A stretch of 64,000 nucleotides of DNA from Thiovibrio frasassiensis. GTDB lineage: Bacteria > Desulfobacterota > Desulfobulbia > Desulfobulbales > Desulfurivibrionaceae. Positions 1 to 64,000 of the stretch are shown piece after piece. The notes below the pieces were generated by a model. It saw nothing but the letters and a program-made list of their open reading frames with translations, searched no databases and had not been told where the DNA came from. Every line of letters starts with the position of its first letter. Positions within the stretch are counted from its first letter, which is position 1. Where the stretch lies: assembly GCF_029607905.1 (NCBI RefSeq), contig NZ_JAPHEH010000001.1, forward strand, positions 2,385,530 through 2,449,529, in the 5' to 3' direction. Position numbers and translations under genes: made by a program.

Positions 1-2
1 AC

Positions 3-986
3 GACGATTCCTGGGGCAAGAAATTCAGGGATGCGCTGCGAACTGCCGTGCGGCGCGGAGTCGAGGTCCGGGTACTCATCGATGCGGTGGGAGCCCGTTA
101 CTCGTTTCCTTCCATCATTGGCGAGCTGGAGCGTGACGGGATCCGGGTTGCCACATTCATGAAAACCATTCTCCCCTGGCGGTTTCGCTATCTCAATTTA
201 CGCAGTCACCGGAAAATTATGGTCACGGATGGCAGAACCGGTTTCAGCGGGGGGATGAATATCCGGGAGGGCTGCGTTCTGGGGGATAACCCGGCCTATC
301 CGCTGCAGGACCTCCATTTTAAGATCGAGGGCCCGGTGGTTGCCGAACTGCAGCAAGTCTTTGCCGAAGATTGGGCTTTCAGTACCGAGGAAAAGCTGGC
401 AGGGCCCGCCTGGTTTCCGGTTCAGGAACTCCGGGGGGGGGTGCTCGCCCGGGGAATATCCGACGGGCCGGATGAAGACCTTAACAAGCTCCGTTTCGTG
501 ATGATGGGGGCGATTGCAGTCGCCCGTCGTTCCATACGGATTGCGACCCCATATTTCCTGCCGGACAACGAACTGGTGGCGGCCCTGCAGATTGCAGCGC
601 TGCGCGGAATAAAGATCCAGATCCTGCTCCCCGGCACCAGCAACCTCCGCATGGTCAAATGGGCCTCCGATGCTTTGCTGGAAGAGTTGCTCCGCTCCGG
701 CTGCCAGATCCATTACAGTGCCGCTCCGTTTGATCACTCAAAAATGATGGTGGTCGACGGCGAATGGGTGCTCCTTGGTTCTGCGAACTGGGATGCCCGC
801 AGCCTGAGGCTTAATTTTGAATTCAATATGGAATGCTACGACCTCGATCTTGCCCGGATCATGGAAGAGATTCTCGCTGAAAAGGAGCGGCAGGCAACGG
901 AACTGACCCTCCCGGATCTGGATTCGAAAAAAATCGCAGCCCGCATGAGGAACCGGTTTTTCCGCTTGTTTTCGCCGTATCTTTAA
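3..986 (+). CDS. Cardiolipin synthase-like phospholipase D protein (5' truncated)
   Basis: The reading frame is open from base 3 and the window edge removes the N-terminus, so the GTG at 48 is probably internal. The product carries two phospholipase D HKD motifs: HRKIMVTD near base 207 and HSKMMVVD near base 735, each followed by the Gly-Gly or Gly-Ser stretch usual for the family (FSGGMN, LLGSAN). This is the bacterial cardiolipin synthase arrangement, in which two phosphatidylglycerol molecules are condensed at the inner membrane. The N-terminal membrane helices expected for ClsA are not visible because of truncation. Other PLD-superfamily transferases cannot be excluded. A perfect palindrome follows the stop codon. 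Confidence 0.85.
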   Translation, partial: DDSWGKKFRDALRTAVRRGVEVRVLIDAVGARYSFPSIIGELERDGIRVATFMKTILPWRFRYLNLRSHRKIMVTDGRTGFSGGMNIREGCVLGDNPAYPLQDLHFKIEGPVVAELQQVFAEDWAFSTEEKLAGPAWFPVQELRGGVLARGISDGPDEDLNKLRFVMMGAIAVARRSIRIATPYFLPDNELVAALQIAALRGIKIQILLPGTSNLRMVKWASDALLEELLRSGCQIHYSAAPFDHSKMMVVDGEWVLLGSANWDARSLRLNFEFNMECYDLDLARIMEEILAEKERQATELTLPDLDSKKIAARMRNRFFRLFSPYL

Positions 987-988
987 GG

Positions 989-1008
989 GGAAGCGGATAT
1001 CCGCTTCC
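989..1008. terminator. Perfect 20-bp palindrome between convergent genes
   Basis: GGAAGCGGATATCCGCTTCC is an exact inverted repeat just after the phospholipase D stop and before the end of the convergent cytochrome gene. It is followed by a short T-run only after six bases, so it is at best a weak bidirectional terminator. It could also be a protein-binding dyad. Confidence 0.4.
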
Positions 1009-1031
1009 GCCCATTTTCCCCAGGCACCCGC

Positions 1032-1376
1032 TTATTTTTTATGACACTCCTTGCAATTGGTCGGCCCTGTTTTCCGGCCTTTGTCGGCTAACTCCTTGTG
1101 GCATTTTTTACACATGTTCATGACATCTTTTCTCTGTAATTTGCCTGCACCCTTCATTTTGTCGACAACCTGAGATTCCTTGGGGAAAAATGCGTGGCAG
1201 GGCTGGCAATCGGGAAACATCCCCTGGTGACGGCCATGGTTAAAGGTGACCGAGCCCAGGCTGCCGCCGTTGAGGACAATCGACGAAGCCCCTTTCGCCT
1301 CAGCACCCATGCTGCTGCCTGCCGACAAGAGAATACCGCCGATAAGCATTGCCCCGAACAATGTTCCTGATTTCAT
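1032..1376 (-). CDS. Small trihaem c-type cytochrome (cytochrome c7/c3-like)
   Basis: A 114-residue exported protein with an N-terminal signal peptide (MKSGTLFGAMLIGGILLSAG) and three CXXCH haem-attachment motifs: CQPCH, CKKCH and CKECH. An HGRHQG segment before the first motif can supply distal haem ligands. Three haems in about 90 mature residues match the cytochrome c7/class III family, periplasmic electron carriers of Desulfobacterota. The start at 1376 was chosen because it begins the signal peptide and has a GGAG ribosome site 8 bases upstream; the longer frame to 1421 has no signal-like N-terminus. It is the last gene of the hydrogenase/kinase cluster on this strand, so it may exchange electrons with those proteins; that is inference. 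Confidence 0.85.
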   Translation of the reverse strand: MKSGTLFGAMLIGGILLSAGSSMGAEAKGASSIVLNGGSLGSVTFNHGRHQGMFPDCQPCHAFFPKESQVVDKMKGAGKLQRKDVMNMCKKCHKELADKGRKTGPTNCKECHKK

Positions 1377-1417
1377 TTTTTTGCTCCAATAATGATTGGC
1401 TAGGGGGAAGAACTGAA

Positions 1418-1846
1418 TCACAAATAACTACTCAAGGCACGAACCAGTTTTTGATTAAAATTATCTTGCAGAGATAAACAGAGGCTGGCCCCTTCATGCA
1501 GATAGTCGTCAAGGCCTTCCATGTAACTGCTGTTGTCTAAGGGACTTGGACAACCCAAGCTGTTATAGGTGATAATAATCGGAGTTGTTTGATTTACGGA
1601 ATCTTGCCTGATGAATTTGATGCCATTCAAAATAACGTTTTGTTTTTTGGCCATGGTTTGTAGCGTGTCTTTGGCGGAAAAGCTTTCGTTAATTATGATC
1701 AAAACATATTTTGTGGACCTTAAAATGTTGAGCCCCTTCACAAGGTAGGGGATAATTTCGCACTCCTGCTGGAATTTTTTTTCTATCGCGCGCTTGATCA
1801 ATGCATTCTCAGGAATTTCTTCTAGAATAACGACTTTGTCAGCCAT
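1418..1846 (-). CDS. Hypothetical protein, possibly a degenerate receiver-like domain
   Basis: A 142-residue cytosolic protein of no recognised family. It begins with an alternating beta-strand/helix pattern (VVILEEIPENALIKRAIE, then YVLIIINESF) that resembles the start of a CheY-like receiver, but the acidic pair and phospho-acceptor Asp of a working receiver are not obvious. The ribosome site GGAGATATT precedes the ATG. It sits 131 bp downstream of cheY and 41 bp upstream of the cytochrome gene on the same strand, so it may belong to the same signalling cluster. Function unknown; the receiver comparison is by eye. Confidence 0.6.
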   Translation of the reverse strand: MADKVVILEEIPENALIKRAIEKKFQQECEIIPYLVKGLNILRSTKYVLIIINESFSAKDTLQTMAKKQNVILNGIKFIRQDSVNQTTPIIITYNSLGCPSPLDNSSYMEGLDDYLHEGASLCLSLQDNFNQKLVRALSSYL

Positions 1847-1977
1847 AATATCTCCGAACTCCAGCTGTCCGCCTTATATTTCCCGGCCAGACCACGAGGT
1901 ATTCTTGTAATAGCTTTTCGACCGTGTAATCTTGCCGCCTCCTTGCAATAGCCGGAGGAATCCTCCAAGAAAAAAAT

Positions 1978-2382
1978 TCATACTTGGTTCTGGCCATAAC
2001 GGGTCAACACATTCTTGATGCTGTCCCGCAACTTGTCAATGTTGATCGGCTTGAGCACATACCCCTTGGCCCCGGCGCCGATGGCCTCGATCACCATCTG
2101 TTCCTGGCCGTGGGAGGTCACCATGATGATCAGGGCCTGCTTTTGCATGGCAAGAATCTGGCGGGTCGCGGCAATGCCGTCCATGTCCGGCATGGTGATA
2201 TCCATGGTGATAAGGTCCGGGATGGAGAGGCCCTTGTTGGTCATATATTCGATGGTATCAACCGCTTCCAGGCCGGTTTTGCAGATTTTGCCCACTTCGT
2301 AGCCAAGCTGTTCCAGCATGACCACCAACCGTTTTGCGGTCAGGGCCGAATCGTCCACCACCATGATGTTCGTTTTACTCAT
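1978..2382 (-). CDS. CheY-like single-domain response regulator
   Basis: A 134-residue receiver with all key residues: acidic pair D10/D11 (MVVDDSA), phospho-acceptor D61 (TMDITMPDMDG), T89 and K111 (VLKPIN). There is no output domain, so it should act by protein-protein contact as CheY does. Its ATG overlaps the stop of the upstream CheX-like gene in a TAATG junction, implying translational coupling. Its likely phosphodonor is the CheA-like kinase two genes upstream, with the neighbouring CheX-like protein as phosphatase. The motility or transcriptional target cannot be told from sequence. Confidence 0.93.
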   Translation of the reverse strand: MSKTNIMVVDDSALTAKRLVVMLEQLGYEVGKICKTGLEAVDTIEYMTNKGLSIPDLITMDITMPDMDGIAATRQILAMQKQALIIMVTSHGQEQMVIEAIGAGAKGYVLKPINIDKLRDSIKNVLTRYGQNQV

Positions 2383-2912
2383 TATAGTTTCTCCACATAA
2401 TTGAGGCTCAGATCAAAAAGTTCCTTGGGGCCGATGAAATGAATGCTCAACATGCCGCTGTCGGTAACGATATCCAGGGTGTAAAAGGTTGCCCCCTTGT
2501 TGCGGGTAATGTTCTTGGCTTCGCTGATAATGATGGGCGGGGAGATGGGAATGATCGTGCCCTCGGAGGCCAAATCACCCATGGCGTTGCCGACGATAAT
2601 GTTGATCAGTTCGGCCACGGTTTCCTCCCGCATCATTTCCTGTTCATCGTCCGCGATCTCCAACCCTTCGGTGCTGGCAATAAAAACCCGCTCCGTCAGC
2701 GCCCGGTCGAAACTGAAGGCGATGAGCATGCGGATGTCCGCCTCCACCGACAGGATCGAGGTCAGATGCAGCAATTGCATGCGCTTGACATCCCGCATGT
2801 GCACCGTGGTTATCCGCACCGGAATCTTCAGCTCATCTCTCAGATAGCCCACGGTCCGGTCTCCGATGGCCTGGACCAACCGGCTGTGTCTGTCGTCTTG
2901 GGCATGGTTCAT
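2382..2912 (-). CDS. CheX/CheC-family phosphatase-like protein
   Basis: A 176-residue protein of the CheC/CheX/FliY type, which dephosphorylates CheY-P. The catalytic helix signature E-x-x-N is present as ELIN (E101, N104) within AELINIIVGNAMGDL, with the following small-residue helix typical of the family. Only one such helix was seen, as in CheX. A good ribosome site (GGGAGAAAAAGCA) precedes the ATG, and the stop overlaps the cheY start. It lies 118 bp after the dihaem kinase gene. The gene trio kinase-CheX-CheY forms a complete phosphorelay without receptor or CheW genes nearby. Confidence 0.75.
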   Translation of the reverse strand: MNHAQDDRHSRLVQAIGDRTVGYLRDELKIPVRITTVHMRDVKRMQLLHLTSILSVEADIRMLIAFSFDRALTERVFIASTEGLEIADDEQEMMREETVAELINIIVGNAMGDLASEGTIIPISPPIIISEAKNITRNKGATFYTLDIVTDSGMLSIHFIGPKELFDLSLNYVEKL

Positions 2913-3030
2913 TGCTTTTTCTCCCTGGCCGTATGGTGATCGATAAAATTTCCGGTTGTCCCCTAATTGTAACCGTTTCCGTAGTGCCGCGATTACAAAG
3001 ATTGTTGCTTTGCAACCCTGTGATCTTGTG

Positions 3031-5358
3031 TTACGAACCTGTGGCCTTTTTCCCTGTTTGCGAGTCCTTCAATGCTTCAAGGTACGGCAGGATGAATCTG
3101 AACCTGGTCCCCTGACCGAGGGTCGAGTCCACCTCAATCCTGCCGCCCAGCCTTTCCGTTTCCATGCGGACCGCTGCCAGCCCCACGCCGCGGCCGGACA
3201 GCTCGCTTACTTCCTCCTTGGTGGAGAACTCGTCTTTAAAGATCAGCAGCCGCAGCGTTGCCTCATCCAGAGCAGCACCCTGTTCCGGGGTGAAAAGGCC
3301 CGTGGCCACCCCCTTGCGCCGGAGCGCCTCAAGATCAAGGCCGCGGCCGTCGTCGTCGATCTCGACGACGATTTGCTCATCCTCCAAGAAGGTACGGCAG
3401 CGGAGGTGGCCCTCTTCCTCCTTGCCCTGCTCCAGCCGTTCCTCCGGGCTCTCGAGGCCGTGATCCACGGCGTTGCGGAAGAGATGGATCAACGACTTGG
3501 TAAAGGGGCCGTAGATCTCCGGGGCGACCCGCACCCCATGGTCCTCCACCTCCACCGGGGCCAGCTCCTTTTCCAGCCGCTCGGCCAGCCGCACCGCTGC
3601 CTTGGCGTGTCCGGACAGCAGCTCGCTCAAGGAGACATAGCGCAAGCGCTTGATGCGGCGCAGCATCTCCCTGGTCTCTTCGGAATCCAGGCCCGGTCCT
3701 CCCTGCAAGAGCCGGTCGGCCAAACGCTCCAGCATCTCGGTCTGCTCGGGGGTCAGGGAAAGATGGCCCCGCCGGGCAAAGAAGGAGTCGCCCAGGGTTT
3801 CCCGGAGCACGGCCAGTTCCTGGGCCAGGGCCTGATCGGCCAAGGCCTGCTCTTTCTCCAGCACACCCCGGTCCGGCTGCTGCTTGGCCAGGTCGCGGCG
3901 CAGCCGGTTGAGGGCGGATTCGTATTGATGGAGACAGCGCGGCAGGTGAAAGAACTCCAGTTGACCGAAAAGCCCCTTGAAGGTATGCACCTGGCGGTAA
4001 ATCTCGGCAAGCCCTGCGGCCAGCTCCTCGTCCGGGGCGGCGAGCAGCCGGGGCAGGGTGTTTTCCGCAAAGTTGCGGTAATCGTCAAGCACCTCGAACA
4101 GCTCGGCCGATTCGGTGACCGCGGCCACGATGAAGCGCAGGTGGGTCTGCTCCTCCGCCACCCGGGCCTCAAGGCGGCGCTGTTCGGTGATATCGGTGAT
4201 GATCAGCATCAGCCGTTCCGCGCCCAGCAGGCGGTAGGCGATATCCAGGTAACGGTCGTTAAGAAACAGCTCCTTGGGCATCAGCGAGAGCAGGATGTCG
4301 CGCTGAAATTCGTCGGCGGTCTGCACGATCCGCTCGATATTGGCGCCGAAACGGTCCCGTTCCTCCTTATCTTCGGGAAAGAGCAGGGCAGCCACGGATG
4401 CACCGGCCACCTCCTTACCGAAAAAGGTCAGGCATTCCCGGCTGTATTCCGGTTCCACCGCCAGATCCGGGCCAAAAGAGAGAAAGCCCTGGCCCGAGTT
4501 GTTGAGCAGCCCGGCCAGGCGGTCGCTCTTGTCGGCCAGTTGGCGGCGGGTGATGAGAATGCGCCGGTACATGGTGGCGATGAGATAGGTGACCAGCAGC
4601 ACCACCGTGGCATTGGCCAGCAGGATGTAGATGAGCTGCCGGGTGCTGTCCGCAGTCTGCTGCAGAAAGGCGGCTTTGTCGATGGTCACCCCCAGCACCC
4701 CGGCGGTCTCCCCGGTCTGCCAGTAAGTATGGCAGACGGTGCACTTATCCTCCACCGGGATGCGCTCGTAAAAATGGGCCTCGCGGGCGTCGAGCATCTC
4801 GGCTCGGTTCTGTTTGTTAAAGCGGAGATTTTTATCCAAAACGTAATGACATTCGGCGCAATCTTTGTCCTGGACCTTCGCCAGGTGGATCTGTCCGGCG
4901 GCGGAATCGAAACGGCCGGCCAGATGCCAGTCCTTGCGCAGGAACATCCCCCGGGTTTTTTCGTACAGGACGAGGTTGGTGCTGACAAACCCGGCCGGTT
5001 GACTGTGGACAAAGGGCAGCCCCACGGTCACCGTGCCGGACCGGTAGTTCATCAACCCTTCGCGGGGATAGAGGGTGGTGGCGGTTACCCCTTCCAGCTG
5101 GGCGATATTGTCCATCACCAATTGAAAGGTTTTGCGCTGGCCTTTTTCGATGGAATCGCGGGTCTGGGAGACATAGCTGGAGAGGATGCCGCGGCCCTGC
5201 TCGCGGATGGTGTGGTTCATCATCTGCTTTTGGTAGTAATAAAATATGACTCCGGCCACCACCGAGATCAGCAGCAGGCAGGAAAAGGCGATCAGGAGAA
5301 AGCGCGGCACCACCCGGTCTGGGTTGGGCTCCCGGTTGCCCGGTTTCGGTTTATCCAT
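3031..5358 (-). CDS. Membrane CheA-like HPt histidine kinase with dihaem c periplasmic sensor domain
   Basis: A 775-residue sensor kinase. Order of parts: TM1 about 19-41; periplasmic domain 42-241 with two haem c motifs, CAECH (167-171) and CTVCH (206-210); TM2 about 242-263; PAS-like region about 280-395; an HPt domain with the phosphorylatable motif HTFKG (H458); and a CheA-type ATPase with HLFRNAVDHGLE, DDGRG and SGRGVGLAAV boxes. CheA-type P5/CheW coupling and P2 domains are absent. The haems suggest that it senses redox state or a small ligand in the periplasm. It starts 13 bp after the hydrogenase small-subunit gene, so it is probably cotranscribed and may read electrons from that enzyme (inference). 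The CheX and CheY genes follow. Confidence 0.88.
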   Translation of the reverse strand: MDKPKPGNREPNPDRVVPRFLLIAFSCLLLISVVAGVIFYYYQKQMMNHTIREQGRGILSSYVSQTRDSIEKGQRKTFQLVMDNIAQLEGVTATTLYPREGLMNYRSGTVTVGLPFVHSQPAGFVSTNLVLYEKTRGMFLRKDWHLAGRFDSAAGQIHLAKVQDKDCAECHYVLDKNLRFNKQNRAEMLDAREAHFYERIPVEDKCTVCHTYWQTGETAGVLGVTIDKAAFLQQTADSTRQLIYILLANATVVLLVTYLIATMYRRILITRRQLADKSDRLAGLLNNSGQGFLSFGPDLAVEPEYSRECLTFFGKEVAGASVAALLFPEDKEERDRFGANIERIVQTADEFQRDILLSLMPKELFLNDRYLDIAYRLLGAERLMLIITDITEQRRLEARVAEEQTHLRFIVAAVTESAELFEVLDDYRNFAENTLPRLLAAPDEELAAGLAEIYRQVHTFKGLFGQLEFFHLPRCLHQYESALNRLRRDLAKQQPDRGVLEKEQALADQALAQELAVLRETLGDSFFARRGHLSLTPEQTEMLERLADRLLQGGPGLDSEETREMLRRIKRLRYVSLSELLSGHAKAAVRLAERLEKELAPVEVEDHGVRVAPEIYGPFTKSLIHLFRNAVDHGLESPEERLEQGKEEEGHLRCRTFLEDEQIVVEIDDDGRGLDLEALRRKGVATGLFTPEQGAALDEATLRLLIFKDEFSTKEEVSELSGRGVGLAAVRMETERLGGRIEVDSTLGQGTRFRFILPYLEALKDSQTGKKATGS

Positions 5359-5371
5359 CTCCGGCCTCCTC

Positions 5372-6325
5372 CTATGATCTTTTCACAATAACCCCTGGCG
5401 CAGGCGCGGGATCATCATGGGTGTGGTAGAGCCGGGCACGGGGGAACAGCTCGCCGGCGCAGCCGATGCAGGGGTGCCCGGCCCGGACGCAGTTGTTGGT
5501 GTTGCCGTTGTAGCCGCTGGCGACGCAATCGTTGTAGGTCACCGGTCCCTGGCAGCCCAACTCCAGCAGGCATCCTTCCTCGCCGATGCGGAGGGCGAAA
5601 TCGCGGGCCTGAAAGGCTGGGTAGCGGGGGCAGCGCTCATGGACCGAATGGGTGAAGAACTGCCGCGGACGCCTGGCATCGTCGAGATCAGGCAACCCCT
5701 TGCTCTTAATGAAATGGAGGAGGGTGTAGACCAGGTGCTCGGGGTGCATGGGGCAGGCGGGCAGGTTGACCGTTGGCGTCTTGATGCCCCGCTGCTTGAG
5801 AAAATCATCCAGGGATGCAGCGCCGGTGAGGGTGCCGGCCATTTTCGCCACCCCGCCCGAGGCGGCACAAGTGCCGACGGCAATACAGGCGGATGCTTTC
5901 GCGGCCAGCAAGTTTACCCATTCGCTGATGGGCTTATGGGCCATCATGCAGGCGTGCGGCATGGCCACGGGGATGGCGCCCTCCAGAATTAGGATGTACG
6001 GCTTGTTGGCAGCGGCCAGTTTATTGAGAATCTGCGGTACCTGAGTCCCGGTGGCGGAAGAGAGATTGGGATGGTACAGCACCCGGCTGAAATAGGTGAG
6101 AAAATCCAGGATGGTGATCTGCTCGACATTGAGAAACGAGGTGGAGCAGCCGGAACAGGACGCCCCCTGCAGCCAGACCAGATCGGGCCGCGACCAGCCG
6201 ACGGACGAAGGGTTGGCCTCGGCAGCCAGCAACTCTTCGAAGGAGAGCAGCGGCGCAGCCCCGGCCGCGAGCACCACCTGGTAGATTCTTTGCAGAAATT
6301 TCCGTCGATCCAAGGTTATTGTCAT
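5372..6325 (-). CDS. [NiFe]-hydrogenase small subunit with Tat signal
   Basis: A 317-residue electron-transfer subunit. The N-terminus is a Tat signal (RRKFLQ, then a hydrophobic stretch), so the dimer should be exported folded to the periplasm. Ligands for three Fe-S clusters are visible: proximal C57, C60, C153, C191; distal H229, C232, C252, C258; medial C267, C286, C289. C279 in NNCVRAGHPC sits where most group 1 enzymes have proline, so the medial cluster may be [4Fe-4S], as in [NiFeSe] enzymes. There is no C-terminal membrane helix. It follows the large subunit after 166 bp that hold a repeat doublet, and is followed 13 bp later by the dihaem kinase. No cytochrome b or maturation gene is in the window. 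Confidence 0.93.
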   Translation of the reverse strand: MTITLDRRKFLQRIYQVVLAAGAAPLLSFEELLAAEANPSSVGWSRPDLVWLQGASCSGCSTSFLNVEQITILDFLTYFSRVLYHPNLSSATGTQVPQILNKLAAANKPYILILEGAIPVAMPHACMMAHKPISEWVNLLAAKASACIAVGTCAASGGVAKMAGTLTGAASLDDFLKQRGIKTPTVNLPACPMHPEHLVYTLLHFIKSKGLPDLDDARRPRQFFTHSVHERCPRYPAFQARDFALRIGEEGCLLELGCQGPVTYNDCVASGYNGNTNNCVRAGHPCIGCAGELFPRARLYHTHDDPAPAPGVIVKRS

Positions 6326-6360
6326 TTTCAGTCAGCAGTACCAGGTCAGAGTTTTACAAT

Positions 6361-6401
6361 AACTCCCCCGCCCTTGACGGGAGGGGGCTGGGGGGTGGGT
6401 G
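6361..6401 (-). repeat. GC-rich interspersed repeat, left half of an inverted doublet
   Basis: Read on the minus strand this is a CACCC...AGCCCCCTCCC-loop-GGGCGGGGG unit with an internal hairpin. It aligns with the unit at 6431-6474 in opposite orientation and with the two units flanking the DUF559 gene at 14.1-14.55 kb. It lies between the two hydrogenase genes. Confidence 0.7.
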
Positions 6402-6430
6402 AACTCGCCAACAGCATCACCTCATGCACC

Positions 6431-6474
6431 TTCCCCCTCACCCTAGCCCTCTCCCGCAAGGGGCGAGGGGACTT
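6431..6474 (+). repeat. GC-rich interspersed repeat, right half of an inverted doublet
   Basis: The unit CCCCTCACCCTAGCCCTCTC continues into a CCCG...GGGGCGAGGGG hairpin. With 6361-6401 it forms an inverted pair separated by about 30 bp, a MITE- or REPIN-like layout, inserted between hydrogenase large and small subunit genes on the transcribed strand. Confidence 0.7.
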
Positions 6475-6491
6475 TTTTTGTTCCGTACGGT

Positions 6492-8042
6492 TTAATGCAC
6501 CGAGCACGCAATGCAAGGATCGGCGGAGCGGACGATGCGGGCCAATTCCAGAGGATTGGCCGGATCGGCGATCCGGGTGCCGATCAGCATCTGCTCCACC
6601 GCCCCCGGTTGCCCGGTGGCGTCCCGCGGGCCCATGTTCCAGGTGGTGGGCATCACCATTTCATAATTCTTGATCAACCCCTTATTGTCGATTTCCACCC
6701 AGTGGCCGAGGGCGCCGCGCGAGGCCTCGGTGATCCCGATGCCTTTTACGTTGCGGGGCATTTCCTTTTCGCTGAAACCGAGAACCCCCGGCTGGACCTG
6801 CTCGACCTGCTCCTTGAGCCGCTTGAGCAACAACGAGACCGTGATATACCGGCTCAAATGGCGGCCCAGCACAGAGTTGTAGTCTTTTAGCCCGATGCCG
6901 AGATCCCGGTTGAGCTGGTCCACCAGGCGGTTCAGGGCCGGATTGCGGCCGGAATGATAGGTGTTCACCACCCGGGCCGCAGCCCCGGTTTCCATGACCT
7001 TGCCCCCGTAGCGGGGGGCGCGGCTCCAGCTGTATTTTCCGTCCGGCAGCTGTTCCTCGCGCTGGAATTCCTGCCAGTCCAAGGGCTCCAGCCTATTTGC
7101 CCCCAGAGGCTTGACGGCGCCGGATTTGTTTTTGTAGTAGCTGTAGGTGTGATCCTCGGTGATCGCGTTGAGGTCGAGAGCTGTGTGTCTGCCCACGATG
7201 GTCGCGCCTCCGGCAAACAAATGATTTTTGCCGGAAGAGTCGGGAAAATAGGGAAACGAGAGGAAATTGCCGTAACCGCGTCCTTCCTTGAAATAGCCTG
7301 GAAAAGCCTTGGCCACCGCCAGGATATCTTCCCGGTAACAGGAATGGACAAACCGCTCCACCTGATTGAGCAGGGTGCGGTATTGGGCGAGATTGTTGAT
7401 GGTTGGCCGGGTCGTGACCCCGCCGGCCTCAATGGCCACGGGGTGGGGGGACTTGCCGCCGAACAGGGCTACCATCTTGTGCAGGGAGGCCATGACGGTA
7501 AAGGATTCCAGATAATTATGCACCGCCGAGAGATTGGCTTCCCTGTCTTTGAGGAAATCGCCCTTATACCGGGGGAGAAAGGGGGCGGCTGGAAAGATCC
7601 GCTGGGAGCGGGTTTCGGCGCGCACCCAATCGCGCATCGCAGTCAAGCCGGGGTCCGCGCCCCGGTACTCCAGCACGGCGGTGACGTCGATGAAATCCAG
7701 GGCGCTCAACTGGTAAAAATGAAACAGGCAATCCTGCACCTGATACGCGCCGACAATGAGGTTGCGGAGCAGTTGCCCGTTGGCATTGGGGCGGATCCCC
7801 ATGGCGTTTTCCAGGGCCAGGGCCGCCGCTTCCGCGTGGGCATACGGACAGACCCCGCAGACCCGCTGGGTCAACTGCAAGGCGGTGCGGGGATCATAGC
7901 CGATGAGCGCCTTTTCAATGCCGCGAAAGAGCATGCCCGAAGTCCGGGCCGAGGCAACCACCCCGTTTTCGATCCGGGTCTCGAACTTGAGATGCCCTTC
8001 CACCCTGGTCAGGGGATCAACGGTTATTTTGGTTGCGGTCAT
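6492..8042 (-). CDS. [NiFe]-hydrogenase large subunit lacking a C-terminal extension
   Basis: A 516-residue catalytic subunit. The N-terminal motif RVEGH and the first metal site RVCGVC (C62, C65) are present, and the second site DPCIACSVH (C510, C513) ends the protein: the stop codon directly follows the histidine after which the maturation protease normally cuts. Known H2-sensor subunits of the HupV/HoxC type also lack this extension. The first cysteine of the last motif is coded by a Cys codon, so this is not a selenoenzyme. A strong ribosome site (AAGGAGG) lies 7 bases before the ATG. It is the first gene of the apparent operon leading to the small subunit, the dihaem kinase, CheX and CheY. 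H2 oxidation for sensing rather than bulk metabolism is inference. Confidence 0.93.
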   Translation of the reverse strand: MTATKITVDPLTRVEGHLKFETRIENGVVASARTSGMLFRGIEKALIGYDPRTALQLTQRVCGVCPYAHAEAAALALENAMGIRPNANGQLLRNLIVGAYQVQDCLFHFYQLSALDFIDVTAVLEYRGADPGLTAMRDWVRAETRSQRIFPAAPFLPRYKGDFLKDREANLSAVHNYLESFTVMASLHKMVALFGGKSPHPVAIEAGGVTTRPTINNLAQYRTLLNQVERFVHSCYREDILAVAKAFPGYFKEGRGYGNFLSFPYFPDSSGKNHLFAGGATIVGRHTALDLNAITEDHTYSYYKNKSGAVKPLGANRLEPLDWQEFQREEQLPDGKYSWSRAPRYGGKVMETGAAARVVNTYHSGRNPALNRLVDQLNRDLGIGLKDYNSVLGRHLSRYITVSLLLKRLKEQVEQVQPGVLGFSEKEMPRNVKGIGITEASRGALGHWVEIDNKGLIKNYEMVMPTTWNMGPRDATGQPGAVEQMLIGTRIADPANPLELARIVRSADPCIACSVH

Positions 8043-8420
8043 TGCACGGCCTCCTTGCCGAATTCCACCCGGTTGTGCCTTTGATACACTGCGTCCGGTG
8101 CATCACTGAGCAATGGTACCAGATTTCTGAGTGAAAGAAAGCAAGGTTTTAATCAATAGAGAATTGCGGCATATCGTAAAGATACATAAAACGACGATTT
8201 CTCGGAGCAGTAGCAAAGGGTCGCGAGAATGGGTCAACAGAGGTCGGGTCTCCCAAAAGTGTATCCAGCCTTCTGAAAGTGGAAAACAAAAGAGCTTGAG
8301 AGTACTAACGTTTGCACAAAATGGGCACGGAACCAGGTTTTCTGTGGATGGGTTGATGAAAGAAATCAAAATATCGGGCTCCGTCCCCATTTCCGATCGC
8401 GGCCAAGTCCCGAGGTCTTC
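8043..8420. other. 378-bp intergenic region upstream of the hydrogenase operon
   Basis: No convincing gene, RNA or repeat is visible. A 95-codon frame on the minus strand (8103-8390) has no recognisable composition or ribosome site. The hydrogenase promoter should lie here; I looked for a sigma-54 GG-N10-GC signature and did not find one. Confidence 0.5.
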
Positions 8421-9284
8421 TTATAAGAGCTTTTCGACGGTGTAGCCTTTTCGTCTCAGAGTTTCGATGATCCCCTCGGTCCCCGCCAAATGGCCGGCAC
8501 CGACAAGAATAAATTCTTTCTCGGGGGTCCTGTGATAGGCTTCAAGCAAAGGGAACCAAAGCTTATTGCGGTCTGTCAGCAGTTTCTTGTACAGTTTCGG
8601 CATTGTTTTTTTGAGTTCGGCAACAAAGAGCGCATCAATTTTCTTGAGGTCCCCTTTTCGCCAAGCCTCCACCATGGTTTCATAATCCTGCTTGATTGAC
8701 TTGAGATCCCGCAAGGTGTGAGCGATATAGGCGTCTTCATTCCCCGCGCCCATCTCTACGACGTATTGGATTTGCTGGTCGATAGTCTCAAGCCCTTCGA
8801 TTCTTTTCTTTTCCTCTGTCGCTAATTTATGAAAAAAAGAGTCAACCCCCTCCTTGGCAACGCCAAATTTGGCGAGTTCAACGGATGCCAAGGTTACTGC
8901 AATAATCGACGGTTTAAAATGCTTGAGATTTTCGAGGGGGATACCGCGAACGGCGCAATATTCGTTGAGCAAACGGTAGGTTTTGCCTGATACATGCTGG
9001 TCAATGGTCGAGCCATCAGCATACACGGCTTTTGCCAGCAACTTCTCTTGCACAGAGGGTTCATTTAACTTGCCGAGATCGGTTTCGAAAACAAGGAGGT
9101 CGGAGGCCCGATACGCTTCTGCGAATTCGGGGGGCAGGGGGAAATCAGACGGACGTAACAAGTGAAATGTGCCGCCTAGATACATGACGGAGTTGTCTTT
9201 TTGGATTTTCCATACGGAAGATTCTGCCCAGGCCTGGGTGCAAATAAGGAAAACCAGGGCTATACTCAGTAAGATCTTTTTCAT
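8421..9284 (-). CDS. TraB/GumN family protein
   Basis: A 287-residue protein with a cleavable signal peptide (MKKILLSIALVFLICTQAWA). The TraB/GumN hallmarks are present: YLGGTFHLL near residue 35 and the C-terminal FILVGAGHLAGTEG, the two conserved GxxH elements thought to form a metal-dependent active site (the family includes Tiki-like metalloproteases). The protein is likely periplasmic or lipid-anchored. It stands alone between the hydrogenase cluster and the autotransporter gene, transcribed in the same direction as both. The substrate is unknown. Confidence 0.85.
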   Translation of the reverse strand: MKKILLSIALVFLICTQAWAESSVWKIQKDNSVMYLGGTFHLLRPSDFPLPPEFAEAYRASDLLVFETDLGKLNEPSVQEKLLAKAVYADGSTIDQHVSGKTYRLLNEYCAVRGIPLENLKHFKPSIIAVTLASVELAKFGVAKEGVDSFFHKLATEEKKRIEGLETIDQQIQYVVEMGAGNEDAYIAHTLRDLKSIKQDYETMVEAWRKGDLKKIDALFVAELKKTMPKLYKKLLTDRNKLWFPLLEAYHRTPEKEFILVGAGHLAGTEGIIETLRRKGYTVEKLL

Positions 9285-9463
9285 ACACTCATTGCTCTTT
9301 TTTGCCCTTGCTGTTTTTTTGCTTTGGCGTTTATTGCCATTTGCTCTTTAAAAAAACAAAATGGTCCCCTTTCTCAGAAGCGAAGGCGGGGATGAGTAAG
9401 AGTGTAGAAGGTAATCGGGAAAGTGTCTCGGCTTTTCCTGTGCCCGCAAAAAAACCTTTTTGT

Positions 9464-12286
9464 TCAGAACTGATACTGCAGGGTGACCTGTCCGGCCACT
9501 TGCGTTTCATTACCGCTCATCTGGCCATATTCCGCATCAGCCACCAAGCTCAGCCTGTCGCTCAACAGCAGCTGGGTGCCGCAGCCGATAAAGCCGCCGG
9601 CCACATTCTCGTCGCCCGCCGCGTTGAAGCGGAAATCGCTGCCGCCGAGGTGCATCTCGATGGTGCCGCTGTCGGTGTGTCGGGTCTGGATGCCTGCCCG
9701 CAGGCTGATTTCGCCTGCGGCCACCCTTTGCGCCGCCTCCAGTTGCAGCCGGGTCGAGAGCGCATGCACGGTGCGGGAGTCCACCTGCAGGTTGGCGTTG
9801 GTGGTGCCGGTCTCTTCATAGCCATCATAGCGGCCTCCGCTGTAGGTCACAGTGGCGGATGGCCGCAAGTCAATTTTGGGGGTGAGCACATAGCTGCTGC
9901 CCAGGGTGAGTGAGGGGCTGATGAAGTAGCTGTCGGTATTGCTGGTTGCGGTTTCATAGCCGTTCATGTTGTCCAGCACCTGGCGCTGGGTGTCGTGGGC
10001 CTCGTTGCCGCCGATCAGGGTAACGGTGAGATTGACCGGGCCAAGAAAGACATGGTTGTAAACACCAAGAAAAACACTGTCGGTATCGGTGTCAGTCATC
10101 GCGGTTTCTGTTGTCCCCGTGGCAGCCCCAACCAGCACCCCCGCGCGGCACTTGCCGAAATCCTGCTCGTAGCCGATCACCACCCCGCCAAGGTGGGAGT
10201 CGTAGGCCAGCATCTGGCCTTCCTGTGCCCGTTCGCCTTTGCTGCCAAACACCTGACCCCAGGCCACCGGCTGCCGATCCTGATGCAGCATGCCGGGGCT
10301 AAGAGTCAGCGCGGCAAGTTGAATGGGTTGCTTGGCCGGAGTGCGCTGCATCCGCTGACCGATCACCTGGTGCACCCCTGTGGCCAAGGTATTCAAGCTG
10401 GCAGCGCGGGCCGATTCGCCCGTGGGTTCAACTACAACCACGGTATTGCCGATCTTCACCGCGTTATCGGTATAGAGGTTGATGACCTCGGTGTTTTCGA
10501 AGTTCAGCACCGACGAACCGAAGATGCCGTGGATATTGACGGTATCGAGGTCGCCGCCGTTATTACCCAGGTCGATGCGGCCGATGATCCGGGAGCCGGG
10601 AAGCAGGTTTAAGGTGGTGTCGGTGTCGCCATCGATAGCATAACCGTTTGCGCCTGTTGATGCAATCAGCCCGCTGTTGTTGATGGTGGTGTTGGTCTCT
10701 GCCGCATCAATGCCGACCCCATTGTCGCCTGTCGTGCTGATGCTGCCGCTGTTATTGATGGTAATATTGGGTCCCACCGTTGCAATCCCGACCCCATTGT
10801 CGCCTGTTATGGTGATGCTGCCGCTGTTGGCGATGGTGCTCGTGTCTCCATCCGCAAAAATGCCAAGAGAAGCCAAGCCTGCTGTGCTGATGGTGCCGCT
10901 GTTGCTGATGGCGGTATTGTCCCCGTATGTTTCAATGACTCGAGCAAGGGGGCCAGTCGTGGAAATGATGCCACTGTTGGTGATACTGGTATTGTCGCCG
11001 TAAGTTCGAAAAGCACTGGTTGATCCGCCAGTGGTGGAAATGCTGCCGCTGTTGGTGATGACGGCATTGTCACCCGATGAGTAAAAGCCGAGAGCATTGT
11101 CGCCAGTTGTGGAAATGGTGCCACTGTTGGTGATAACGGCATTGTTACCCTCAGAGTAAATGCCGGAGGCAATATCGCCGGTCGTGGAAATGGTGCCACT
11201 GTTGACAATGGTGGCAAAGTTGCTCCATGAGGAAATGCCGTAACTACCGTTACCGGACGTAAAAATGCTGCCGCTGTTGATGATATTTGCACTGAGTCCG
11301 TCAGAGTAAATGCCGAGAGCACTAACGCCACTTGTGGAAATGTGACCACTGTTGACGATGGTGGCATTGTCACCCTGAGAGACAATGCCGCGAGCACTAT
11401 CTCCAGTCGTGGAAATGTGACCACTGTTGACGATGGTGGCAAAGTCGCCCAATGAGCGAATGCTGTCACCATTGCTCCCGATCGTGGAAATGGAGCCAGT
11501 GTTGGTGATGACGGCATTGTCAGCGCCAACACTAGAGGCAATACCGTAAGCAGCTAAACCGGTTGTGGAAATAGTGCCACTGTTGCTGATGACGGCATTG
11601 TCAGCGTAAGAGGCAATGCCGTAACCGGAGTTGCCGGACGAAGAAATGTTCCCGCTGTTGCTGATGACGGCATTGGCGCCATCAGAATAAATGCCGAGGC
11701 CATTAATACCGGTCGTTGAAATGGTGCCACTGTTGGTGATGATTGCACTGATTCCCTCAGAGTAAATGCCGTAAGAATCATCACCGATCGTGGAAATGGT
11801 GTCACTGTTGGTGATGCTTGCACTGATTCCATCAGAGTAAATACCGTAAGAATATTCGCCGGTCGTGGAAATGGTGCCACTGGTGGTGATGCTTGCACTG
11901 ATTCCATGAGAGTAAATGCCGTAAGAATAATCACCGGTCGTGGAAATGGTGCCACTGTTGCAGAGGGTGGCATTGACACCCTGAGAGACAATGCCGAGGC
12001 TATTACCACCGGTCGTGGAGATGGAGCCATCATTATTCACGATATTGTTAATGCCGGATGCAGTGACAGCCGTGGCCGCTGTATTGAGCTGACCTCCGGC
12101 TTGGATGGTGCCGGTTTCGTTGTCATTGAGGGTTTGCTGGGTAGTTACCGTCTCGCCATCCACAATCTCAAATGAGGCGGCCTGGGATATGGATGCGGAG
12201 AGGGCGGTGTTGGCCACAATCGTCACCGCAATCAGAGCGAGACGCTGGAGGGAAGGGGTCTTGGCGTATGTGAATCCTTTAGACAT
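9464..12286 (-). CDS. Autotransporter with about 18 25-residue beta-helix repeats
   Basis: A 940-residue type Va secretion protein. It has a signal peptide ending near residue 36 (SISQA-ASF), a passenger made of about eighteen tandem 25-residue repeats (about residues 80-555, consensus A-x-I-x-NSGTISTTG-x5-GIYS-x-G-x-x), a linker, and a C-terminal autotransporter barrel from about residue 660. The chain ends in VTLQYQF with the terminal aromatic residue recognised by the BAM machinery. NSG-rich repeats of this type form a parallel beta-helix at the cell surface and are often adhesins; the ligand is unknown. The repeats are near-identical at the DNA level (75-bp period), so copy number may vary between strains. 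It is a stand-alone gene. Confidence 0.92.
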   Translation of the reverse strand: MSKGFTYAKTPSLQRLALIAVTIVANTALSASISQAASFEIVDGETVTTQQTLNDNETGTIQAGGQLNTAATAVTASGINNIVNNDGSISTTGGNSLGIVSQGVNATLCNSGTISTTGDYSYGIYSHGISASITTSGTISTTGEYSYGIYSDGISASITNSDTISTIGDDSYGIYSEGISAIITNSGTISTTGINGLGIYSDGANAVISNSGNISSSGNSGYGIASYADNAVISNSGTISTTGLAAYGIASSVGADNAVITNTGSISTIGSNGDSIRSLGDFATIVNSGHISTTGDSARGIVSQGDNATIVNSGHISTSGVSALGIYSDGLSANIINSGSIFTSGNGSYGISSWSNFATIVNSGTISTTGDIASGIYSEGNNAVITNSGTISTTGDNALGFYSSGDNAVITNSGSISTTGGSTSAFRTYGDNTSITNSGIISTTGPLARVIETYGDNTAISNSGTISTAGLASLGIFADGDTSTIANSGSITITGDNGVGIATVGPNITINNSGSISTTGDNGVGIDAAETNTTINNSGLIASTGANGYAIDGDTDTTLNLLPGSRIIGRIDLGNNGGDLDTVNIHGIFGSSVLNFENTEVINLYTDNAVKIGNTVVVVEPTGESARAASLNTLATGVHQVIGQRMQRTPAKQPIQLAALTLSPGMLHQDRQPVAWGQVFGSKGERAQEGQMLAYDSHLGGVVIGYEQDFGKCRAGVLVGAATGTTETAMTDTDTDSVFLGVYNHVFLGPVNLTVTLIGGNEAHDTQRQVLDNMNGYETATSNTDSYFISPSLTLGSSYVLTPKIDLRPSATVTYSGGRYDGYEETGTTNANLQVDSRTVHALSTRLQLEAAQRVAAGEISLRAGIQTRHTDSGTIEMHLGGSDFRFNAAGDENVAGGFIGCGTQLLLSDRLSLVADAEYGQMSGNETQVAGQVTLQYQF
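10624..12049 (-). repeat. Coding 75-bp tandem repeat array
   Basis: About 18 units of 75 bp encode the autotransporter passenger. For example, gcttgcactgattccatcag starts at 11816 and recurs with one change at 11891. One unit is two codons longer (SSVGADN). This array creates long spurious open frames in other frames. Confidence 0.9.
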
Positions 12287-12433
12287 GGTATTTCTCTTTT
12301 TTCTATTAGTTACAAGGAATTATCAAGCATCTGTGCAGTCGAGAAAACGTGATATTTCCAGTAGTTATTGTTTCGCTGAAGTTGTTTTACTAAAAATCGG
12401 TCGAAGATAGTGGAGAAAAAGCATCTCTGCCTG

Positions 12434-14023
12434 TCAAGCGGTAGCCAGATCAAAGGCTGCGGAAAAAAGCTTTCTTGTATAGGGGTGGGAAGGGTTGGCA
12501 AAGAGTTGCGCCGCTGGACCGGACTCGACAATGCACCCATTCTGCATCACCGCCACCTCGTCGGCCATGGCCTTGATCACCCGCAGATCGTGGGAGATGA
12601 AGAAGTAGGTGATCCCGTGCTTGGCCTGGAGGTTTTTGAGCAGCTCGATGATCTGGGCCTGGATGGTCATATCCAGGGCGCTGGTGGGTTCGTCCAGCAC
12701 CAGGAAGCGGGGCTTGAGCACCACGGCCCTGGCAATGGCGATCCGTTGCCGCTGGCCGCCGGAAAACTCGTGGGGATAGCGCTCGATCATCTCCGGTTCC
12801 AGGCCGACCTCGATCAGCGCCTCGGCCACCCGTTGCTTGCGCTCCTCGCGGTTGCCCAAGCCATGCACGCTCAAGCCTTCGCCCACGATCTGGCCGACAT
12901 TGAGCCTCGGCGAGAGGGAGGAGAAGGGGTCCTGAAACACCACCTGGAGATCGCGGCGCAGGGGTCGCCACTGGCGGTTGGACAGGGTTAAAAGATCGCG
13001 GCCCTCATAGAGCAGGGTTCCCCGGCTGTTGACCAGCTTGAGCAGGCACATGCCCAGGGTGCTTTTCCCGGAGCCGGATTCGCCGACCACCCCGAAGGTG
13101 GTGCCCTGGCGGATGGTGAGGCTCACCTCGTCCACCGCCTTGATGGTATTCACCGTGCGCCGCAAGAACCCGGCCTTGATCGGGAAATGGCAGGAGAGGT
13201 TGGTGGCGGTGAGGAGCGGTGGCGGGTTGTCCTTAGGAGTGGGGAGTTCATGGGGCACGCTGTTGAGGAGATGGATGGTGTAAGGGTCCTGCGGCTTGCG
13301 GAACACCTCGGCGGTGGGGCCGCTTTCCACGATCCTGCCCTGATGCATGATGTGGACCTGCTGGGCGATCTTCTCCACCATGTTGAGATCGTGGGTAATG
13401 AGCAATAGGGCCATGCCCATTTCCTGCTGGATCTCCTTGATCAGGGCGAGGATCTGCGCCTGGATGGTGACATCGAGCGCCGTGGTGGGCTCGTCGGCGA
13501 TCAAGAGGTCCGGCCGACAGGCCAGGGCCATGGCAATCATCACCCGTTGCCGCTGGCCGCCGGAGAGCTGATGGGGGAAGCTGTTCAGCCGCTGGGGGGC
13601 ATCGGAGATCCCGCAACGCTCCAGGAGATTCTCCGCTTTTAGGGCCGCCGCTTTTTTGTCGAGATTCTGGTGGAGCATCAGCGGCTCCACCAGCTGGGCG
13701 CCGATGGAGTAAACCGGGTTGAGCGAGGTCATGGGCTCCTGGAAGATCATGGCGATGCGGTTGCCGCGAATCCTTCGCAGCTTGTCTTCCGGCATGGCGA
13801 CCAGATCCTCGCCGTTAAAAAGGACCTGCCCCTCGATCTTGGCCGCGTCCCTTTCCAACAGCCCCAAAATGGAAAGGGCAGTCACCGATTTGCCGGACCC
13901 GGATTCACCCACCAGAGCCGCGGTTTCCCCTGCGGCAATGGTAAAGGAGACCTTGTCCAATACCGGGGCAAAGCCGCGGTCCGAATAAAAACCGGCGGAA
14001 AGATTTTTCAGCTCAAGCAGCAT
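12434..14023 (-). CDS. yejF: Oligopeptide ABC transporter double ATPase (YejF)
   Basis: A 529-residue protein with two complete ABC domains in tandem. The first has Walker A GESGSGKS, signature LSGGQRQR and Walker B LLIADEPT; the second repeats these as [16 protein letters not shown] and LVLDEPT. The double-domain form and the length match YejF, the ATPase of the YejABEF peptide importer. The start at 14023 ([12 protein letters not shown]) was chosen because it begins the first ATPase fold; 15 further upstream codons have no such support. It is the last gene of the yej operon here, separated from yejE by an inserted DUF559 gene and 131 bp of mostly repeat DNA. It works at the inner membrane with YejB and YejE. 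Confidence 0.93.
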
Positions 14024-14140
14024 GGAGTATTCCCGACATGGTACAGCTTTAAAAAAAACCTGCGACAAGCTCAGGGTCAGCAGTGTTAGCGGCGACGGTG
14101 TTCAGTTAACAATCGCTTCCTCAGCAAACGCCATGGCCCT

Positions 14141-14179
14141 TAACCCCCTCTCCCTCAGGGAGAGGGTTGGGGTGAGGGA
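14141..14179 (-). repeat. GC-rich hairpin repeat flanking DUF559 gene (3' side)
   Basis: On the minus strand this reads CCCTCACCCCAACCCTCTCC then a TGA-loop hairpin CCCTCTCCCT/AGGGAGAGGG. It overlaps the last codons and stop of the DUF559 gene (PSPQPSP). It is inverted relative to the copy at 14514-14551. Confidence 0.75.
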
Positions 14180-14589
14180 ATGTCCTGCAATGCAGCGGAA
14201 ATCTCTGCAAGCACAGCATCAAGCTCACCCAGTATTTCATGGTTCCAGAAGCGGATAATCCTGTATCCCAATTGTTCCAGTCTTGCCGTCCGCACGGCAT
14301 CGTAGGCCCTTTGTTCCGTGTGCTGACCTCCATCGGCTTCAACGACCAGCTTTGCCTCAACACAGATGAAATCAACAATATAAGTTTCAATGACCACTTG
14401 ACGACGAAACTTGTAGCCGTTGAGACGACGGGCCCGGAGGTGCTGCCAGAGCGCTTTTTCAGCCTCGCTGGATTGTCGGCGTAAGGCGCGAGCCCGTGTC
14501 AGCAGCTTTTTGGGTGCCCTCTCCCTGTCCCTCTCCCGGGGGGAGAGGGGATCTTTCCTTACCGTGGCGCAAGCATTTTGCGAACCCAT
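14155..14589 (-). CDS. DUF559 endonuclease-like protein inside the yej operon
   Basis: A 144-residue protein of the DUF559 family, related to very-short-patch-repair and type II restriction endonucleases. The nuclease-like core is visible: SSEAEKALWQHLRARRLNG, FRRQVVIETYIVDFIC, then KLVVEADGGQH (the E-x-D/E-x-K-like acidic region) and RLEQLGYRIIRFWN. Both ends are formed by the flanking GC-rich repeat: the N-terminal SPRERDRERAP stretch and the C-terminal PSPQPSP are translated repeat DNA. The ATG overlaps the yejE stop in a TGATG junction. A real activity is not established. Presence between yejE and yejF, which are usually adjacent, suggests insertion. Confidence 0.8.
   Translation of the reverse strand: MGSQNACATVRKDPLSPRERDRERAPKKLLTRARALRRQSSEAEKALWQHLRARRLNGYKFRRQVVIETYIVDFICVEAKLVVEADGGQHTEQRAYDAVRTARLEQLGYRIIRFWNHEILGELDAVLAEISAALQDIPSPQPSP
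14514..14551 (+). repeat. GC-rich hairpin repeat flanking DUF559 gene (5' side)
   Basis: On the plus strand GTGCCCTCTCCCTGTCCCTC leads into the hairpin CCCTCTCCC/GGGAGAGGG. It is the inverted partner of 14141-14179 and encodes part of the DUF559 N-terminus on the other strand. Confidence 0.75.
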
Positions 14590-15617
14590 CACACCTTTCT
14601 TGGATCGAAGGTTTCCCGCAACGCTTCCCCGATAAAGATCAGCAGGATCAGGGTGCCGACCAGCACCCCGAAGGTGGTCAGGGAAAGCCACCACGCCTCG
14701 ATGTTGTTCTTGCCCTGGGCCAGCAACTCGCCGAGGCTCGGGGTGGGGGGCGGCACGCCCAAGCCGAGAAAATCTAGGCTGGTGAGGGCCAGGATCGAGC
14801 CGCTCACCCGGAAGGGCAGGAAGGTGATCACCGGGGTCATCCCGTTGGGGAGCAGGTGGCGGAACATGATGGTGATGTTGCCCACCCCCAGCGCCTTGGC
14901 CGCCTTGACATAATCGAGGTTGCGGCCCTTGAGAAACTCGGCCCGCACGTAATCGGCCAGCCCCATCCAGCCGAAGATCGAGAGCAGGATCAAGAGGAGC
15001 AGGACGCTGGGCTTGAAGATCGAGGCGAAGATGATCAGCAGGTAGAGCTCGGGCATGGCGCTCCAGATCTCGATGAAGCGCTGCATGAAAAGATCGGTGC
15101 GGCCGCCGAGATATCCCTGCAAGGCGCCGGTGATGATGCCGATGACCGTGCCGATGAAGGTGAGGATAAAGGCGAAAATCACCGAGAGGCGAAAGCCGTA
15201 GAGCAGCCGGGCCAGAACATCGCGGCCCCGGTCATCGGTGCCCAGGTAATTGGTTCCATCGGGTGGGGAGGGGACCGGCTGCCGGATCCGCAGGTTGATG
15301 GAGTCGTAACTGTGGGGGTTGGGTGGAAAGAGGACATGGTTTCCGTCGCTGGTGAGCCGCTTACGGACAAAGGGGTCCTGGTAATCGGTCTCGGTCTCGA
15401 ACACCCCGCCGAAGGTGGTTTCCGGATACGCTTTGAGCAGCGGGAAATAGAACTGCCCCTGGTAGGAGACCAGGATCGGCTTGTCGTTGCTGAGGATCTC
15501 CGCCCCCAGGCTCAGGACAAAGCAGAGAGAGAAGAGGATCAGGCTGTAATAGCCGCGCCTGTTCGCCTTAAACCGCCGCCAGCGCCGGGAGGAGAGTTTC
15601 TGGGGTTTCGTCTCCAT
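14589..15617 (-). CDS. yejE: Oligopeptide ABC transporter permease (YejE)
   Basis: A 342-residue inner-membrane permease of the DppC/YejE type. It has one N-terminal helix (YYSLILFSLCFVLSLGAEIL), a periplasmic loop containing NYLGTDDRGRDVLARLLYG, and the transport-system permease helices with the EAA-type loop (DYVRAEFLKGRNLDYVKAAKALGVG). The C-terminus LRETFDPRK is as in YejE proteins. It starts directly after the yejB stop and ends in a TGATG overlap with the DUF559 gene, so the gene appears intact despite the insertion. It forms the channel with YejB. Confidence 0.95.
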   Translation of the reverse strand: METKPQKLSSRRWRRFKANRRGYYSLILFSLCFVLSLGAEILSNDKPILVSYQGQFYFPLLKAYPETTFGGVFETETDYQDPFVRKRLTSDGNHVLFPPNPHSYDSINLRIRQPVPSPPDGTNYLGTDDRGRDVLARLLYGFRLSVIFAFILTFIGTVIGIITGALQGYLGGRTDLFMQRFIEIWSAMPELYLLIIFASIFKPSVLLLLILLSIFGWMGLADYVRAEFLKGRNLDYVKAAKALGVGNITIMFRHLLPNGMTPVITFLPFRVSGSILALTSLDFLGLGVPPPTPSLGELLAQGKNNIEAWWLSLTTFGVLVGTLILLIFIGEALRETFDPRKV

Positions 15618-16679
15618 CTAGCGGGACTCCACACTTTCAAAGCTGATGCGCGGGTCCACCACTACGTAGCTGAGGTCCGAGAGCAACCGGGAGATCAAGC
15701 CGATGATGGTGAAAAAGTAGAGGGTGCCCAGCACCACCGGATAATCGCGGTTGAGAATGGACTCGTAGGCGAGCAGCCCCATGCCGTCCAGGGAGAATAT
15801 CGTTTCAATGAGCAGGGAGCCGGTGAAAAAGGCGGTGATGAAGGAGCCGGGGAAGCCGGTGATGATGGGGATGATGGCGTTGCGGAACACATGCCGGTAG
15901 AGAACCTGCTTTTCGCTCAACCCCTTGGCCCGGGCGGTCAGCACATACTGCTTGCGGATCTCTTCCAAAAAGGAGTTCTTGGTCAGCAGGGTCATCACCG
16001 CCAGGCTGCCCACCGCGCTGGAGAGTACCGGCAAAACCATGTGCCAAAGGTAATCCGCCACCTTGGCGGCAAGCCCCATCTCCGCCCAATTGTCCGAGAC
16101 CAGTCCGCGCAGGGGGAAGATGCTGAAAAAACTGCCGCCGCCGAAGAGGACGATGAGGACGATGGCCAGAACGAAGCCGGGGATGGCGTAACCGATCAAG
16201 ATGGCGGTGCTGGTGATGACATCGAAGCGGGAGCCTTCCCGCATCGCCTTGGCAATGCCCAGGGGGATACAGACCCCGTAGACGATGAGAAACGACCATA
16301 AGCCGAGGGACATGGAGACCGGCAGCTTGGAGATGACCAGGGCGACCACGCTGTTGTGGTGGTAATAGCTCTGGCCGAAATCAAAGACCAGATAGTTTTT
16401 CATCATGGTCAGGAAGCGTTCCACCGGCGGCTTGTCGAAGCCGTAGAGCTTGGTGAGTTGGGCGACCCGCTCCTCGTCGAGCCCCTTGTCGCCCTGGTAG
16501 AGATCCACGCTGCGGCTGGCCCGAACCTCGCCCCCGGCCCGGTCCGCGCCCTGCAGCTGGGCGAGCATCCGCTCCACCGGTCCGCCCGGCACGAACTGGG
16601 TGACGGCGAAGGTGACCAGCATGATCCCGAAGATCGTGGGGATCATGAGCAGGATCCGTCTTATGATATAGGCTGCCAT
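15618..16679 (-). CDS. yejB: Oligopeptide ABC transporter permease (YejB)
   Basis: A 353-residue permease of the DppB/YejB family. The N-terminal signature AAYIIRRILLMIPTIFGIM is followed by a periplasmic segment with FVPGGPVERMLAQLQG, then multiple helices and the EAA-loop YVLTARAKGLSEKQVLYRHV. Length and sequence match YejB. Its ATG lies one base after the stop of the hybrid kinase gene, and its stop abuts the yejE start, so the whole block is one transcription unit. The usual neighbour yejA is separated from it by the kinase and a binding-protein gene. Confidence 0.95.
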   Translation of the reverse strand: MAAYIIRRILLMIPTIFGIMLVTFAVTQFVPGGPVERMLAQLQGADRAGGEVRASRSVDLYQGDKGLDEERVAQLTKLYGFDKPPVERFLTMMKNYLVFDFGQSYYHHNSVVALVISKLPVSMSLGLWSFLIVYGVCIPLGIAKAMREGSRFDVITSTAILIGYAIPGFVLAIVLIVLFGGGSFFSIFPLRGLVSDNWAEMGLAAKVADYLWHMVLPVLSSAVGSLAVMTLLTKNSFLEEIRKQYVLTARAKGLSEKQVLYRHVFRNAIIPIITGFPGSFITAFFTGSLLIETIFSLDGMGLLAYESILNRDYPVVLGTLYFFTIIGLISRLLSDLSYVVVDPRISFESVESR

Positions 16680-16680
16680 C

Positions 16681-18999
16681 TCACGCCGCCGGATTGTTTA
16701 AGGAGGTCATGGTTTCCTCGATGATTGCGAACAGCTCCTGCATCCGAAATGGCTTGGAAAGATAATTATCCATGCCCCCCTTGAGGCATTCCTCCTTGTA
16801 GCCCGGCATGACATGGGCGGTAACGGCAATGATCGGCACATGCCGACCGCTTTCTTTCTCAAGCTCCCGGATGGCGGCGGTGGCCTCGAAACCGTTCATC
16901 TCGGGCATCTGCACATCCATGAGAATAAGGTCGATATGGTTTTTTTGATAAACGGCAACGGCCTCCTTGCCGTCTCCGGTCACCTGGACCAGGTGGTCGT
17001 GCATCTCAAGCATGAGGCGCAGCAACTTCTGGTTTACCGGATTATCTTCCGCGACAAGTATATGCATAACGCGCCCCCTGCTGGGTTGTTCGGTTATTTC
17101 CCTGCTGCTTATTTCCGGCTTATTCGCTTCGACTGGGGGAGGAGCCACTTCCTTGGCCACCGGCAGATCCAGATCGACAAAAAAGGTGCTCCCCTTACCG
17201 GGCTCGCTTTTCATGGTGATTTCGCCATGCATGAGTGCGATAAGCTGCTGGGAGAGGGTAAGACCGATCCCAAGGCCGCCGGCCTTTCTGGTCGTATAGG
17301 ATTCAATCTGCTTGAAGGACTCAAACATGGCGTTTTGTTGCACCGGAGGAATACCGCACCCCGTATCGCTCACCTCGAACCGGAGATGCATAATGTGCTG
17401 GTCGCTTCGGGCCTTGAGGGCAAGAGGACGAACCCGCAGGGAGACTTCGCCGTGGTCCGTGAATTTGATTGCGTTGTCCAGCAGATTTTCGAGGATCTGA
17501 AAGAGCCTCGCTGCATCGCCTACCACCGTGGTGGGCATCGCCTCCGGTTCCGCATACACAAGGGTAAGCCCCTTTGCTTTGGCAATCGGCTCGTATTTTT
17601 TCTTCAGCCTGGTAAGGATCCCATACAGATCAAAAGGGGTAGGGGTAAGGACGATGGCCCCGCTTTCCAGCCGGGAAAAATCAAGGATGGTGTCGATGAG
17701 CTGGAGCAGGTTCTGGCCGGCTTCCTTGATGGTTGCAATCTTTTCCTGCGACTTGGCGGAGGACGCATCCTCCTCCAACAGTTGCGCCATGCCCAGGATG
17801 ATATTGAGCGGGGTGCGCAGCTCGTGGCTGACCTTGGCGAGGAATTCGCTCTTATGCTGGTCGGCAAGTTCGGCGTTGAGCCGGGCGGACGCTTCTGCCG
17901 CCAACAAATGTTTTTCCCGGGTGGTGGCAAGCCCGAGTTTTTCCGCCATGGTGTTAAAAGACTCGGCCAGATCACCGATTTCATCATTGCCCGCAGCAAC
18001 CCGCTGCTCGAAATCGCCGTTGGCCATGGCGGTGCTGGCCAGAGCAAGTTTCCGGATCGGGGCATTGATGGCCCGGGCGAGCAAGAAGGTGAAGATGGTC
18101 GCCAGGCAAAGAAGGCCGAGAAAAAGGAGAAGAGAGAAGTTCCGAAACAGGTCGGGCACCGCGCTGTATTGATCGGCAGGGAGTAGTGCCATGGCCAGCC
18201 AGGGGGTATCGGGGATCCGGCTGAGGGCAAAATAGCACTCCACGCCATTGACCGTGGCGTGCTGAATCTCCCCCTTGGACTGAGCCGCGGCCTTGGCGAA
18301 GAGCTGACCGGTCTGCTGCCGGGCAACCACCAGCGGCTGCATGATGTTTTTTGCTTCGGGATCGGCGAGGATCTTGCCGTCAGGGGCAACAATTCGACAG
18401 GAGTCGTTTTTTCTGGCAAGAGTGTTGCCGGCAGGGGCAAAAATCTGTGCCAGTGGCGTTTCCCCCAGGATCAGGCCAAGAAACTGGTCGCCGAAATAGT
18501 CAACCCTGGCGTAGGCAAAGAGGAGGGTGGGACTTTGCGTGACCGGGTCGAGGACAACCTCGCCGAGAATTGTCTGATTCGGCTCGGCCATGGCGGCTCG
18601 GAACACCTTCTGCTCACCAAGGGGGGTGTCGGGAAGGTCGCTGGCATGGCCATTGACCAGCCGGAACTCCTGATTGCCGTCCTTGTCCACATAGCTGAGA
18701 ACCGGGAACTGTTGCTGATACCGGCTCAGGTGGCGGGCAAGCAGGAGTTCCTGATATTTTTGCCCATAGAGCGCAACCTCCCTGGCTTCGGCGATCTCCT
18801 TGAGGGTGGTCTTCTGCTGTGCAATTCTGTTTGAGACCCTCATGGCCGTTGACGAGGAGAGAATGCGCAGCGTATCGTCCTGGGAATCGTTGTACAGTCG
18901 GACCATGAACGCATAACTGGCCAGGGAAATTACCCCGCAGGCGATGATGATCAGCGCAAGCTGGCTGAGGAAAATTTTCTTAAAGAGTGAGATGCGCAT
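16681..18999 (-). CDS. Hybrid sensor histidine kinase with receiver domain
   Basis: A 772-residue membrane kinase. It has TM1 about 10-32; a large periplasmic dCache-like domain to about 280; TM2 about 285-310; a HAMP domain (DFEQRVAAGNDEIGDLAESF); a HisKA dimerisation helix with KVSHELRTPLN; a HATPase domain (NLLDNAIKF, SDTGCGI, GLGIGL); and a C-terminal receiver with LMDVQMPEMNG and LSKPF. No separate regulator gene is adjacent, so the phosphate passes at least to its own receiver. It starts 3 bp after the periplasmic binding-protein gene and ends one base before yejB, which places it inside the yej operon. A role in sensing via the binding protein is inference. Confidence 0.93.
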   Translation of the reverse strand: MRISLFKKIFLSQLALIIIACGVISLASYAFMVRLYNDSQDDTLRILSSSTAMRVSNRIAQQKTTLKEIAEAREVALYGQKYQELLLARHLSRYQQQFPVLSYVDKDGNQEFRLVNGHASDLPDTPLGEQKVFRAAMAEPNQTILGEVVLDPVTQSPTLLFAYARVDYFGDQFLGLILGETPLAQIFAPAGNTLARKNDSCRIVAPDGKILADPEAKNIMQPLVVARQQTGQLFAKAAAQSKGEIQHATVNGVECYFALSRIPDTPWLAMALLPADQYSAVPDLFRNFSLLLFLGLLCLATIFTFLLARAINAPIRKLALASTAMANGDFEQRVAAGNDEIGDLAESFNTMAEKLGLATTREKHLLAAEASARLNAELADQHKSEFLAKVSHELRTPLNIILGMAQLLEEDASSAKSQEKIATIKEAGQNLLQLIDTILDFSRLESGAIVLTPTPFDLYGILTRLKKKYEPIAKAKGLTLVYAEPEAMPTTVVGDAARLFQILENLLDNAIKFTDHGEVSLRVRPLALKARSDQHIMHLRFEVSDTGCGIPPVQQNAMFESFKQIESYTTRKAGGLGIGLTLSQQLIALMHGEITMKSEPGKGSTFFVDLDLPVAKEVAPPPVEANKPEISSREITEQPSRGRVMHILVAEDNPVNQKLLRLMLEMHDHLVQVTGDGKEAVAVYQKNHIDLILMDVQMPEMNGFEATAAIRELEKESGRHVPIIAVTAHVMPGYKEECLKGGMDNYLSKPFRMQELFAIIEETMTSLNNPAA

Positions 19000-19002
19000 C
19001 GC

Positions 19003-19848
19003 TCAGTTACTCTCGTTTACAGGGATGACGCCATTTTCCAACATAAGCTTTCTTGCCCCGGGACTTGAGAGGAAATCAAGAAAATGCTGGGCCAGCGGCG
19101 AGAGAGGCTCTTTCCACACCAGGGCAAAGGGGACAACCAGCCGGTATTTTTTCTCCCGGATGTTGGCGGCGGAAGGGGCCACATCCTGAACCTTAAGCAC
19201 CTTGAGTCCGGTGTCGATCAGCGCGGGCATGGGCAGATAACCGATGGTGTTTGGCGAGGACAACAGCGTCTGCACAGCCTCCGGGGTGGAATAGATTACC
19301 GAGCCTGGAGGCACAATAATCTCTTTAAAGCCGGGGACGAGTTGATCGAGCACCGTGCGGGAGGAATCGCCATCTTCTCTGTTCATCACATAGATCTTGC
19401 CACTGCCGCCCAGACTGTCCCAATACTGGATCTTGCCCGAATAGATCTCGACAAGTTGCGCAAGGGTTAGGCTCTCTACCCCGGCAATCTCGGAACTGAC
19501 CGCAAAAACGATGGGCGAATGGGCAAAAACCCGAAAGGAAAGCGTCTGACCGCTCTCTTTTTCCGTTAATGGCCGAGCCACCCTGGCGATCTCGTTTTTT
19601 CCGGTAAGAACCGACCTGATCCCGCCGCCGCTGCCGATGCTCTCAGGGATTTCCACGGTAAAGCCGGGACGGTTTCTGCCGAAGAGCTGGGCGAGCTTGC
19701 GCAACAGGTTCTGGCTGTCGCCGGTGCCGGGAATAACCAGGACCCTTGGGTTTTCCGGGGATTTCTGCGCACCTGGCTGCAGAGCCAGGGCAGGGAAGGG
19801 AGAAAAGACAAGAAGAAAAAGGAGCGCAATGAGGATATTTTTTTTCAT
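19003..19848 (-). CDS. Periplasmic phosphate-binding-like (PstS-type) protein
   Basis: A 281-residue exported protein with signal peptide MKKNILIALLFLLVFSPFPA. The body is a PBP-like fold of the PstS type: VLVIPGTGDSQNLLRKLA, then ESIGSGGGIRSVLTGKNEIA with a GSGGG ligand loop, the YSGKIQYWDSLGG segment and NREDGDSSRTV. These are the elements by which PstS binds an oxyanion, but no pst permease genes are near. The start at 19848 was chosen for the signal peptide. Its stop is 3 bp before the hybrid kinase gene, so it probably delivers a ligand signal to that kinase. The actual ligand is unknown. Confidence 0.85.
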   Translation of the reverse strand: MKKNILIALLFLLVFSPFPALALQPGAQKSPENPRVLVIPGTGDSQNLLRKLAQLFGRNRPGFTVEIPESIGSGGGIRSVLTGKNEIARVARPLTEKESGQTLSFRVFAHSPIVFAVSSEIAGVESLTLAQLVEIYSGKIQYWDSLGGSGKIYVMNREDGDSSRTVLDQLVPGFKEIIVPPGSVIYSTPEAVQTLLSSPNTIGYLPMPALIDTGLKVLKVQDVAPSAANIREKKYRLVVPFALVWKEPLSPLAQHFLDFLSSPGARKLMLENGVIPVNESN

Positions 19849-19946
19849 AGAATGAAAAATCAAGGCTCGATAGGAGTAAGTATCATTGAATAACACTACC
19901 AAAATAGTTTACCCCAGCACCGGTGAATACGCTTTTAAAAAAAAGC

Positions 19947-21758
19947 TCAGTGCCGCTGGTTTGTCGGGACCAGCCACCAGGTCATCAGGGCCTGGGAAGG
20001 GGAGTAATAGAGGGGCAGTGTCTGCGGCCGGGCGAAGATGTTGCGGTAGGCGATCCGGTGCTTGGCCAGATACCAGTTGGGCACCACATAATAGCCGTAC
20101 CAGAGGACCCGGTCCAACGCCTTGCTGGCGGCGGTAAGCTCCGCCTGGGTCTCGGCGTAGATGATCCTGTCCACCAGCTGATCCACCGCCGGATCGGCGA
20201 TGCCGATAAGATTGCGTGAGCCCTTGCGCTCGGCCGCGAGCGAATGCCAGTAATTGCGCTGTTCGTTGCCCGGGGATTGGGCCTGGCCGAAGACGGAGAC
20301 CGTCATGTCAAAATCAAAGTTGTCCATGCGGCGGATGTACAGGGCCGGGTCGATAACCCGTGAATGGACAACCACTCCGAGCTTTTTCAGGTTATTGATG
20401 TAAGGCTCCATCACCCGCTCAAAACCGGCGCCGACCAGAAGGATTTCAAACTCCAGCACCTGACCGGCGGAGTTGGTGAGGACCCCGTTCTGTACCCGCC
20501 AGCCCGCCTGGTTGAGGATATCCTTGGCCTGGATCAGGTTGGCGCGAAGGCTGGCAGGGGGGGTGGTGCTGAAAGGGGTTGGGGGAGTGGTGAACACCTC
20601 TGGCGGCAGGGTGGCGCGAAAAGGGGCGAGATAGGAAAGCTCAAGTCCCGCGGGGAGGCCCTTGGCGCTCATGGCCGAATTGCTGAAAAAGCTGTCGCAG
20701 CGGGTGTACTGGTTAAAAAAGAGGGCCGCATTGGTCCATTCGAAATCAAAGGCCAGGGACAGGGCTTTGCGCACCATGCGGTCCTGGAAAACCGGCTTGC
20801 GCAGGTTGAAGACAAAACCCTGCATGCCCGCGTTATTCTTGTGGGACAGGGTCTCCCGGACAAGCTCGCCGCGTTTGAACTTGGGGCCGTCCAGATCGCG
20901 GGCCCATTGCTTGGCGATATTAACCGGCATAAAATCGAATTCCCCGGCCTTGAAGGCCTCCACCGCCACAATCTGATCCTTGAAGTATTTGTAGACGATG
21001 GTGTCGAAGTTGAACATCCCGCGCCGGACATTGAGATCCTTGCCCCAGTAATGCGGATTCCGCGCATAGGTGATGGATTTGCCGGGGATGACCTCTTTGA
21101 TCAGATAGGGGCCGGAGGCAACGGGGGGCGTCATGTCCGGCGCGTCAAAGGGATGGGAGGTATAGAATTTCTTGGAGAACACCGGCAGCTGGCTGGCGAT
21201 CATGTGCAGTTCGCGGTTGCGCTGGGAAAAATGGAAGCGGACCCGGTGAGGGTCAAGCACCTCGGCGGAGGTGATGTCCTGAAAATAGATTTGGTACGAG
21301 GGGCTGGCCGCCGGGCTTTTCAGGGTATCCAGCGAAAATTTCACATCTTCGGGGGTGATGGGCGTGCCATCGGAAAAGCGGGCCGCTTCATGGATGGTGA
21401 AGGTGACCGACAAGCGGTCTTCCGCCACCACGATATCCTTGGCGATCAGGCCGTAGGAGGCAAAAGGCTCATCCAGACTGGGCACGGCCAGGGTTTCAAA
21501 AACCAGATCCTCAAGCCCTGCGGGGGAAGTGCCCTTCAGGGTAAAAGGGTTGAGCTTGTCATAGCTGCCGAGATCATGGAGGACCAGCTGACCGCCCTTC
21601 CGCGCCTTGTCGGAAGCGTAGTCGAACTTGTGGAAACCGGGAGGATATTTCACTATCCCGTCGATGCTGATCCCTTGGGCGCCAAAAACAGAAGAGGGCA
21701 GGGCGAAAAGCAAAGCCAGCAGGGCGGAGAAGAAAATTTTCATGGGCAGGGTTGTCAT
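19947..21758 (-). CDS. yejA: Oligopeptide ABC transporter substrate-binding protein (YejA)
   Basis: A 603-residue extracellular solute-binding protein of family 5. It has a signal peptide (KIFFSALLALLFALPSSVFG), the YejA-type opening GIVKYPPGFHKFDYASDKA, and the family core around VTFTIHEAARFSDGTPITPEDV. Length agrees with YejA, the periplasmic receptor for oligopeptides and peptide antibiotics in the YejABEF importer. Two ATGs (21758 and 21743) are possible; neither has a clear ribosome site, and the second gives a more standard signal peptide. It is the first gene of the operon, followed by a second binding protein, a hybrid kinase and then yejBEF. Confidence 0.93.
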   Translation of the reverse strand: MTTLPMKIFFSALLALLFALPSSVFGAQGISIDGIVKYPPGFHKFDYASDKARKGGQLVLHDLGSYDKLNPFTLKGTSPAGLEDLVFETLAVPSLDEPFASYGLIAKDIVVAEDRLSVTFTIHEAARFSDGTPITPEDVKFSLDTLKSPAASPSYQIYFQDITSAEVLDPHRVRFHFSQRNRELHMIASQLPVFSKKFYTSHPFDAPDMTPPVASGPYLIKEVIPGKSITYARNPHYWGKDLNVRRGMFNFDTIVYKYFKDQIVAVEAFKAGEFDFMPVNIAKQWARDLDGPKFKRGELVRETLSHKNNAGMQGFVFNLRKPVFQDRMVRKALSLAFDFEWTNAALFFNQYTRCDSFFSNSAMSAKGLPAGLELSYLAPFRATLPPEVFTTPPTPFSTTPPASLRANLIQAKDILNQAGWRVQNGVLTNSAGQVLEFEILLVGAGFERVMEPYINNLKKLGVVVHSRVIDPALYIRRMDNFDFDMTVSVFGQAQSPGNEQRNYWHSLAAERKGSRNLIGIADPAVDQLVDRIIYAETQAELTAASKALDRVLWYGYYVVPNWYLAKHRIAYRNIFARPQTLPLYYSPSQALMTWWLVPTNQRH

Positions 21759-21841
21759 TAAAAAATGTTGTCATCCGGGGGTCAAAGCCGCCGTGCACGC
21801 GGCGGCAATGTATTATGCGAAACCGGGCAAGAAAAAGCCGC

Positions 21842-23524
21842 TCAAGGGTTTGTGGTCTGGAGACATAAAACACCGACCATGACATTGGCAAGCATATTGG
21901 CAAGGATGGCAAGGACATTCATGTCGTGTTGGGTGAAATTGTCGTCGCTTTTATTCAGCGCCTCAACGGCACCGATACATTCTCCGTTCACATGCAGGGG
22001 CACGGCAAGGATGGAGCGGGTGATAAAATCGATATTCTTGTCCATGCCGCCGTCAAAGCGGACATCGGCGTTGACATTGCTTACCCGGGCCGGTTGGCCG
22101 TTGCGATAGACCCAGCCGGAAAGCCCTTTGTCCATGGCAATCCCTTTGCCGTAGACCACGTTTTTTTTGGGGCCGGTGGGCAGGGCAACCAGCATCTCTT
22201 TTTCTTCGAGATCCGCGATCAGGATCGAACTTGCCTCGCAATCGAGAATTTCGTTGGCCATTTCCAGCACCACCCCGAGAATCCAGGGCCCCTTACAGAT
22301 ATTCTGCAAGAGGATGGAAGCCTGGAGCAGAAAGTGGAGTTCCCGGGGCGAAAGCGATGCATACAGGGAATCGGGCAGCATCTGGGCGAGCAACCCCTTG
22401 GCCAGGGATTTTGGCTCAACCGCCTGCATTTCCATGAGGATATCGCCCAGACAGCGTCCTTCCTGGGAACGGGCGGTGAACCAGGGCAGCAGATGTTCGC
22501 GGAGCAGGGAGTTAAAACTTTTGCCGGGATCCGGCTTTTTCCCGACAAGTTTTTGCTGCTTGGCTAAGGCGCTGGCAATTTGCTCGCTGGACGCCAAACC
22601 GAGGTCGGTGAGGACATCGCCGATACGGCGCCACTGGGAGCGGACATCCATGAGATGGCCGGAAAGATTGGCGGTGATGTTTTCCTGGTAGGGGTTTCTC
22701 CCGTCAGCAAAAAAATCCGCAAGATAACGATCCATCCGGCCAAGATTTGTCAGGGTGGGGAGGACGAACTGCTCATAAAAAGCAATGGTGCCGTCCTTGA
22801 TCTCCTGCACGGTCTTGTAAACCTTGGTCCCTTGTCGGCTCAAGGTTTCACTGTTTTCAAACTCGTAGACTTCTTTAAACTCGGCAAACAGGTCATCGAT
22901 GCGCTGGACATAATCGGTGTCCGCCATTTGAGCGACCAGATCGGCGGTGGCCACCATCTGGGCCATGGTCTTCAGTTTGGAGTCGGGGAACAGCGTGGCA
23001 AGATCGGGATGATGCGAGTATTCGGTGATGGAGATTATCCGGACAACCGCCTCCACCTCTTCGGGCGGCCACTTTTTTTGCGTGAGGTATTTCTTGGCGA
23101 TCTCCATGCTCCGCCGGACATGGACCAGGGTGAATTTTCCGCCATCTCCGGCATGGTCGCCCTTGTCCTTGATATACCCGGCGTCATGAAAAAGGCCGGC
23201 GGCCATGCCCAGCAGGAAATAGCGCTGGTCCAAGGCTCGTGCCGATTCAACCCTGTTCCAGCCCGAGAGCATCCGGGCGGCGGCAAGGCAGACATCGAGG
23301 GAGTGGCTGAGATTATGATAGGTAACAGCGCACGCTTCATGGCTGGGCCAATGGCCGGCATAGAGATCGGCCACATCCCTGAACAGATCGCCTAGCCTGG
23401 GGGCAACTTCGCCAAATTGATCGCGAGCGATGGCCAGAATCAACTCGACGGTCTGCAGGGTTTCCACCTGGGCAACAGGCAATTTCCGGACAGGTTTTTT
23501 GGTCTTCTTTCGTGCCATATGCAT
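21842..23524 (-). CDS. HD-domain protein with C-terminal GAF domain
   Basis: A 560-residue cytosolic protein. The N-terminal half holds an HD phosphohydrolase fold with metal-ligand motifs YHNLSHSLDV near residue 70 and GLFHDAGYIKDKGDHAG near 110. A middle region (about 310-360, GDILMEMQAVEPKSLAKGL) resembles the hairpin seen in bacterial GspE N-domains. The C-terminal 170 residues form a GAF domain (LDCEASSILIADLEEKEMLV, GLSGWVYRNGQPARVSNV). A nucleotide second-messenger phosphodiesterase role is plausible, but it is not a classical HD-GYP. The gene stands alone, downstream of nothing on its strand and divergent from leuC. A GC-rich hairpin (21787-21806) follows its stop. Confidence 0.8.
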   Translation of the reverse strand: MHMARKKTKKPVRKLPVAQVETLQTVELILAIARDQFGEVAPRLGDLFRDVADLYAGHWPSHEACAVTYHNLSHSLDVCLAAARMLSGWNRVESARALDQRYFLLGMAAGLFHDAGYIKDKGDHAGDGGKFTLVHVRRSMEIAKKYLTQKKWPPEEVEAVVRIISITEYSHHPDLATLFPDSKLKTMAQMVATADLVAQMADTDYVQRIDDLFAEFKEVYEFENSETLSRQGTKVYKTVQEIKDGTIAFYEQFVLPTLTNLGRMDRYLADFFADGRNPYQENITANLSGHLMDVRSQWRRIGDVLTDLGLASSEQIASALAKQQKLVGKKPDPGKSFNSLLREHLLPWFTARSQEGRCLGDILMEMQAVEPKSLAKGLLAQMLPDSLYASLSPRELHFLLQASILLQNICKGPWILGVVLEMANEILDCEASSILIADLEEKEMLVALPTGPKKNVVYGKGIAMDKGLSGWVYRNGQPARVSNVNADVRFDGGMDKNIDFITRSILAVPLHVNGECIGAVEALNKSDDNFTQHDMNVLAILANMLANVMVGVLCLQTTNP

Positions 23525-23689
23525 GCGTTATCCTGAAGAACCTCATACACTCAGAATAATTATCCCCTGGGTGTCTGATTTCTTGTGGCGAACAGAAGCC
23601 AGAAGAAGTGTGGACTACTAGAAAATATTTAATTTCGTAGCATGATATACAGCCTGGGAACTCCGGTCAAACGCAAAGTAGGATAAAAC

Positions 23690-23717
23690 TTGGTTTCCTT
23701 ATGATTTGGGCTATTTT
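23690..23717 (+). promoter_or_regulatory. Possible sigma-70 promoter for leuCD
   Basis: TTGGTT and TATTTT hexamers with 16-bp spacing lie about 125 bp before leuC in the divergent 318-bp region between the HD-GAF gene and leuC. The match is modest. No leader peptide or T-box was recognised. Confidence 0.3.
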
Positions 23718-23842
23718 TTAAACCTATTCCCCTCTTTATCGTGGCTAAGGGTCATGGGTATGTGGTAAAAACCTTCTTTACCGTGGGTACGATCCCGCAA
23801 AAAAACACTCAGACAATTCCCCTGCACGGAGGCTCATGAACA

Positions 23843-25126
23843 ATGGGTAAAACCATAGCTGAAAAGATTTTCGCCGCGCATCTGCGTGATACTCCAACCG
23901 CTGAAAATGTCATCCTCGATATCGACGTGGTCATGTGTCATGAAATCACTACGCCCATCGCCATTACCGATCTCGAGGCCCGCGGCATGGACCGGGTCTT
24001 TGACACCACCAAGATCAAGGCGGTCATCGACCATGTCACCCCATCCAAGGATTCCAAGACCGCCACCCAGGGCAAAATCCTCCGCGATTGGGCACGGCGC
24101 CACAAGATTGTAGATTTTTTCGACATCGGGGCCAACGGCGTCTGCCATGCCCTCTTCCCGGAAAAGGGCTTTGTCCGCCCCGGCTACACGGTGATCATGG
24201 GTGATTCGCACACCTGCACCCACGGGGCTTTCGGCGCCTTTGCCGCAGGGGTGGGCACCACCGATCTGGAGGTTGGCATCTTGAAGGGGGTCTGCTCCTT
24301 CCGCACCCCGGAAACCATGCGGATCACCATCACCGGCACTCTGCAGGACGGCGTCTCCGCCAAGGATGTGATCCTCTTCATCATCAAGGAACTGACGGTG
24401 AACGGGGCCACCGACAAAATCATGGAGTTTGTCGGCCCGGTGGTGGACTCCATGAGTATGGAAGCGCGGATGACCCTGTGCAACATGGCCATCGAGGCCG
24501 GGGGTACCTGCGGCATCTGCCTGCCCGACCGGGTGACCGCCAAATACCTCTGGCCGTTTATCAAGGATCAGTACGAATCCATCGATCTGGCGGTGGAAGA
24601 CTTTGCCAAGTGGCATTCCGACCCCGACGCGACCTATGTTCAGGAAATGACCCTGGACGTCTCCAAGCTCGTGCCCCAGGTGACCTTCGGCTACAAGCCC
24701 GACGAGGTGAAGGACGTCACCGAGATGGAAGGTACCCCGGTGGATCAGGTGTACATCGGTTCCTGCACCAACGGCCGCATCGAGGATTTGCGTTCCGCGG
24801 CCCGGATTCTGAAAGGAAAAACGATCGCCGCCAGTGTGCGCGGCATCCTCTCTCCGGCCACGCCCAAGGTCTATTCCCAGGCTCTGGAAGAGGGGCTGAT
24901 CGCCATCTTCATGGAGGCCGGCTTTTGTGTGACCAACCCCACCTGCGGTGCCTGTCTGGGTATGAGCAACGGGGTTTTGGCCGAAGGCGAGATCTGCGCT
25001 TCCACCACCAACCGGAATTTCAACGGCCGGATGGGCAAGGGCGGCATCGTTCACCTGATGAGCCCGCTTACCGCCGCGGCCACCGCAGTGCTCGGCCATA
25101 TCACCGACCCGCGAAAGCTTCTCTAG
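23843..25126 (+). CDS. leuC: 3-isopropylmalate dehydratase large subunit
   Basis: A 427-residue aconitase-family protein that isomerises 2- to 3-isopropylmalate in leucine synthesis. It carries the substrate/cluster segments GDSHTCTHGAFGAFAAGVGT, IGSCTNGRIEDLR and NPTCGACLGMSNGVLAEGE; the cysteines of the last two supply the [4Fe-4S] cluster. At about 420 residues it belongs to the short LeuC type common in archaea and anaerobes (the enterobacterial form is about 466). A homoaconitase role is a less likely alternative. GGAGG lies 9 bases before the ATG. leuD follows after 36 bp. Confidence 0.95.
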   Translation: MGKTIAEKIFAAHLRDTPTAENVILDIDVVMCHEITTPIAITDLEARGMDRVFDTTKIKAVIDHVTPSKDSKTATQGKILRDWARRHKIVDFFDIGANGVCHALFPEKGFVRPGYTVIMGDSHTCTHGAFGAFAAGVGTTDLEVGILKGVCSFRTPETMRITITGTLQDGVSAKDVILFIIKELTVNGATDKIMEFVGPVVDSMSMEARMTLCNMAIEAGGTCGICLPDRVTAKYLWPFIKDQYESIDLAVEDFAKWHSDPDATYVQEMTLDVSKLVPQVTFGYKPDEVKDVTEMEGTPVDQVYIGSCTNGRIEDLRSAARILKGKTIAASVRGILSPATPKVYSQALEEGLIAIFMEAGFCVTNPTCGACLGMSNGVLAEGEICASTTNRNFNGRMGKGGIVHLMSPLTAAATAVLGHITDPRKLL

Positions 25127-25162
25127 GGGCAACCAATTCCAACATCAATGGAGTGAATAATA

Positions 25163-25678
25163 ATGAAAGAGTTTGGCGGCAAAGCGCTGTTTCTTGACAG
25201 AAACGACATCAATACCGACGAGATCATCCCGGCCAAGTACCTGACCGAAAACACCAAGCTGGCCCTGCAGCCCTATATCCTGGAAGACCTGAAATTGGGG
25301 GGCTTTGACCCGCGCAAGGATATCGCGGGCAAGGGGGTTATCATCACCCGGGCCAATTTCGGCTGCGGTTCCTCACGGGAGCATGCGGTCTGGGTTTTCG
25401 AGGTCAACGACATCAACGTGGTCATCGCCGAGAGTTTTGCCCGCATCTTCCGGCAGAACATGTACAACTGCGGCATGCTGGCCATCGAGCTGCCGAAAAA
25501 GGATATCGAGACCCTTTTTGGTCTGGGGGAGTCGGTGGAGGTTAAAGTGGATCTGGCCGGTTGCACGCTTACGGCCCAGGGCAGCAAGAAGGTGGCGATC
25601 TCCTTTAATCTGAACGAGTTCGACAAAAATCTCGTGGAAGCAGGCGGTTGGCTTGCCTATGCGGATAAAAACTATTAG
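25163..25678 (+). CDS. leuD: 3-isopropylmalate dehydratase small subunit
   Basis: A 171-residue swivelling-domain subunit that completes the LeuCD enzyme. Diagnostic segments are DRNDINTDEIIPAKYLT near the N-terminus and the NFGCGSSREHAVW motif near residue 68, which binds the substrate carboxylate. Length matches the short LeuD class that pairs with the short LeuC. It is cotranscribed with leuC, and an intrinsic terminator follows 28 bp after the stop. No leuB or leuA is in the window. Confidence 0.95.
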   Translation: MKEFGGKALFLDRNDINTDEIIPAKYLTENTKLALQPYILEDLKLGGFDPRKDIAGKGVIITRANFGCGSSREHAVWVFEVNDINVVIAESFARIFRQNMYNCGMLAIELPKKDIETLFGLGESVEVKVDLAGCTLTAQGSKKVAISFNLNEFDKNLVEAGGWLAYADKNY

Positions 25679-25705
25679 GTTTTATCGGGGATGATTGCTC
25701 CTCAA

Positions 25706-25745
25706 ATGCCGGTATGGGGCTCTGGTCCTGTAACCGGCATTTTTT
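25706..25745 (+). terminator. Rho-independent terminator after leuD
   Basis: The stem ATGCCGGT (25706-25713) pairs with ACCGGCAT (25733-25740), followed directly by TTTTT. It is the expected end of the leuCD transcript. Confidence 0.8.
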
Positions 25746-25767
25746 ATCCGAATACCAATCATTTTCC

Positions 25768-26168
25768 TGTTCATTTCTTTGCTTGCCCAAAGAAACGAAC
25801 CAAAGAAAAGGCCCCCTGTGTCTCTTGTCCCGCCGTTGGCGGGATGCCCTGCGCTCCTCGATGCTGCCGGGGCTTTGCAAACTCGCTGCGCTCAAACAGT
25901 GCAAATCCCCTTTTCGGCAGCCTCTCCGGTGCTCGGCTGCGTGCCAATGGGAATTCTCTTCCCTCCCCCATTTGTCCTGCCGCGCCTCGCAGGCGAGGGC
26001 GGGAAAAGACGCGGGAGGTAAGCGAAGACTCCGACTGTCTGAGGGCGAAGCCCGAGTTTTTCCGCGTCCCGCCCTCGACGAGAAGCAAGGGAAGCCCGCA
26101 GGGCCAGGACTGGCTGGGGTGCCTTTTTCTTGTTTCTTCTTTTGGGCACGCAAAAGAAGAAAGAAAAC
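25768..26168. mobile_element. About 400-bp non-coding element with imperfect terminal inverted repeats
   Basis: The left end (TTTCTTTGCTTGCCCAAAGA, continuing to AAAGAAAAGGCCCC) and the reverse complement of the right end (TTTGCGTGCCCAAAAGAAGA, continuing to AAGAAAAAGGCACC) align over about 45 bp. A second inverted pair (GGCGAGGGCGGG near 25992 and CCCGCCCTCG near 26068) lies inside. No transposase or convincing protein is encoded; long frames in several phases look like composition artefacts. It has the form of a MITE or a large palindromic intergenic repeat. The ribosome site of the following methyltransferase gene starts only a few bases after the right end. Confidence 0.6.
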
Positions 26169-26183
26169 AGTGCGGAGTAGCCG

Positions 26184-27527
26184 ATGAGCAAATCCGTGGA
26201 ACTCACGGTTGACAAGGTAATCAAGGGTGGCCTTGGCCTGGGGCGTCTGTCCGATGGCCAGGTGGTCATGGTGCCGCGCGTGCTGCCCGGAGAGAGGGTG
26301 CGGGTGCAACTGCGCCGTCAGCACAAGCAGTACCAGGAAGCGGACCTCTTGGAGGTGCTTACCCCCTCGGAGCACCGGATACCTCCCATTTGCTCGGTGT
26401 ACGACACCTGCGGCGGCTGCGATTTCCAGCACGCCACCTATGAAGAGCAGCTCCGCCTGAAAAACGGAATCCTTGGGGAGACCCTCTGCCGGGCCGGGTT
26501 GTGCCGGGAGGAAGAGCTTCCCGCTCTTTTGGGAGCCCCCCTGGCCTCGCCCCAGCCCTTTGGCTATCGGCAGCGGATCAGATTGCAGGTGGCGCAGGGA
26601 GTGGTGGGATATTTCGGCCGCCAGAGCCACAGCCTGGTCCCTGTTTCCCGCTGCCCCCTGGCCGGAGAGGGCATCAATTCGGTACTTGCCGACCTTTTAA
26701 AGAGCAGACCGTTCCAGTCCCTTATGGTCTTGGCCTCGGCCATCGAGCTGCTCGAAAACCCCGGTCACAACTCGGTTATCCTGCTCATCCATTACACCAG
26801 AAAAACCCGGCCCGCCGAGCACCAGGCCGCCAAACTCTTATGCCAGACGTTGCCCAAGCTTGCGGCAGTGATCTTCAGCGTGGAAGGCCAGACCAAGGGG
26901 CCGTATTTCACCGAGAGGGGAGAGGTTCAGCCAAGCGAGCTGCGGGTGGAGTTTTCCCTGCCTGGTGAGCTGTGCGGTCAGCCCTTGACCCTTGGCCTGG
27001 AACCAGGGGGGTTCTGCCAGGTGAATCTTGGCCAGAACGAAAACTGCATCAAGCTGTTGCTGGAGTGGACCCGGGAGATGCAGCCTGCCAAGGTGCTGGA
27101 TCTTTTCTGCGGCATGGGCAACTTCTCCCTTCCCCTGTCCATGCAGGGTTGGGAGGTGACCGGCATGGACATGCAGCGCTCCACCATCCGCAGCGGTGTG
27201 CGCAATGCCGAGGCCGCAGGGCTTGGTGACCGCTGCCAATTCAGCCAGGAAAGCGCCACCAAGGCAGCCAGACGTCTGCTGGCCGAAAAGTCCACCTTTG
27301 ATTGCCTCCTCCTCGACCCGCCCCGTTCCGGCTGCGCCGACCTCATCCCCCTGCTGCCCGGTCTTAACGCCCGGCAGATCATCTACATCTCCTGCGACCC
27401 CGCCACCCTGGCCCGTGATCTGGCCGGGCTTATCCAGGCCGGCTACCGTCTGGCCGAAGTCCGTCTGGTGGACATGTTCCCGCAAACCGCCCATCAGGAA
27501 ACCATGGTGCGGTTGGAACGGGAATAG
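26184..27527 (+). CDS. 23S rRNA (uracil-C5)-methyltransferase of the RlmD/RumA family
   Basis: A 447-residue RNA m5U methyltransferase. A TRAM-type RNA-binding domain occupies about residues 1-60. Iron-sulfur cysteines follow (C70, C76, C79 in CSVYDTCGGC). The C-terminal SAM-dependent domain has LDLFCGMGNFSLPLS, LLLDPPRSGC and the catalytic-cysteine loop ISCDPATLARDL. Whether it is RlmD, RlmC or a tRNA enzyme cannot be decided from motifs alone. The ribosome site GGAG is 6 bases before the ATG. It follows the palindromic element and precedes an AT-rich patch. Confidence 0.9.
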   Translation: MSKSVELTVDKVIKGGLGLGRLSDGQVVMVPRVLPGERVRVQLRRQHKQYQEADLLEVLTPSEHRIPPICSVYDTCGGCDFQHATYEEQLRLKNGILGETLCRAGLCREEELPALLGAPLASPQPFGYRQRIRLQVAQGVVGYFGRQSHSLVPVSRCPLAGEGINSVLADLLKSRPFQSLMVLASAIELLENPGHNSVILLIHYTRKTRPAEHQAAKLLCQTLPKLAAVIFSVEGQTKGPYFTERGEVQPSELRVEFSLPGELCGQPLTLGLEPGGFCQVNLGQNENCIKLLLEWTREMQPAKVLDLFCGMGNFSLPLSMQGWEVTGMDMQRSTIRSGVRNAEAAGLGDRCQFSQESATKAARRLLAEKSTFDCLLLDPPRSGCADLIPLLPGLNARQIIYISCDPATLARDLAGLIQAGYRLAEVRLVDMFPQTAHQETMVRLERE

Positions 27528-27637
27528 GGGGATGTTTTCTTTTGACTTCCCTTGTCCTATCCCATAGGATCGCAATATATGGAAATCAACTAGCGAAAAT
27601 ACAATTTATTACAGTGTTACATCTTAAGGGAGGGGGC

Positions 27638-28291
27638 GTGAGACGGAGCATAGATGGCGCGATCTTTTTGGCAGGACTTACGGCCATTTTGTATACATGG
27701 AGTACAGCAGCATACAATGGATATTTAGACGTTGCGAAGCTTGATGCGGACATGATGGAGCGTAGCTTTCATCAAGTGATTTATGGAGGATTATTAGTCT
27801 CTTTTGGTCCTATTTTACTTCTCGCAATACTATCTGCTATTGCCTTGTATGTGTATTCACATGCTTTGTTACCAAGTTACATTGATTGGATTCGAGGTAG
27901 TGTTAAAATAAAAAGAAAAGTTGTAAAAGTTCGACGGTTTTGGGCCGGGAAAAGAAATTCTCCTCCTATAGAGCTTAGGGCAAAATCAATTTTTAGCAAA
28001 GCTGCATTATTGACTTTGTTTGGGGTTGCCTATATTTTTAGCCTCGTATACTTCGAGCGAAATGGAAGCCAGAAAGCTAAAGATGATATAGAGACACATA
28101 TCAAACATGAAAACAAGCCAGTTCAAATGATTAAAGTTGAATTAAACCAAAAAATAAGGATCTTAAAATTGCTCAAATGTGGAACAAGAAATTGCGCAGG
28201 TATTGAGGAAGGCACGAATGAAATTTACTACTTTCCTAGTTTTAATAGTTTTTCATACAAAATAGAAAATGTAATGCCGGTATCAAATTGA
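27638..28291 (+). CDS. Unknown membrane protein in AT-rich patch
   Basis: A 217-residue protein of no recognised family. I chose the GTG at 27638 because a strong ribosome site (AAGGGAGGGGG) is directly upstream; a TTG at 27542 lacks one. Three hydrophobic segments are visible: IFLAGLTAILYTWSTAAY, LLVSFGPILLLAILSAIALY and AALLTLFGVAYIFSLVYF, with a basic loop (RGSVKIKRKVVKVRRF) between the last two and a C-terminal soluble domain containing KLLKCGTRNCAG. The gene is much richer in A+T than its neighbours, suggesting horizontal transfer. An HNH nuclease gene follows after 52 bp. Confidence 0.65.
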   Translation: MRRSIDGAIFLAGLTAILYTWSTAAYNGYLDVAKLDADMMERSFHQVIYGGLLVSFGPILLLAILSAIALYVYSHALLPSYIDWIRGSVKIKRKVVKVRRFWAGKRNSPPIELRAKSIFSKAALLTLFGVAYIFSLVYFERNGSQKAKDDIETHIKHENKPVQMIKVELNQKIRILKLLKCGTRNCAGIEEGTNEIYYFPSFNSFSYKIENVMPVSN

Positions 28292-28343
28292 TCTCGTTAC
28301 GCTCCGTTTCATTTGGCAATTTACACCGACGTTGGGCTATAAA

Positions 28344-28778
28344 ATGAAACAGCTCCATCTCTATATATCCAATGATGAGCCAGAGCCTCAAAAAGACAAA
28401 AGGGCTTTTGACACTTCCCTAGGATCTCCAAGTCCAGAAATGGGCTACGAAAAGTATCTGCAATCCCAAGAATGGCACAACAAACGAAAGTATGCCATAT
28501 ACAAGGCAGGCCATCGTTGTCAGAGATGCGGTAAGAGCCCGAAAATTCTTCAAGTCCACCATAAACATTACGACACTTTATATCGCGAAAGACTTGAAGA
28601 CATTGAGGTCTTGTGCGTCTCTTGCCATCGTGTAGCAGACGGTGACCGTGAATATTGGTCAGCATTTGAAACGTGGGCATATAAAGTTTACGGAGAATAC
28701 TGGTACGACTACGACGAAGAAAGGCTCCGAGAGGCGTTTGATGATTGGTTTGAGGAGAAAGAAAATGATTATTGGTGA
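28344..28778 (+). CDS. HNH endonuclease-like protein
   Basis: A 144-residue protein with a zinc-stabilised HNH nuclease core: CQRCGKSPKILQVHHKHYDT, then LEDIEVLCVSCHR. The two CxxC pairs would bind zinc and the HH of VHHKHY is the catalytic HNH histidine pair. The tail is highly acidic and aromatic (YGEYWYDYDEERL). The start at ATG 28344 is preferred, although no clear ribosome site is visible. It is less GC-rich than the flanking chromosome, like the preceding membrane protein gene. It could be a stand-alone restriction-type or mobile-element nuclease; its substrate is unknown. Confidence 0.8.
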   Translation: MKQLHLYISNDEPEPQKDKRAFDTSLGSPSPEMGYEKYLQSQEWHNKRKYAIYKAGHRCQRCGKSPKILQVHHKHYDTLYRERLEDIEVLCVSCHRVADGDREYWSAFETWAYKVYGEYWYDYDEERLREAFDDWFEEKENDYW

Positions 28779-28860
28779 TCTGGGAATTCCAGGGACTGCA
28801 TGCTAATAGGCCGGGCTGTGTGATTCGTTGATTTTTTTCTGCAAGGAATAAGGGGAACCG

Positions 28861-29460
28861 ATGCAAAAACAGGTTAGCCGGTGTCCTTGGGTTGATCCCA
28901 CCAAAAAAGATTACCTCGATTATCACGACCGAGAATGGGGTGTTCCTGTTCACGACGACCACCGCTTGTTCGAGTTCCTCACTCTAGAAGGCGCCCAGGC
29001 AGGGTTGAGTTGGTACACCGTGCTGCGCAAGCGGGGAAATTATCGCCTCGCCTTTGATCACTTCGACCCGGAAAAGGTGGCGCGATATGACGAGTCGCAG
29101 GTGGCAGCACTTCTGGGCAATCCCGGGATTATCCGCAATCGGCTGAAGGTACTGGCCGCAATCAATAACGCCCAAAGGTTTCTTGAGGTCCAGGAGGCAT
29201 TCGGCAGTTTCGCTACCTATATGTGGCGGTTTGTTGATGGCAGGCCGATTGTGCATGAAATCAGAACGTTGAGCGATTACCCGGCTACCAGCCCGGAATC
29301 AGAGGCGATGAGCAAGGATCTGCGCCAGCGAGGGTTTAAATTCGTGGGCTCCACGATTTGCTATGCCCATATGCAGGCCATTGGGATGGTGAACGACCAC
29401 AGCGTGGATTGTTTCCGCAGGCAGGAGATTATTGCTGCCTATGCTGGGATGGGGAGCTGA
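28861..29460 (+). CDS. tag: DNA-3-methyladenine glycosylase I
   Basis: A 199-residue Tag-family base-excision enzyme that removes 3-methyladenine from DNA. Diagnostic parts are the N-terminal RCPWVDPTKKDYLDYHDREW, where the conserved cysteine starts the zinc site, FEFLTLEGAQAGLSWYTVLRK, and the C-terminal FVGSTICYAHMQAIGMVNDH whose cysteine and histidine complete the zinc snap. Length is normal for the family (about 187-200). AAGGAATAAGGGG lies upstream of the ATG. It appears to be a single gene. Confidence 0.95.
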   Translation: MQKQVSRCPWVDPTKKDYLDYHDREWGVPVHDDHRLFEFLTLEGAQAGLSWYTVLRKRGNYRLAFDHFDPEKVARYDESQVAALLGNPGIIRNRLKVLAAINNAQRFLEVQEAFGSFATYMWRFVDGRPIVHEIRTLSDYPATSPESEAMSKDLRQRGFKFVGSTICYAHMQAIGMVNDHSVDCFRRQEIIAAYAGMGS

Positions 29461-29605
29461 GTATTCCGGGGGAGCTACAGGTGGGTGCATTTCAGGCTAT
29501 AAGCCTTTACTGCGCCAAATATTTTTTACAGATGAGAATTTTAGATTATAATCCGAAGGACCCTATTGTCTCCCCTTTGAATGTTAACCAGAAAAAAGGA
29601 GCAAG

Positions 29606-29884
29606 ATGAAAGTCCAAATCGAATCAATCTTCCCGTCAAGTGAATCCCCCCGCTACCTGTTCGGCAAGATCGGCAAGAAAAGCACTGATGAATACGTGGT
29701 GTTCTCGCCAATGGATACTGGGTCGGATTTCGATCTCAACGATATCGTTAAATTTGTCAAAGTATCCCAAGGTCCGGTTGAAGCAATAAATCAAACCAAA
29801 AATAAAACCGCCTTGGTTGGCATCCACGACATCTGTATTAACAAAGACGTCATCAGGGTGCGATACGATTCGCAATTCCCCTGA
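29606..29884 (+). CDS. Small hypothetical protein
   Basis: A 92-residue soluble protein without recognised family. It has a good ribosome site (AAAAAAGGAGCAAG) right before the ATG and a compact beta-rich pattern (YLFGKIGKKSTDEYVVFSP, DIVKFVKVSQGPVEAI, VIRVRYDSQFP), so it is probably a real gene. It lies convergent with dacB and 146 bp after tag. Its function is unknown. Confidence 0.6.
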   Translation: MKVQIESIFPSSESPRYLFGKIGKKSTDEYVVFSPMDTGSDFDLNDIVKFVKVSQGPVEAINQTKNKTALVGIHDICINKDVIRVRYDSQFP

Positions 29885-29916
29885 AATCGGCCGGTAACAA
29901 CCAATCTTTGCACAAT

Positions 29917-31170
29917 TCAGTTCTTGCGCCTCCCCTTGGCCCCGTGCATGGCACCAAGCAGCTCCAGCACCTGATCCCTGGTGTTTTTCGGCTGGTTGAG
30001 GAGGAGGACAAAACTGTCCAGCCCGCGCGCTCCGGCAAAATATCCGGCATACCCGTACACCCCGGTCATGGTGCCGGACTTGCGCTGGCAGTTGTTCTCA
30101 AAAGGCAGCAGCCCGGCATGGGGCTTGAATGCCTCCAGGATGGCGAGCATTCCCCTTGGCGTCACCCGGTTCTGCCGAGAGAGGCCGGAGCCTTCGCGGA
30201 CCACGATATCCTTTTCCGAAAGTCCCAACTCATTGCGGTAAAATTCGGTCATGGCCCGCTGCCCCTTGTCCCAGGTGGCGGGCCAGCCGTACTCTTTGGC
30301 GCCTATGGCCAGGAAAAGCTGGTTGGCGATGAAGTTGTTGGAGTACTTGAGCAGCCCGGTGAGCACCTCGTCCAGACTCTTGCTTGAGGCGTGCTCGTAC
30401 AGCAGCTTGAGCCCCTCGGGCACCGGGCCGGGGATGATCTCCCCGCGCATTGTCACCCCCTGTTTCTTGCACATGGCAGCGAAGAGCTCCCCAACATAGC
30501 GCAGGCTTTGGTTGGAGCTGGCTGTGGCGTTGACCCGATGGGTGCCGGGCGGCAGCCCCTGCGCCAACTCGCGCATCAGCGGCAGGGTAGGGGTCTGCTC
30601 CTCTGCGGAACGCACCCCACTATCCGCGGACTTGATGAAATTGATGGTGTTGAAGTTCACCGCCAGGCAGCTGTTCTGGGCATCATAGGGGTTCAGGGTA
30701 TTGCTGGCCCCCTCGGTCCCGTTGCCAAGCCGGCAGCCGCTGTCGTCGACATGGATATTTCGGACTGCGGTAAGCCCGCGGACCCGGAGAGAGGCAACAA
30801 TCAGGGCCACCTCTTCGGAAACCAGCAACGGGTCAGCCAACCCCTGGATATAGAGGTCCTGATCATTATCGAGGTAGAAGCGGGTGGTGAAGCGGTACTC
30901 CTTGCCCAAGATCCGGATGGCAGCTAGGGCCGTGCCGATTTTCTGGACGCTGGCCGGCATGAACTGGCTGTCCGGGTTGCGCTCATATATAGTGGCCCCG
31001 TTTCTGGTCAGGATAATCCCGCCGTTCTCCACCAAAGTATCAAGACTCTGCCCCCCTCCGGCAAAGAGCGAACCGGGCAGGGCGAGACACAACCCCAGGC
31101 TGAGAAAAAAAACGCGCCGCGTGGCCCCCTGTTTCCAGAGCAACAATGCGGAAATGCTCCTTTTTTTCAT
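29917..31170 (-). CDS. dacB: D-alanyl-D-alanine carboxypeptidase/endopeptidase, PBP4 family
   Basis: A 417-residue exported serine peptidase of family S13 that trims or cleaves peptidoglycan cross-links. The active-site triad motifs are SVQK (S74-K77), YSNN in GLLKYSNNFIANQ near residue 290, and KSGT in CQRKSGTMTG near 365. An N-terminal signal segment (VFFLSLGLCLALPGSLFA) follows a short basic leader. It is somewhat shorter than E. coli PBP4 (477 residues). It is a single gene, divergent from the rubrerythrin gene with about 200 bp between. Confidence 0.92.
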   Translation of the reverse strand: MKKRSISALLLWKQGATRRVFFLSLGLCLALPGSLFAGGGQSLDTLVENGGIILTRNGATIYERNPDSQFMPASVQKIGTALAAIRILGKEYRFTTRFYLDNDQDLYIQGLADPLLVSEEVALIVASLRVRGLTAVRNIHVDDSGCRLGNGTEGASNTLNPYDAQNSCLAVNFNTINFIKSADSGVRSAEEQTPTLPLMRELAQGLPPGTHRVNATASSNQSLRYVGELFAAMCKKQGVTMRGEIIPGPVPEGLKLLYEHASSKSLDEVLTGLLKYSNNFIANQLFLAIGAKEYGWPATWDKGQRAMTEFYRNELGLSEKDIVVREGSGLSRQNRVTPRGMLAILEAFKPHAGLLPFENNCQRKSGTMTGVYGYAGYFAGARGLDSFVLLLNQPKNTRDQVLELLGAMHGAKGRRKN

Positions 31171-31375
31171 ACCGTTTTCCCTGCCTTCGACAAATGAATT
31201 AAAATAGTGACAGCATAACCGTCCGGCCGGTATTATCGGACAACAGTGGCGGGTTCAGGTTCGCATCCGCTTCATTTAAAAGCCTTTTCTCGCAAACACA
31301 ACCATTGTTTTTTATGCCGCAACCCTGATGGGCCCGGCGGAAAGAACCTCAACCCTCAGAAAAAGGAGAAACCCC

Positions 31376-31870
31376 ATGAGCAAGACCGAGAAGAATCTTT
31401 GGGAGGCCTTTGCCGGAGAATCCCAGGCAAATCGCAAGTATCTGGCCTTTGCCGACAAAGCGGACAAGGAAGGGCACAAGCAAGTCGCCAGACTTTTTCG
31501 TGCCGCGGCCCACGCGGAAACCATCCACGCCCACGCCCATCTCCGGGCCCTCAAAGCCATCGGCGATACCGCCGCCAACCTGAAAGAGGCCATCGGCGGC
31601 GAGACCGAGGAATTCCAGAACATGTATCCGGGGATGATTGCCGCAGCCAAGGAAGAAGGACACAAGGCGGGCGAGCGCAGTTTCAGCTATGCCAACGAGG
31701 TGGAAAAAATCCATGCCGCCCTGTACCAGAAGGCTCTCGACAGCCTGGACAACGAGAAGGAGACCGACGTCCATGTCTGTTCGGTATGCGGCTACACCTG
31801 CGAGGGCGAAGCGCCGGAAAAATGTCCGGTGTGCGGTGCCAGTCAGCGGGCTTTTGAGAAGATCGCCTAA
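31376..31870 (+). CDS. rbr: Rubrerythrin
   Basis: A 164-residue peroxide-scavenging protein of anaerobes. The ferritin-like diiron domain carries EAFAGESQANRKYLAFADKA and HAHAHLRALKAIG carboxylate/histidine ligands, and the C-terminal rubredoxin-like domain has CSVCGYTCEGEAPEKCPVCG with two CxxC iron-binding pairs. The start at 31376 follows an AAAAGGAG ribosome site. The HDOD gene begins 5 bp after the stop, so the two are cotranscribed. This supports an anaerobic or oxygen-sensitive lifestyle. Confidence 0.95.
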   Translation: MSKTEKNLWEAFAGESQANRKYLAFADKADKEGHKQVARLFRAAAHAETIHAHAHLRALKAIGDTAANLKEAIGGETEEFQNMYPGMIAAAKEEGHKAGERSFSYANEVEKIHAALYQKALDSLDNEKETDVHVCSVCGYTCEGEAPEKCPVCGASQRAFEKIA

Positions 31871-31875
31871 CTGAA

Positions 31876-32727
31876 ATGACTATTTCCCTCGGCAAGCGGC
31901 TTGAGCAGCTGGACGATCTGCCTTCTCTGCCCCAGAGTCTGCATCAGGTTTTAAGTGAGCTCGAGGCGGACGGCTCAACCGCAGCCTCTTTGGAGTGCAT
32001 CATCGGCGAAGATCCGCTGCTCACCGCGCGAATCCTTCGGGTGGCGAATTCGCCGGCTTACGGCTCCGCGAAAGAAATCAGCAGTGTGGCCAGGGCGGTT
32101 ACCGTGCTGGGTTTTGATGAGGTTCGCAACCTGGTGGTGGCCTTATCCCTATCCGGTTCATTTTCTTCTGACCTGGGCGCGGATGGATTTAATATCCGGC
32201 AACTCTGGCTGCATCTGGTTGCCACCGCCAGGGTTGCCCAGCTTCTTGCCCAGCAGATTCCAACCCTCAAACCAGACGAGATGTTCACCGCCGGCTTGAT
32301 CCATGATCTGGGGCGGGTTCTATCCTGTCTCTATCTCCAGGAGGAGATGCGGGAGATTGTCGAGACCTGCAGAAACGAAGGGGTGTCCATGCTGGAAGCG
32401 GAGCAGAAGCTTGGCCTTTCCCATGCCGAGGTGGGAACCTTTCTTGCCGTCAAATGGGGGTTCAGCGATCTTCTGGCCAGTGTGGTCCGCTATCATCATG
32501 CCCCTGTCGGGGCGGGGAATCACGAGCAGGCTGCGGCTTTGGTCTTTCTTGCGGACAACATTACGAAAAAGTTGGGAATGGGCTGGGATCTGTCCGTGGA
32601 TAACGAGAAACTGCTGGTGCCACGATGTCTGGGGCTCAGCAGCGAGGCGGTCAAGGCGGCGGCCAAACGGTTGCACGAAGAAAAAGAGGATCTGGTTGCC
32701 AGATGGAGCCAGATCCTCTTCAGTTAG
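31876..32727 (+). CDS. HDOD-domain signalling protein
   Basis: A 283-residue cytosolic protein that is nearly all HDOD domain (about residues 12-220). Typical segments are LPSLPQSLHQVLSELE, DPLLTARILRVANSPAYG, ISSVARAVTVLGFDEVRNLV and FTAGLIHDLGRVLS. HDOD proteins are non-enzymatic HD-like scaffolds in stress, motility and second-messenger signalling. It follows rubrerythrin by 5 bp, which hints at a link with oxidative stress. Its end is 6 bp from the convergent cobA/hemD gene. Confidence 0.88.
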   Translation: MTISLGKRLEQLDDLPSLPQSLHQVLSELEADGSTAASLECIIGEDPLLTARILRVANSPAYGSAKEISSVARAVTVLGFDEVRNLVVALSLSGSFSSDLGADGFNIRQLWLHLVATARVAQLLAQQIPTLKPDEMFTAGLIHDLGRVLSCLYLQEEMREIVETCRNEGVSMLEAEQKLGLSHAEVGTFLAVKWGFSDLLASVVRYHHAPVGAGNHEQAAALVFLADNITKKLGMGWDLSVDNEKLLVPRCLGLSSEAVKAAAKRLHEEKEDLVARWSQILFS

Positions 32728-32733
32728 CTTCTC

Positions 32734-34281
32734 CTACCGGGCATAGAAATCGAGAATGCTTTCCACCAGCTCCGGAATGGTATAGGTCTTTGGCTGCACA
32801 TCGATGCTCAGCCCCGCCTTTTCCGCGGTTCTCGCGGTGATCGGGCCAATGGTCGCAATCTTGACCCCGGACAGCAAAGCATCACGCTCCGGCCCCAGCA
32901 TCTCAAGAAAATTGGTCACCGTCGACGAGCTGGTGAAGGTGACCATGTCGATCCCCCCTTCGGCCAGTTCCTGGCGCACCAGGTCATAATCCTTAGGCCG
33001 GACATTCTGATAAACCGGCACGATCGCAACCTCGGCCCCGTTCTCCTGGAGGATCTCCGGCAGGATCTCGCGGGCCTTCTTGGCCCGGGGCAGGAGGACC
33101 TTGCAGCCCCGCACCCCCTGCGCCACCATGCCGGCCGCCAATCCCTCGCCGGTGAATTCCTCGGGGATCAGATCGGCGACGAGGCCGTACTCTTTCAAAA
33201 TCTCGGCGGTGGCTGTGCCAACCACGGCGATCTTCGGCCCCGCCAGGGCGCGGCAATCCAAACCCTGTTCAAAAAGCCGGCTGAAGAAGAAGCGGATGGC
33301 GTTGATGCTGCTGAATACCAGCCACTGGTACTCGCCAATCCGGTTCAGTTCTGCATCCAGCGGCTCCCAGCTGTCCGGCGGGGCGAGGGCGATGGTGGCT
33401 CCCTCCACGCAGTCGGCGCCCTGATCTTCCAGGAGGCGGACCAGCTCGCTGGCCTGTTCGCGGGTCCGGGTGACAAGAATGCGTTTGCCGAACAGCGGCC
33501 TTTTCTCGAACCAATTGATGGTGTCGCGCAGCTTGACGACCTCGCCCACCACGATGAGGGCGGGCGGCTTGATCTTTTCGGCTTTAACCACCTCGGCGAT
33601 GGTGGCCAGGGTGCCGACCACCGAGCGCTGGATCGGGGTGGAGGCCCAGCGTACCACAACCACCGGGGTCTCCGGATCGCGGCCATATTTGATCAGATTT
33701 TCGGTGATAAAGGGAAGATTCTTGATCCCCATGTAAAAAACCAGGGTGCCGATGCCGGTGGCGATCTTGTCCCAGGCGATATTGGAGGTTTCCTTGGTCG
33801 GGTCCTCATGGCCGGTGACAAAGGCCACCGAGGCGGTGTAATCCCGGTGGGTGATGGGCACCCCCGCATAGGTGGCGGCGGCAGTGGCAGAGGTAACGCC
33901 CGGCACCACCTCAAAGGCGACGCCGTGTTTGGCCAGCTCTTCGATCTCCTCTCCGCCCCGACCGAAGATAAAGGGGTCGCCGCCTTTCAGCCGCACCACA
34001 ATCTTGCCGGCAGTGGCATGATCCACCAGCATCTGGTTGATCTCCTCCTGGGTGTGGGCGTGGCATTCACCGCCTTTTTTGCCGGCGTAGATCAGCTCGG
34101 CGTCCTTGGGTACGAACTTGAGCAGTTTGGGGGTGGCGAGATAGTCGTAGACCAGAACCTCGGCCCGTTTAAGGAGTTCCAGCCCCTTCACCGTAATCAG
34201 GGTGGGATCGCCGGGACCAGCGCCGATGAGATATACCTTGCCTCTGGATCGTGTCTTCTTTGGCTCGTTGTCTGTTTTCAT
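32734..34281 (-). CDS. Fused uroporphyrinogen-III C-methyltransferase / uroporphyrinogen-III synthase
   Basis: A 515-residue bifunctional protein. Residues about 12-250 are the SAM-dependent SUMT/CobA domain ([53 protein letters not shown]) leading to precorrin-2. Residues about 265-510 are a HemD-type synthase that closes the tetrapyrrole ring ([51 protein letters not shown]). The fusion is common in Geobacter-like and clostridial genomes. The start at 34281 was chosen; five further codons upstream run into a terminator-like hairpin. hemC is the next gene upstream in the same direction, so both act on one pathway to sirohaem, haem and cobalamin. Confidence 0.95.
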
Positions 34282-34294
34282 GATTCTTCTCAAC

Positions 34295-34317
34295 AAAAAA
34301 ACCGGCCTGGCCGGTTT
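34295..34317 (-). terminator. Hairpin plus U-run between hemC and cobA/hemD
   Basis: On the minus strand ACCGGCC and GGCCGGT form a near-continuous stem followed by six T. It lies between the hemC stop and the cobA/hemD start, ending only 14 bp before the latter's ATG. It may act as a terminator or attenuator inside the operon. Confidence 0.6.
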
Positions 34318-34345
34318 GGTTATGCGCCCGAGTATTGGGAGCGTC

Positions 34346-35281
34346 TTATTCCATGGTGTGGCCGTAAACCTCGGAAAGGATTTCTTTGCCGCCTTCGCTC
34401 AGCAGTTTTTCCGCCAAGCGAACCCCCAAACCCTCGGGATCGGTGATCTCCCCCTGTAAAGCAAGGCGGACTATTTGCTCTCCGGTTACCGAGGCGACCA
34501 AGCCGGTCATCTGGATCTCCCCTTCGACCAATCTGGCAAAGCCGGCGATGGGCACCTGACAGCCGCCCTGGAGCCGGTGGAGAAAGCCGCGTTCCGCCCG
34601 AACAGCCAAGGAGGTTTCCTGGTGATCCATAAAGAACAAACCGGCCAGGAGCTCCGTATCGCTTGTCCGCAATTCGATGCCCACCGCGCCCTGGGCCACG
34701 GCCGGCAGCATCTCTTCCACCGTGAAGAAAGACTTGGCCCGGTCGCTGAGCGACAAGCGGTTGAGCCCGGCGGCAGCCAGGATGATCGCATCGTACTGGC
34801 CTTCGTCGAGCTTGCGCAGCCGGGTATCGAGATTGCCCCGCAGATCCTGGATGACCAGATCGGGACGGATATTGGCCAGCTGAGACTTGCGGCGCAGGCT
34901 GCTGGTACCCACCGTCGCGCCCGGGGGCAAATCGCGGCAGGTGGTGCATTTATTGGAGATGAAGGCGTCCAGCGGGTTTTCCCGCTTGGTGATGATGCCG
35001 ATGTGCAGCCCCTCGGGCAGTTCGGCCGGGACATCCTTCATGCTGTGCACCGCGATATCAACCGCATTGGCGAGCAACGCCTCTTCGATCTCCTTGACGA
35101 ACAGCCCCTTGCCGCCCACCTTGGCCAGCGGCACGTCCAGAATCTTGTCGCCCTTGGTGACGATCTTCACCAGCTCAACCGTGGTCTCCGGATAGCGGGC
35201 CTCGATCAGCCCTTTGATCCAGTTGGATTGGGCCAGAGCCAGCAGGCTTGCCCGGGTGCCGATTCTGATTGTTTTCTGCAT
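34346..35281 (-). CDS. hemC: Hydroxymethylbilane synthase (porphobilinogen deaminase)
   Basis: A 311-residue enzyme that joins four porphobilinogens. It begins with the family signature RIGTRASLLALAQSNWI and has VAVHSMKDVPAELPEGL, RRKSQLANIRPDL, LRGNLDTRLRKL and the dipyrromethane-cofactor cysteine in LQGGCQVPIAGFA. The start at 35281 fits the family N-terminus and has AAGGATC upstream; the frame continues 52 codons further but without homology. It lies 61 bp downstream of the FmdB gene and is followed by cobA/hemD. Confidence 0.95.
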   Translation of the reverse strand: MQKTIRIGTRASLLALAQSNWIKGLIEARYPETTVELVKIVTKGDKILDVPLAKVGGKGLFVKEIEEALLANAVDIAVHSMKDVPAELPEGLHIGIITKRENPLDAFISNKCTTCRDLPPGATVGTSSLRRKSQLANIRPDLVIQDLRGNLDTRLRKLDEGQYDAIILAAAGLNRLSLSDRAKSFFTVEEMLPAVAQGAVGIELRTSDTELLAGLFFMDHQETSLAVRAERGFLHRLQGGCQVPIAGFARLVEGEIQMTGLVASVTGEQIVRLALQGEITDPEGLGVRLAEKLLSEGGKEILSEVYGHTME

Positions 35282-35342
35282 CAACTGATCCTTTATGTTG
35301 GCTCTCCGGAGGAGAGAGACGTATTGTGCTGGTCTCGCATCT

Positions 35343-35561
35343 TTAATGACAGGTACTGCAGCTTCCGCCTGCGCAGCCGGCACACTTGGAACCGCCCGAA
35401 CCGGAACCATCCCCCTTGCTGGCCGTGCGGCTGGCAAAGGTGGACATCTGCTTGTGCAAATCCGGACTGCCGCATTGCGGACAGAGGGGCTGCTCCTTGC
35501 CGATCAGCAGTGCCTCGAAAGCATGTCCGCAACCCCGGCAGATAAAATCATGCAATGGCAT
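35343..35561 (-). CDS. FmdB-family zinc ribbon protein
   Basis: A 72-residue protein with the FmdB/YegP-type zinc ribbon: PLHDFICRGCGHAFEAL, then LCPQCGS, giving two CxxC pairs (C8/C11 and C27/C30). A Gly/Ser-rich linker leads to a second Cys-rich tail CAGCAGGSCSTCH. Family members are small putative regulators of unknown detailed role. The last CSTCH is a CXXCH match, but the protein has no signal peptide, so it is not a cytochrome. It lies between an unrecognised conserved gene and hemC in the same direction. Confidence 0.85.
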   Translation of the reverse strand: MPLHDFICRGCGHAFEALLIGKEQPLCPQCGSPDLHKQMSTFASRTASKGDGSGSGGSKCAGCAGGSCSTCH

Positions 35562-35624
35562 GGAAGAGGACTCCGTTCTTTAGCTTTTTTCCACGGTTTT
35601 CGCAAGACAAGTCGGCAAATAAGG

Positions 35625-36575
35625 TCATTTTCCATGCAGCTGATCGAGCAGGGTCGCGGCCAGGAGCGGGATCAGCAGCTCGTGGTGGCCGATGATGTTG
35701 TATCCCTTGCCGCCGCCCATGGTCGGCCGGTTCACCACGTTGGTCATGGTCCGGTAATGGCGGATGAAATCGAAATTGGCCGTGGTGAAGTTGTTCACCA
35801 CATGCCCCAAATTGCGGGTCACGGTGAGGGCCTTTAAAAAGACCTCGGGCAGAAGCACGGCGGAACCGAAGTTGAGGTAGGCGCCGCCCTCCAGGTCGGC
35901 AACCAGGGCGCAAAAGAGGCGAAAATCCTGATGGCTGGTCTGGCCGATGGCCGCGCCGTTGGCGGAAGGGTGGATATGGACGATATCCGTACCCATGGCC
36001 ACATGCACGGTGAGAGGAATGCCCAGCCGCTTGGCCGTGGCCAGCAGGCTCATGGTGTTGTAAGGGAAGTTCTGTTCCAGCAGATATTCGCCCAAACCAT
36101 CGCCCAGGCCAAGCCCTTTCTCCGCTGCCTGATTGATCCCTGCATTCACCACCTCGCCGGTTTCCTTGGCCGCGCCAAAAGCGCCGCTGCCCAACACATC
36201 CCCCACCTCTTCCGAGGTGCGCCCCACCATGGCGATCTCGGTGTCATGGACGATGCCCGCGCCGTTTAAGGCGATGGCGCTGATGATTCCCCGCTCCATG
36301 AGATCGATGAGAATGGGGTTCAAGCCAACCTTGATCACATGGGCGCCCATGCCGACGATAATGGGACGCTCGCTCACATGGCTTTTCGCCAGCCGCCCGA
36401 CCAGCTCGGGAAAATCGACCCCCAAAAGCTGTTCCGGCAGGGAGGCGATGAACTCCTTGAGGGTGGAACCGGGCGCAAGGGGCTTGGCGAAATTCTCCAC
36501 CGTGACCTTACTGTAACGGCCGTGGATCGAATAGGTGTTGAGTCCGGAGAAATCCAGGGGGAGATATTTTTTCAT
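35625..36575 (-). CDS. Conserved protein of unrecognised function, Rossmann-like
   Basis: A 316-residue cytosolic protein. I do not recognise the family with confidence. Visible elements are ERPIIVGMGAHVIKVGLNPI, the glycine-rich AIALNGAGIVHDTEIAMVG, VHVAMGTDIVHIHPSANG, and a C-terminal NRPTMGGGKGYNIIGHHEL. The glycine-rich and histidine-rich blocks suggest a nucleotide-binding enzyme; a distant resemblance to the deoxyhypusine-synthase fold came to mind but is unproven. It is placed between gmhA (23 bp) and the FmdB/hemC genes on one strand. Confidence 0.7.
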   Translation of the reverse strand: MKKYLPLDFSGLNTYSIHGRYSKVTVENFAKPLAPGSTLKEFIASLPEQLLGVDFPELVGRLAKSHVSERPIIVGMGAHVIKVGLNPILIDLMERGIISAIALNGAGIVHDTEIAMVGRTSEEVGDVLGSGAFGAAKETGEVVNAGINQAAEKGLGLGDGLGEYLLEQNFPYNTMSLLATAKRLGIPLTVHVAMGTDIVHIHPSANGAAIGQTSHQDFRLFCALVADLEGGAYLNFGSAVLLPEVFLKALTVTRNLGHVVNNFTTANFDFIRHYRTMTNVVNRPTMGGGKGYNIIGHHELLIPLLAATLLDQLHGK

Positions 36576-36598
36576 GGGAGTTAATTATCCTGGGGGAT

Positions 36599-37183
36599 TC
36601 AGGCGGAAACGCCGCGGCCATACAGGGCCTCGTCCACGATCTGGCAGAGGATATGCTCCACCCAGACATGCGCCTCTTGGATGGCCGGAGTCACCTGCGA
36701 GGGCACGTTGATGGTCAGGTCGGCCAAGCCGATGAGTCTGCCGCCATCCTTGCCGGTGAGCACCGCGGTTTGCATGCCCAACACCTTGGCCGCTTCCACC
36801 GCCTTGATGACATTGGGCGAGTTGCCGCTCGTTGAGATCCCGAGGGCCAGATCGCCTTCCTTGCCCAGCGCCTGGATCTGTTTAAGAAAGATATCGTCAA
36901 AGGAAAAATCGTTGCCGATACTGGTAAGAATAGAGCTGTCCGTGGTCAGGGCGATGGCGGCCAGGGGAGGGCGGTCGATCATGAAACGGTTGACGAATTC
37001 GGCCGCCATGTGCTGGGCATCGGCGGCGCTGCCCCCGTTGCCGAAAATCATCAGTTTGTTGCCGCGCTTGATGGTATCGATCATCCACTGGGCCAGCTGC
37101 TTGATACCGCCCATCTGGGTGGCCACCAGCGCTTGCTTGGCGGCAATGGAATGCTTCAGGCTTTCTTCGATGAGCTGGTCCAT
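36599..37183 (-). CDS. gmhA: Phosphoheptose isomerase (SIS domain)
   Basis: A 194-residue SIS-domain isomerase that converts sedoheptulose 7-phosphate to D-glycero-D-manno-heptose 7-phosphate for the LPS core. Signature segments are MIFGNGGSAADAQHMAAEF, NRFMIDRPPLAAIALTTDSS, LGISTSGNSPNVIKAVEAAK, and the C-terminal QEAHVWVEHILCQIVDEAL with the metal/active-site histidine. DiaA is a paralogue, but the AAEFVNRF and TSGNSPN motifs favour GmhA. It is the first gene of the minus-strand group ending in cobA/hemD. Confidence 0.92.
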   Translation of the reverse strand: MDQLIEESLKHSIAAKQALVATQMGGIKQLAQWMIDTIKRGNKLMIFGNGGSAADAQHMAAEFVNRFMIDRPPLAAIALTTDSSILTSIGNDFSFDDIFLKQIQALGKEGDLALGISTSGNSPNVIKAVEAAKVLGMQTAVLTGKDGGRLIGLADLTINVPSQVTPAIQEAHVWVEHILCQIVDEALYGRGVSA

Positions 37184-37372
37184 GGGGATCCTTTGGCAAG
37201 AGTCAAAAGCAGCAGGGGAACACCGATTCTTCTTTGGTGACGGCGCCTAAATTGTGCAAAATAGTCCAGCTCCGTTTTTTTGTCAATACAAGCAGGGCAA
37301 GATGGCAAGGCCGGAGCGGTGCTGATTTCTCATCGGCCTCTTTCCTGCCTGCAAAAAACCGCAAACCCTCAA

Positions 37373-37402
37373 TTGACAGCAGCGCATGCAAACGTCTATC
37401 AT
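37373..37402 (+). promoter_or_regulatory. Likely sigma-70 promoter for the PhnD-like/kinase pair
   Basis: A perfect TTGACA (37373-37378) is followed after 18 bp by TATCAT (37397-37402), about 54 bp before the start codon of the binding-protein gene, in a 272-bp divergent region with gmhA. Confidence 0.6.
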
Positions 37403-37455
37403 TATCTAACGGCCGTGTACCGCGGAGCGAAACAACCACCTGAGGGAGAACCAGC

Positions 37456-38322
37456 ATGCGCAACATATCTACCAGTCCGGCATTCTGGTTTTTTCTTTGT
37501 GTGACGGCATGGGGCATGGCCTTGCCCCTGTCTTGCCCGGCCCAGGAAACAAACGAAACCATCCGTTTTGCCGTGTTTCCCTACAAATCGCCCAAGAGCG
37601 TGATCGAGGTTTTCAGCCCCCTTGCCGCCAGGATTGAAAAACGGCTCGGGAAAAAGGTGCTGCTCGTCTCCGCCACGGATTCGGAGGCCTTTCTGAAAAA
37701 AAGTCTGGCCGGGGAATACGATCTGGCGCTGCCCTCCATTACCGTTTACTACAAAATGCTGCCCGCCGGATACACCGCGATCGCCAAAGGAATCCCCTCC
37801 TTCTGGGGCGGGGTGATCGTCCGGCAAGACAGCGAGATCAAAACCATCGAGCAGTGCAAGGGGAAGAAGATCGCCGCCATTGGCGAGCATTCCTATGCCG
37901 GATACATGTTTTTTAAGGCCCAGCTTGACGAAAAAAGGATCGACTCGAAAAAGGATCTGGATCTCCAGTTTGTCGGCAAGCTCGACACCATCATCTACGG
38001 GGTGCTCAACAAGAAATACGATGGCGGGGTTATCCGGCTCGACACCTTGGAGATGAAGGATTTCGCTCCGGTCAAGGATCAGTTCAGGATAGTGTCCCGT
38101 TCCGCCGAGGTCCCCCAGTTTCCCTTTGTGGTCAAGAGCGGCATGGACCAACGGACCGCCTCAGTCATCCGTGAGGTCCTGACCTCTCTTTCCCCGGACA
38201 AGCCGGAGGACCTGGCCATTTTAAAGAGCCTGCAGATCAAAAAGATCGTCGCCGCAACCAAGGAGGATTACGATCCGTTCTACAAGGTCATCAAAAACCA
38301 CGCATTCTACACGCATCATTGA
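37456..38322 (+). CDS. Periplasmic PhnD-like (phosphate/phosphonate) binding protein
   Basis: A 288-residue exported solute-binding protein with signal peptide (FWFFLCVTAWGMALPLSCPA). The PhnD/PBPb fold shows as IRFAVFPYKSPKSVIEVFSP, then ARIEKRLGKKVLLVSATDSE, DLALPSITVYYKML and SFWGGVIVRQDS, as in the subfamily that accompanies sensor kinases. There is no adjacent ABC permease or ATPase. Its stop overlaps the start of the next gene, a hybrid histidine kinase, in a TGATG junction. It therefore probably acts as the ligand-binding partner of that kinase; the ligand is unknown. Confidence 0.88.
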   Translation: MRNISTSPAFWFFLCVTAWGMALPLSCPAQETNETIRFAVFPYKSPKSVIEVFSPLAARIEKRLGKKVLLVSATDSEAFLKKSLAGEYDLALPSITVYYKMLPAGYTAIAKGIPSFWGGVIVRQDSEIKTIEQCKGKKIAAIGEHSYAGYMFFKAQLDEKRIDSKKDLDLQFVGKLDTIIYGVLNKKYDGGVIRLDTLEMKDFAPVKDQFRIVSRSAEVPQFPFVVKSGMDQRTASVIREVLTSLSPDKPEDLAILKSLQIKKIVAATKEDYDPFYKVIKNHAFYTHH

Positions 38323-40946
38323 TGACTTCCTTCCGCCTGCGCACCCATCTTATTGTCTACTGCACAGCCATCACCCTGCTGCTGACTGCCTCGCTCGTCA
38401 TCCTGTATTCCCATATCTTTAAAAAATATGCCATCAGCAACCTTTCCGCCCATGGCACGGCCATTGCCCGCACCACCGCCTTTGCCGTGATCGATCACCT
38501 GATCACGGAAGATTACGCGCCTCTCCAGGAATACGTCCGGGAATCTTCCACCCTTGTCGACATCGAGTCCATCCAGATCGCCAACAGCCAGGGAAACATC
38601 CTGGCTGCTTCCGAGGTGCGGCTGCTCGGCACCATGCTGGAGGAAGACCTTGCGATCACGGATAATGAGATACGGGTCAAGATCGACCCCGTCCATGATC
38701 AGTTGGTGGTTGCCGCGCCCATCGCCATCGGTGAAATGGTCTTTGGCGTAACCAGGGTTTCCCTGTCCATGAAGCCGATCCTTGCGCACCTGCATGAAAT
38801 CCAGAGAAACGCGGCGCTCACCGGCCTTGGCTTTTGGATCCTCTCCGTTTTAATCGGCTCGCTTCTGGCCCAGCGCTTGAGCGGACCGGTCCAGCGATTC
38901 ATGCAGGCAACCGACAGCATTACCCAAGGCAATTGCAATGTGGAGATCCCCATGCCCAGGGGGGTGCTGGAGCTGGAGCGTTTTTCCCAGACCCTGCATG
39001 TCATGGCCAGCACCATAGCCTCCCGGGAGCTGGCGCTGCAAAACTCCGAAAAAAAATTCAGGCATCTGTTCGAGCGGGCCATGGAAGGAATTTTCGTGGC
39101 CGACGAAAAAGGGGAGCTTCTCGATGTAAACCCCGCGTTCATCTCCATCCTCGGCGCTGAGTCACTGAAGGAAATGCTCGGCAGAAACCTCTTTGCCAAC
39201 ATCTTCGAGAACGAGGGGTCATTCGCCACATTCAAGGAGCTGATGGGCTCCCAGGGGTTTGTCAAGGACTACGAACTCATCCTTATCGCCAACAACAGCA
39301 CTCCCATCATCGCCGCCTTGACCTGCCATGCGGTCCGGGGGTTTGGCGGGAAGGTGAACAAATACGAGGGATTGATCCGCGACATCACCGCGCAAAAGGC
39401 TGCGGAGCGGGAGATTGCCCGCATGCGCAACTACCTCAACAATATCATCGAGTCCATGCCCTCCATGCTGGTTACCCTGGACGTCGATTGCACCGTTACC
39501 CAATGGAACACCGCGGCTTGCAAGCTTACCGGCATCTCCTCCCAGGAGGCGATCGGCAGAAAGATCTATGATATTGCCCCATTTTTTTGCAAATATACCC
39601 AGCAGGTCGACGATGCCGGGCGAAACCAAAACACGGTGACCCTCCCCCGCGAACAGGTAAGCCAGAACCCGGAAAATCTCTACAATCTGACCTTCTTTCC
39701 CCTGATCGCCAACGGCACCGCCGGCGTGGCCATTCGTCTTGATGACATCACCGAGCTTGAGCACAAGGAACAGCAACTGCGGCAGGCTCAGAAGATGGAA
39801 TCCATCGGTACCCTTGCCGGCGGCCTGGCCCATGATTTCAACAATGTTCTTGCCTCCATGCTGGGCAATCTCTCCCTGCTCCAGTACAAGATCAAAAACC
39901 ACCAAGGACTTTCCTCCACGGAGTTGAACGAGTATCTTGAGCGCATGGAAACAGCGGGGCAGCGGGCCGTGGACATGGTCCGGCAATTGCTCACCCTGTC
40001 TCGCAAGCAGCAGGCCGATCTGGTACCCGTGGACCTCAACCTCTCCCTCAAGCATGTGCGCAAGATTGGAGAGAACACCTTTGATAAGTCGGTGAAGGTG
40101 GAGGAGCATCCTGCCGCGGAACCGGCCTATGTGCTGGCGGACACCACCGAGATGGAGCAGGTTCTGCTGAACCTCTGCATCAATGCGGTGCACGCCATGA
40201 CCATCATGCGCGAAGATACCCAATGGGGCGGCACCCTCGCCGTGGCCATTGACAAGATCACGGTGGATCCGGTGTTTCAGAAAAAACACCCCGAGGCAAT
40301 CGCGAATGCGTATTGGCGTATTTCGGTGAGCGACACCGGAGTGGGCATGGATACCAAGACAGCGGCCAAGATCTTCGATCCCTTCTTTACCACCAAGGAG
40401 CCAGGCAAGGGCACCGGCCTTGGCCTGGCCATGGTCTACAACATCGTCCGCCAGCAACTGGGCTTTATCGATGTCTATTCGGAGCCGGGGCTTGGCTCCA
40501 CCTTCAACGTCTATCTCCCCTCCCTGGTCCGCTCGGAAGACTCGCTCGCAGACGGGCAGAGCCTTGATATTATTCGGGGAGCAGGGTTGATCCTGGTGGT
40601 GGATGACGATGAACTCGTCCGGAGTATGGCGGAGGATGTTTTGCTGGCCGTGGGCTATTCGGTGCTCACCGCAAGCAACGGCCAGGAGGGGGTGGAGATC
40701 TACCGGCAGCATCAGGCAGAGATACAGGCGGTGCTTCTGGACATGGCCATGCCGATCATGTCCGGCAGGGAGGCCTTTATCGAGATGCAAAAAATCAATC
40801 CTGCGGTAAAGGTGCTTCTTGCCTCGGGATTTCGCAAGGACAACCGGGTGGAGGAGATCCTTCTCCTTGGGGTTAAGGATTTCCTGCAAAAGCCCTATAC
40901 CATTACCAGCTTGGCCGCGGCCATCAAGAAAGTGATCGAAGCGTAA
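38322..40946 (+). CDS. Hybrid sensor histidine kinase with PAS domains and receiver
   Basis: An 874-residue membrane kinase. TM1 ([20 protein letters not shown]) is followed by a periplasmic region of about 140 residues, TM2 ([20 protein letters not shown]), a HAMP domain, two PAS domains (starting near [19 protein letters not shown] and [15 protein letters not shown]), a HisKA-type helix with GGLAHDFNN, a HATPase domain ([25 protein letters not shown]) and a C-terminal receiver ([27 protein letters not shown]). The ATG at 38322 shares one base with the upstream stop, so translation is coupled to the PhnD-like protein. The design parallels the two other binding-protein/kinase pairs in this window. 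Confidence 0.93.
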
Positions 40947-40950
40947 CCGC

Positions 40951-41784
40951 TTACACGCTCAACCGCATGCTGATATCCATGGCCCTGGCCGAATGGGTGA
41001 GCGCCCCCACCGAGATGAGATCAACCCCGGTTTCCGCAATCTCGCGGACATTGGTCAGATTCACCCCGCCGGAAGCCTCCACCAGGGCGCGGCCGCCGAT
41101 CAGGGCCACGGCTTGGCGCATCAGGGCAGGGGCCATGTTGTCGAGCATGATGATCTCCACCCCGCAAGCCAGGCATTCCTCGACCTGGGCGAGATTTTCC
41201 GTTTCCACCTCGATCTTCAGGGTATGGGGCGCCTTGTCCCGCAGGGTCTGGACCGCTTTGGTGATGGAGCCGCAGGCCGCGATATGGTTGTCCTTGAGCA
41301 GGATACCGTCGGCCAGGCTGAACCGGTGATTATGCCCCCCGCCGACCCGGACCGCGTATTTCTCCAGAGCCCGGAGGCCGGGGGTGGTCTTGCGGGTGTC
41401 AAGGATCCGCACCGGCAACCCCTCGACCTGTTGGACAAAGGCGCTGGTCAGGGTGGCGATGCCGCTCATCCGCTGGACCAGATTCAGGGCCAGACGTTCG
41501 GCGCTGAGCAGGTCCCGCACCGGTCCCTGGGCGGAAAAAATCTCTGCCCCGGCAAGGACTCTGTCGCCGTCTTTCTGCCTCGCCGTGCAGACAATCCGGG
41601 GATTGCGGGTGGCAAAAACAAGGGGGGCGACCTCGTCGAGACCGGCCGCCACAAAATCCTCCTTGGCGACAAATACGGCTTGCCCCTGCTGCTCGGGCGG
41701 AAAAACCGAATCGGTGGTGATGTCGCCCAAGCCGATATCTTCCTCAAGAAACTGCTGTAACTGCCTTGCCAACTGTGTATCCAT
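40951..41784 (-). CDS. nadC: Nicotinate-nucleotide pyrophosphorylase (carboxylating)
   Basis: A 277-residue quinolinate phosphoribosyltransferase, the last enzyme of de novo nicotinate mononucleotide synthesis. It has EEDIGLGDITTD near the N-terminus, LNLVQRMSGIATLT, the active-site stretch DTRKTTPGLRALEKYAVRVG, GHNHRFSLADGILLKDNHI, and the phosphate-binding VEASGGVNLTNV. The start at 41784 fits the family and has GGAGAGGGG upstream; the frame runs 42 codons further without homology. It is convergent with the hybrid kinase gene, whose stop is 4 bp away. Confidence 0.95.
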   Translation of the reverse strand: MDTQLARQLQQFLEEDIGLGDITTDSVFPPEQQGQAVFVAKEDFVAAGLDEVAPLVFATRNPRIVCTARQKDGDRVLAGAEIFSAQGPVRDLLSAERLALNLVQRMSGIATLTSAFVQQVEGLPVRILDTRKTTPGLRALEKYAVRVGGGHNHRFSLADGILLKDNHIAACGSITKAVQTLRDKAPHTLKIEVETENLAQVEECLACGVEIIMLDNMAPALMRQAVALIGGRALVEASGGVNLTNVREIAETGVDLISVGALTHSARAMDISMRLSV

Positions 41785-41965
41785 AACCCCTCTCCCGAAC
41801 TGCCTGAGTAATCTCTGCGCGGAAACCTCTTGATATCTGCCCGATGCGCTCCCTGTCAAGAAGAAAGGGTGCACACAAGGCGTGTCAATGTTTGCTGGCA
41901 ACTTGATCATCGCTGTGGTACAGAGATATCTGCTTAAGTAATGTCAATGACTTCGGGAGTTTGAG

Positions 41966-42721
41966 ATGCAGGATTTTTCCGTGCTCAATATTTTTCTGCT
42001 GGTCCTTGGCGGCGGCCTGGCCGGCTTTATCAATACCCTGGCTGGAGGCGGTTCGTTTCTTACCATCCCGCTGCTCATCTTCATGGGTCTGCCGCCCACC
42101 GTAGCCAATGCCACCAACCGCATCGGCGTCTTTCTCCAAAGCCTCACCGCCACCAGACAGCTCCATAGCCACGGGGTATTTCCGGTCCGCTTCAGCCTGA
42201 TCATCGCCATTCCCGCCGTACTCGGCAGCGTGCTCGGCACCTACGGCGCCATGGTGATCAGCGATGCGGCCTTTAAAAAGTACCTGGCCGTCTTCATGGT
42301 GCTCATGACCTTGGTTACTTTTTTCAAGCCCGCCGCCATGTTGCCTCGGCCCGAGACCACTTACAGCCTCAAGCGCTGGGCCTTACTCTGGGTTCTCTTC
42401 TTCACCATCGGTTTGTATGGGGGCTTTATCCAGGCCGGGGTCGGCTTTCTGATCATTGCGGCCACGGTCCTCACCGGCTACGATCTTGTGGCGGGCAATG
42501 CCATCAAGAGCTTTGTCATTTTTCTCCTCACCTGTGTTTCCCTGGCGATCTTCTGGTTCGGCGGCAAGGTGCAGGTGGTGCCGGGCCTCGCCCTGGGCAG
42601 CGGCAGCATGCTGGGGGCCTTCATCGGCTCCCATGTCACGGTCACCAAGGGCAATGGCTTTATCCAAAAATTCGTGGTGGCCATGGTGATCCTTTCCGCC
42701 ATCCTGCTCATGCTGACATAA
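41966..42721 (+). CDS. TSUP/TauE family (DUF81) membrane transporter
   Basis: A 251-residue polytopic permease. The family hallmark is at the N-terminus: GGGLAGFINTLAGGGSFLTI, followed by PPTVANATNRIGVFLQS, and the second pseudo-repeat GLYGGFIQAGVGFLIIAATV with GNAIKSFVIFL. About eight helices fill the length. TSUP proteins export or import small anions such as sulfite, sulfoacetate or taurine; the substrate here is unknown. GGGAG lies 7 bases before the ATG. The nuclease gene pair follows after 3 bp, so it seems cotranscribed with them. Confidence 0.88.
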   Translation: MQDFSVLNIFLLVLGGGLAGFINTLAGGGSFLTIPLLIFMGLPPTVANATNRIGVFLQSLTATRQLHSHGVFPVRFSLIIAIPAVLGSVLGTYGAMVISDAAFKKYLAVFMVLMTLVTFFKPAAMLPRPETTYSLKRWALLWVLFFTIGLYGGFIQAGVGFLIIAATVLTGYDLVAGNAIKSFVIFLLTCVSLAIFWFGGKVQVVPGLALGSGSMLGAFIGSHVTVTKGNGFIQKFVVAMVILSAILLMLT

Positions 42722-42724
42722 GCC

Positions 42725-43993
42725 ATGTTTACCTTTCTCCATGCCGCAGATATCCATCTCGACAGCCCCTTGCGCGGCCTGGAAGCTTACGCCGATGCGC
42801 CGGTGGAACAACTCCGCCAGGCAACGCGGAGGGCGTTCGACAACCTGATCGACCTGGCCATTGAGGAACGGGTCGCCTTTGTCCTTCTGGCAGGGGACCT
42901 CTACGACGGTGACTGGAAGGATTACAATACCGGGCTTTTCTTTATCAACCGGGTCTCCCGGCTGCGCAAGGCAAATATCCGGGTCTTCATGGTCTCGGGC
43001 AACCATGACGCGGCAAGCCAGATCACCAAGGCCCTGCAGCTGCCCGACAATGTCCACTTGTTTTCCACCAAACAACCCGGAACCGTGACCATCGAAGCAC
43101 TCGGCGTTGCCTTGCATGGTCAGGGCTACCATGCCAGAGGGTTGGTCGAGAACATTGCCCGCAATTTTCCCCAACCCCTCCCGCATTACCTGAACATCGG
43201 CTTGCTCCATACCTCCCTCACCGGCCGACAGGGCCATGAACCGTATGCGCCCTGTTCCCTTGATGATCTTTTGGCCAAAGGCTATGATTATTGGGCCCTT
43301 GGCCACATCCATAAGCGGGAGGAGGTGGCCGACTCTCCCTGGATCGTTTTTCCCGGCAATATCCAAGGCAGACACATCCATGAGACCGGAGCCAAAGGGG
43401 CCACCCTGGTCCGGGTGGAGGAGGGGCGCATCGCCGCGGTGGAGCACCGTGAACTTGATGTCCTGCGCTGGTCCCTCTGTCAGGTCGATCTCACCAACTG
43501 CGCCACCAAGGATCTGGCCATCGAGGCGATCCGGCAGGGTATGGAGAGTGAAGAGGGGCGCGCCGATGGACGCCCCTTGGCTCTCCGCCTGCAATTGACA
43601 GGGGAAAGCCCGGTCCATGCTGAGTTGCACCGGGATGCTGTGCCCCTGACCGAGGAATTCCGTAGTCTTGCCGTAGGGCTCGGTGAGATATGGCTGGAAA
43701 AGGTGGAATTTGCCACCCGCCGACCCGTGGCTCTTTCCGGTGACCCCATGGGACTTGGCCCAGAAACTCCCTTGGCGGATCTGGTCCAGGCCGTCGATCG
43801 CTTTGCTTTTCAACCGGGTTCCATCAAGGAACAGATCCCGGAGATCGCGGAGATGCTCAACAAACTCCCCCCGGAGCTCCTCCATGAGGGCGGACTTATT
43901 GGTGATGATTCCTCGGAATGGGCTGCCTCCCTCCGCGAAGAGGTCAAGGAGATGCTCATCGCCAAGTTGCTCGGACAGGGGGGAGGCCGATGA
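42725..43993 (+). CDS. SbcD/YhaO-like DNA repair metallophosphoesterase
   Basis: A 422-residue calcineurin-fold nuclease. The metal-binding motifs are ADIHLDSPLRG, GDLYDGDWKDYNTG, VSGNHDAAS and GLLHTS with ALGHIHKRE. These are the Mre11/SbcD signatures, and the opening FLHAADIHLDSPLRGLE is typical of the YhaO subgroup. It should act with the large SMC-like ATPase whose ATG overlaps its stop (ATGA) to process DNA ends. The C-terminal 150 residues resemble a capping/coupling region and are less conserved. Confidence 0.9.
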   Translation: MFTFLHAADIHLDSPLRGLEAYADAPVEQLRQATRRAFDNLIDLAIEERVAFVLLAGDLYDGDWKDYNTGLFFINRVSRLRKANIRVFMVSGNHDAASQITKALQLPDNVHLFSTKQPGTVTIEALGVALHGQGYHARGLVENIARNFPQPLPHYLNIGLLHTSLTGRQGHEPYAPCSLDDLLAKGYDYWALGHIHKREEVADSPWIVFPGNIQGRHIHETGAKGATLVRVEEGRIAAVEHRELDVLRWSLCQVDLTNCATKDLAIEAIRQGMESEEGRADGRPLALRLQLTGESPVHAELHRDAVPLTEEFRSLAVGLGEIWLEKVEFATRRPVALSGDPMGLGPETPLADLVQAVDRFAFQPGSIKEQIPEIAEMLNKLPPELLHEGGLIGDDSSEWAASLREEVKEMLIAKLLGQGGGR

Positions 43994-46900
43994 GGATTTC
44001 CAGGCTCGAACTCAAGGCCTTTGCCCGGTTCAGCGATCACACCCTGGAACTGGGCCCCGGCCTGCACATCGTTTACGGCCCCAACGAGGCCGGGAAGAGC
44101 AGCACCCTCAGGGCGCTCAAGGCCTGGCTCTTCGGTTTCCCGGAGAGAACCCACGATAATTTCCGCCATGCCAACGACCAGTTATTGGTGGGCGGATGCC
44201 TCCGGGCCGAAGATGGCCGCGAGCTTGCCTTTTACCGGCGCAAAAAGAGAAAGGCGGATGTGCTTGACTGTGAAGGCAAGCCCCTTGAACCGGGAGCGCT
44301 TGCCGCTTTTTTACCCATAACCGAGCAGGCGGTTTTCGAGTCTCTCTATGGCCTGAGCCATGAGGATCTTGTCCGAGGCGGTGAGGATATCCTGGCCCAG
44401 AAGGGCGAAGTAGGTCAGGCCCTGTTTTCCGCGGGAACAGGGATCTCTTCCCTGCGCGGGGTTCTCGCCGGACTTGAAAGTGAGTCCGAACTCCTTTTTT
44501 TAGCCCGCGGAAAAAGGGAGATCAATGAGGCCCTGGCAGCTTACAAGGAAACGCAACGGATCGTGCGGGACAACTCCCTTTCCAGTCGGGATTGGCACGA
44601 ACTCAATAATGGCTTGGCCGTGGCGCAGGAAGCCCTGCAAGCCATAGAAGAAAAAGGCAAAACAAAGGATCGCCGTCTGCGCCAGTTGGAGCGATTACGG
44701 CAGCTCTTCCCCCAGCTTGCTCTGCGGAAAGAAATCCAGCTTCACCTTGCTGAATTAGGGAAGGTGGAGGTGGTCCCGGATGATTTTCCCTCCCGACGTC
44801 AGGAGACGGAAAAGGCGCTCCATACCCTGATGCGCCGTGAAGCTGATCTTGCCGAAAAGCTCGCCCAACGGGAGAAAATGGACGTGATCTCCCCTTATCA
44901 AGCGGTGCTCGATGCGGAGGAGGCCATTGAAGATCTGCACCAACGGTTGGGCGGCTACAACAAGGCCAGGAAAGATCAACCCAACCTCGAAGGGATGCGG
45001 ATCAGCTGCAAGAGAGAGGCGGCGGAGTTCTTGCGCATGGTGCGGCAAGATATCTCCCTGGAAGAGGCGGAGACCCTTCGGGCTGTTTCCGGCCGGAGAA
45101 AGATCATCAGTGATTTGGCCGCCCACCATAAAGGCTTGGAACAGGGGCTTGCTCAGACAGAAAAAGAGTTACGGGATATCCAACGGGAAATCGCAGTACT
45201 CGACGGAGAAATCGGTCGGCTGCCCCAAGAAAAAGATGGTTCCTCCTTGAGCCAGGCCTGCCGCCTTGCCCGTAAATACGGGGCAATCGACGCAGACCTG
45301 GCCGCCAGGGCGCGACTGGTCGAAGATAAAAAACGCAGCTGCCTTGCCGCCCTGGCTCGGCTTCCCCTCTGGTCCGGCGGGCTCGAAGATCTTTTAGCCC
45401 TGCGCTTGCCTCTGCCTGAAACGGTGCGCAAGTACGAGTCTGCCTTTCAGGTCCATGATGAACAACAGAGGGATATCCAAAAGGAAAGGGAACGGCTACG
45501 GACCAGGCTGGCAAAACTGCAGGGGGACATCCACCAGCACGAGGAATCAGGAAGCACCCCCTCGGAAGAAGAGCTTGTCATAATCCGGACTCAACGCGAC
45601 CTGGGTTGGCAGCTTCTTCGCAGACAATGGCTCCGGGGGGAAGAGCTGGGAGGGGAAGATCTCGCCTTCGCTCAGGATCTGCCGCTGCCGGAGGCCTATG
45701 AAAAAAAGGTGGTTCTGGCGGATACGCTGGCGGATCGTCTCCGACATGAGGCAGACCGGGTCCAAGCATTTGCATCCCTGCGCACAGAGCAGCAGAGCCT
45801 GACCGAGGCTCTGGCCGAGTTGGAGAAAGAAGAGAGCCAGATCATTCTTGCCTTCACGGCCATTCATACGGAGTGGCAGACACTTTGGCTGCCCTGCTCC
45901 ATTACCCCGCTCTCGCCAAAGGAGATGCTGGCCTGGCTTGTCGAAGCCGCAACCCTGAGGGAGAAAACTGAAGATCTTTTGGCCAACGAGCGCGAATTGG
46001 CACAAAAGTCCGCCGAACGCCAGGAGCTGTGCGCTACTTTGGCCAAGGAACTTGCGGCTCTTTCCGAAAAAATTCCTGCCGAAACGGACGAGCTTGAGCC
46101 CTTGCTCCTTCAGGGAGAGGCGGTCTTTGCACAGCTCACGGAGATCGTGGAAAAACGGCGCAAGCTTATAGAGAAAAAGGCAGATCTTCTAACGGATGCT
46201 GCTTTGGAAGAGAGCAAGCAGGCGGATTTCTCCCAAGAGCTCGAGTCCTGGCGCCGGGAATGGCAGGAGGTTGCTGCCGATCTTGGAGGCGACAGAAAAA
46301 TACACCCCGCCGAGGCCGGAGATCTTCTGGAAAATCTGCGCAGCTGTTTTTCCAAGTTGAAAGAAGGTGAGGATCTGCGCCGGCGCATCGATGGTATTTC
46401 CCGGGATAACCAGCTCTTCGTGGAAGCTGCACTGACCTTGGCCAAAAGGCTTGCCCCCGCACACGTGAGCCAGTCGCCGGAAGAAATCGTGGCACAGCTT
46501 AAGGCGCTTCTTAAGCAAGCCCGCACCGACAAAACCCTGCGGGATGGGTATCTCAAAAAAGAAAAAAGCGAGAAAGAGGAAGCCCGCCTCCTGGCAGAAG
46601 AACGTAAAGCCCTGGAGCAACAGCTTGCAGAACTCTGCCGCCAAGCCGGAAGGGTTTTACCCGAAGAACTGGAGGCGGCGGAAAAACGCTCGGCCCAGTA
46701 CCAGAGCCTTTCGAAACGCCTTGCCCAGACCGAGCGAATCCTGATCGAAGGGGCAGACGGCCTTCCCCTTGGTGAACTGGAGAGTCAAGCCGCGACAATC
46801 GACCCGGACGATCTTTCTGGCGAAATCAGCCGCCTGACCCAGGAAATCGAACAGGACCTGGCCCCGGAAAGCAAGCGCCTCGCCGAGCGCATCGGCGAAA

Positions 46901-47484
46901 AGAGAAATCAGCTCCGCCAGATGGACGGCAATGCCTCCGCCGCTGAAGCGGCGGAAGAGGGCGCCCGGATATTGGCCAAGCTCCGCCGGTTGACGGAGCG
47001 CTATATCGAACTCAAGGTGGCAGGGCATATCCTGAAAAGCGAGATCGAACGGTTTCGCCGCGAAAACCAGACCCCGGTGCTGGCCATCACCTCCCGCTAT
47101 TTCAAGGAGCTTACCCTGGGCTCCTTTGCCGGATTGCAGACAGATGAAAATGATCAAGGAGAGCCGATACTGGTTGGCACAAGGGCAAACGGCGACAGGG
47201 TTTTAGTGGAACGGATGAGTACTGGCACCCGGGATCAACTGTTCCTTGCCCTGCGCCTGGCCTCTCTGGAGTGGCGCCTTGCCGGTCATGAGCCCATGCC
47301 TTTTATCCTCGATGATATTCTGGTCAACGCCGACGATGCCCGTTCCCGGGCAGCCCTGAAGATTCTTGGGGAGATGGCAGGCAAAACCCAGGTGATTCTC
47401 TTTACCCATCACCGGAGGATCGTTGATGAGGCACTCCAGCTTGCCGCAGGCAGCGGAATCCTGGTGCATGAGCTGGGCTCATGA
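43990..47484 (+). CDS. SbcC/YhaN-like SMC ATPase
   Basis: A 1164-residue ATPase. The N-terminus has RISRLELKAFARFSDHTLEL and Walker A GPNEAGKSST (about residues 31-40). Long coiled coils fill about 200-980 (heptad-rich Lys/Glu/Leu). The C-terminal lobe has the signature RMSTGTRDQLFLALRLA, Walker B FILDDILVN and the switch motif VILFTHHRR. There is no CxxC zinc hook obvious at the coil apex, which agrees with YhaN rather than SbcC. The ATG overlaps the stop of the nuclease gene. Together they form an Rad50/Mre11-type pair for DNA-end processing. Confidence 0.9.
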   Translation: MRISRLELKAFARFSDHTLELGPGLHIVYGPNEAGKSSTLRALKAWLFGFPERTHDNFRHANDQLLVGGCLRAEDGRELAFYRRKKRKADVLDCEGKPLEPGALAAFLPITEQAVFESLYGLSHEDLVRGGEDILAQKGEVGQALFSAGTGISSLRGVLAGLESESELLFLARGKREINEALAAYKETQRIVRDNSLSSRDWHELNNGLAVAQEALQAIEEKGKTKDRRLRQLERLRQLFPQLALRKEIQLHLAELGKVEVVPDDFPSRRQETEKALHTLMRREADLAEKLAQREKMDVISPYQAVLDAEEAIEDLHQRLGGYNKARKDQPNLEGMRISCKREAAEFLRMVRQDISLEEAETLRAVSGRRKIISDLAAHHKGLEQGLAQTEKELRDIQREIAVLDGEIGRLPQEKDGSSLSQACRLARKYGAIDADLAARARLVEDKKRSCLAALARLPLWSGGLEDLLALRLPLPETVRKYESAFQVHDEQQRDIQKERERLRTRLAKLQGDIHQHEESGSTPSEEELVIIRTQRDLGWQLLRRQWLRGEELGGEDLAFAQDLPLPEAYEKKVVLADTLADRLRHEADRVQAFASLRTEQQSLTEALAELEKEESQIILAFTAIHTEWQTLWLPCSITPLSPKEMLAWLVEAATLREKTEDLLANERELAQKSAERQELCATLAKELAALSEKIPAETDELEPLLLQGEAVFAQLTEIVEKRRKLIEKKADLLTDAALEESKQADFSQELESWRREWQEVAADLGGDRKIHPAEAGDLLENLRSCFSKLKEGEDLRRRIDGISRDNQLFVEAALTLAKRLAPAHVSQSPEEIVAQLKALLKQARTDKTLRDGYLKKEKSEKEEARLLAEERKALEQQLAELCRQAGRVLPEELEAAEKRSAQYQSLSKRLAQTERILIEGADGLPLGELESQAATIDPDDLSGEISRLTQEIEQDLAPESKRLAERIGEKRNQLRQMDGNASAAEAAEEGARILAKLRRLTERYIELKVAGHILKSEIERFRRENQTPVLAITSRYFKELTLGSFAGLQTDENDQGEPILVGTRANGDRVLVERMSTGTRDQLFLALRLASLEWRLAGHEPMPFILDDILVNADDARSRAALKILGEMAGKTQVILFTHHRRIVDEALQLAAGSGILVHELGS

Positions 47485-47630
47485 GGACTCCATGCATTTC
47501 CCCGGAACTTTTATCCTCCCGCGCATGTCTGACAAGCGTGGCGCAATTCCGGCAAGTACCATTTCGTTGTCGATACCAGTTTGACCCTGTCGCATAATTC
47601 AACCCCACTCAAAAAAGGAGGCTTCGCGCC

Positions 47631-48248
47631 ATGTCATCACAACCAGAGCAATCTCCGGCAACCACCTTCAGCAAAGAAAGTGTGCTTGTCATCGGCCTCT
47701 GCTGCCTGATCATCGGCTTTCTCTCCGGTATCGTCTTCAGTATTTACAAAACACCGGCAGGGGTCGCGGGAAACAAGGTTGCCGGTGAGCAAACGGAAGC
47801 GGTTTCCGGCAAACTCACCGCCGAACAGACCCAGCATCTGTTGCAGCTTGAGCTCGAGGTGCAACAGAACCCTAAAAATATCGAAGCCTGGACCAACCTC
47901 GGCCATCTCTATTTTGACTCGGATCAGGCGGAGAAGGCAATCACCGCCTACAACAAATCCCTGGCCCTGGCCCCGAATAATGCCGATGTCCTCACCGACC
48001 TCGGAGTTATGTACCGAAGGGCCGGCAATGCACAGCAGGCTGTCGCTTCCTTTGACCGGGCTCTCCAGGTAAACGCCAAACATGAAACAGCCCGGTTCAA
48101 CAAGGGAATCGTCCTTCTGTATGACCTCAAGAATCAGCCGGCAGCCATTGCTGCCTGGCAGGAACTGGTAACCCTCAACCCAATGGCCACGGCGCCCAAT
48201 GGTCAGCTGGTCAGTGAACTTATTAAGGAAATTCAGGAGAAAAAATAA
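47631..48248 (+). CDS. Membrane-anchored TPR protein
   Basis: A 205-residue protein with a single N-terminal membrane segment (VLVIGLCCLIIGFLSGIVFS) and then at least three TPR units: PKNIEAWTNLGHLYFDSDQA, NNADVLTDLGVMYRRAGNA and KHETARFNKGIVLLYDLKN. It is a likely protein-interaction scaffold facing the periplasm, of the type seen near c-type cytochrome maturation or cell-envelope genes. AAAAAAGGAGG lies 10 bases before the ATG. No operon partner is obvious. Confidence 0.85.
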   Translation: MSSQPEQSPATTFSKESVLVIGLCCLIIGFLSGIVFSIYKTPAGVAGNKVAGEQTEAVSGKLTAEQTQHLLQLELEVQQNPKNIEAWTNLGHLYFDSDQAEKAITAYNKSLALAPNNADVLTDLGVMYRRAGNAQQAVASFDRALQVNAKHETARFNKGIVLLYDLKNQPAAIAAWQELVTLNPMATAPNGQLVSELIKEIQEKK

Positions 48249-48404
48249 GCAGAAAGGATTTTTTCCGGGAACCGTTGTTGGCACGCTGGAAAAAATTCTT
48301 TGACATCAACGTGTTACAAGAATATCGTATATAAAGTATTTCGGAGGAGGATAAACGGAAATATTAGGATATGGGGTGAGTTTCCCCCCCGGGGGGTCAT
48401 CTGT

Positions 48405-48878
48405 ATGGGCCAAGAAAATCGACGGGCGAGACGATTCAATCTCAGCATAGCGGTCACGCTTGTCCTGCATGACACGAAGCACAGGTTGGTTCTTGCCAAC
48501 CCGGTGCGGGGCAAATTGATAGACATCTCGCTCTACGGAGCCCGTCTCTCCATTCCCCACATCCGAACCGGCAACAACCATCTCTTTTATGCCTGCAACG
48601 ACGATCCGGCCAAGGTTATCCATCTTGAGGTCCTCGACAAGGAAGGGGAAGACTTGCTTGTTGTTCCTGCCCATCCAGTCTGGTTCGACCATGTCCTTGT
48701 CGATCCGGCCAGCAAACACTTCGAACTCGGGGTGGAATTTCTTGTCCCCCCGGAAGATCCCAACATAACGAGACTGCACGCATTTGTCGCCCTCCAGCCA
48801 GCCCCTCTACAAGGTGGCTGGCTGAAAAAGCTCCTCCAGCTAGGACAGACATTTTCGCAGATGGTCCACCTCCGGTAA
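48405..48878 (+). CDS. PilZ-domain protein (c-di-GMP receptor)
   Basis: A 157-residue cytosolic protein. The c-di-GMP-binding motifs are present: RRARRFN (RxxxR) at the N-terminus and IDISLYGARLSI (D/NxSxxG) about 30 residues on. The start at 48405 places the RxxxR near the N-terminus, as in single PilZ proteins; a GGGGGG stretch 9 bases upstream may serve as ribosome site. The frame continues 35 codons upstream with no support. Its 3' end overlaps the convergent ArsR gene by 39 bp. Confidence 0.83.
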   Translation: MGQENRRARRFNLSIAVTLVLHDTKHRLVLANPVRGKLIDISLYGARLSIPHIRTGNNHLFYACNDDPAKVIHLEVLDKEGEDLLVVPAHPVWFDHVLVDPASKHFELGVEFLVPPEDPNITRLHAFVALQPAPLQGGWLKKLLQLGQTFSQMVHLR

Positions 48879-49181
48879 TCTCTGCCGTAACCCTTGCACC
48901 TCCGGAACCTTATCCAGCCACTGGTCAACAAGATCAAGCATGGTCCGGGCGTGTCCCTCGCACGCATCGTTCAGCCGGTAAATAATCCAGTTCCCCTCCT
49001 TGCGAAAAGAAACGAGCCCGACATCTTCAAGAATCCGCAGATGCTTGGACACTGTGGGCTGGGCCACCTCCAGCAGCGCAGTCAGCTCGCAGACACACAG
49101 CTCCCGCACCCCCAGCATGGTGATAATCTTAACCCGGTTTGGGTCGGAGAGCGCCTTCATCAGCCGAACAAATTCCTTCAT
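48840..49181 (-). CDS. ArsR/SmtB-family transcriptional regulator
   Basis: A 113-residue winged-helix repressor. The N-terminal helices and recognition region read ALSDPNRVKIITMLGV, ELCVCELTALLEVAQPTVSK and LRILEDVGLVSFRKEGNWII. The ELCVCEL metal box with two cysteines in the recognition helix is the arsenite/cadmium-type site, so a metal or metalloid inducer is likely. No resistance gene is adjacent; the genes on either side are PilZ (convergent, overlapping) and the AsmA-like gene upstream on the same strand. The target is unknown. Confidence 0.9.
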   Translation of the reverse strand: MKEFVRLMKALSDPNRVKIITMLGVRELCVCELTALLEVAQPTVSKHLRILEDVGLVSFRKEGNWIIYRLNDACEGHARTMLDLVDQWLDKVPEVQGLRQRLPEVDHLRKCLS

Positions 49182-49218
49182 GGCTATCCCATCTTAATAG
49201 AGAGCAGACCGCTCGTAA

Positions 49219-52200
49219 CTATGGCTTCTTTTCCGGCTCCGTTGCCGCATCGGGCAAAATCGGCGAAAGAATATGAAAGGGCAGTAGCAATGTTCGTTTG
49301 ACGATATTCAACAACCCCTCACCCACCGCACTGGGAGGCAGCAGGGTCACCTCGGGGTCGCTGGCCTTGCCGGTAACCCCGACCGGGATGGTGACAAGGG
49401 TCGCGGTTTCCCCGCCGATGACCCTGCCAACCAAGGGCACCTTGCTGACAATGGCGTCAAGGGTTTTAAACGGGGAGATCATGACCACGATATCCAGCTC
49501 AAAGGTGGCAAGATTCATCTTCCCCCTGGCAAAGAGATTCAATCCTTCTCCGCGCACCACCGCCTCATCGATAATCAGCTCGTTGTCTTTCACATGGGCC
49601 TTCAAAAGAAGATCCGTGTAAGGGAACCCCTTGGTGGATGCCTGGGACCCATCCCCCACCGGGTTGACACTAAAAAGATCCGTGATATTGACCACACTGA
49701 AGATCTTCGAAAGCAGCTTCATGCGCAGAATCCGCCCCTGGTGGGACTCAATCTGGAGATGTCCGTCCTGCCAGTTGTCCAACACCCCTTCCAGGCGACC
49801 GTTGAGGGAGAACTCTCCTTCAATGAGATCCTGGGGATAGCCCAGACAGGGCAGGACGACTTCAAAGCGCGGCGGGGTGGGGCAGGCGCTGTTCAAGGAA
49901 AAATGGCTCATGCCCAGCGCGGGGGTTGAAAACCACTCGCCGGTGGTGTCCAGACAGCAAAGGCGGCCATTACTAATGAGCGCGGACATCCTCCACTGGG
50001 GATGAATTCGGATTTCCCCCTTGAGCGGCTGCCAGACCAAAGTGGGGGAACCGCTCTCCCCGGCTTTCGGGCCGGAGCTGAACTTCTCCACGTCAAAGAC
50101 CACGGTGCCGGTGATATTCCGGAGAGACTCCTGCCGAGGCTCTCCGGAAGCAGCGGTGGCCCCGTTGTCCTTCAGCCGTTTGAAGGTGTCCCGTAATTCC
50201 AGCAAGGTCTTCCTGGAAAGGGCGGGAGAGGTGAGATCAAGTTTTACGGCAAGCCCGTTGCCGACCCGCGAGACCAAACCATAGAGCTCCACGGACTCCT
50301 GCGCATTCAAGGCACAGGCCAACCGCCGCACCTTGAGGTCTTTGCCTGCCCCGGCGAGGCGAAGCTCCTGGATATCGACAAACCGTTCTTCCTGCTCTTC
50401 CAGGTACCAGCGCAGATCCTTAACCTCGATCTGGCCGGTACAGGCAACCTTGTTGGGGTCCCGGGGGAGATAAAGTTGAAAATCGCCGGCAATCTTGCCC
50501 CGCAGCAGATTTTTCCGATCCAACAGCTGATCAACCGTTTTCCTGGAGAGCTCCCCCTTCCAAGAGAAAAGAAAGATTTCCTTAGTGTTATCGAGAAAAT
50601 CTACGTTGATCACGGCTTCTTCTTTCGCACCATAAACATGGGCCGACATCTTTAGCGGATCGTTTACGCTAAATTCCACGGCGAAATCGGCCTTGGCCGG
50701 GCTGAACAACACATTCTCCGGCCGGATCACTCCCTTGACAAGAGTTTTCTCTTCCTGCAAATCGACCTGCAAGGATTCCATGCGAAATGGCAGGTGCGGA
50801 AACAGGGCTGGGGAAACGAGCTGACGCTCCTTGAGCCATTGCCCAAAGCCTTGTCCGACCTTGCCTTGCAGGGATATTTTCCCGCGTAGCGCAGCAAAAG
50901 CCTTATGGGACAATGCGGCGGTCAGAGTGAAAGGGTCGCCAAAAACAGAACCGCTGGCTTCGGAAACCGTAATCTCCTTGTCAGACAGATGTCCCTTTCC
51001 TTGCTTGATCCGAATCGGTTCCGGGCAGGAAGGCGTTGTCACGGCAAGATTTTGCACCAGAACATCCGCGTCCGCTTTCCACAGCTTCGGCTCCGAAGCC
51101 TTGCCGGAAATGGTGGTATTGCGCAGTTCAATCCTGCCATCCGCCCGGGTGATATGTTCCTGCAAGGCGCCGGTGATTTCCTTGAAATAGGAAAGGTCTT
51201 CCTTTTCCAGCTCCTTGGCGGCGAGCACCGCGTCAAGCTGGGTGACCTCCAGGAAAATATCATCCGGGAAACGAACCTGCCCAGCGCTTTTTTTCACCAC
51301 ATGGGGGCCATAATCCCCCCGCACGTTCCGCCATTGCACCAACGGCGGGGCAATGGTCATTTCCCCGCCGTCAACGGCAAAATCCCAGGCCAAGGGAGCG
51401 TAACGCCCCTTGCCCTGCATGGAGGCAACTTCAAGGGCGACCTGGAAATCCCTGAGATGATCGCCGAGATGGAGATGTCCGCTCGCCCGACCCGATACCC
51501 CGCTGAATTTTGCCAATTCCTCCTGAAAGGGCTGGTGGTCGACAAGCCGCCGCAAAACCGCCGGAAGCTCGGCAAGATCTGCGTCGAGATCAACATCGAG
51601 CTTGAAAGTGAAATCATCATCCGGCAACCCCAGGATCAGGTGGCAATTCTTGCCCCGGCTGTTGCCCATCTCCCCTTGCTCGGCATCCACCACCAGCAGC
51701 CCTTTTTCAATACGGAGTTTGCCCTTGGTGTCGGTCAAGCGCAGCCCTCCTTCCGGGATCACGACCGTGGCGTCTTCAATACCCTCGGCGGTAAGGTGCA
51801 TGTTGCGCACATATTCAAAATCAGCCGTGGTCCCTTTAAATTTGTACGTGGCTTTACCGGCTTTGCCGGACTGCACGATCTCCCCAAGCCTTCTGGCAAC
51901 CTCATGCTCCCCCCACATACCGAGAACCGCAGCCCGGATCTTGGTCAGATCAAAATCCTCGCCCTTGAGATCGATCTGCCACACCGGCGCGGACTCCGGC
52001 GTGCTGCCGGCAGTACGCCGAACCGTTCCGGCGAGTTTCAACCCCGGATCACGCATTTCAAATTCATTGAGGGTCACGAGCAGGTTGTCTCCATCCTTAG
52101 CAAAAGAGAGATCAACGAAGCCGCAGTCCATCACAATTTTTTTATCCTTGGGAAAGGCAAGCAGGCAGGGGGCATCGCCAACGATTTTGCCCCGGATCTT

Positions 52201-52947
52201 TTCAACTCCGCGGCCCTCAAGGCTGCCCTTGAGATTGAGCGGGGAATCCTCGGGGATCAGGGCACCTTCAGCAAAGGAATGGAATATCTTGCGAAGATTG
52301 AAGTTGCGGCAGGAAAACTTCAAACGGTAGGAACCATCCTCCCGCAGATACTCTCCGGAGAAGGCCAAGTCCTCACCCTCCGCGGGTTTACCGGAAAGCT
52401 TGAACTCAACGGCGGCAAGACCGATACCCACGCTGCCGCTGAGTCCTTTCATGGTGAAATCCCTGCTGCGCAGAACAGGCCATTGACTGTTCGCGGCAAC
52501 CTGCAAGGTCCCGTTGCGGATCACCACTTTCAACCCGGCAAGTTCAGGGTCGGGCGGCTCGGACAGGGTCGCGGGAAAGCGGCTCACCCGCATCTCGGGA
52601 TTCGTCAGCACTATCTTGCCAATGCGGGCCTTGCCCCGGAATAAAGACAACCAGTCTGGATACACCTTGACCATGGGCGCCACCAGAGCACTATCCTCGC
52701 TGGTAAAACGGGTATTGCGGAGATTGAGATGCGGCAGGGGCAGCCAGGCCCACTCCAGACGTTCGGTCTGCAAGGTGCCATTCAGTTTGGCGTTTACCTG
52801 ATTACTCATCTGCGCTTTAAGCGCGTCGAGATCGATAAGGTGCGGGAGCAGCAAGGCTGGGGTGATTACTCCCAAAAGGACAAAAACGGCGCAGGCAAGG
52901 AGGATCCTGCTTCTGAGGCGGAGATTGGTGATTTTGGGCAGATTCAT
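49219..52947 (-). CDS. Giant AsmA-like/DUF3971 outer-membrane biogenesis protein
   Basis: A 1242-residue protein with one N-terminal anchor (ILLACAVFVLLGVITPALLL) and a long periplasmic beta-rich region. The AsmA opening is visible as LIDLDALKAQMSNQVNAKLN then LNLRNTRFTSEDSA, with the vertical strand pattern of the AsmA/TamB/YhdP lipid-bridge family. The C-terminal part reads LLSKIFSVVNITDLFSVNPV, then LLLKAHVKDNELIIDEAVV, KMNLATFELDIVVMISPFKT and VTGKASDPEVTLLPPSA, the AsmA-like C-terminus. A role in phospholipid transport to the outer membrane is suggested by the family. The gene stands alone. Confidence 0.85.
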   Translation of the reverse strand: MNLPKITNLRLRSRILLACAVFVLLGVITPALLLPHLIDLDALKAQMSNQVNAKLNGTLQTERLEWAWLPLPHLNLRNTRFTSEDSALVAPMVKVYPDWLSLFRGKARIGKIVLTNPEMRVSRFPATLSEPPDPELAGLKVVIRNGTLQVAANSQWPVLRSRDFTMKGLSGSVGIGLAAVEFKLSGKPAEGEDLAFSGEYLREDGSYRLKFSCRNFNLRKIFHSFAEGALIPEDSPLNLKGSLEGRGVEKIRGKIVGDAPCLLAFPKDKKIVMDCGFVDLSFAKDGDNLLVTLNEFEMRDPGLKLAGTVRRTAGSTPESAPVWQIDLKGEDFDLTKIRAAVLGMWGEHEVARRLGEIVQSGKAGKATYKFKGTTADFEYVRNMHLTAEGIEDATVVIPEGGLRLTDTKGKLRIEKGLLVVDAEQGEMGNSRGKNCHLILGLPDDDFTFKLDVDLDADLAELPAVLRRLVDHQPFQEELAKFSGVSGRASGHLHLGDHLRDFQVALEVASMQGKGRYAPLAWDFAVDGGEMTIAPPLVQWRNVRGDYGPHVVKKSAGQVRFPDDIFLEVTQLDAVLAAKELEKEDLSYFKEITGALQEHITRADGRIELRNTTISGKASEPKLWKADADVLVQNLAVTTPSCPEPIRIKQGKGHLSDKEITVSEASGSVFGDPFTLTAALSHKAFAALRGKISLQGKVGQGFGQWLKERQLVSPALFPHLPFRMESLQVDLQEEKTLVKGVIRPENVLFSPAKADFAVEFSVNDPLKMSAHVYGAKEEAVINVDFLDNTKEIFLFSWKGELSRKTVDQLLDRKNLLRGKIAGDFQLYLPRDPNKVACTGQIEVKDLRWYLEEQEERFVDIQELRLAGAGKDLKVRRLACALNAQESVELYGLVSRVGNGLAVKLDLTSPALSRKTLLELRDTFKRLKDNGATAASGEPRQESLRNITGTVVFDVEKFSSGPKAGESGSPTLVWQPLKGEIRIHPQWRMSALISNGRLCCLDTTGEWFSTPALGMSHFSLNSACPTPPRFEVVLPCLGYPQDLIEGEFSLNGRLEGVLDNWQDGHLQIESHQGRILRMKLLSKIFSVVNITDLFSVNPVGDGSQASTKGFPYTDLLLKAHVKDNELIIDEAVVRGEGLNLFARGKMNLATFELDIVVMISPFKTLDAIVSKVPLVGRVIGGETATLVTIPVGVTGKASDPEVTLLPPSAVGEGLLNIVKRTLLLPFHILSPILPDAATEPEKKP

Positions 52948-53253
52948 AAAGTATCGAAGGCTGGGCCGCGAACGACCTGCGGAAGACTTAAACTCAAGGC
53001 GAACCGTGATACACGAAGAACAAAACGGTTCACAAAAACATCAAAGGGAATAGTAGCATAACTGAGCGCTCCTATAAATTGATTTCCTCGGATTTGCCCA
53101 ACTTATCTTATACCCCTTACAATATAAGATTCATCAAGGAGCAACGCCTGGTTTTTACCTCCCTGGCGTTACGCCTTTCACCTTTTACCTTGTCAGTTCC
53201 GGCGCAATGGCGTAATTTCTCAGGAAATTCCAGACTACAGGCAGACAGAGCAT

Positions 53254-54222
53254 ATGACACAGACACGCATCGGGGTTATCGGCGTAGGGTATCTCGGCAA
53301 ATTTCATGCCCAAAAATACATGGCAAACCCGGAGGTGGAGCTGGTGGGGGTGGCGGATGCCAATCCTGCCAGTGCTGCCGAGGTGGCTCAATTTTGCAAC
53401 ACCACCGCCTTTGCGGATTATCAGCAACTGCTCGACAAGGTCGATGCCGTGAGCGTGGTGGTGCCCACCAGCCTGCACCATGAGGTGGCAAGAAGATGTC
53501 TTCTCGCCGGCGTCGATGTGATGCTGGAAAAACCTATGACCACAACCCTGGCCGAGGCGGACGAGCTCATCGCCCTGGCCGATGAGAAGCAACGCATCCT
53601 CCAGGTCGGCCATATCGAGCGCTACAACCCGGCCCTCCTGGCCATGCAGAAACATCTGACCCAACCGCTCTTCATCGAGTCGCACCGGATCCATGTCTTC
53701 AAACCCCGGGGGTTGGATGTTAACGTGGTCCTCGATCTGATGATCCACGACATCGACATCATTCTCAGTCTGGTCAAATCCCCCATCGCCTCCATGCATG
53801 CGGTGGGCATGGAGGTTTTCACCCAGACCACCGATATTGCCAATGTTCGCTTGATCTTTGAAAACGGCTGCACCGCCAATCTCACGGTGAGTCGCGTTTC
53901 CCGGGAAAATATCCGACGGCTTCGCATCTTCCAACCCCATTCCTTCCTGGCAGTTGATTTCGGCAAAAAGGAAATCACCGTGATCAAGCCCAAAAAGGAG
54001 TTGGACGCAAACAACATGCCCCAGGAGGAGGTCATCTCTTCCTGCTATCTCCATCAGGATGCCCTGGAAATGGAGCTGACGGATTTTGTCAAGAATGTCC
54101 GCAACCGGACCCAGCCGATGGTCTCGGGCAGGGAAGGGCGCTTGGCCCTGGCCGTGGCCCAGGAGATCATGGCCAGGATCACGGAACATGTCGCCGCCCA
54201 TCCCCAGCTCTTCAATGTCTGA
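53254..54222 (+). CDS. Gfo/Idh/MocA family dehydrogenase next to lpxB
   Basis: A 322-residue NAD(P)-dependent sugar dehydrogenase. The Rossmann motif IGVIGVGYLGKFHAQKY opens the protein, followed by LEKPMTTTLAEADEL with the conserved EKP lysine and LDLMIHDIDIILSL. The gene overlaps lpxB by 8 bp, as for GnnA, the UDP-N-acetylglucosamine 3-dehydrogenase that together with GnnB gives 3-amino lipid A. GnnB is not in the window, so this assignment is inference from context; a general sugar oxidoreductase is also possible. No strong ribosome site is visible at 53254. Confidence 0.85.
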   Translation: MTQTRIGVIGVGYLGKFHAQKYMANPEVELVGVADANPASAAEVAQFCNTTAFADYQQLLDKVDAVSVVVPTSLHHEVARRCLLAGVDVMLEKPMTTTLAEADELIALADEKQRILQVGHIERYNPALLAMQKHLTQPLFIESHRIHVFKPRGLDVNVVLDLMIHDIDIILSLVKSPIASMHAVGMEVFTQTTDIANVRLIFENGCTANLTVSRVSRENIRRLRIFQPHSFLAVDFGKKEITVIKPKKELDANNMPQEEVISSCYLHQDALEMELTDFVKNVRNRTQPMVSGREGRLALAVAQEIMARITEHVAAHPQLFNV

Positions 54223-55405
54223 GACAAACAAAAACATGCCGGCCCCAAACTCGCCCCGGATCATGATCGTTGCCGGCGAGGCCTCCGGCGACATGCACGG
54301 GGCCCGGCTCATCGCCGCCCTTAAGGAGCAGGCTCCCGGGGCGCAGATCTGCGGCATCGGCGGCCCGGAACTTATGCGCCAGGGCGTGGAAATTCTGTAC
54401 GACGCCTCCCGGTTGGCCGTGGTGGGCATTGTCGAGGTCATCAGCCATTTCCGCTTCATCCGCGAGGCCATGCGCGCCCTTGAAAAACGGCTGCGGGAGC
54501 AGCCTCCCGACCTGTTGATCCTCATCGACTACCCCGACTTCAACCTGATCCTGGCCAAAAAAGCCAAGCGACTCGGCATCCCGGTGTTCTACTACATCAG
54601 CCCGCAGGTCTGGGCCTGGCGCTCCGGCAGGGTGAAAACCATTCAGGAACGGGTGAACCGGCTGGCCGTGATCCTCTCTTTTGAAAAGGATTTCTACCAC
54701 ACACATGGGATGGAGGTTGAGTATGTGGGACACCCTCTCATGGACACGGTGCGCACCGCCATGCCCCGGACGGAGTTTTTGCACTCCCTGGGCATTGCCC
54801 CGGAAAGTACGTTGATCGGCATTTTGCCCGGCAGCCGGAAACGGGAGATAGCCGGGATGCTCCCAATATTTTTGGCGGCGGCAAAACGGATGCAGGAACA
54901 GATGACGCCCAAACCGGTCTTTGTCCTGCCCCTGGCCCCTACCCTGAGCGAGGAGGATCTTCTGGCCAACGGCTTGGCGGATGCGGGGGTCGAGGTGCGG
55001 GTGGTGCGGGAGAACCGCTACGACCTTATGGGTGCCTGCAGCGCGGTGATGGCGGCCTCGGGCACGGTTTCCTTGGAGCTGGCCATCCTGGATGTGCCCA
55101 TGGTCATTTCCTACCGGGTTTCGCCGCTCACCTATTTTTTGGGACGGCGGCTGATCAAGGTGCAATACGCCTCGTTGGTCAATCTGGTGGCCAACCGGGA
55201 GGTGGTGGAGGAGCTGCTGCAGGATGAGGCGGTGCCGGAAAAAATCGCCACCGCCACCATGCGTCTCATTGTGAACCAACCGGAACGCAGCCGCATGTTG
55301 GCGGGTTTGGCCGAGGTCCGGCAAAAATTGGGCGGGGAAGGAGCCTCGGCCCGGACCGCACGGTTGGCCTTGGACCTGGCTCGGACGGGGCAGAGGAGAA
55401 CCTAA
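54215..55405 (+). CDS. lpxB: Lipid-A-disaccharide synthase
   Basis: A 396-residue glycosyltransferase of family 19 that joins UDP-diacylglucosamine with lipid X. The N-terminal IMIVAGEASGDMHGARLIAA is diagnostic, followed by GIGGPELMRQGVEILYDAS, YYISPQVWAWRSGRVKTI, GHPLMDTV, GILPGSRKREI and the C-terminal SGTVSLELAILDVPMVISY. The start at 54215 (MSETNKN) overlaps the previous stop by 8 bp. It proves a Gram-negative LPS-bearing cell. A hairpin (55406-55433) follows. Confidence 0.95.
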   Translation: MSETNKNMPAPNSPRIMIVAGEASGDMHGARLIAALKEQAPGAQICGIGGPELMRQGVEILYDASRLAVVGIVEVISHFRFIREAMRALEKRLREQPPDLLILIDYPDFNLILAKKAKRLGIPVFYYISPQVWAWRSGRVKTIQERVNRLAVILSFEKDFYHTHGMEVEYVGHPLMDTVRTAMPRTEFLHSLGIAPESTLIGILPGSRKREIAGMLPIFLAAAKRMQEQMTPKPVFVLPLAPTLSEEDLLANGLADAGVEVRVVRENRYDLMGACSAVMAASGTVSLELAILDVPMVISYRVSPLTYFLGRRLIKVQYASLVNLVANREVVEELLQDEAVPEKIATATMRLIVNQPERSRMLAGLAEVRQKLGGEGASARTARLALDLARTGQRRT

Positions 55406-55433
55406 GAGGGAAAAGCATGCTCTTTTTCCCCTC
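55406..55433. terminator. Hairpin between lpxB and convergent response regulator
   Basis: GAGGGAAAAG (55406-55415) pairs with CTTTTTCCCCTC (55422-55433). It lies between two convergent genes and could serve both strands; there is no further T-run beyond the stem. Confidence 0.4.
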
Positions 55434-55469
55434 CCGCATTGGAGTGGGAAAAGAACACACCCAAAGTTC

Positions 55470-56132
55470 TTATTCCCCCTTGCTCTTCAACTCCCCGAGC
55501 AGAAGCATATTTTCCGCTACCACCTTGTCGTAGCAGTGCGGACAGATGCCGTGGGTAAAGAGGATGTCGGAATGCTGGTGCAGATAGTCCTCCAGCCCGT
55601 GCCAGGCATTCTTGTCGTCCCGGATCTTTCGGCAATAGGAGCAGATGGGCAGCAGGCCCTGGAGATTTTTCAACTCCAGGGTCCGGGCCCGGACCAGCTC
55701 TTCCAGTTCGACGTTTTTTTTCTCCAGGGCTAAGAGCAGGACCAGGTTTTCCTCTTTGAGCTGATGCCGTTCCACCGCCTGGATGATGGCGATGCGCAGC
55801 TCTCCGCTGGTCCAGGGCTTGAGGATGTACCGGTACACCTGCCCCTGGTTGATGGCGGCCATCATATCCTCCGGCTCGGAATAGCCGGTGATCATAATCC
55901 GTTCCGCCTTGGGCGCCAGCTCACGGGCTTGGGCCAGTACCTCGGCTCCGGAAATCCCCGGCATCCGCTGGTCGGAAAGGATCAAGGCGAGGGTGCCTTC
56001 CCGGGCCATGATCTCCAAGGCCTCCTCCCCGGAACCGGCCAGCAGGATTTCATACTCATCCCCAAAGGTCTCCAGGAAGTTGCTCCGGTTTATCTCCTCG
56101 TCGTCGATGAACAGCAAGCGGGGCCGGTTCAT
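55470..56132 (-). CDS. Response regulator with Cys-rich C-terminal tail
   Basis: A 220-residue protein. The receiver has D11 of the acidic pair, phospho-acceptor D54 (LSDQRMPG) and K105 (ILKPW). A coiled coil follows (about 120-155), and the last 60 residues hold two CxxC pairs, ICSYCRKIRDDKNAW and THGICPHCYDKV, probably a zinc-bound module. This Cys tail occurs at the C-terminus of several sensor and regulator proteins of this bacterial group; its role is unknown. Its ATG overlaps the stop of the preceding regulator by 4 bp. Confidence 0.88.
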   Translation of the reverse strand: MNRPRLLFIDDEEINRSNFLETFGDEYEILLAGSGEEALEIMAREGTLALILSDQRMPGISGAEVLAQARELAPKAERIMITGYSEPEDMMAAINQGQVYRYILKPWTSGELRIAIIQAVERHQLKEENLVLLLALEKKNVELEELVRARTLELKNLQGLLPICSYCRKIRDDKNAWHGLEDYLHQHSDILFTHGICPHCYDKVVAENMLLLGELKSKGE

Positions 56133-56593
56133 CTTTTCTCTCCCTCCAGGCTCCGCATGCGCTCGGCCATCTGCTTTCTCCCCTGTTCCACAAACTGCTT
56201 GATCTCCTGGCCCAGGGCATAGGTGCCCACCGCGTTGCCGATGCTGAACCGCAATTGGTCTTCCTTCCAGGGCTTGACGAAATAGCGGTACACCTCCGCC
56301 TTGTTGATGGCCTCGATCAGCTCGTGGATCTCGGTGTAGGCGCTGATGATCATCCGGATGGTGTCCGGATACATCTCCCGGACCTCGGTCAGCAGTTCGA
56401 TGCCGCTCATCCCCGGCATCCGTTGGTCGGAAACGACCAGGGCCATCTCCCCCTCCCGCGCAAGAAGGGCCATCGCCTCCTTGCCGGACCCGGCAAGGAA
56501 GATCTCAAACTCGTCACTCAAGGTCTCGCGGAAATTGACCAGATTGATCTCCTCGTCGTCCACATAGAGGACCCGTCCTTTCTTCCTACTCAT
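56129..56593 (-). CDS. Response regulator (receiver domain)
   Basis: A 154-residue receiver with acidic pair D12/D13 (YVDDEEIN), phospho-acceptor D56 (VSDQRMPG) and K107 (FVKPW). It has a short basic tail and no recognised output domain. It is paralogous to the regulator that follows it (overlap ATGA) and lies 17 bp after the histidine kinase gene. The order binding protein-kinase-regulator-regulator suggests one phosphorelay. Confidence 0.9.
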   Translation of the reverse strand: MSRKKGRVLYVDDEEINLVNFRETLSDEFEIFLAGSGKEAMALLAREGEMALVVSDQRMPGMSGIELLTEVREMYPDTIRMIISAYTEIHELIEAINKAEVYRYFVKPWKEDQLRFSIGNAVGTYALGQEIKQFVEQGRKQMAERMRSLEGEKR

Positions 56594-56610
56594 ATTCTCT
56601 CTCCTTCTCT

Positions 56611-58317
56611 TTATGATACGCTCGATTTTTGCCCTGCCGGCAGGATCACCTCGAACTCCGCCCCTTGTCCGGGTTCGCTGCGAACCAGAATCCTGCCTTG
56701 GTGTTTATTGATGATGCCGAAAGAGACGCTCAATCCCAATCCCGTCCCCTTGCCAACCTCCTTGGTGGTGAAAAAAGGATCGAAGATCCGCTCCTGGATA
56801 TTTTTTGGAATGCCCACCCCCTTATCGGCAAATACCACATGCACCCCATCCTCGGAACAAAAGGTGCGGATCAGCAAGGAGCCCTTGTTCGACTGGGCAT
56901 GGATTGCGTTAATGATCAGGTTCATGAACACCTGATTCAACTGCCCCTGGGATCCGGACACCATTGGGAGTTCCGGCGCAAACTCCCGCACCACCTCCAT
57001 CCTGTGCCGGTACTCGGGCAGGGTTAGGGTCAGGGTGCTTTCCAGGCATTGATTGATGTCTATGGGATGGGCAAGATCCGTATCGGGCCGGGAAAAATTC
57101 TTGAGATCGGTGACGATTTTGCTGGTGCGCCGCGCCCCTTCCTGAACATTGCCCATGAGCAGGTTGATACTCTGCATCAACTCAGCCACCCGACCCGAAT
57201 CGGGACAGCTCTGCTCCCCATGTCCTTCCAAAATCCCGCGCAGTTCCTCCAAGCGTTTTCCCAGGGGGGGCAGGGCACCGGTGATAAAATTGGTGGTGTT
57301 GTTCACCTCGTGAGCAACACCTGCTACCAGCTGTCCCACGGCGCTCATCTTCTCCGACTGCACCAATTGGGCCTGCGCCTCCTTGAGTTCATGGATGGCG
57401 GAAGTGAGTTCGGCGGTGCGGGCAGCCACCGTTTCCTCAAGCTTTTCGTTCATCTGGCCGATGGTGGCAAAGGCGAGGTCGAGCTTGTTCACCAGCTGTT
57501 TGAAGTTGCTTTCGAGCTGACCGAGTTCATCGCCGGCCTTTTCTTCTTCTTCCTCTTCTTCCTCTTCTTCTGTCTTCCCCAAACGGTGTTGCAGGGAAGC
57601 CACCAGGGTGCTCAAGGGGCTGACCACATCCCGCGCCAACTTGAGGGAGACAAACAGAGAGATGGGGAGAAAGGAGAGAAAGAGCAGCACCGCGTGGCGA
57701 ATGATCCGCTCCATGCCCCTTTCGTACTGGAGCTGACTAAAAATAATCTGCACGCCGCCAAGATCGGTGGTCGCGCGCGCTTCCACCTTGCCCGTGTCGA
57801 AATAGAGGGAGGTCTTATCTTGGGACTGACCGGCGGCGATGACCTCTTTGCAGAACACAAAGTAGCGAGCCTGGCGCCACAGGGAATTGCGCCTCACCTC
57901 GCTACCCGTTCGGTGCTCCACCATGATTTTGGCAAGTCTCCCCATTTCCTCCGGCCGGATGACACCCTCTCCGTCTTGGGGGACAATCCTGGAAAAAATC
58001 AGGTTGGTGTCCTTGTCGTAGATAAAAACGGCGGCAACACCACTTGCAGCGAGGATAGCTTCCACCTTTTCATCGATCTGGTCCATATTCATGAAAAAAA
58101 GCGGGGTTTCCAGGTTGCGGGCCAGCATCGAGGAGACAAATTTCCCTTTGTTGTGCGTCTGATCCCGCAGGGTCTGTCTCTGGATCTGGCCAAAGAGCAA
58201 GATCAGAGCGCCGCCGCAGACAACCAGAACCAGTAAAAAGGTGAGAAACAGCTTCAACCGGTAACCCTGCGGCCGCCAAAACTTTCTGCCAATCCAATGC
58301 TGATCAAAGAGGGTCAT
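56611..58317 (-). CDS. Sensor histidine kinase with poly-glutamate linker
   Basis: A 568-residue membrane kinase. TM1 (about 21-43), periplasmic domain to about 205, TM2 (about 207-226), a HAMP-like linker containing ten consecutive glutamates (residues 250-259), a coiled coil, HisKA with VAGVAHEVNN (H336), and HATPase (NLIINAIHAQ, FADKGVGIP, GTGLGLSVS). Its start overlaps the stop of the substrate-binding-protein gene by 4 bp, and two response-regulator genes follow. The periplasmic binding protein probably provides the input. Confidence 0.92.
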   Translation of the reverse strand: MTLFDQHWIGRKFWRPQGYRLKLFLTFLLVLVVCGGALILLFGQIQRQTLRDQTHNKGKFVSSMLARNLETPLFFMNMDQIDEKVEAILAASGVAAVFIYDKDTNLIFSRIVPQDGEGVIRPEEMGRLAKIMVEHRTGSEVRRNSLWRQARYFVFCKEVIAAGQSQDKTSLYFDTGKVEARATTDLGGVQIIFSQLQYERGMERIIRHAVLLFLSFLPISLFVSLKLARDVVSPLSTLVASLQHRLGKTEEEEEEEEEEKAGDELGQLESNFKQLVNKLDLAFATIGQMNEKLEETVAARTAELTSAIHELKEAQAQLVQSEKMSAVGQLVAGVAHEVNNTTNFITGALPPLGKRLEELRGILEGHGEQSCPDSGRVAELMQSINLLMGNVQEGARRTSKIVTDLKNFSRPDTDLAHPIDINQCLESTLTLTLPEYRHRMEVVREFAPELPMVSGSQGQLNQVFMNLIINAIHAQSNKGSLLIRTFCSEDGVHVVFADKGVGIPKNIQERIFDPFFTTKEVGKGTGLGLSVSFGIINKHQGRILVRSEPGQGAEFEVILPAGQKSSVS

Positions 58318-59255
58318 CGTCCAGCCTCCGGGGAAAAGATGGCGTCGATACCCTTGGCGGAATAGGTAATGCCCAGCCGTTCAAGCACCGTAGGGTTGGC
58401 CACTACTCGAACTTTGCGGGGCGAGGTAGTAATAGGGACATCGCCCCCCAACCCATCGAGAAGGACTTGGGCGCCAAGCTCGGCCGCCTGGGCTCCCAAG
58501 TCGAGAGTGTCGAAGGTGACAGCCACAGCCGCACCCTGTGCCAGGTATTTTTCCGAAAAGCTGATGATGGGAATCCGGTTTTTCATGGAGAACTCCAGCA
58601 GGCCGGCAAACACCTGCGGCGCAGTGAGCAGGGAATCGGGTAGCAGCCAATAGGCATCTACCTTACCGGCCAGCTCCTGAAGTGCACCGGGCAGACTGGT
58701 CTGGCTGTCGAACTTCTTAAAGAGCAGGGTCTGGATCGAACCCACCGGCGAGAGCAACGCCTCCTGCACCCACTGGCCGGACTGGGACGGGTTGTACAAA
58801 ACCCCGATGGAATGAACCTTGGGCAGCGCCTTGCTGATCGCGGCCAGCTGACGGGATGGCTGGATGCGCATATCGATGCCGAGAAAGTTTTTGGCCAGCC
58901 CTCTGGCCGAGGGAGCCAGCAAGTAGACCACCGGCACCTCCCGAAGATCCCTGGCAAACTCCAGGGCCTGATCGCCGATGGCCACGATCAGCCGGGCACT
59001 CTGCAGCTGATTTTTCAGGGCAAAACCATCGTTTGACGGTTGCTCGGAAAGAATAATCTGTGTTACGGTGCTGCCGCCGATGCTTTTCGGGCCCGAAACC
59101 GGACGCTGGGCAAGCCAGGTCTTTTCAAAACCCTGGCGGGCCTCCTCGTAGGGCTTGAGCGCTGAAGACTGGAGCAGAACGCAGTCCAGTGCCCAGGCCG
59201 GAGCGGACACGGCAAGAAGCAGCAGCAATGCTATGCAGAAAATGATTCTATTCAC
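58314..59255 (-). CDS. ABC-type substrate-binding protein (TrpX-like family)
   Basis: A 313-residue periplasmic protein with signal peptide (FCIALLLLLAVSAPAWA). It has the ABC_sub_bind fold of family PF04392-like proteins: LIVAIGDQALEFARDLREVP, VVYLLAPSARGLA, HSIGVLYNPSQSGQWVQEAL, DAYWLLPDSLLTAPQVF and IPIISFSEKYLAQGAAVAVT. No ABC permease or ATPase gene is adjacent. Its stop overlaps the kinase start, so it likely feeds that kinase with a ligand signal. The ligand is unknown. Confidence 0.85.
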   Translation of the reverse strand: MNRIIFCIALLLLLAVSAPAWALDCVLLQSSALKPYEEARQGFEKTWLAQRPVSGPKSIGGSTVTQIILSEQPSNDGFALKNQLQSARLIVAIGDQALEFARDLREVPVVYLLAPSARGLAKNFLGIDMRIQPSRQLAAISKALPKVHSIGVLYNPSQSGQWVQEALLSPVGSIQTLLFKKFDSQTSLPGALQELAGKVDAYWLLPDSLLTAPQVFAGLLEFSMKNRIPIISFSEKYLAQGAAVAVTFDTLDLGAQAAELGAQVLLDGLGGDVPITTSPRKVRVVANPTVLERLGITYSAKGIDAIFSPEAGR

Positions 59256-59491
59256 CGGCGATACGAGCCCTTAGGATAGGGGAGAAGCAAGCGGCCTGCG
59301 TCTTCTTCAGGTCGAGGCCGGGCCAAGGAGTTTCTACCGTCACCATGGTAGAGCCTTGCACGCTGTTCTGCAAGCAACAATCATGGTCTTGCGAGCGGTA
59401 CCGGAGACCGGAGCAGTACCCCGGGGGGGGGATGACGCACATAAGAGCTTGTTATTGTGTGCTATTTGCAATTTTTCCTTGGGAGACCCAC
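59256..59491 (+). other. 236-bp divergent leader region of TonB receptor gene
   Basis: This stretch separates the binding-protein gene from the TonB receptor gene. Small hairpins are visible (CTACC...GGTAG near 59336; TTGC...GCAAG near 59356; GGTAC...GTACC near 59397). I saw no cobalamin or other known riboswitch core. It may hold promoters for both directions. Confidence 0.35.
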
Positions 59492-61411
59492 ATGAAGTAT
59501 CCGTATTTTTTCCGTAGCAGGCAACTTTCCGGAGGGATGCTCCTTTCCCTCGTCCTGGCACCGTGCCTGTGCCAGGCAGCAAGCGAACCCGCCGCAGCCC
59601 CCATGTCCATGTACTTCGACGATTCCCAGATGGTGGAGGTCGCTACCCGCGCGCCCAAGCCCCTGCGGCAGGTTGCCGAAAACGTTTCCATCATCACCGC
59701 CGAAGAGATCGAAGCCATGCATCCGCATTCGGTGGCCGAGATCCTCAGCCGTGAATCCGGGGTGTTTGTCCCTTTCAGCGGCCGCGAAATACTCGGCGAT
59801 GAGCCCTTGTATCTGCTCGGCACCCAGAGGCAACAGGCATTGATGCTCCTGGACGGGGTCCGGATCAATCTCAACTCAAACGGCGTTGTCGTACCCAACT
59901 TTATTCCGGTGGGCATCATCAAGCGCATCGAGATCATCAAAGGCCCAGCTTCCTCGGTTTGGGGTTCGGCCCTTGGCGGGGTGGTGAATATCATCACCAA
60001 GGATGCGGGTAAATCCAGCATTCCGACAGGCACTGCAAGCATGAGCTACGGCGAGGCCAACACCCGGGAGCTGACTGCTGATCTGGCCGGTGGCAACGAT
60101 AAGGTTGGCTATTATGCCTATGCCGGCAATGTCGATTCTGACGGTCTGAAGAATGACCGCTATTCCGAACGAAACGCAGTCTACGGCAAGATGCAGCTCA
60201 ACCTACCTCATAGTTCTACCCTGGTAGCCAGCGGCGGCTACAGCGACCCTGCCTATAAGGCTCTTGAATGGTCGCCTTCCTGGAATACTGATCTCGATAT
60301 TTATGACGATGTCAGCAACGATAATGTCTGGGGCACCCTTTACTTTGATCGCCCCTTTGCTGACCGGTTCAATCTGCATCTTGCCCTTCAGCGCTATGAA
60401 AATGATTTCACCAATGAACGTCGTTCCTTGGGCACAGGTGTGGGCGGGCCAAAAGGGGAAATGGTCTGGCTCGACAACTGGAAAGATATCAATACCAGCG
60501 TCAGCGGCGCCCTAAACTGGGCAGGAGAAAATGTTACCGCCAACCTCGGCGCGGAGACCAGCCGGAGCGAAATCGATTCCAAAACAACATTGGGGGTTTT
60601 ATTGGGGCCCTCAACCACGATCAACGATCCGCTCAAGGAAGAGAGACGTGGGGTCTATGCCAATGCCACCTACGTGCTTGGCAAATTCTCCATCACCCCT
60701 GGCCTGCGATACGACTATCATTCCAACTCAAACGAGATTACCAGCCCCTCCCTTGGCGCCACCTATCAGGTGGCCGACGACACCCTGCTCCGCGCCTCGG
60801 TGGCCCGTGGCTTTTCCGCACCGTACCTGGTTATGGCAAAGGACTATCCCGGGCTGAAACCGGAGATCATCACGGCCTATCAGGCCGGGATCGAAACTTA
60901 CCGCATCCCGTTTCTCACCTCTAAACTCACCGCCTTCTATTTCAATATCGACGATGCCTGGCAAACAACATCAAGTCCAAATACCAACGAGGGAAAGGTT
61001 CGCCGACACGGAATTGATCTCGACCTCCGAACCCAGGAATTCCACGGCCTGTCGCTACGCAGCAACTTCACCTATTCCACGGAAGACAGCATGGGCGACG
61101 GCTCGACAAATATTGAAGGCGACGAGACTTACACCGCAAACCTCATTTTTGGTTACCGACACAAGCCTTCCGGCATTCGGGCCGAGCTGGCCGGCAACTA
61201 CATCTGGTACAATGCAAATATGCAGATGGACACCCACGACAGCGACGACATCCTCTGGGACGCCATACTCAGCAAGGATTTTTCCCTGCCTGCATGCCGT
61301 GGCGATCTTTTTCTCAAAGCGCACAATATCTTCAACGGCAACCAGATGTGGGATGTTGACTATCCCAACCCGGACCGCTGGGTGGAGGTTGGGGCGATGT
61401 TTAAATTTTAA
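59492..61411 (+). CDS. TonB-dependent outer-membrane receptor
   Basis: A 639-residue ligand-gated porin. The signal peptide (GGMLLSLVLAPCLCQA) is followed by a TonB-box-like region and the plug domain (VAENVSIITAEEIEAMHPHS, LMLLDGVRINLNSNG, GVVNIITKDAG), then a 22-strand barrel. The C-terminus ends in VGAMFKF with terminal phenylalanine. The start at 59492 has GGGAG upstream and begins the signal peptide; the longer frame to 59345 is non-signal. BtuB/FepA-like in length (about 640). It precedes a putative RiPP peptide gene by 84 bp, so a metal- or peptide-related ligand is conceivable. Confidence 0.93.
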   Translation: MKYPYFFRSRQLSGGMLLSLVLAPCLCQAASEPAAAPMSMYFDDSQMVEVATRAPKPLRQVAENVSIITAEEIEAMHPHSVAEILSRESGVFVPFSGREILGDEPLYLLGTQRQQALMLLDGVRINLNSNGVVVPNFIPVGIIKRIEIIKGPASSVWGSALGGVVNIITKDAGKSSIPTGTASMSYGEANTRELTADLAGGNDKVGYYAYAGNVDSDGLKNDRYSERNAVYGKMQLNLPHSSTLVASGGYSDPAYKALEWSPSWNTDLDIYDDVSNDNVWGTLYFDRPFADRFNLHLALQRYENDFTNERRSLGTGVGGPKGEMVWLDNWKDINTSVSGALNWAGENVTANLGAETSRSEIDSKTTLGVLLGPSTTINDPLKEERRGVYANATYVLGKFSITPGLRYDYHSNSNEITSPSLGATYQVADDTLLRASVARGFSAPYLVMAKDYPGLKPEIITAYQAGIETYRIPFLTSKLTAFYFNIDDAWQTTSSPNTNEGKVRRHGIDLDLRTQEFHGLSLRSNFTYSTEDSMGDGSTNIEGDETYTANLIFGYRHKPSGIRAELAGNYIWYNANMQMDTHDSDDILWDAILSKDFSLPACRGDLFLKAHNIFNGNQMWDVDYPNPDRWVEVGAMFKF

Positions 61412-61495
61412 TAGAATACCCTTTGTGCCTGTGATATATTTGCCTTACCGCTTTTTTTATGAGGCGAACGAGACTTTTCAACAACGGAGGACACA

Positions 61496-61591
61496 TGAAG
61501 AAGATCACGATTTTGGCTAAAGGGAAAGACAGCAAGACTGTTGCCGCAACCATGGCATGCTGTACCAGCGGGCCATCAGCCTCAAAATAGT
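61496..61591 (+). CDS. 31-residue Cys-Cys peptide, putative RiPP precursor
   Basis: A very short gene: MKKITILAKGKDSKTVAAT, then MACCTSGPSASK, then TAG. A strong ribosome site GGAGG lies 6 bases before the ATG, which supports translation. The basic, leader-like first half and the C-terminal core with paired cysteines, threonine, serine and proline match short precursors that are modified by an adjacent radical SAM/SPASM enzyme (the families called geopeptides in Geobacter come to mind, from memory only). An intrinsic terminator lies 25 bp after the stop and the radical SAM gene follows. Function of the product is unknown. Confidence 0.75.
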
Positions 61592-61615
61592 CTTCAGCAT
61601 CTTATCCGGAAAAAA

Positions 61616-61642
61616 GGAGGGCCTCGGCCCTCCTTTTTTTTT
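61616..61642 (+). terminator. Strong intrinsic terminator between peptide gene and radical SAM gene
   Basis: GGAGGGC, a CTCG tetraloop and GCCCTCC form a perfect 7-bp stem (61616-61633) followed by nine T. Six A precede the stem. It lies between the peptide stop and the maturase start, so most transcripts should stop after the peptide and only read-through makes the maturase. Confidence 0.87.
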
Positions 61643-61664
61643 GCGATACCCCAAGGGGTCTGTC

Positions 61665-62993
61665 ATGGAGCTCACGCCATATCTGGTTTCCTTTTCCCAT
61701 CCGGATGTCCCTAGCCATGTGATGCTGTTCGCCACCAAAACCGGCGCCCTCATTGTCTTGCCGCAGGAGGATTTTGCCGACCTGCAACAGGGCAGGGTGG
61801 ATAAGGAAAATATCGAGCCTCTCAGGGGAATGGGCTTTCTCGTTGAAAATATTGTCCAAGAACGCCAGGCAATATCCAGCTATCTGGACGAGATCAACCG
61901 ACTCAACCCCAACCTGACCGTGGCGATCATCCTGGGTCTTGCTTGCAACTTTGCCTGCAGATACTGCTTTCAGGGCGAACAAAAGGGCAAAAAAGCCATG
62001 ACCGATGAGACGGCAGAGCAGCTCGTCGCCTACATCAAAAAGCGTTTCACCCCGGGCAAGAAAAGACTCCAGCTCCAGCTTTACGGCGGCGAGCCGCTCC
62101 TCTACAGGCAACGCATCATCGGCCTGGCTGCACAGCTCAAGCCCTTTGTCGAATCCCGGGGCGGCGATCTTACCATCGACCTGGTTTCCAACGGCTCGCT
62201 CCTCACCCCGCAGGTGGTAGACGAATTGAACCGATGGGGGCTGGACGGGGTCAAAGTTACGTTGGACGGCCCTCCGGATAACCACAACCATTTTCGCCCC
62301 TTCAAAAACGGCGCACCGAGCTTCGAGACCATCGTCAACAATTTGGCCAAGGTCTGCACCAAAACCAAGATCCGATTAGGCGGCAACTATACCTCCGACA
62401 ACTTTCGGAGCTTTCCGCCCATCCTCGATACCCTTGCCGCCCGCGGTATTACCCCGGGTCGGTTGGAACTGGTCAACTTCAATATCGTCATGCAAATCAA
62501 CGATACCGTCGCCAACAATGACTACCATGGCGGCTGCTGCACCATCAACGAACCATGGTTGCAAGAGGCCTCCCTGCATATTCGGGAAGAGGTGTTCAAG
62601 CGGGGCTACCCCCTTGGCGAACTGGGTCCGGAACCCTGTGCAGTGGAAGTGGACGACGCCTTCAGCGTGAATTACGACGGCAGCCTGTACAAGTGCATAA
62701 CCTTAGTCGGCCATGAACAGTTCAAAATCGGCGATATCTGGCAGGGGATAGACGAGGGATACCAAGCAACCCATCACCTGGGCCACTGGCAAAGGGAAGA
62801 AAAATGCCGGGAGTGCGAATACCTGCCGCTCTGCTTCGGAGGCTGCCGCTACATGGCCTACCAGCGGGACGGGAGCATGGCTAAGGTCGATTGCCGCAAG
62901 CCATTCTTCAAGACAACTCTGGAGAAGATGCTGATGCAGGATTTAAAATACCGTTACGGGACCGAGACCGCGCCTACAGATCCCGCTGCCTGA
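61665..62993 (+). CDS. Radical SAM/SPASM peptide maturase
   Basis: A 442-residue radical SAM enzyme. The SAM-cluster motif CNFACRYC (C94, C98, C101) is a standard CxxxCxxC, followed by LQLYGGEPLL and VSNGSLLTPQ. The C-terminal SPASM domain carries additional Fe-S cysteines: GPEPC, LYKC, CRECEYLPLCFGGC and VDC. The N-terminal 75 residues form a separate domain that could bind the leader peptide. The start at 61665 has AAGGGG upstream; the frame to 61557 overlaps the terminator. The gene follows the small Cys-Cys peptide gene, the expected arrangement of a thioether- or crosslink-forming maturase. Its end overlaps the convergent trmL gene by 20 bp. Confidence 0.93.
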   Translation: MELTPYLVSFSHPDVPSHVMLFATKTGALIVLPQEDFADLQQGRVDKENIEPLRGMGFLVENIVQERQAISSYLDEINRLNPNLTVAIILGLACNFACRYCFQGEQKGKKAMTDETAEQLVAYIKKRFTPGKKRLQLQLYGGEPLLYRQRIIGLAAQLKPFVESRGGDLTIDLVSNGSLLTPQVVDELNRWGLDGVKVTLDGPPDNHNHFRPFKNGAPSFETIVNNLAKVCTKTKIRLGGNYTSDNFRSFPPILDTLAARGITPGRLELVNFNIVMQINDTVANNDYHGGCCTINEPWLQEASLHIREEVFKRGYPLGELGPEPCAVEVDDAFSVNYDGSLYKCITLVGHEQFKIGDIWQGIDEGYQATHHLGHWQREEKCRECEYLPLCFGGCRYMAYQRDGSMAKVDCRKPFFKTTLEKMLMQDLKYRYGTETAPTDPAA

Positions 62994-63441
62994 TCGCCTC
63001 GTAGAGCACCACCGCAGCGGCCATGCCCAGGTTGATGCTGCGGATGTTGGGGTTGGACATGGGGATGGTGGCGCAACGTTCCCGGTAGAGAGCGATGATC
63101 TCCTCGGGCAGCCCCTTGGTTTCGCGGCCGAAGACCAGATAGTCACCGGGCTGGTAGGCTACCTCGGTGTAGGCTCGCTCCACCTTGGTGGTGAAGAAGT
63201 GCAACCGTAGCTCGTCCTGGGCTGCGAGAAATTCCTCGAAACTCTCCCAGTAGCGGATGTCGACAAACTTCCAGTAGTCAAGGCCGGCACGCTTCAGATG
63301 CTTGTCATCGGTGGAAAAGCCCAGGGGGCGAACCAGGTGCAGGATGGTGTCCGTGGCTCCGCACAGCCGGGAAATGCTCCCGGTGTTGGGGGGGATCTCC
63401 GGCTCGACCAGGACGATATGAAAAGGGGCAGGGGAGGGCAA
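62974..63441 (-). CDS. trmL: tRNA (cytidine(34)-2'-O)-methyltransferase
   Basis: A 155-residue SPOUT-class methyltransferase acting on the tRNA wobble base. Signature segments are IVLVEPEIPPNTGSISRLCG, LVRPLGFSTDDKHLKRAGLD, YLVFGRETKGLPEE and NIRSINLGMAAAVVLYEA, the knotted SAM-binding C-terminus. Length is normal for TrmL (about 155). It is downstream of, and convergent with, the radical SAM gene and starts one base before the M23 peptidase gene ends. Confidence 0.95.
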   Translation of the reverse strand: MPSPAPFHIVLVEPEIPPNTGSISRLCGATDTILHLVRPLGFSTDDKHLKRAGLDYWKFVDIRYWESFEEFLAAQDELRLHFFTTKVERAYTEVAYQPGDYLVFGRETKGLPEEIIALYRERCATIPMSNPNIRSINLGMAAAVVLYEAIRQRDL

Positions 63442-63442
63442 G

Positions 63443-64000
63443 TTACAGCATGGAGATCGGGTTTTTCGAGGTCACCACCACGTTTTTCACCACCACAATC
63501 TTGGGATCATCAAGACTTTTGGCCAACTGGGTGAGCGACTGCAGGTCCTGACGGAAAAGCACCAACTGGGTTCCCGTCAGCTGGGAGCGCGGGCGAAACT
63601 TGACATTAAATGGGTTGGTGAAGACTCCGTTCTGCGCCATCCGGTAATCCAGATGGGGACCGGTGGAGATGCCGGTGGAACCGACATAGCCGATGATCTG
63701 CTTTTGATGCACCTTGGCCCCGGCCGTAATGTTCTTGGCGAAACCGGAAAGATGCCCGTAGTAGGTCTGGTTGCCGCCGCCATGCTCAAGGATGATCTGC
63801 TTGCCGTAGCCCCCTTTCCAGCCGGCAAATTTCACCCGACCATCGGAGGTGGCCATGATCGGAGTGCCCATGGGCGCTGCGAGGTCAACCCCCAAGTGGG
63901 GGCGGACAATATCCAGGACCGGATGGCGGCGGTTATAGGTGAAACCGGAAGAAACCCTGGCCATGGGCACGGGGGAGCGGATAAACGATTCGCCAAGCTC
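63443..64000 (-). CDS. M23-family murein metallopeptidase (5' truncated)
   Basis: The gene runs off the window; at least 185 residues are visible and the frame stays open to base 64000 (ELGESFIRSPVPMARVSS). The LytM/M23 domain has HLGVDLAAPMGTPI, where the histidine and aspartate are zinc ligands, and GGNQTYYGHLSGF plus STGISTGPHLDYRMAQNG with the HxH-type GPHLDYR. The start codon lies outside. It is a cell-wall endopeptidase, probably exported, of the type with a preceding OapA or LysM region. Confidence 0.9.
   Translation of the reverse strand, partial: ELGESFIRSPVPMARVSSGFTYNRRHPVLDIVRPHLGVDLAAPMGTPIMATSDGRVKFAGWKGGYGKQIILEHGGGNQTYYGHLSGFAKNITAGAKVHQKQIIGYVGSTGISTGPHLDYRMAQNGVFTNPFNVKFRPRSQLTGTQLVLFRQDLQSLTQLAKSLDDPKIVVVKNVVVTSKNPISML

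Follow-up and report, generated by a model that had tools for sequence, protein, structure and literature searches.

What is the role of a [NiFe] hydrogenase whose large subunit has the processing histidine as its very last residue and whose gene lies beside genes of chemotaxis-type signalling? This question is raised by a 64,000-nucleotide stretch of the Thiovibrio frasassiensis genome (the window), in which an initial annotation had read the motif DPCIACSVH followed at once by a stop codon, had concluded that no C-terminal peptide was left to be removed, and had regarded this as fitting a sensing role. The reading of the end was correct: the large subunit terminates in S-A-D-P-C-I-A-C-S-V-H, with TAA directly after the histidine, and its ORF covered PF00374 over positions 1-508 of 508 in a profile search (455 bits). 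The C-terminal peptide is thought to block Tat export of cofactor-free hydrogenase (PMC12134894), and the hydrogenase groups reported to do without it naturally are 2b, 2d, 4c, 4e and 4g (PMC12134894, PMC7294309).

According to its sequence, the locus encodes a group 1-type heterodimer, in which the small subunit bears a Tat signal and the large subunit is devoid of the peptide, directly upstream of a dihaem CheA-like kinase, CheX and CheY (Table 1). The small subunit carries the twin-arginine motif RRKFLQ at residues 7-12 (6302-6307), which is absent from HoxB in the alignment, as well as an extra medial-cluster cysteine (Cys279), and has no C-terminal membrane anchor. The kinase consists, in order, of TM1, a dihaem-c sensor in the periplasm, TM2, a PAS-like region recognised by eye rather than by a family match, an Hpt region with His458 (in HTFKG), and a CheA-type HATPase (3082-3495); no CheW domain was found in it by domain search. 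Elsewhere, profile searches showed that the genome encodes FliM/FliN, TatC and HypD, together with 9 CheW-domain and 19 MCP-signal matches.

Table 1. Coordinates of the hydrogenase-kinase locus, its neighbours and a second large subunit of the same genome
Feature	Position	Strand	Basis or remark
Trihaem cytochrome c7-like protein	1032-1421	minus	profile matches
CheY-like single-domain response regulator, Asp in DITMPD	1978-2382	minus	PF00072
CheX-family CheY-P phosphatase, ELIN (ExxN) motif	2382-2912	minus	PF13690
Membrane CheA-like histidine kinase, 775 aa	3031-5358	minus	profile matches, hydropathy
Kinase periplasmic sensor domain, aa 39-241	4636-5244	minus	two TM helices by hydropathy; common to MCPs of Thiocystis, Sedimenticola, Sulfurimonas
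Haem-c site 2, CTVCH, aa 206-210	4729-4743	minus	homologous to single haem site of clade B MCPs
Haem-c site 1, CAECH, aa 167-171	4846-4860	minus	inside clade-specific insertion
Hydrogenase small subunit	5372-6325	minus	PF01058 + PF14720, alignment
Hydrogenase large subunit without C-terminal extension, 516 aa	6492-8042	minus	PF00374 full length, alignment
L2 motif DPCIACSVH; stop TAA	6495-6521; 6492-6494	minus	sequence read directly
L1 motif RVCGVC	7848-7865	minus	alignment
Repetitive protein, 940 aa	9464-12286	minus	autotransporter-like by eye
Group 3-type large subunit (L036), 440 aa open frame	G000:C1, about 1559.7-1561.0 kb		ends at processing histidine

The c7 cytochrome and a degenerate receiver downstream of CheY were considered as core parts and rejected, neither being conserved at orthologous loci. 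The c7-like gene is absent beside CheY in L050, L051 and L053; its product is a possible electron carrier and probably not part of the operon core. The receiver-like gene, which together with the c7-like gene occupies 1032-1846 and follows CheY here and was not seen there in orthologous loci, recurs upstream of the hydrogenase in L049. A 166-base spacer (6326-6491) separates the large- and small-subunit genes. It contains a hairpin resembling a terminator (6365-6383) as well as a repeat-like stretch, of which partial copies lie at 14145-14178 and 14517-14556; the corresponding spacer is a 1-base gap in three orthologues and measures 143 and 300 bases in two others. Rfam gave no matches over window positions 1-9500, and a promoter and terminator scan yielded nothing confidently attributable to the hydrogenase-kinase operon.

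The association of hydrogenase and transducer is widely conserved. The order HydL-HydS-dihaem kinase-CheX-CheY was recovered, whole or up to a contig end, in G000, G003, G005, G013, G014, G016, G019, G024 and G041, with G024 read without its CheX/CheY and the HydS of L055 masked by an antisense ORF call. A second clade (clade B, as opposed to clade A of the window), whose enzymes are about 46% identical, also has no extension and a Tat-type small subunit, followed by a methyl-accepting chemotaxis protein (MCP) with one periplasmic CxxCH. Among 80 named relatives from GTDB genomes, 46 had no extension, 32 had one of 7-16 residues, and 2 were unscorable. An MCP or kinase gene was adjacent at 40/46 loci without extension versus 1/32 with it (Fisher p 1e-14), and a HycI-like protease was nearby at 0/46 versus 13/32 (Fisher p 2e-6), both values being descriptive only because the loci share ancestry. 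The single extension-bearing locus with an MCP in range was L147. Outside the 40, the MCP of L089 is cut by the contig end, L085 has a head-to-head second set with MCPs, the contigs of L074 and L131 are too short to judge, and L102 and L139 are real exceptions. The last of these (L139:4640-7026, Bipolaricaulota) has neither extension, Tat signal nor transducer, shows the order small-large and sits on a long branch; L085 (positions 1-9753), a Verrucomicrobia contig, carries its two no-extension hydrogenase sets head to head, and two haem MCP genes follow one of them. A Tat-like motif was present in 42 of the 44 small subunits encoded at no-extension loci.

In a large-subunit tree built without the columns of the C-terminal tail, the enzymes without extension fell on one side except for one row (2 label changes versus 32 in shuffles; 0/500 shuffles). 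Record titles place the family in Deltaproteobacteria, Thiocystis, Sedimenticola, Sulfurimonas, Verrucomicrobia, Planctomycetes groups, Hydrogenedentes and Riflebacteria, mostly as metagenome-assembled genomes. Conversely, when full-length sensor domains were collected from 145 genomes of the class, 35/37 had a large-subunit gene within 3 kb; another, in G013, lies on a contig that begins at the small subunit, which brings the hydrogenase-linked total to 36/37 and leaves one orphan, an MCP (G087:C49) with no hydrogenase beside it. Likewise, 35/37 large-subunit matches had the sensor, the others being a gene fragment (G043) and an extension-bearing enzyme (G012).

These data suggest that the locus quite probably encodes a [NiFe] H2 chemosensor located in the periplasm, with reduction of haem c as its signal. 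It is also plausible, with somewhat less confidence, that one phylum-spanning class of exported [NiFe] hydrogenases serves as periplasmic H2 chemoreceptor subunits, which would transfer electrons to a haem-c receptor and would be naturally Tat-exported without the C-terminal-peptide checkpoint. The strongest competitor, considered rather unlikely, is catalytic uptake, in which a periplasmic group 1 hydrogenase would deliver electrons to c-type cytochromes and the kinase or MCP would be merely co-regulated or act as a general redox reporter. The canonical L1/L2 motifs agree with it, the active-site and gas-channel residues, being those of catalytic enzymes, count against a chemosensor and make energy-yielding turnover by HydLS possible, and the trihaem c7-like cytochrome lies close by. 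However, the conserved partner is a signal transducer, and orthologous loci showed neither cytochrome b nor NrfD nor a conserved cytochrome partner. Moreover, uptake in this genome has an enzyme of its own, encoded separately, which bears the extension and is accompanied by a protease and hyp genes, and the single HycI protease match of the genome adjoins that enzyme and not the locus in the window.

The sensor domain provides further evidence for the chemosensor reading. The hydrogenases of Thiocystis violacea, Sedimenticola selenatireducens and a Sulfurimonas MAG are 61-64% identical to the window enzyme, and the first ~250-270 residues of the protein encoded by the next gene are 36-39% identical to the window kinase, with both haem motifs kept; the output domain of these proteins is MCP signalling (MCPsignal) instead of kinase. 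This swap on a shared sensor indicates that the sensor domain stays paired with the hydrogenase and that only the output varies, in both cases within chemotaxis-type signalling. The sensor domains of clades A and B are homologous (hhalign 99.3%, E 3e-20), the first haem of clade A lying in an insertion. By sequence alone, no relatives of solved structure were found for the domain, and Pfam returned only a sub-threshold Mcp40H-20_sensor match for clade B and none for the window protein. The clade B model (pLDDT 82.5) matches WalK and two sensors of haem-c chemoreceptors, GSU0935 and GSU0582 (3b42/3b47), with E values of 1.6e-5 for GSU0935 and 9e-5 for GSU0582. The clade A model is moderate (pLDDT 70.6) and gave the same kind of matches, the best PDB hit having E 4.5e-3 and the GSU0935/GSU0582-type fold 1.2e-2, with no PDB match below E 1e-3.

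The haem motif CxxCH was kept in 34/40 transducers scored. In six Planctomycetota MCPs (L115, L119, L126, L127, L130 and L141), which lie beside no-extension hydrogenases and keep the sensor pattern, it has been lost. Coupling across the family must therefore involve something besides electron transfer to haem: either these members would be coupled differently, or the signal common to all is not haem reduction. Such pairs speak for a second alternative, that H2 is sensed by the hydrogenase and signalled by direct protein contact, as in the RH-HoxJ complex, the haems only tuning the response or sensing something else, such as O2 or NO. Direct contact of this kind is possible by analogy, and some sCache_heme sensors do bind NO (PMC12889525). 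As the whole explanation it is nevertheless quite unlikely, given that haem motifs are found in the large majority of transducers and in both clades, and that clade A gained a second one.

The initial annotation had also drawn a comparison with H2 sensors of the HupV/HoxC type, which did not hold as an affiliation. The large subunit is only 33% identical to HoxC and falls among group 1-type sequences in the tree, where HoxC forms a long outside branch of unsure exact placement. Its closest sequence matches are periplasmic [NiFe] enzymes, the L1 and L2 motifs are canonical, and the gas-channel and active-site residues V64, L112 and H69 are also canonical, where HoxC has I/F/Q. The large subunit is group 1-type by sequence, yet it does not have the extension of that group: a Tat signal is present at the locus, whereas the cleavable extension with its own protease is not. 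Among the matches listed for a plasmid collection, only catalytic-type relatives at ≤36% were found. Identity with the cytoplasmic regulatory hydrogenases of group 2b (HupUV/HoxBC) would account for the missing extension and for the extra medial cysteine, which HoxB shares; considering the Tat signal, the absence of the I/F/Q residues, the distance to HoxC in the tree and a partner kinase that is not HoxJ-like, this identity is very improbable and was rejected.

The end of the large subunit is equally a conserved property. Orthologues with 69-94% identity in 7 other genomes of the order (G003, G005, G014, G016, G019, G024 and G041) all align through residue 516, and every one whose 3' end was read stops at the same residue, by TAA or TGA. 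Since different stop codons occupy one position in these orthologues, and the second clade ends likewise, a local mutation or sequencing error has a practically negligible probability and was discarded as the cause. In an alignment with group 1 and group 2b large subunits, HoxC of Cupriavidus necator terminated at the same histidine, as the annotation had expected of HoxC-type sensors, whereas HoxG, HyaB and HybC continued for 15 residues and the uptake enzyme of the same genome for 16, within the 15-25 that had been anticipated for catalytic group 1 uptake enzymes.

Whether the missing extension itself reveals sensing is a different matter. The group 3-type cytoplasmic large subunit of the same genome also terminates in DPCISCSVH followed by a stop codon. 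Because this enzyme is likewise without extension, and groups 2b, 2d, 4c, 4e and 4g are reported to be so too, the feature is weak evidence by itself, and it was dropped as proof. The proposed sensing role is well supported, at the level of sequence comparison, by the transducer neighbours, the conservation across phyla and the output-domain swap.

A possible mechanism for the chemosensor can be outlined. The Hyp machinery would fill the active site with no need for an endopeptidase step, and the HydLS dimer would be exported by Tat. H2 would then be split in the periplasm, and electrons would travel along the three iron-sulfur clusters of the dimer and on to the haems in the kinase sensor domain. 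The redox change of these haems would alter kinase activity across the membrane and hence the level of CheY-P, with CheX resetting CheY-P. In relatives, a dihaem or one-haem sensor fused to an MCP would feed the ordinary chemotaxis pathway. The reported midpoint potentials of GSU0582 and GSU0935 are -156 mV and -251 mV (PMC8396549), and 1 Pa H2 at pH 7 poises about -266 mV according to a Nernst estimate made here, implying that haems of such potential could report environmental H2, although these potentials belong to other proteins. If the analogy with GSU0582 (PMC8396549) holds, reduction of the haem may produce the inactive state, the sign being a guess. Cells would probably respond by swimming toward H2 or away from it; alternatively, CheY may control some other target.

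Anaerobic communities trade heavily in H2, and no molecular basis of bacterial movement toward it was found in the open-access literature. Coupling of a hydrogenase to a chemoreceptor or to a tethered CheA would open H2 taxis to direct testing, for example in the deposited strains Thiocystis violacea DSM 208 and Sedimenticola selenatireducens DSM 17993. A search of the open-access literature, with subscription journals outside its scope, found no description of a [NiFe] hydrogenase paired with an MCP or haem kinase, and this widespread family of exported hydrogenases beside chemotaxis receptors and kinases is apparently undescribed; in one study, 87 MCP genes in the neighbourhood of [NiFe] large subunits are listed as a cluster, with no discussion of it in the available part (PMC12727194). 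An exported group 1-type enzyme is not among the groups reported to be without peptide, so it bears on the question of hydrogenase assembly. In addition, annotation pipelines probably score such genes as uptake hydrogenases, and H2 metabolism would be overstated.

Several known systems can be compared with the locus. Like group 2b (HoxBC/HupUV), it has no extension, is kinase-coupled, possesses the extra medial cysteine and is proposed here to sense H2; group 2b enzymes, however, are cytoplasmic, have no Tat signal, act through HoxJ-type kinases and transcription, and carry I/F and Gln for His, whereas the present locus pairs an export signal and canonical residues with haem-c transducers and an output of the chemotaxis type. 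The periplasmic [NiFe]/[NiFeSe] enzymes of group 1 (HynAB, HysAB) are its best PDB relatives and share the Tat-type small subunit and canonical motifs; they are respiratory, carry and then lose a C-terminal peptide and usually have the gene order small-large, unlike the present locus with its order large-small, no peptide and a transducer partner. The haem-c sensors GSU0582/GSU0935, DcrA and sCache_heme (DUF3365/Tll0287) resemble its sensor in the periplasmic PAS/Cache-like fold (on the basis of the clade B model), CxxCH and MCP or kinase output. In the portions of the sources available, the function ascribed to them is the sensing of redox state, O2 or NO, and no hydrogenase partner is mentioned; the second haem within an insertion distinguishes clade A from them. 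The accessible part of the HydDB description (PMC5037454) contains a putative chemotactic class for [FeFe] hydrogenases (C2) and none for [NiFe]. Group C2, "chemotactic (putative)", embodies the same idea of a hydrogenase linked to an MCP in an unrelated enzyme family, while the present enzyme is of the [NiFe] type and bears an export signal.
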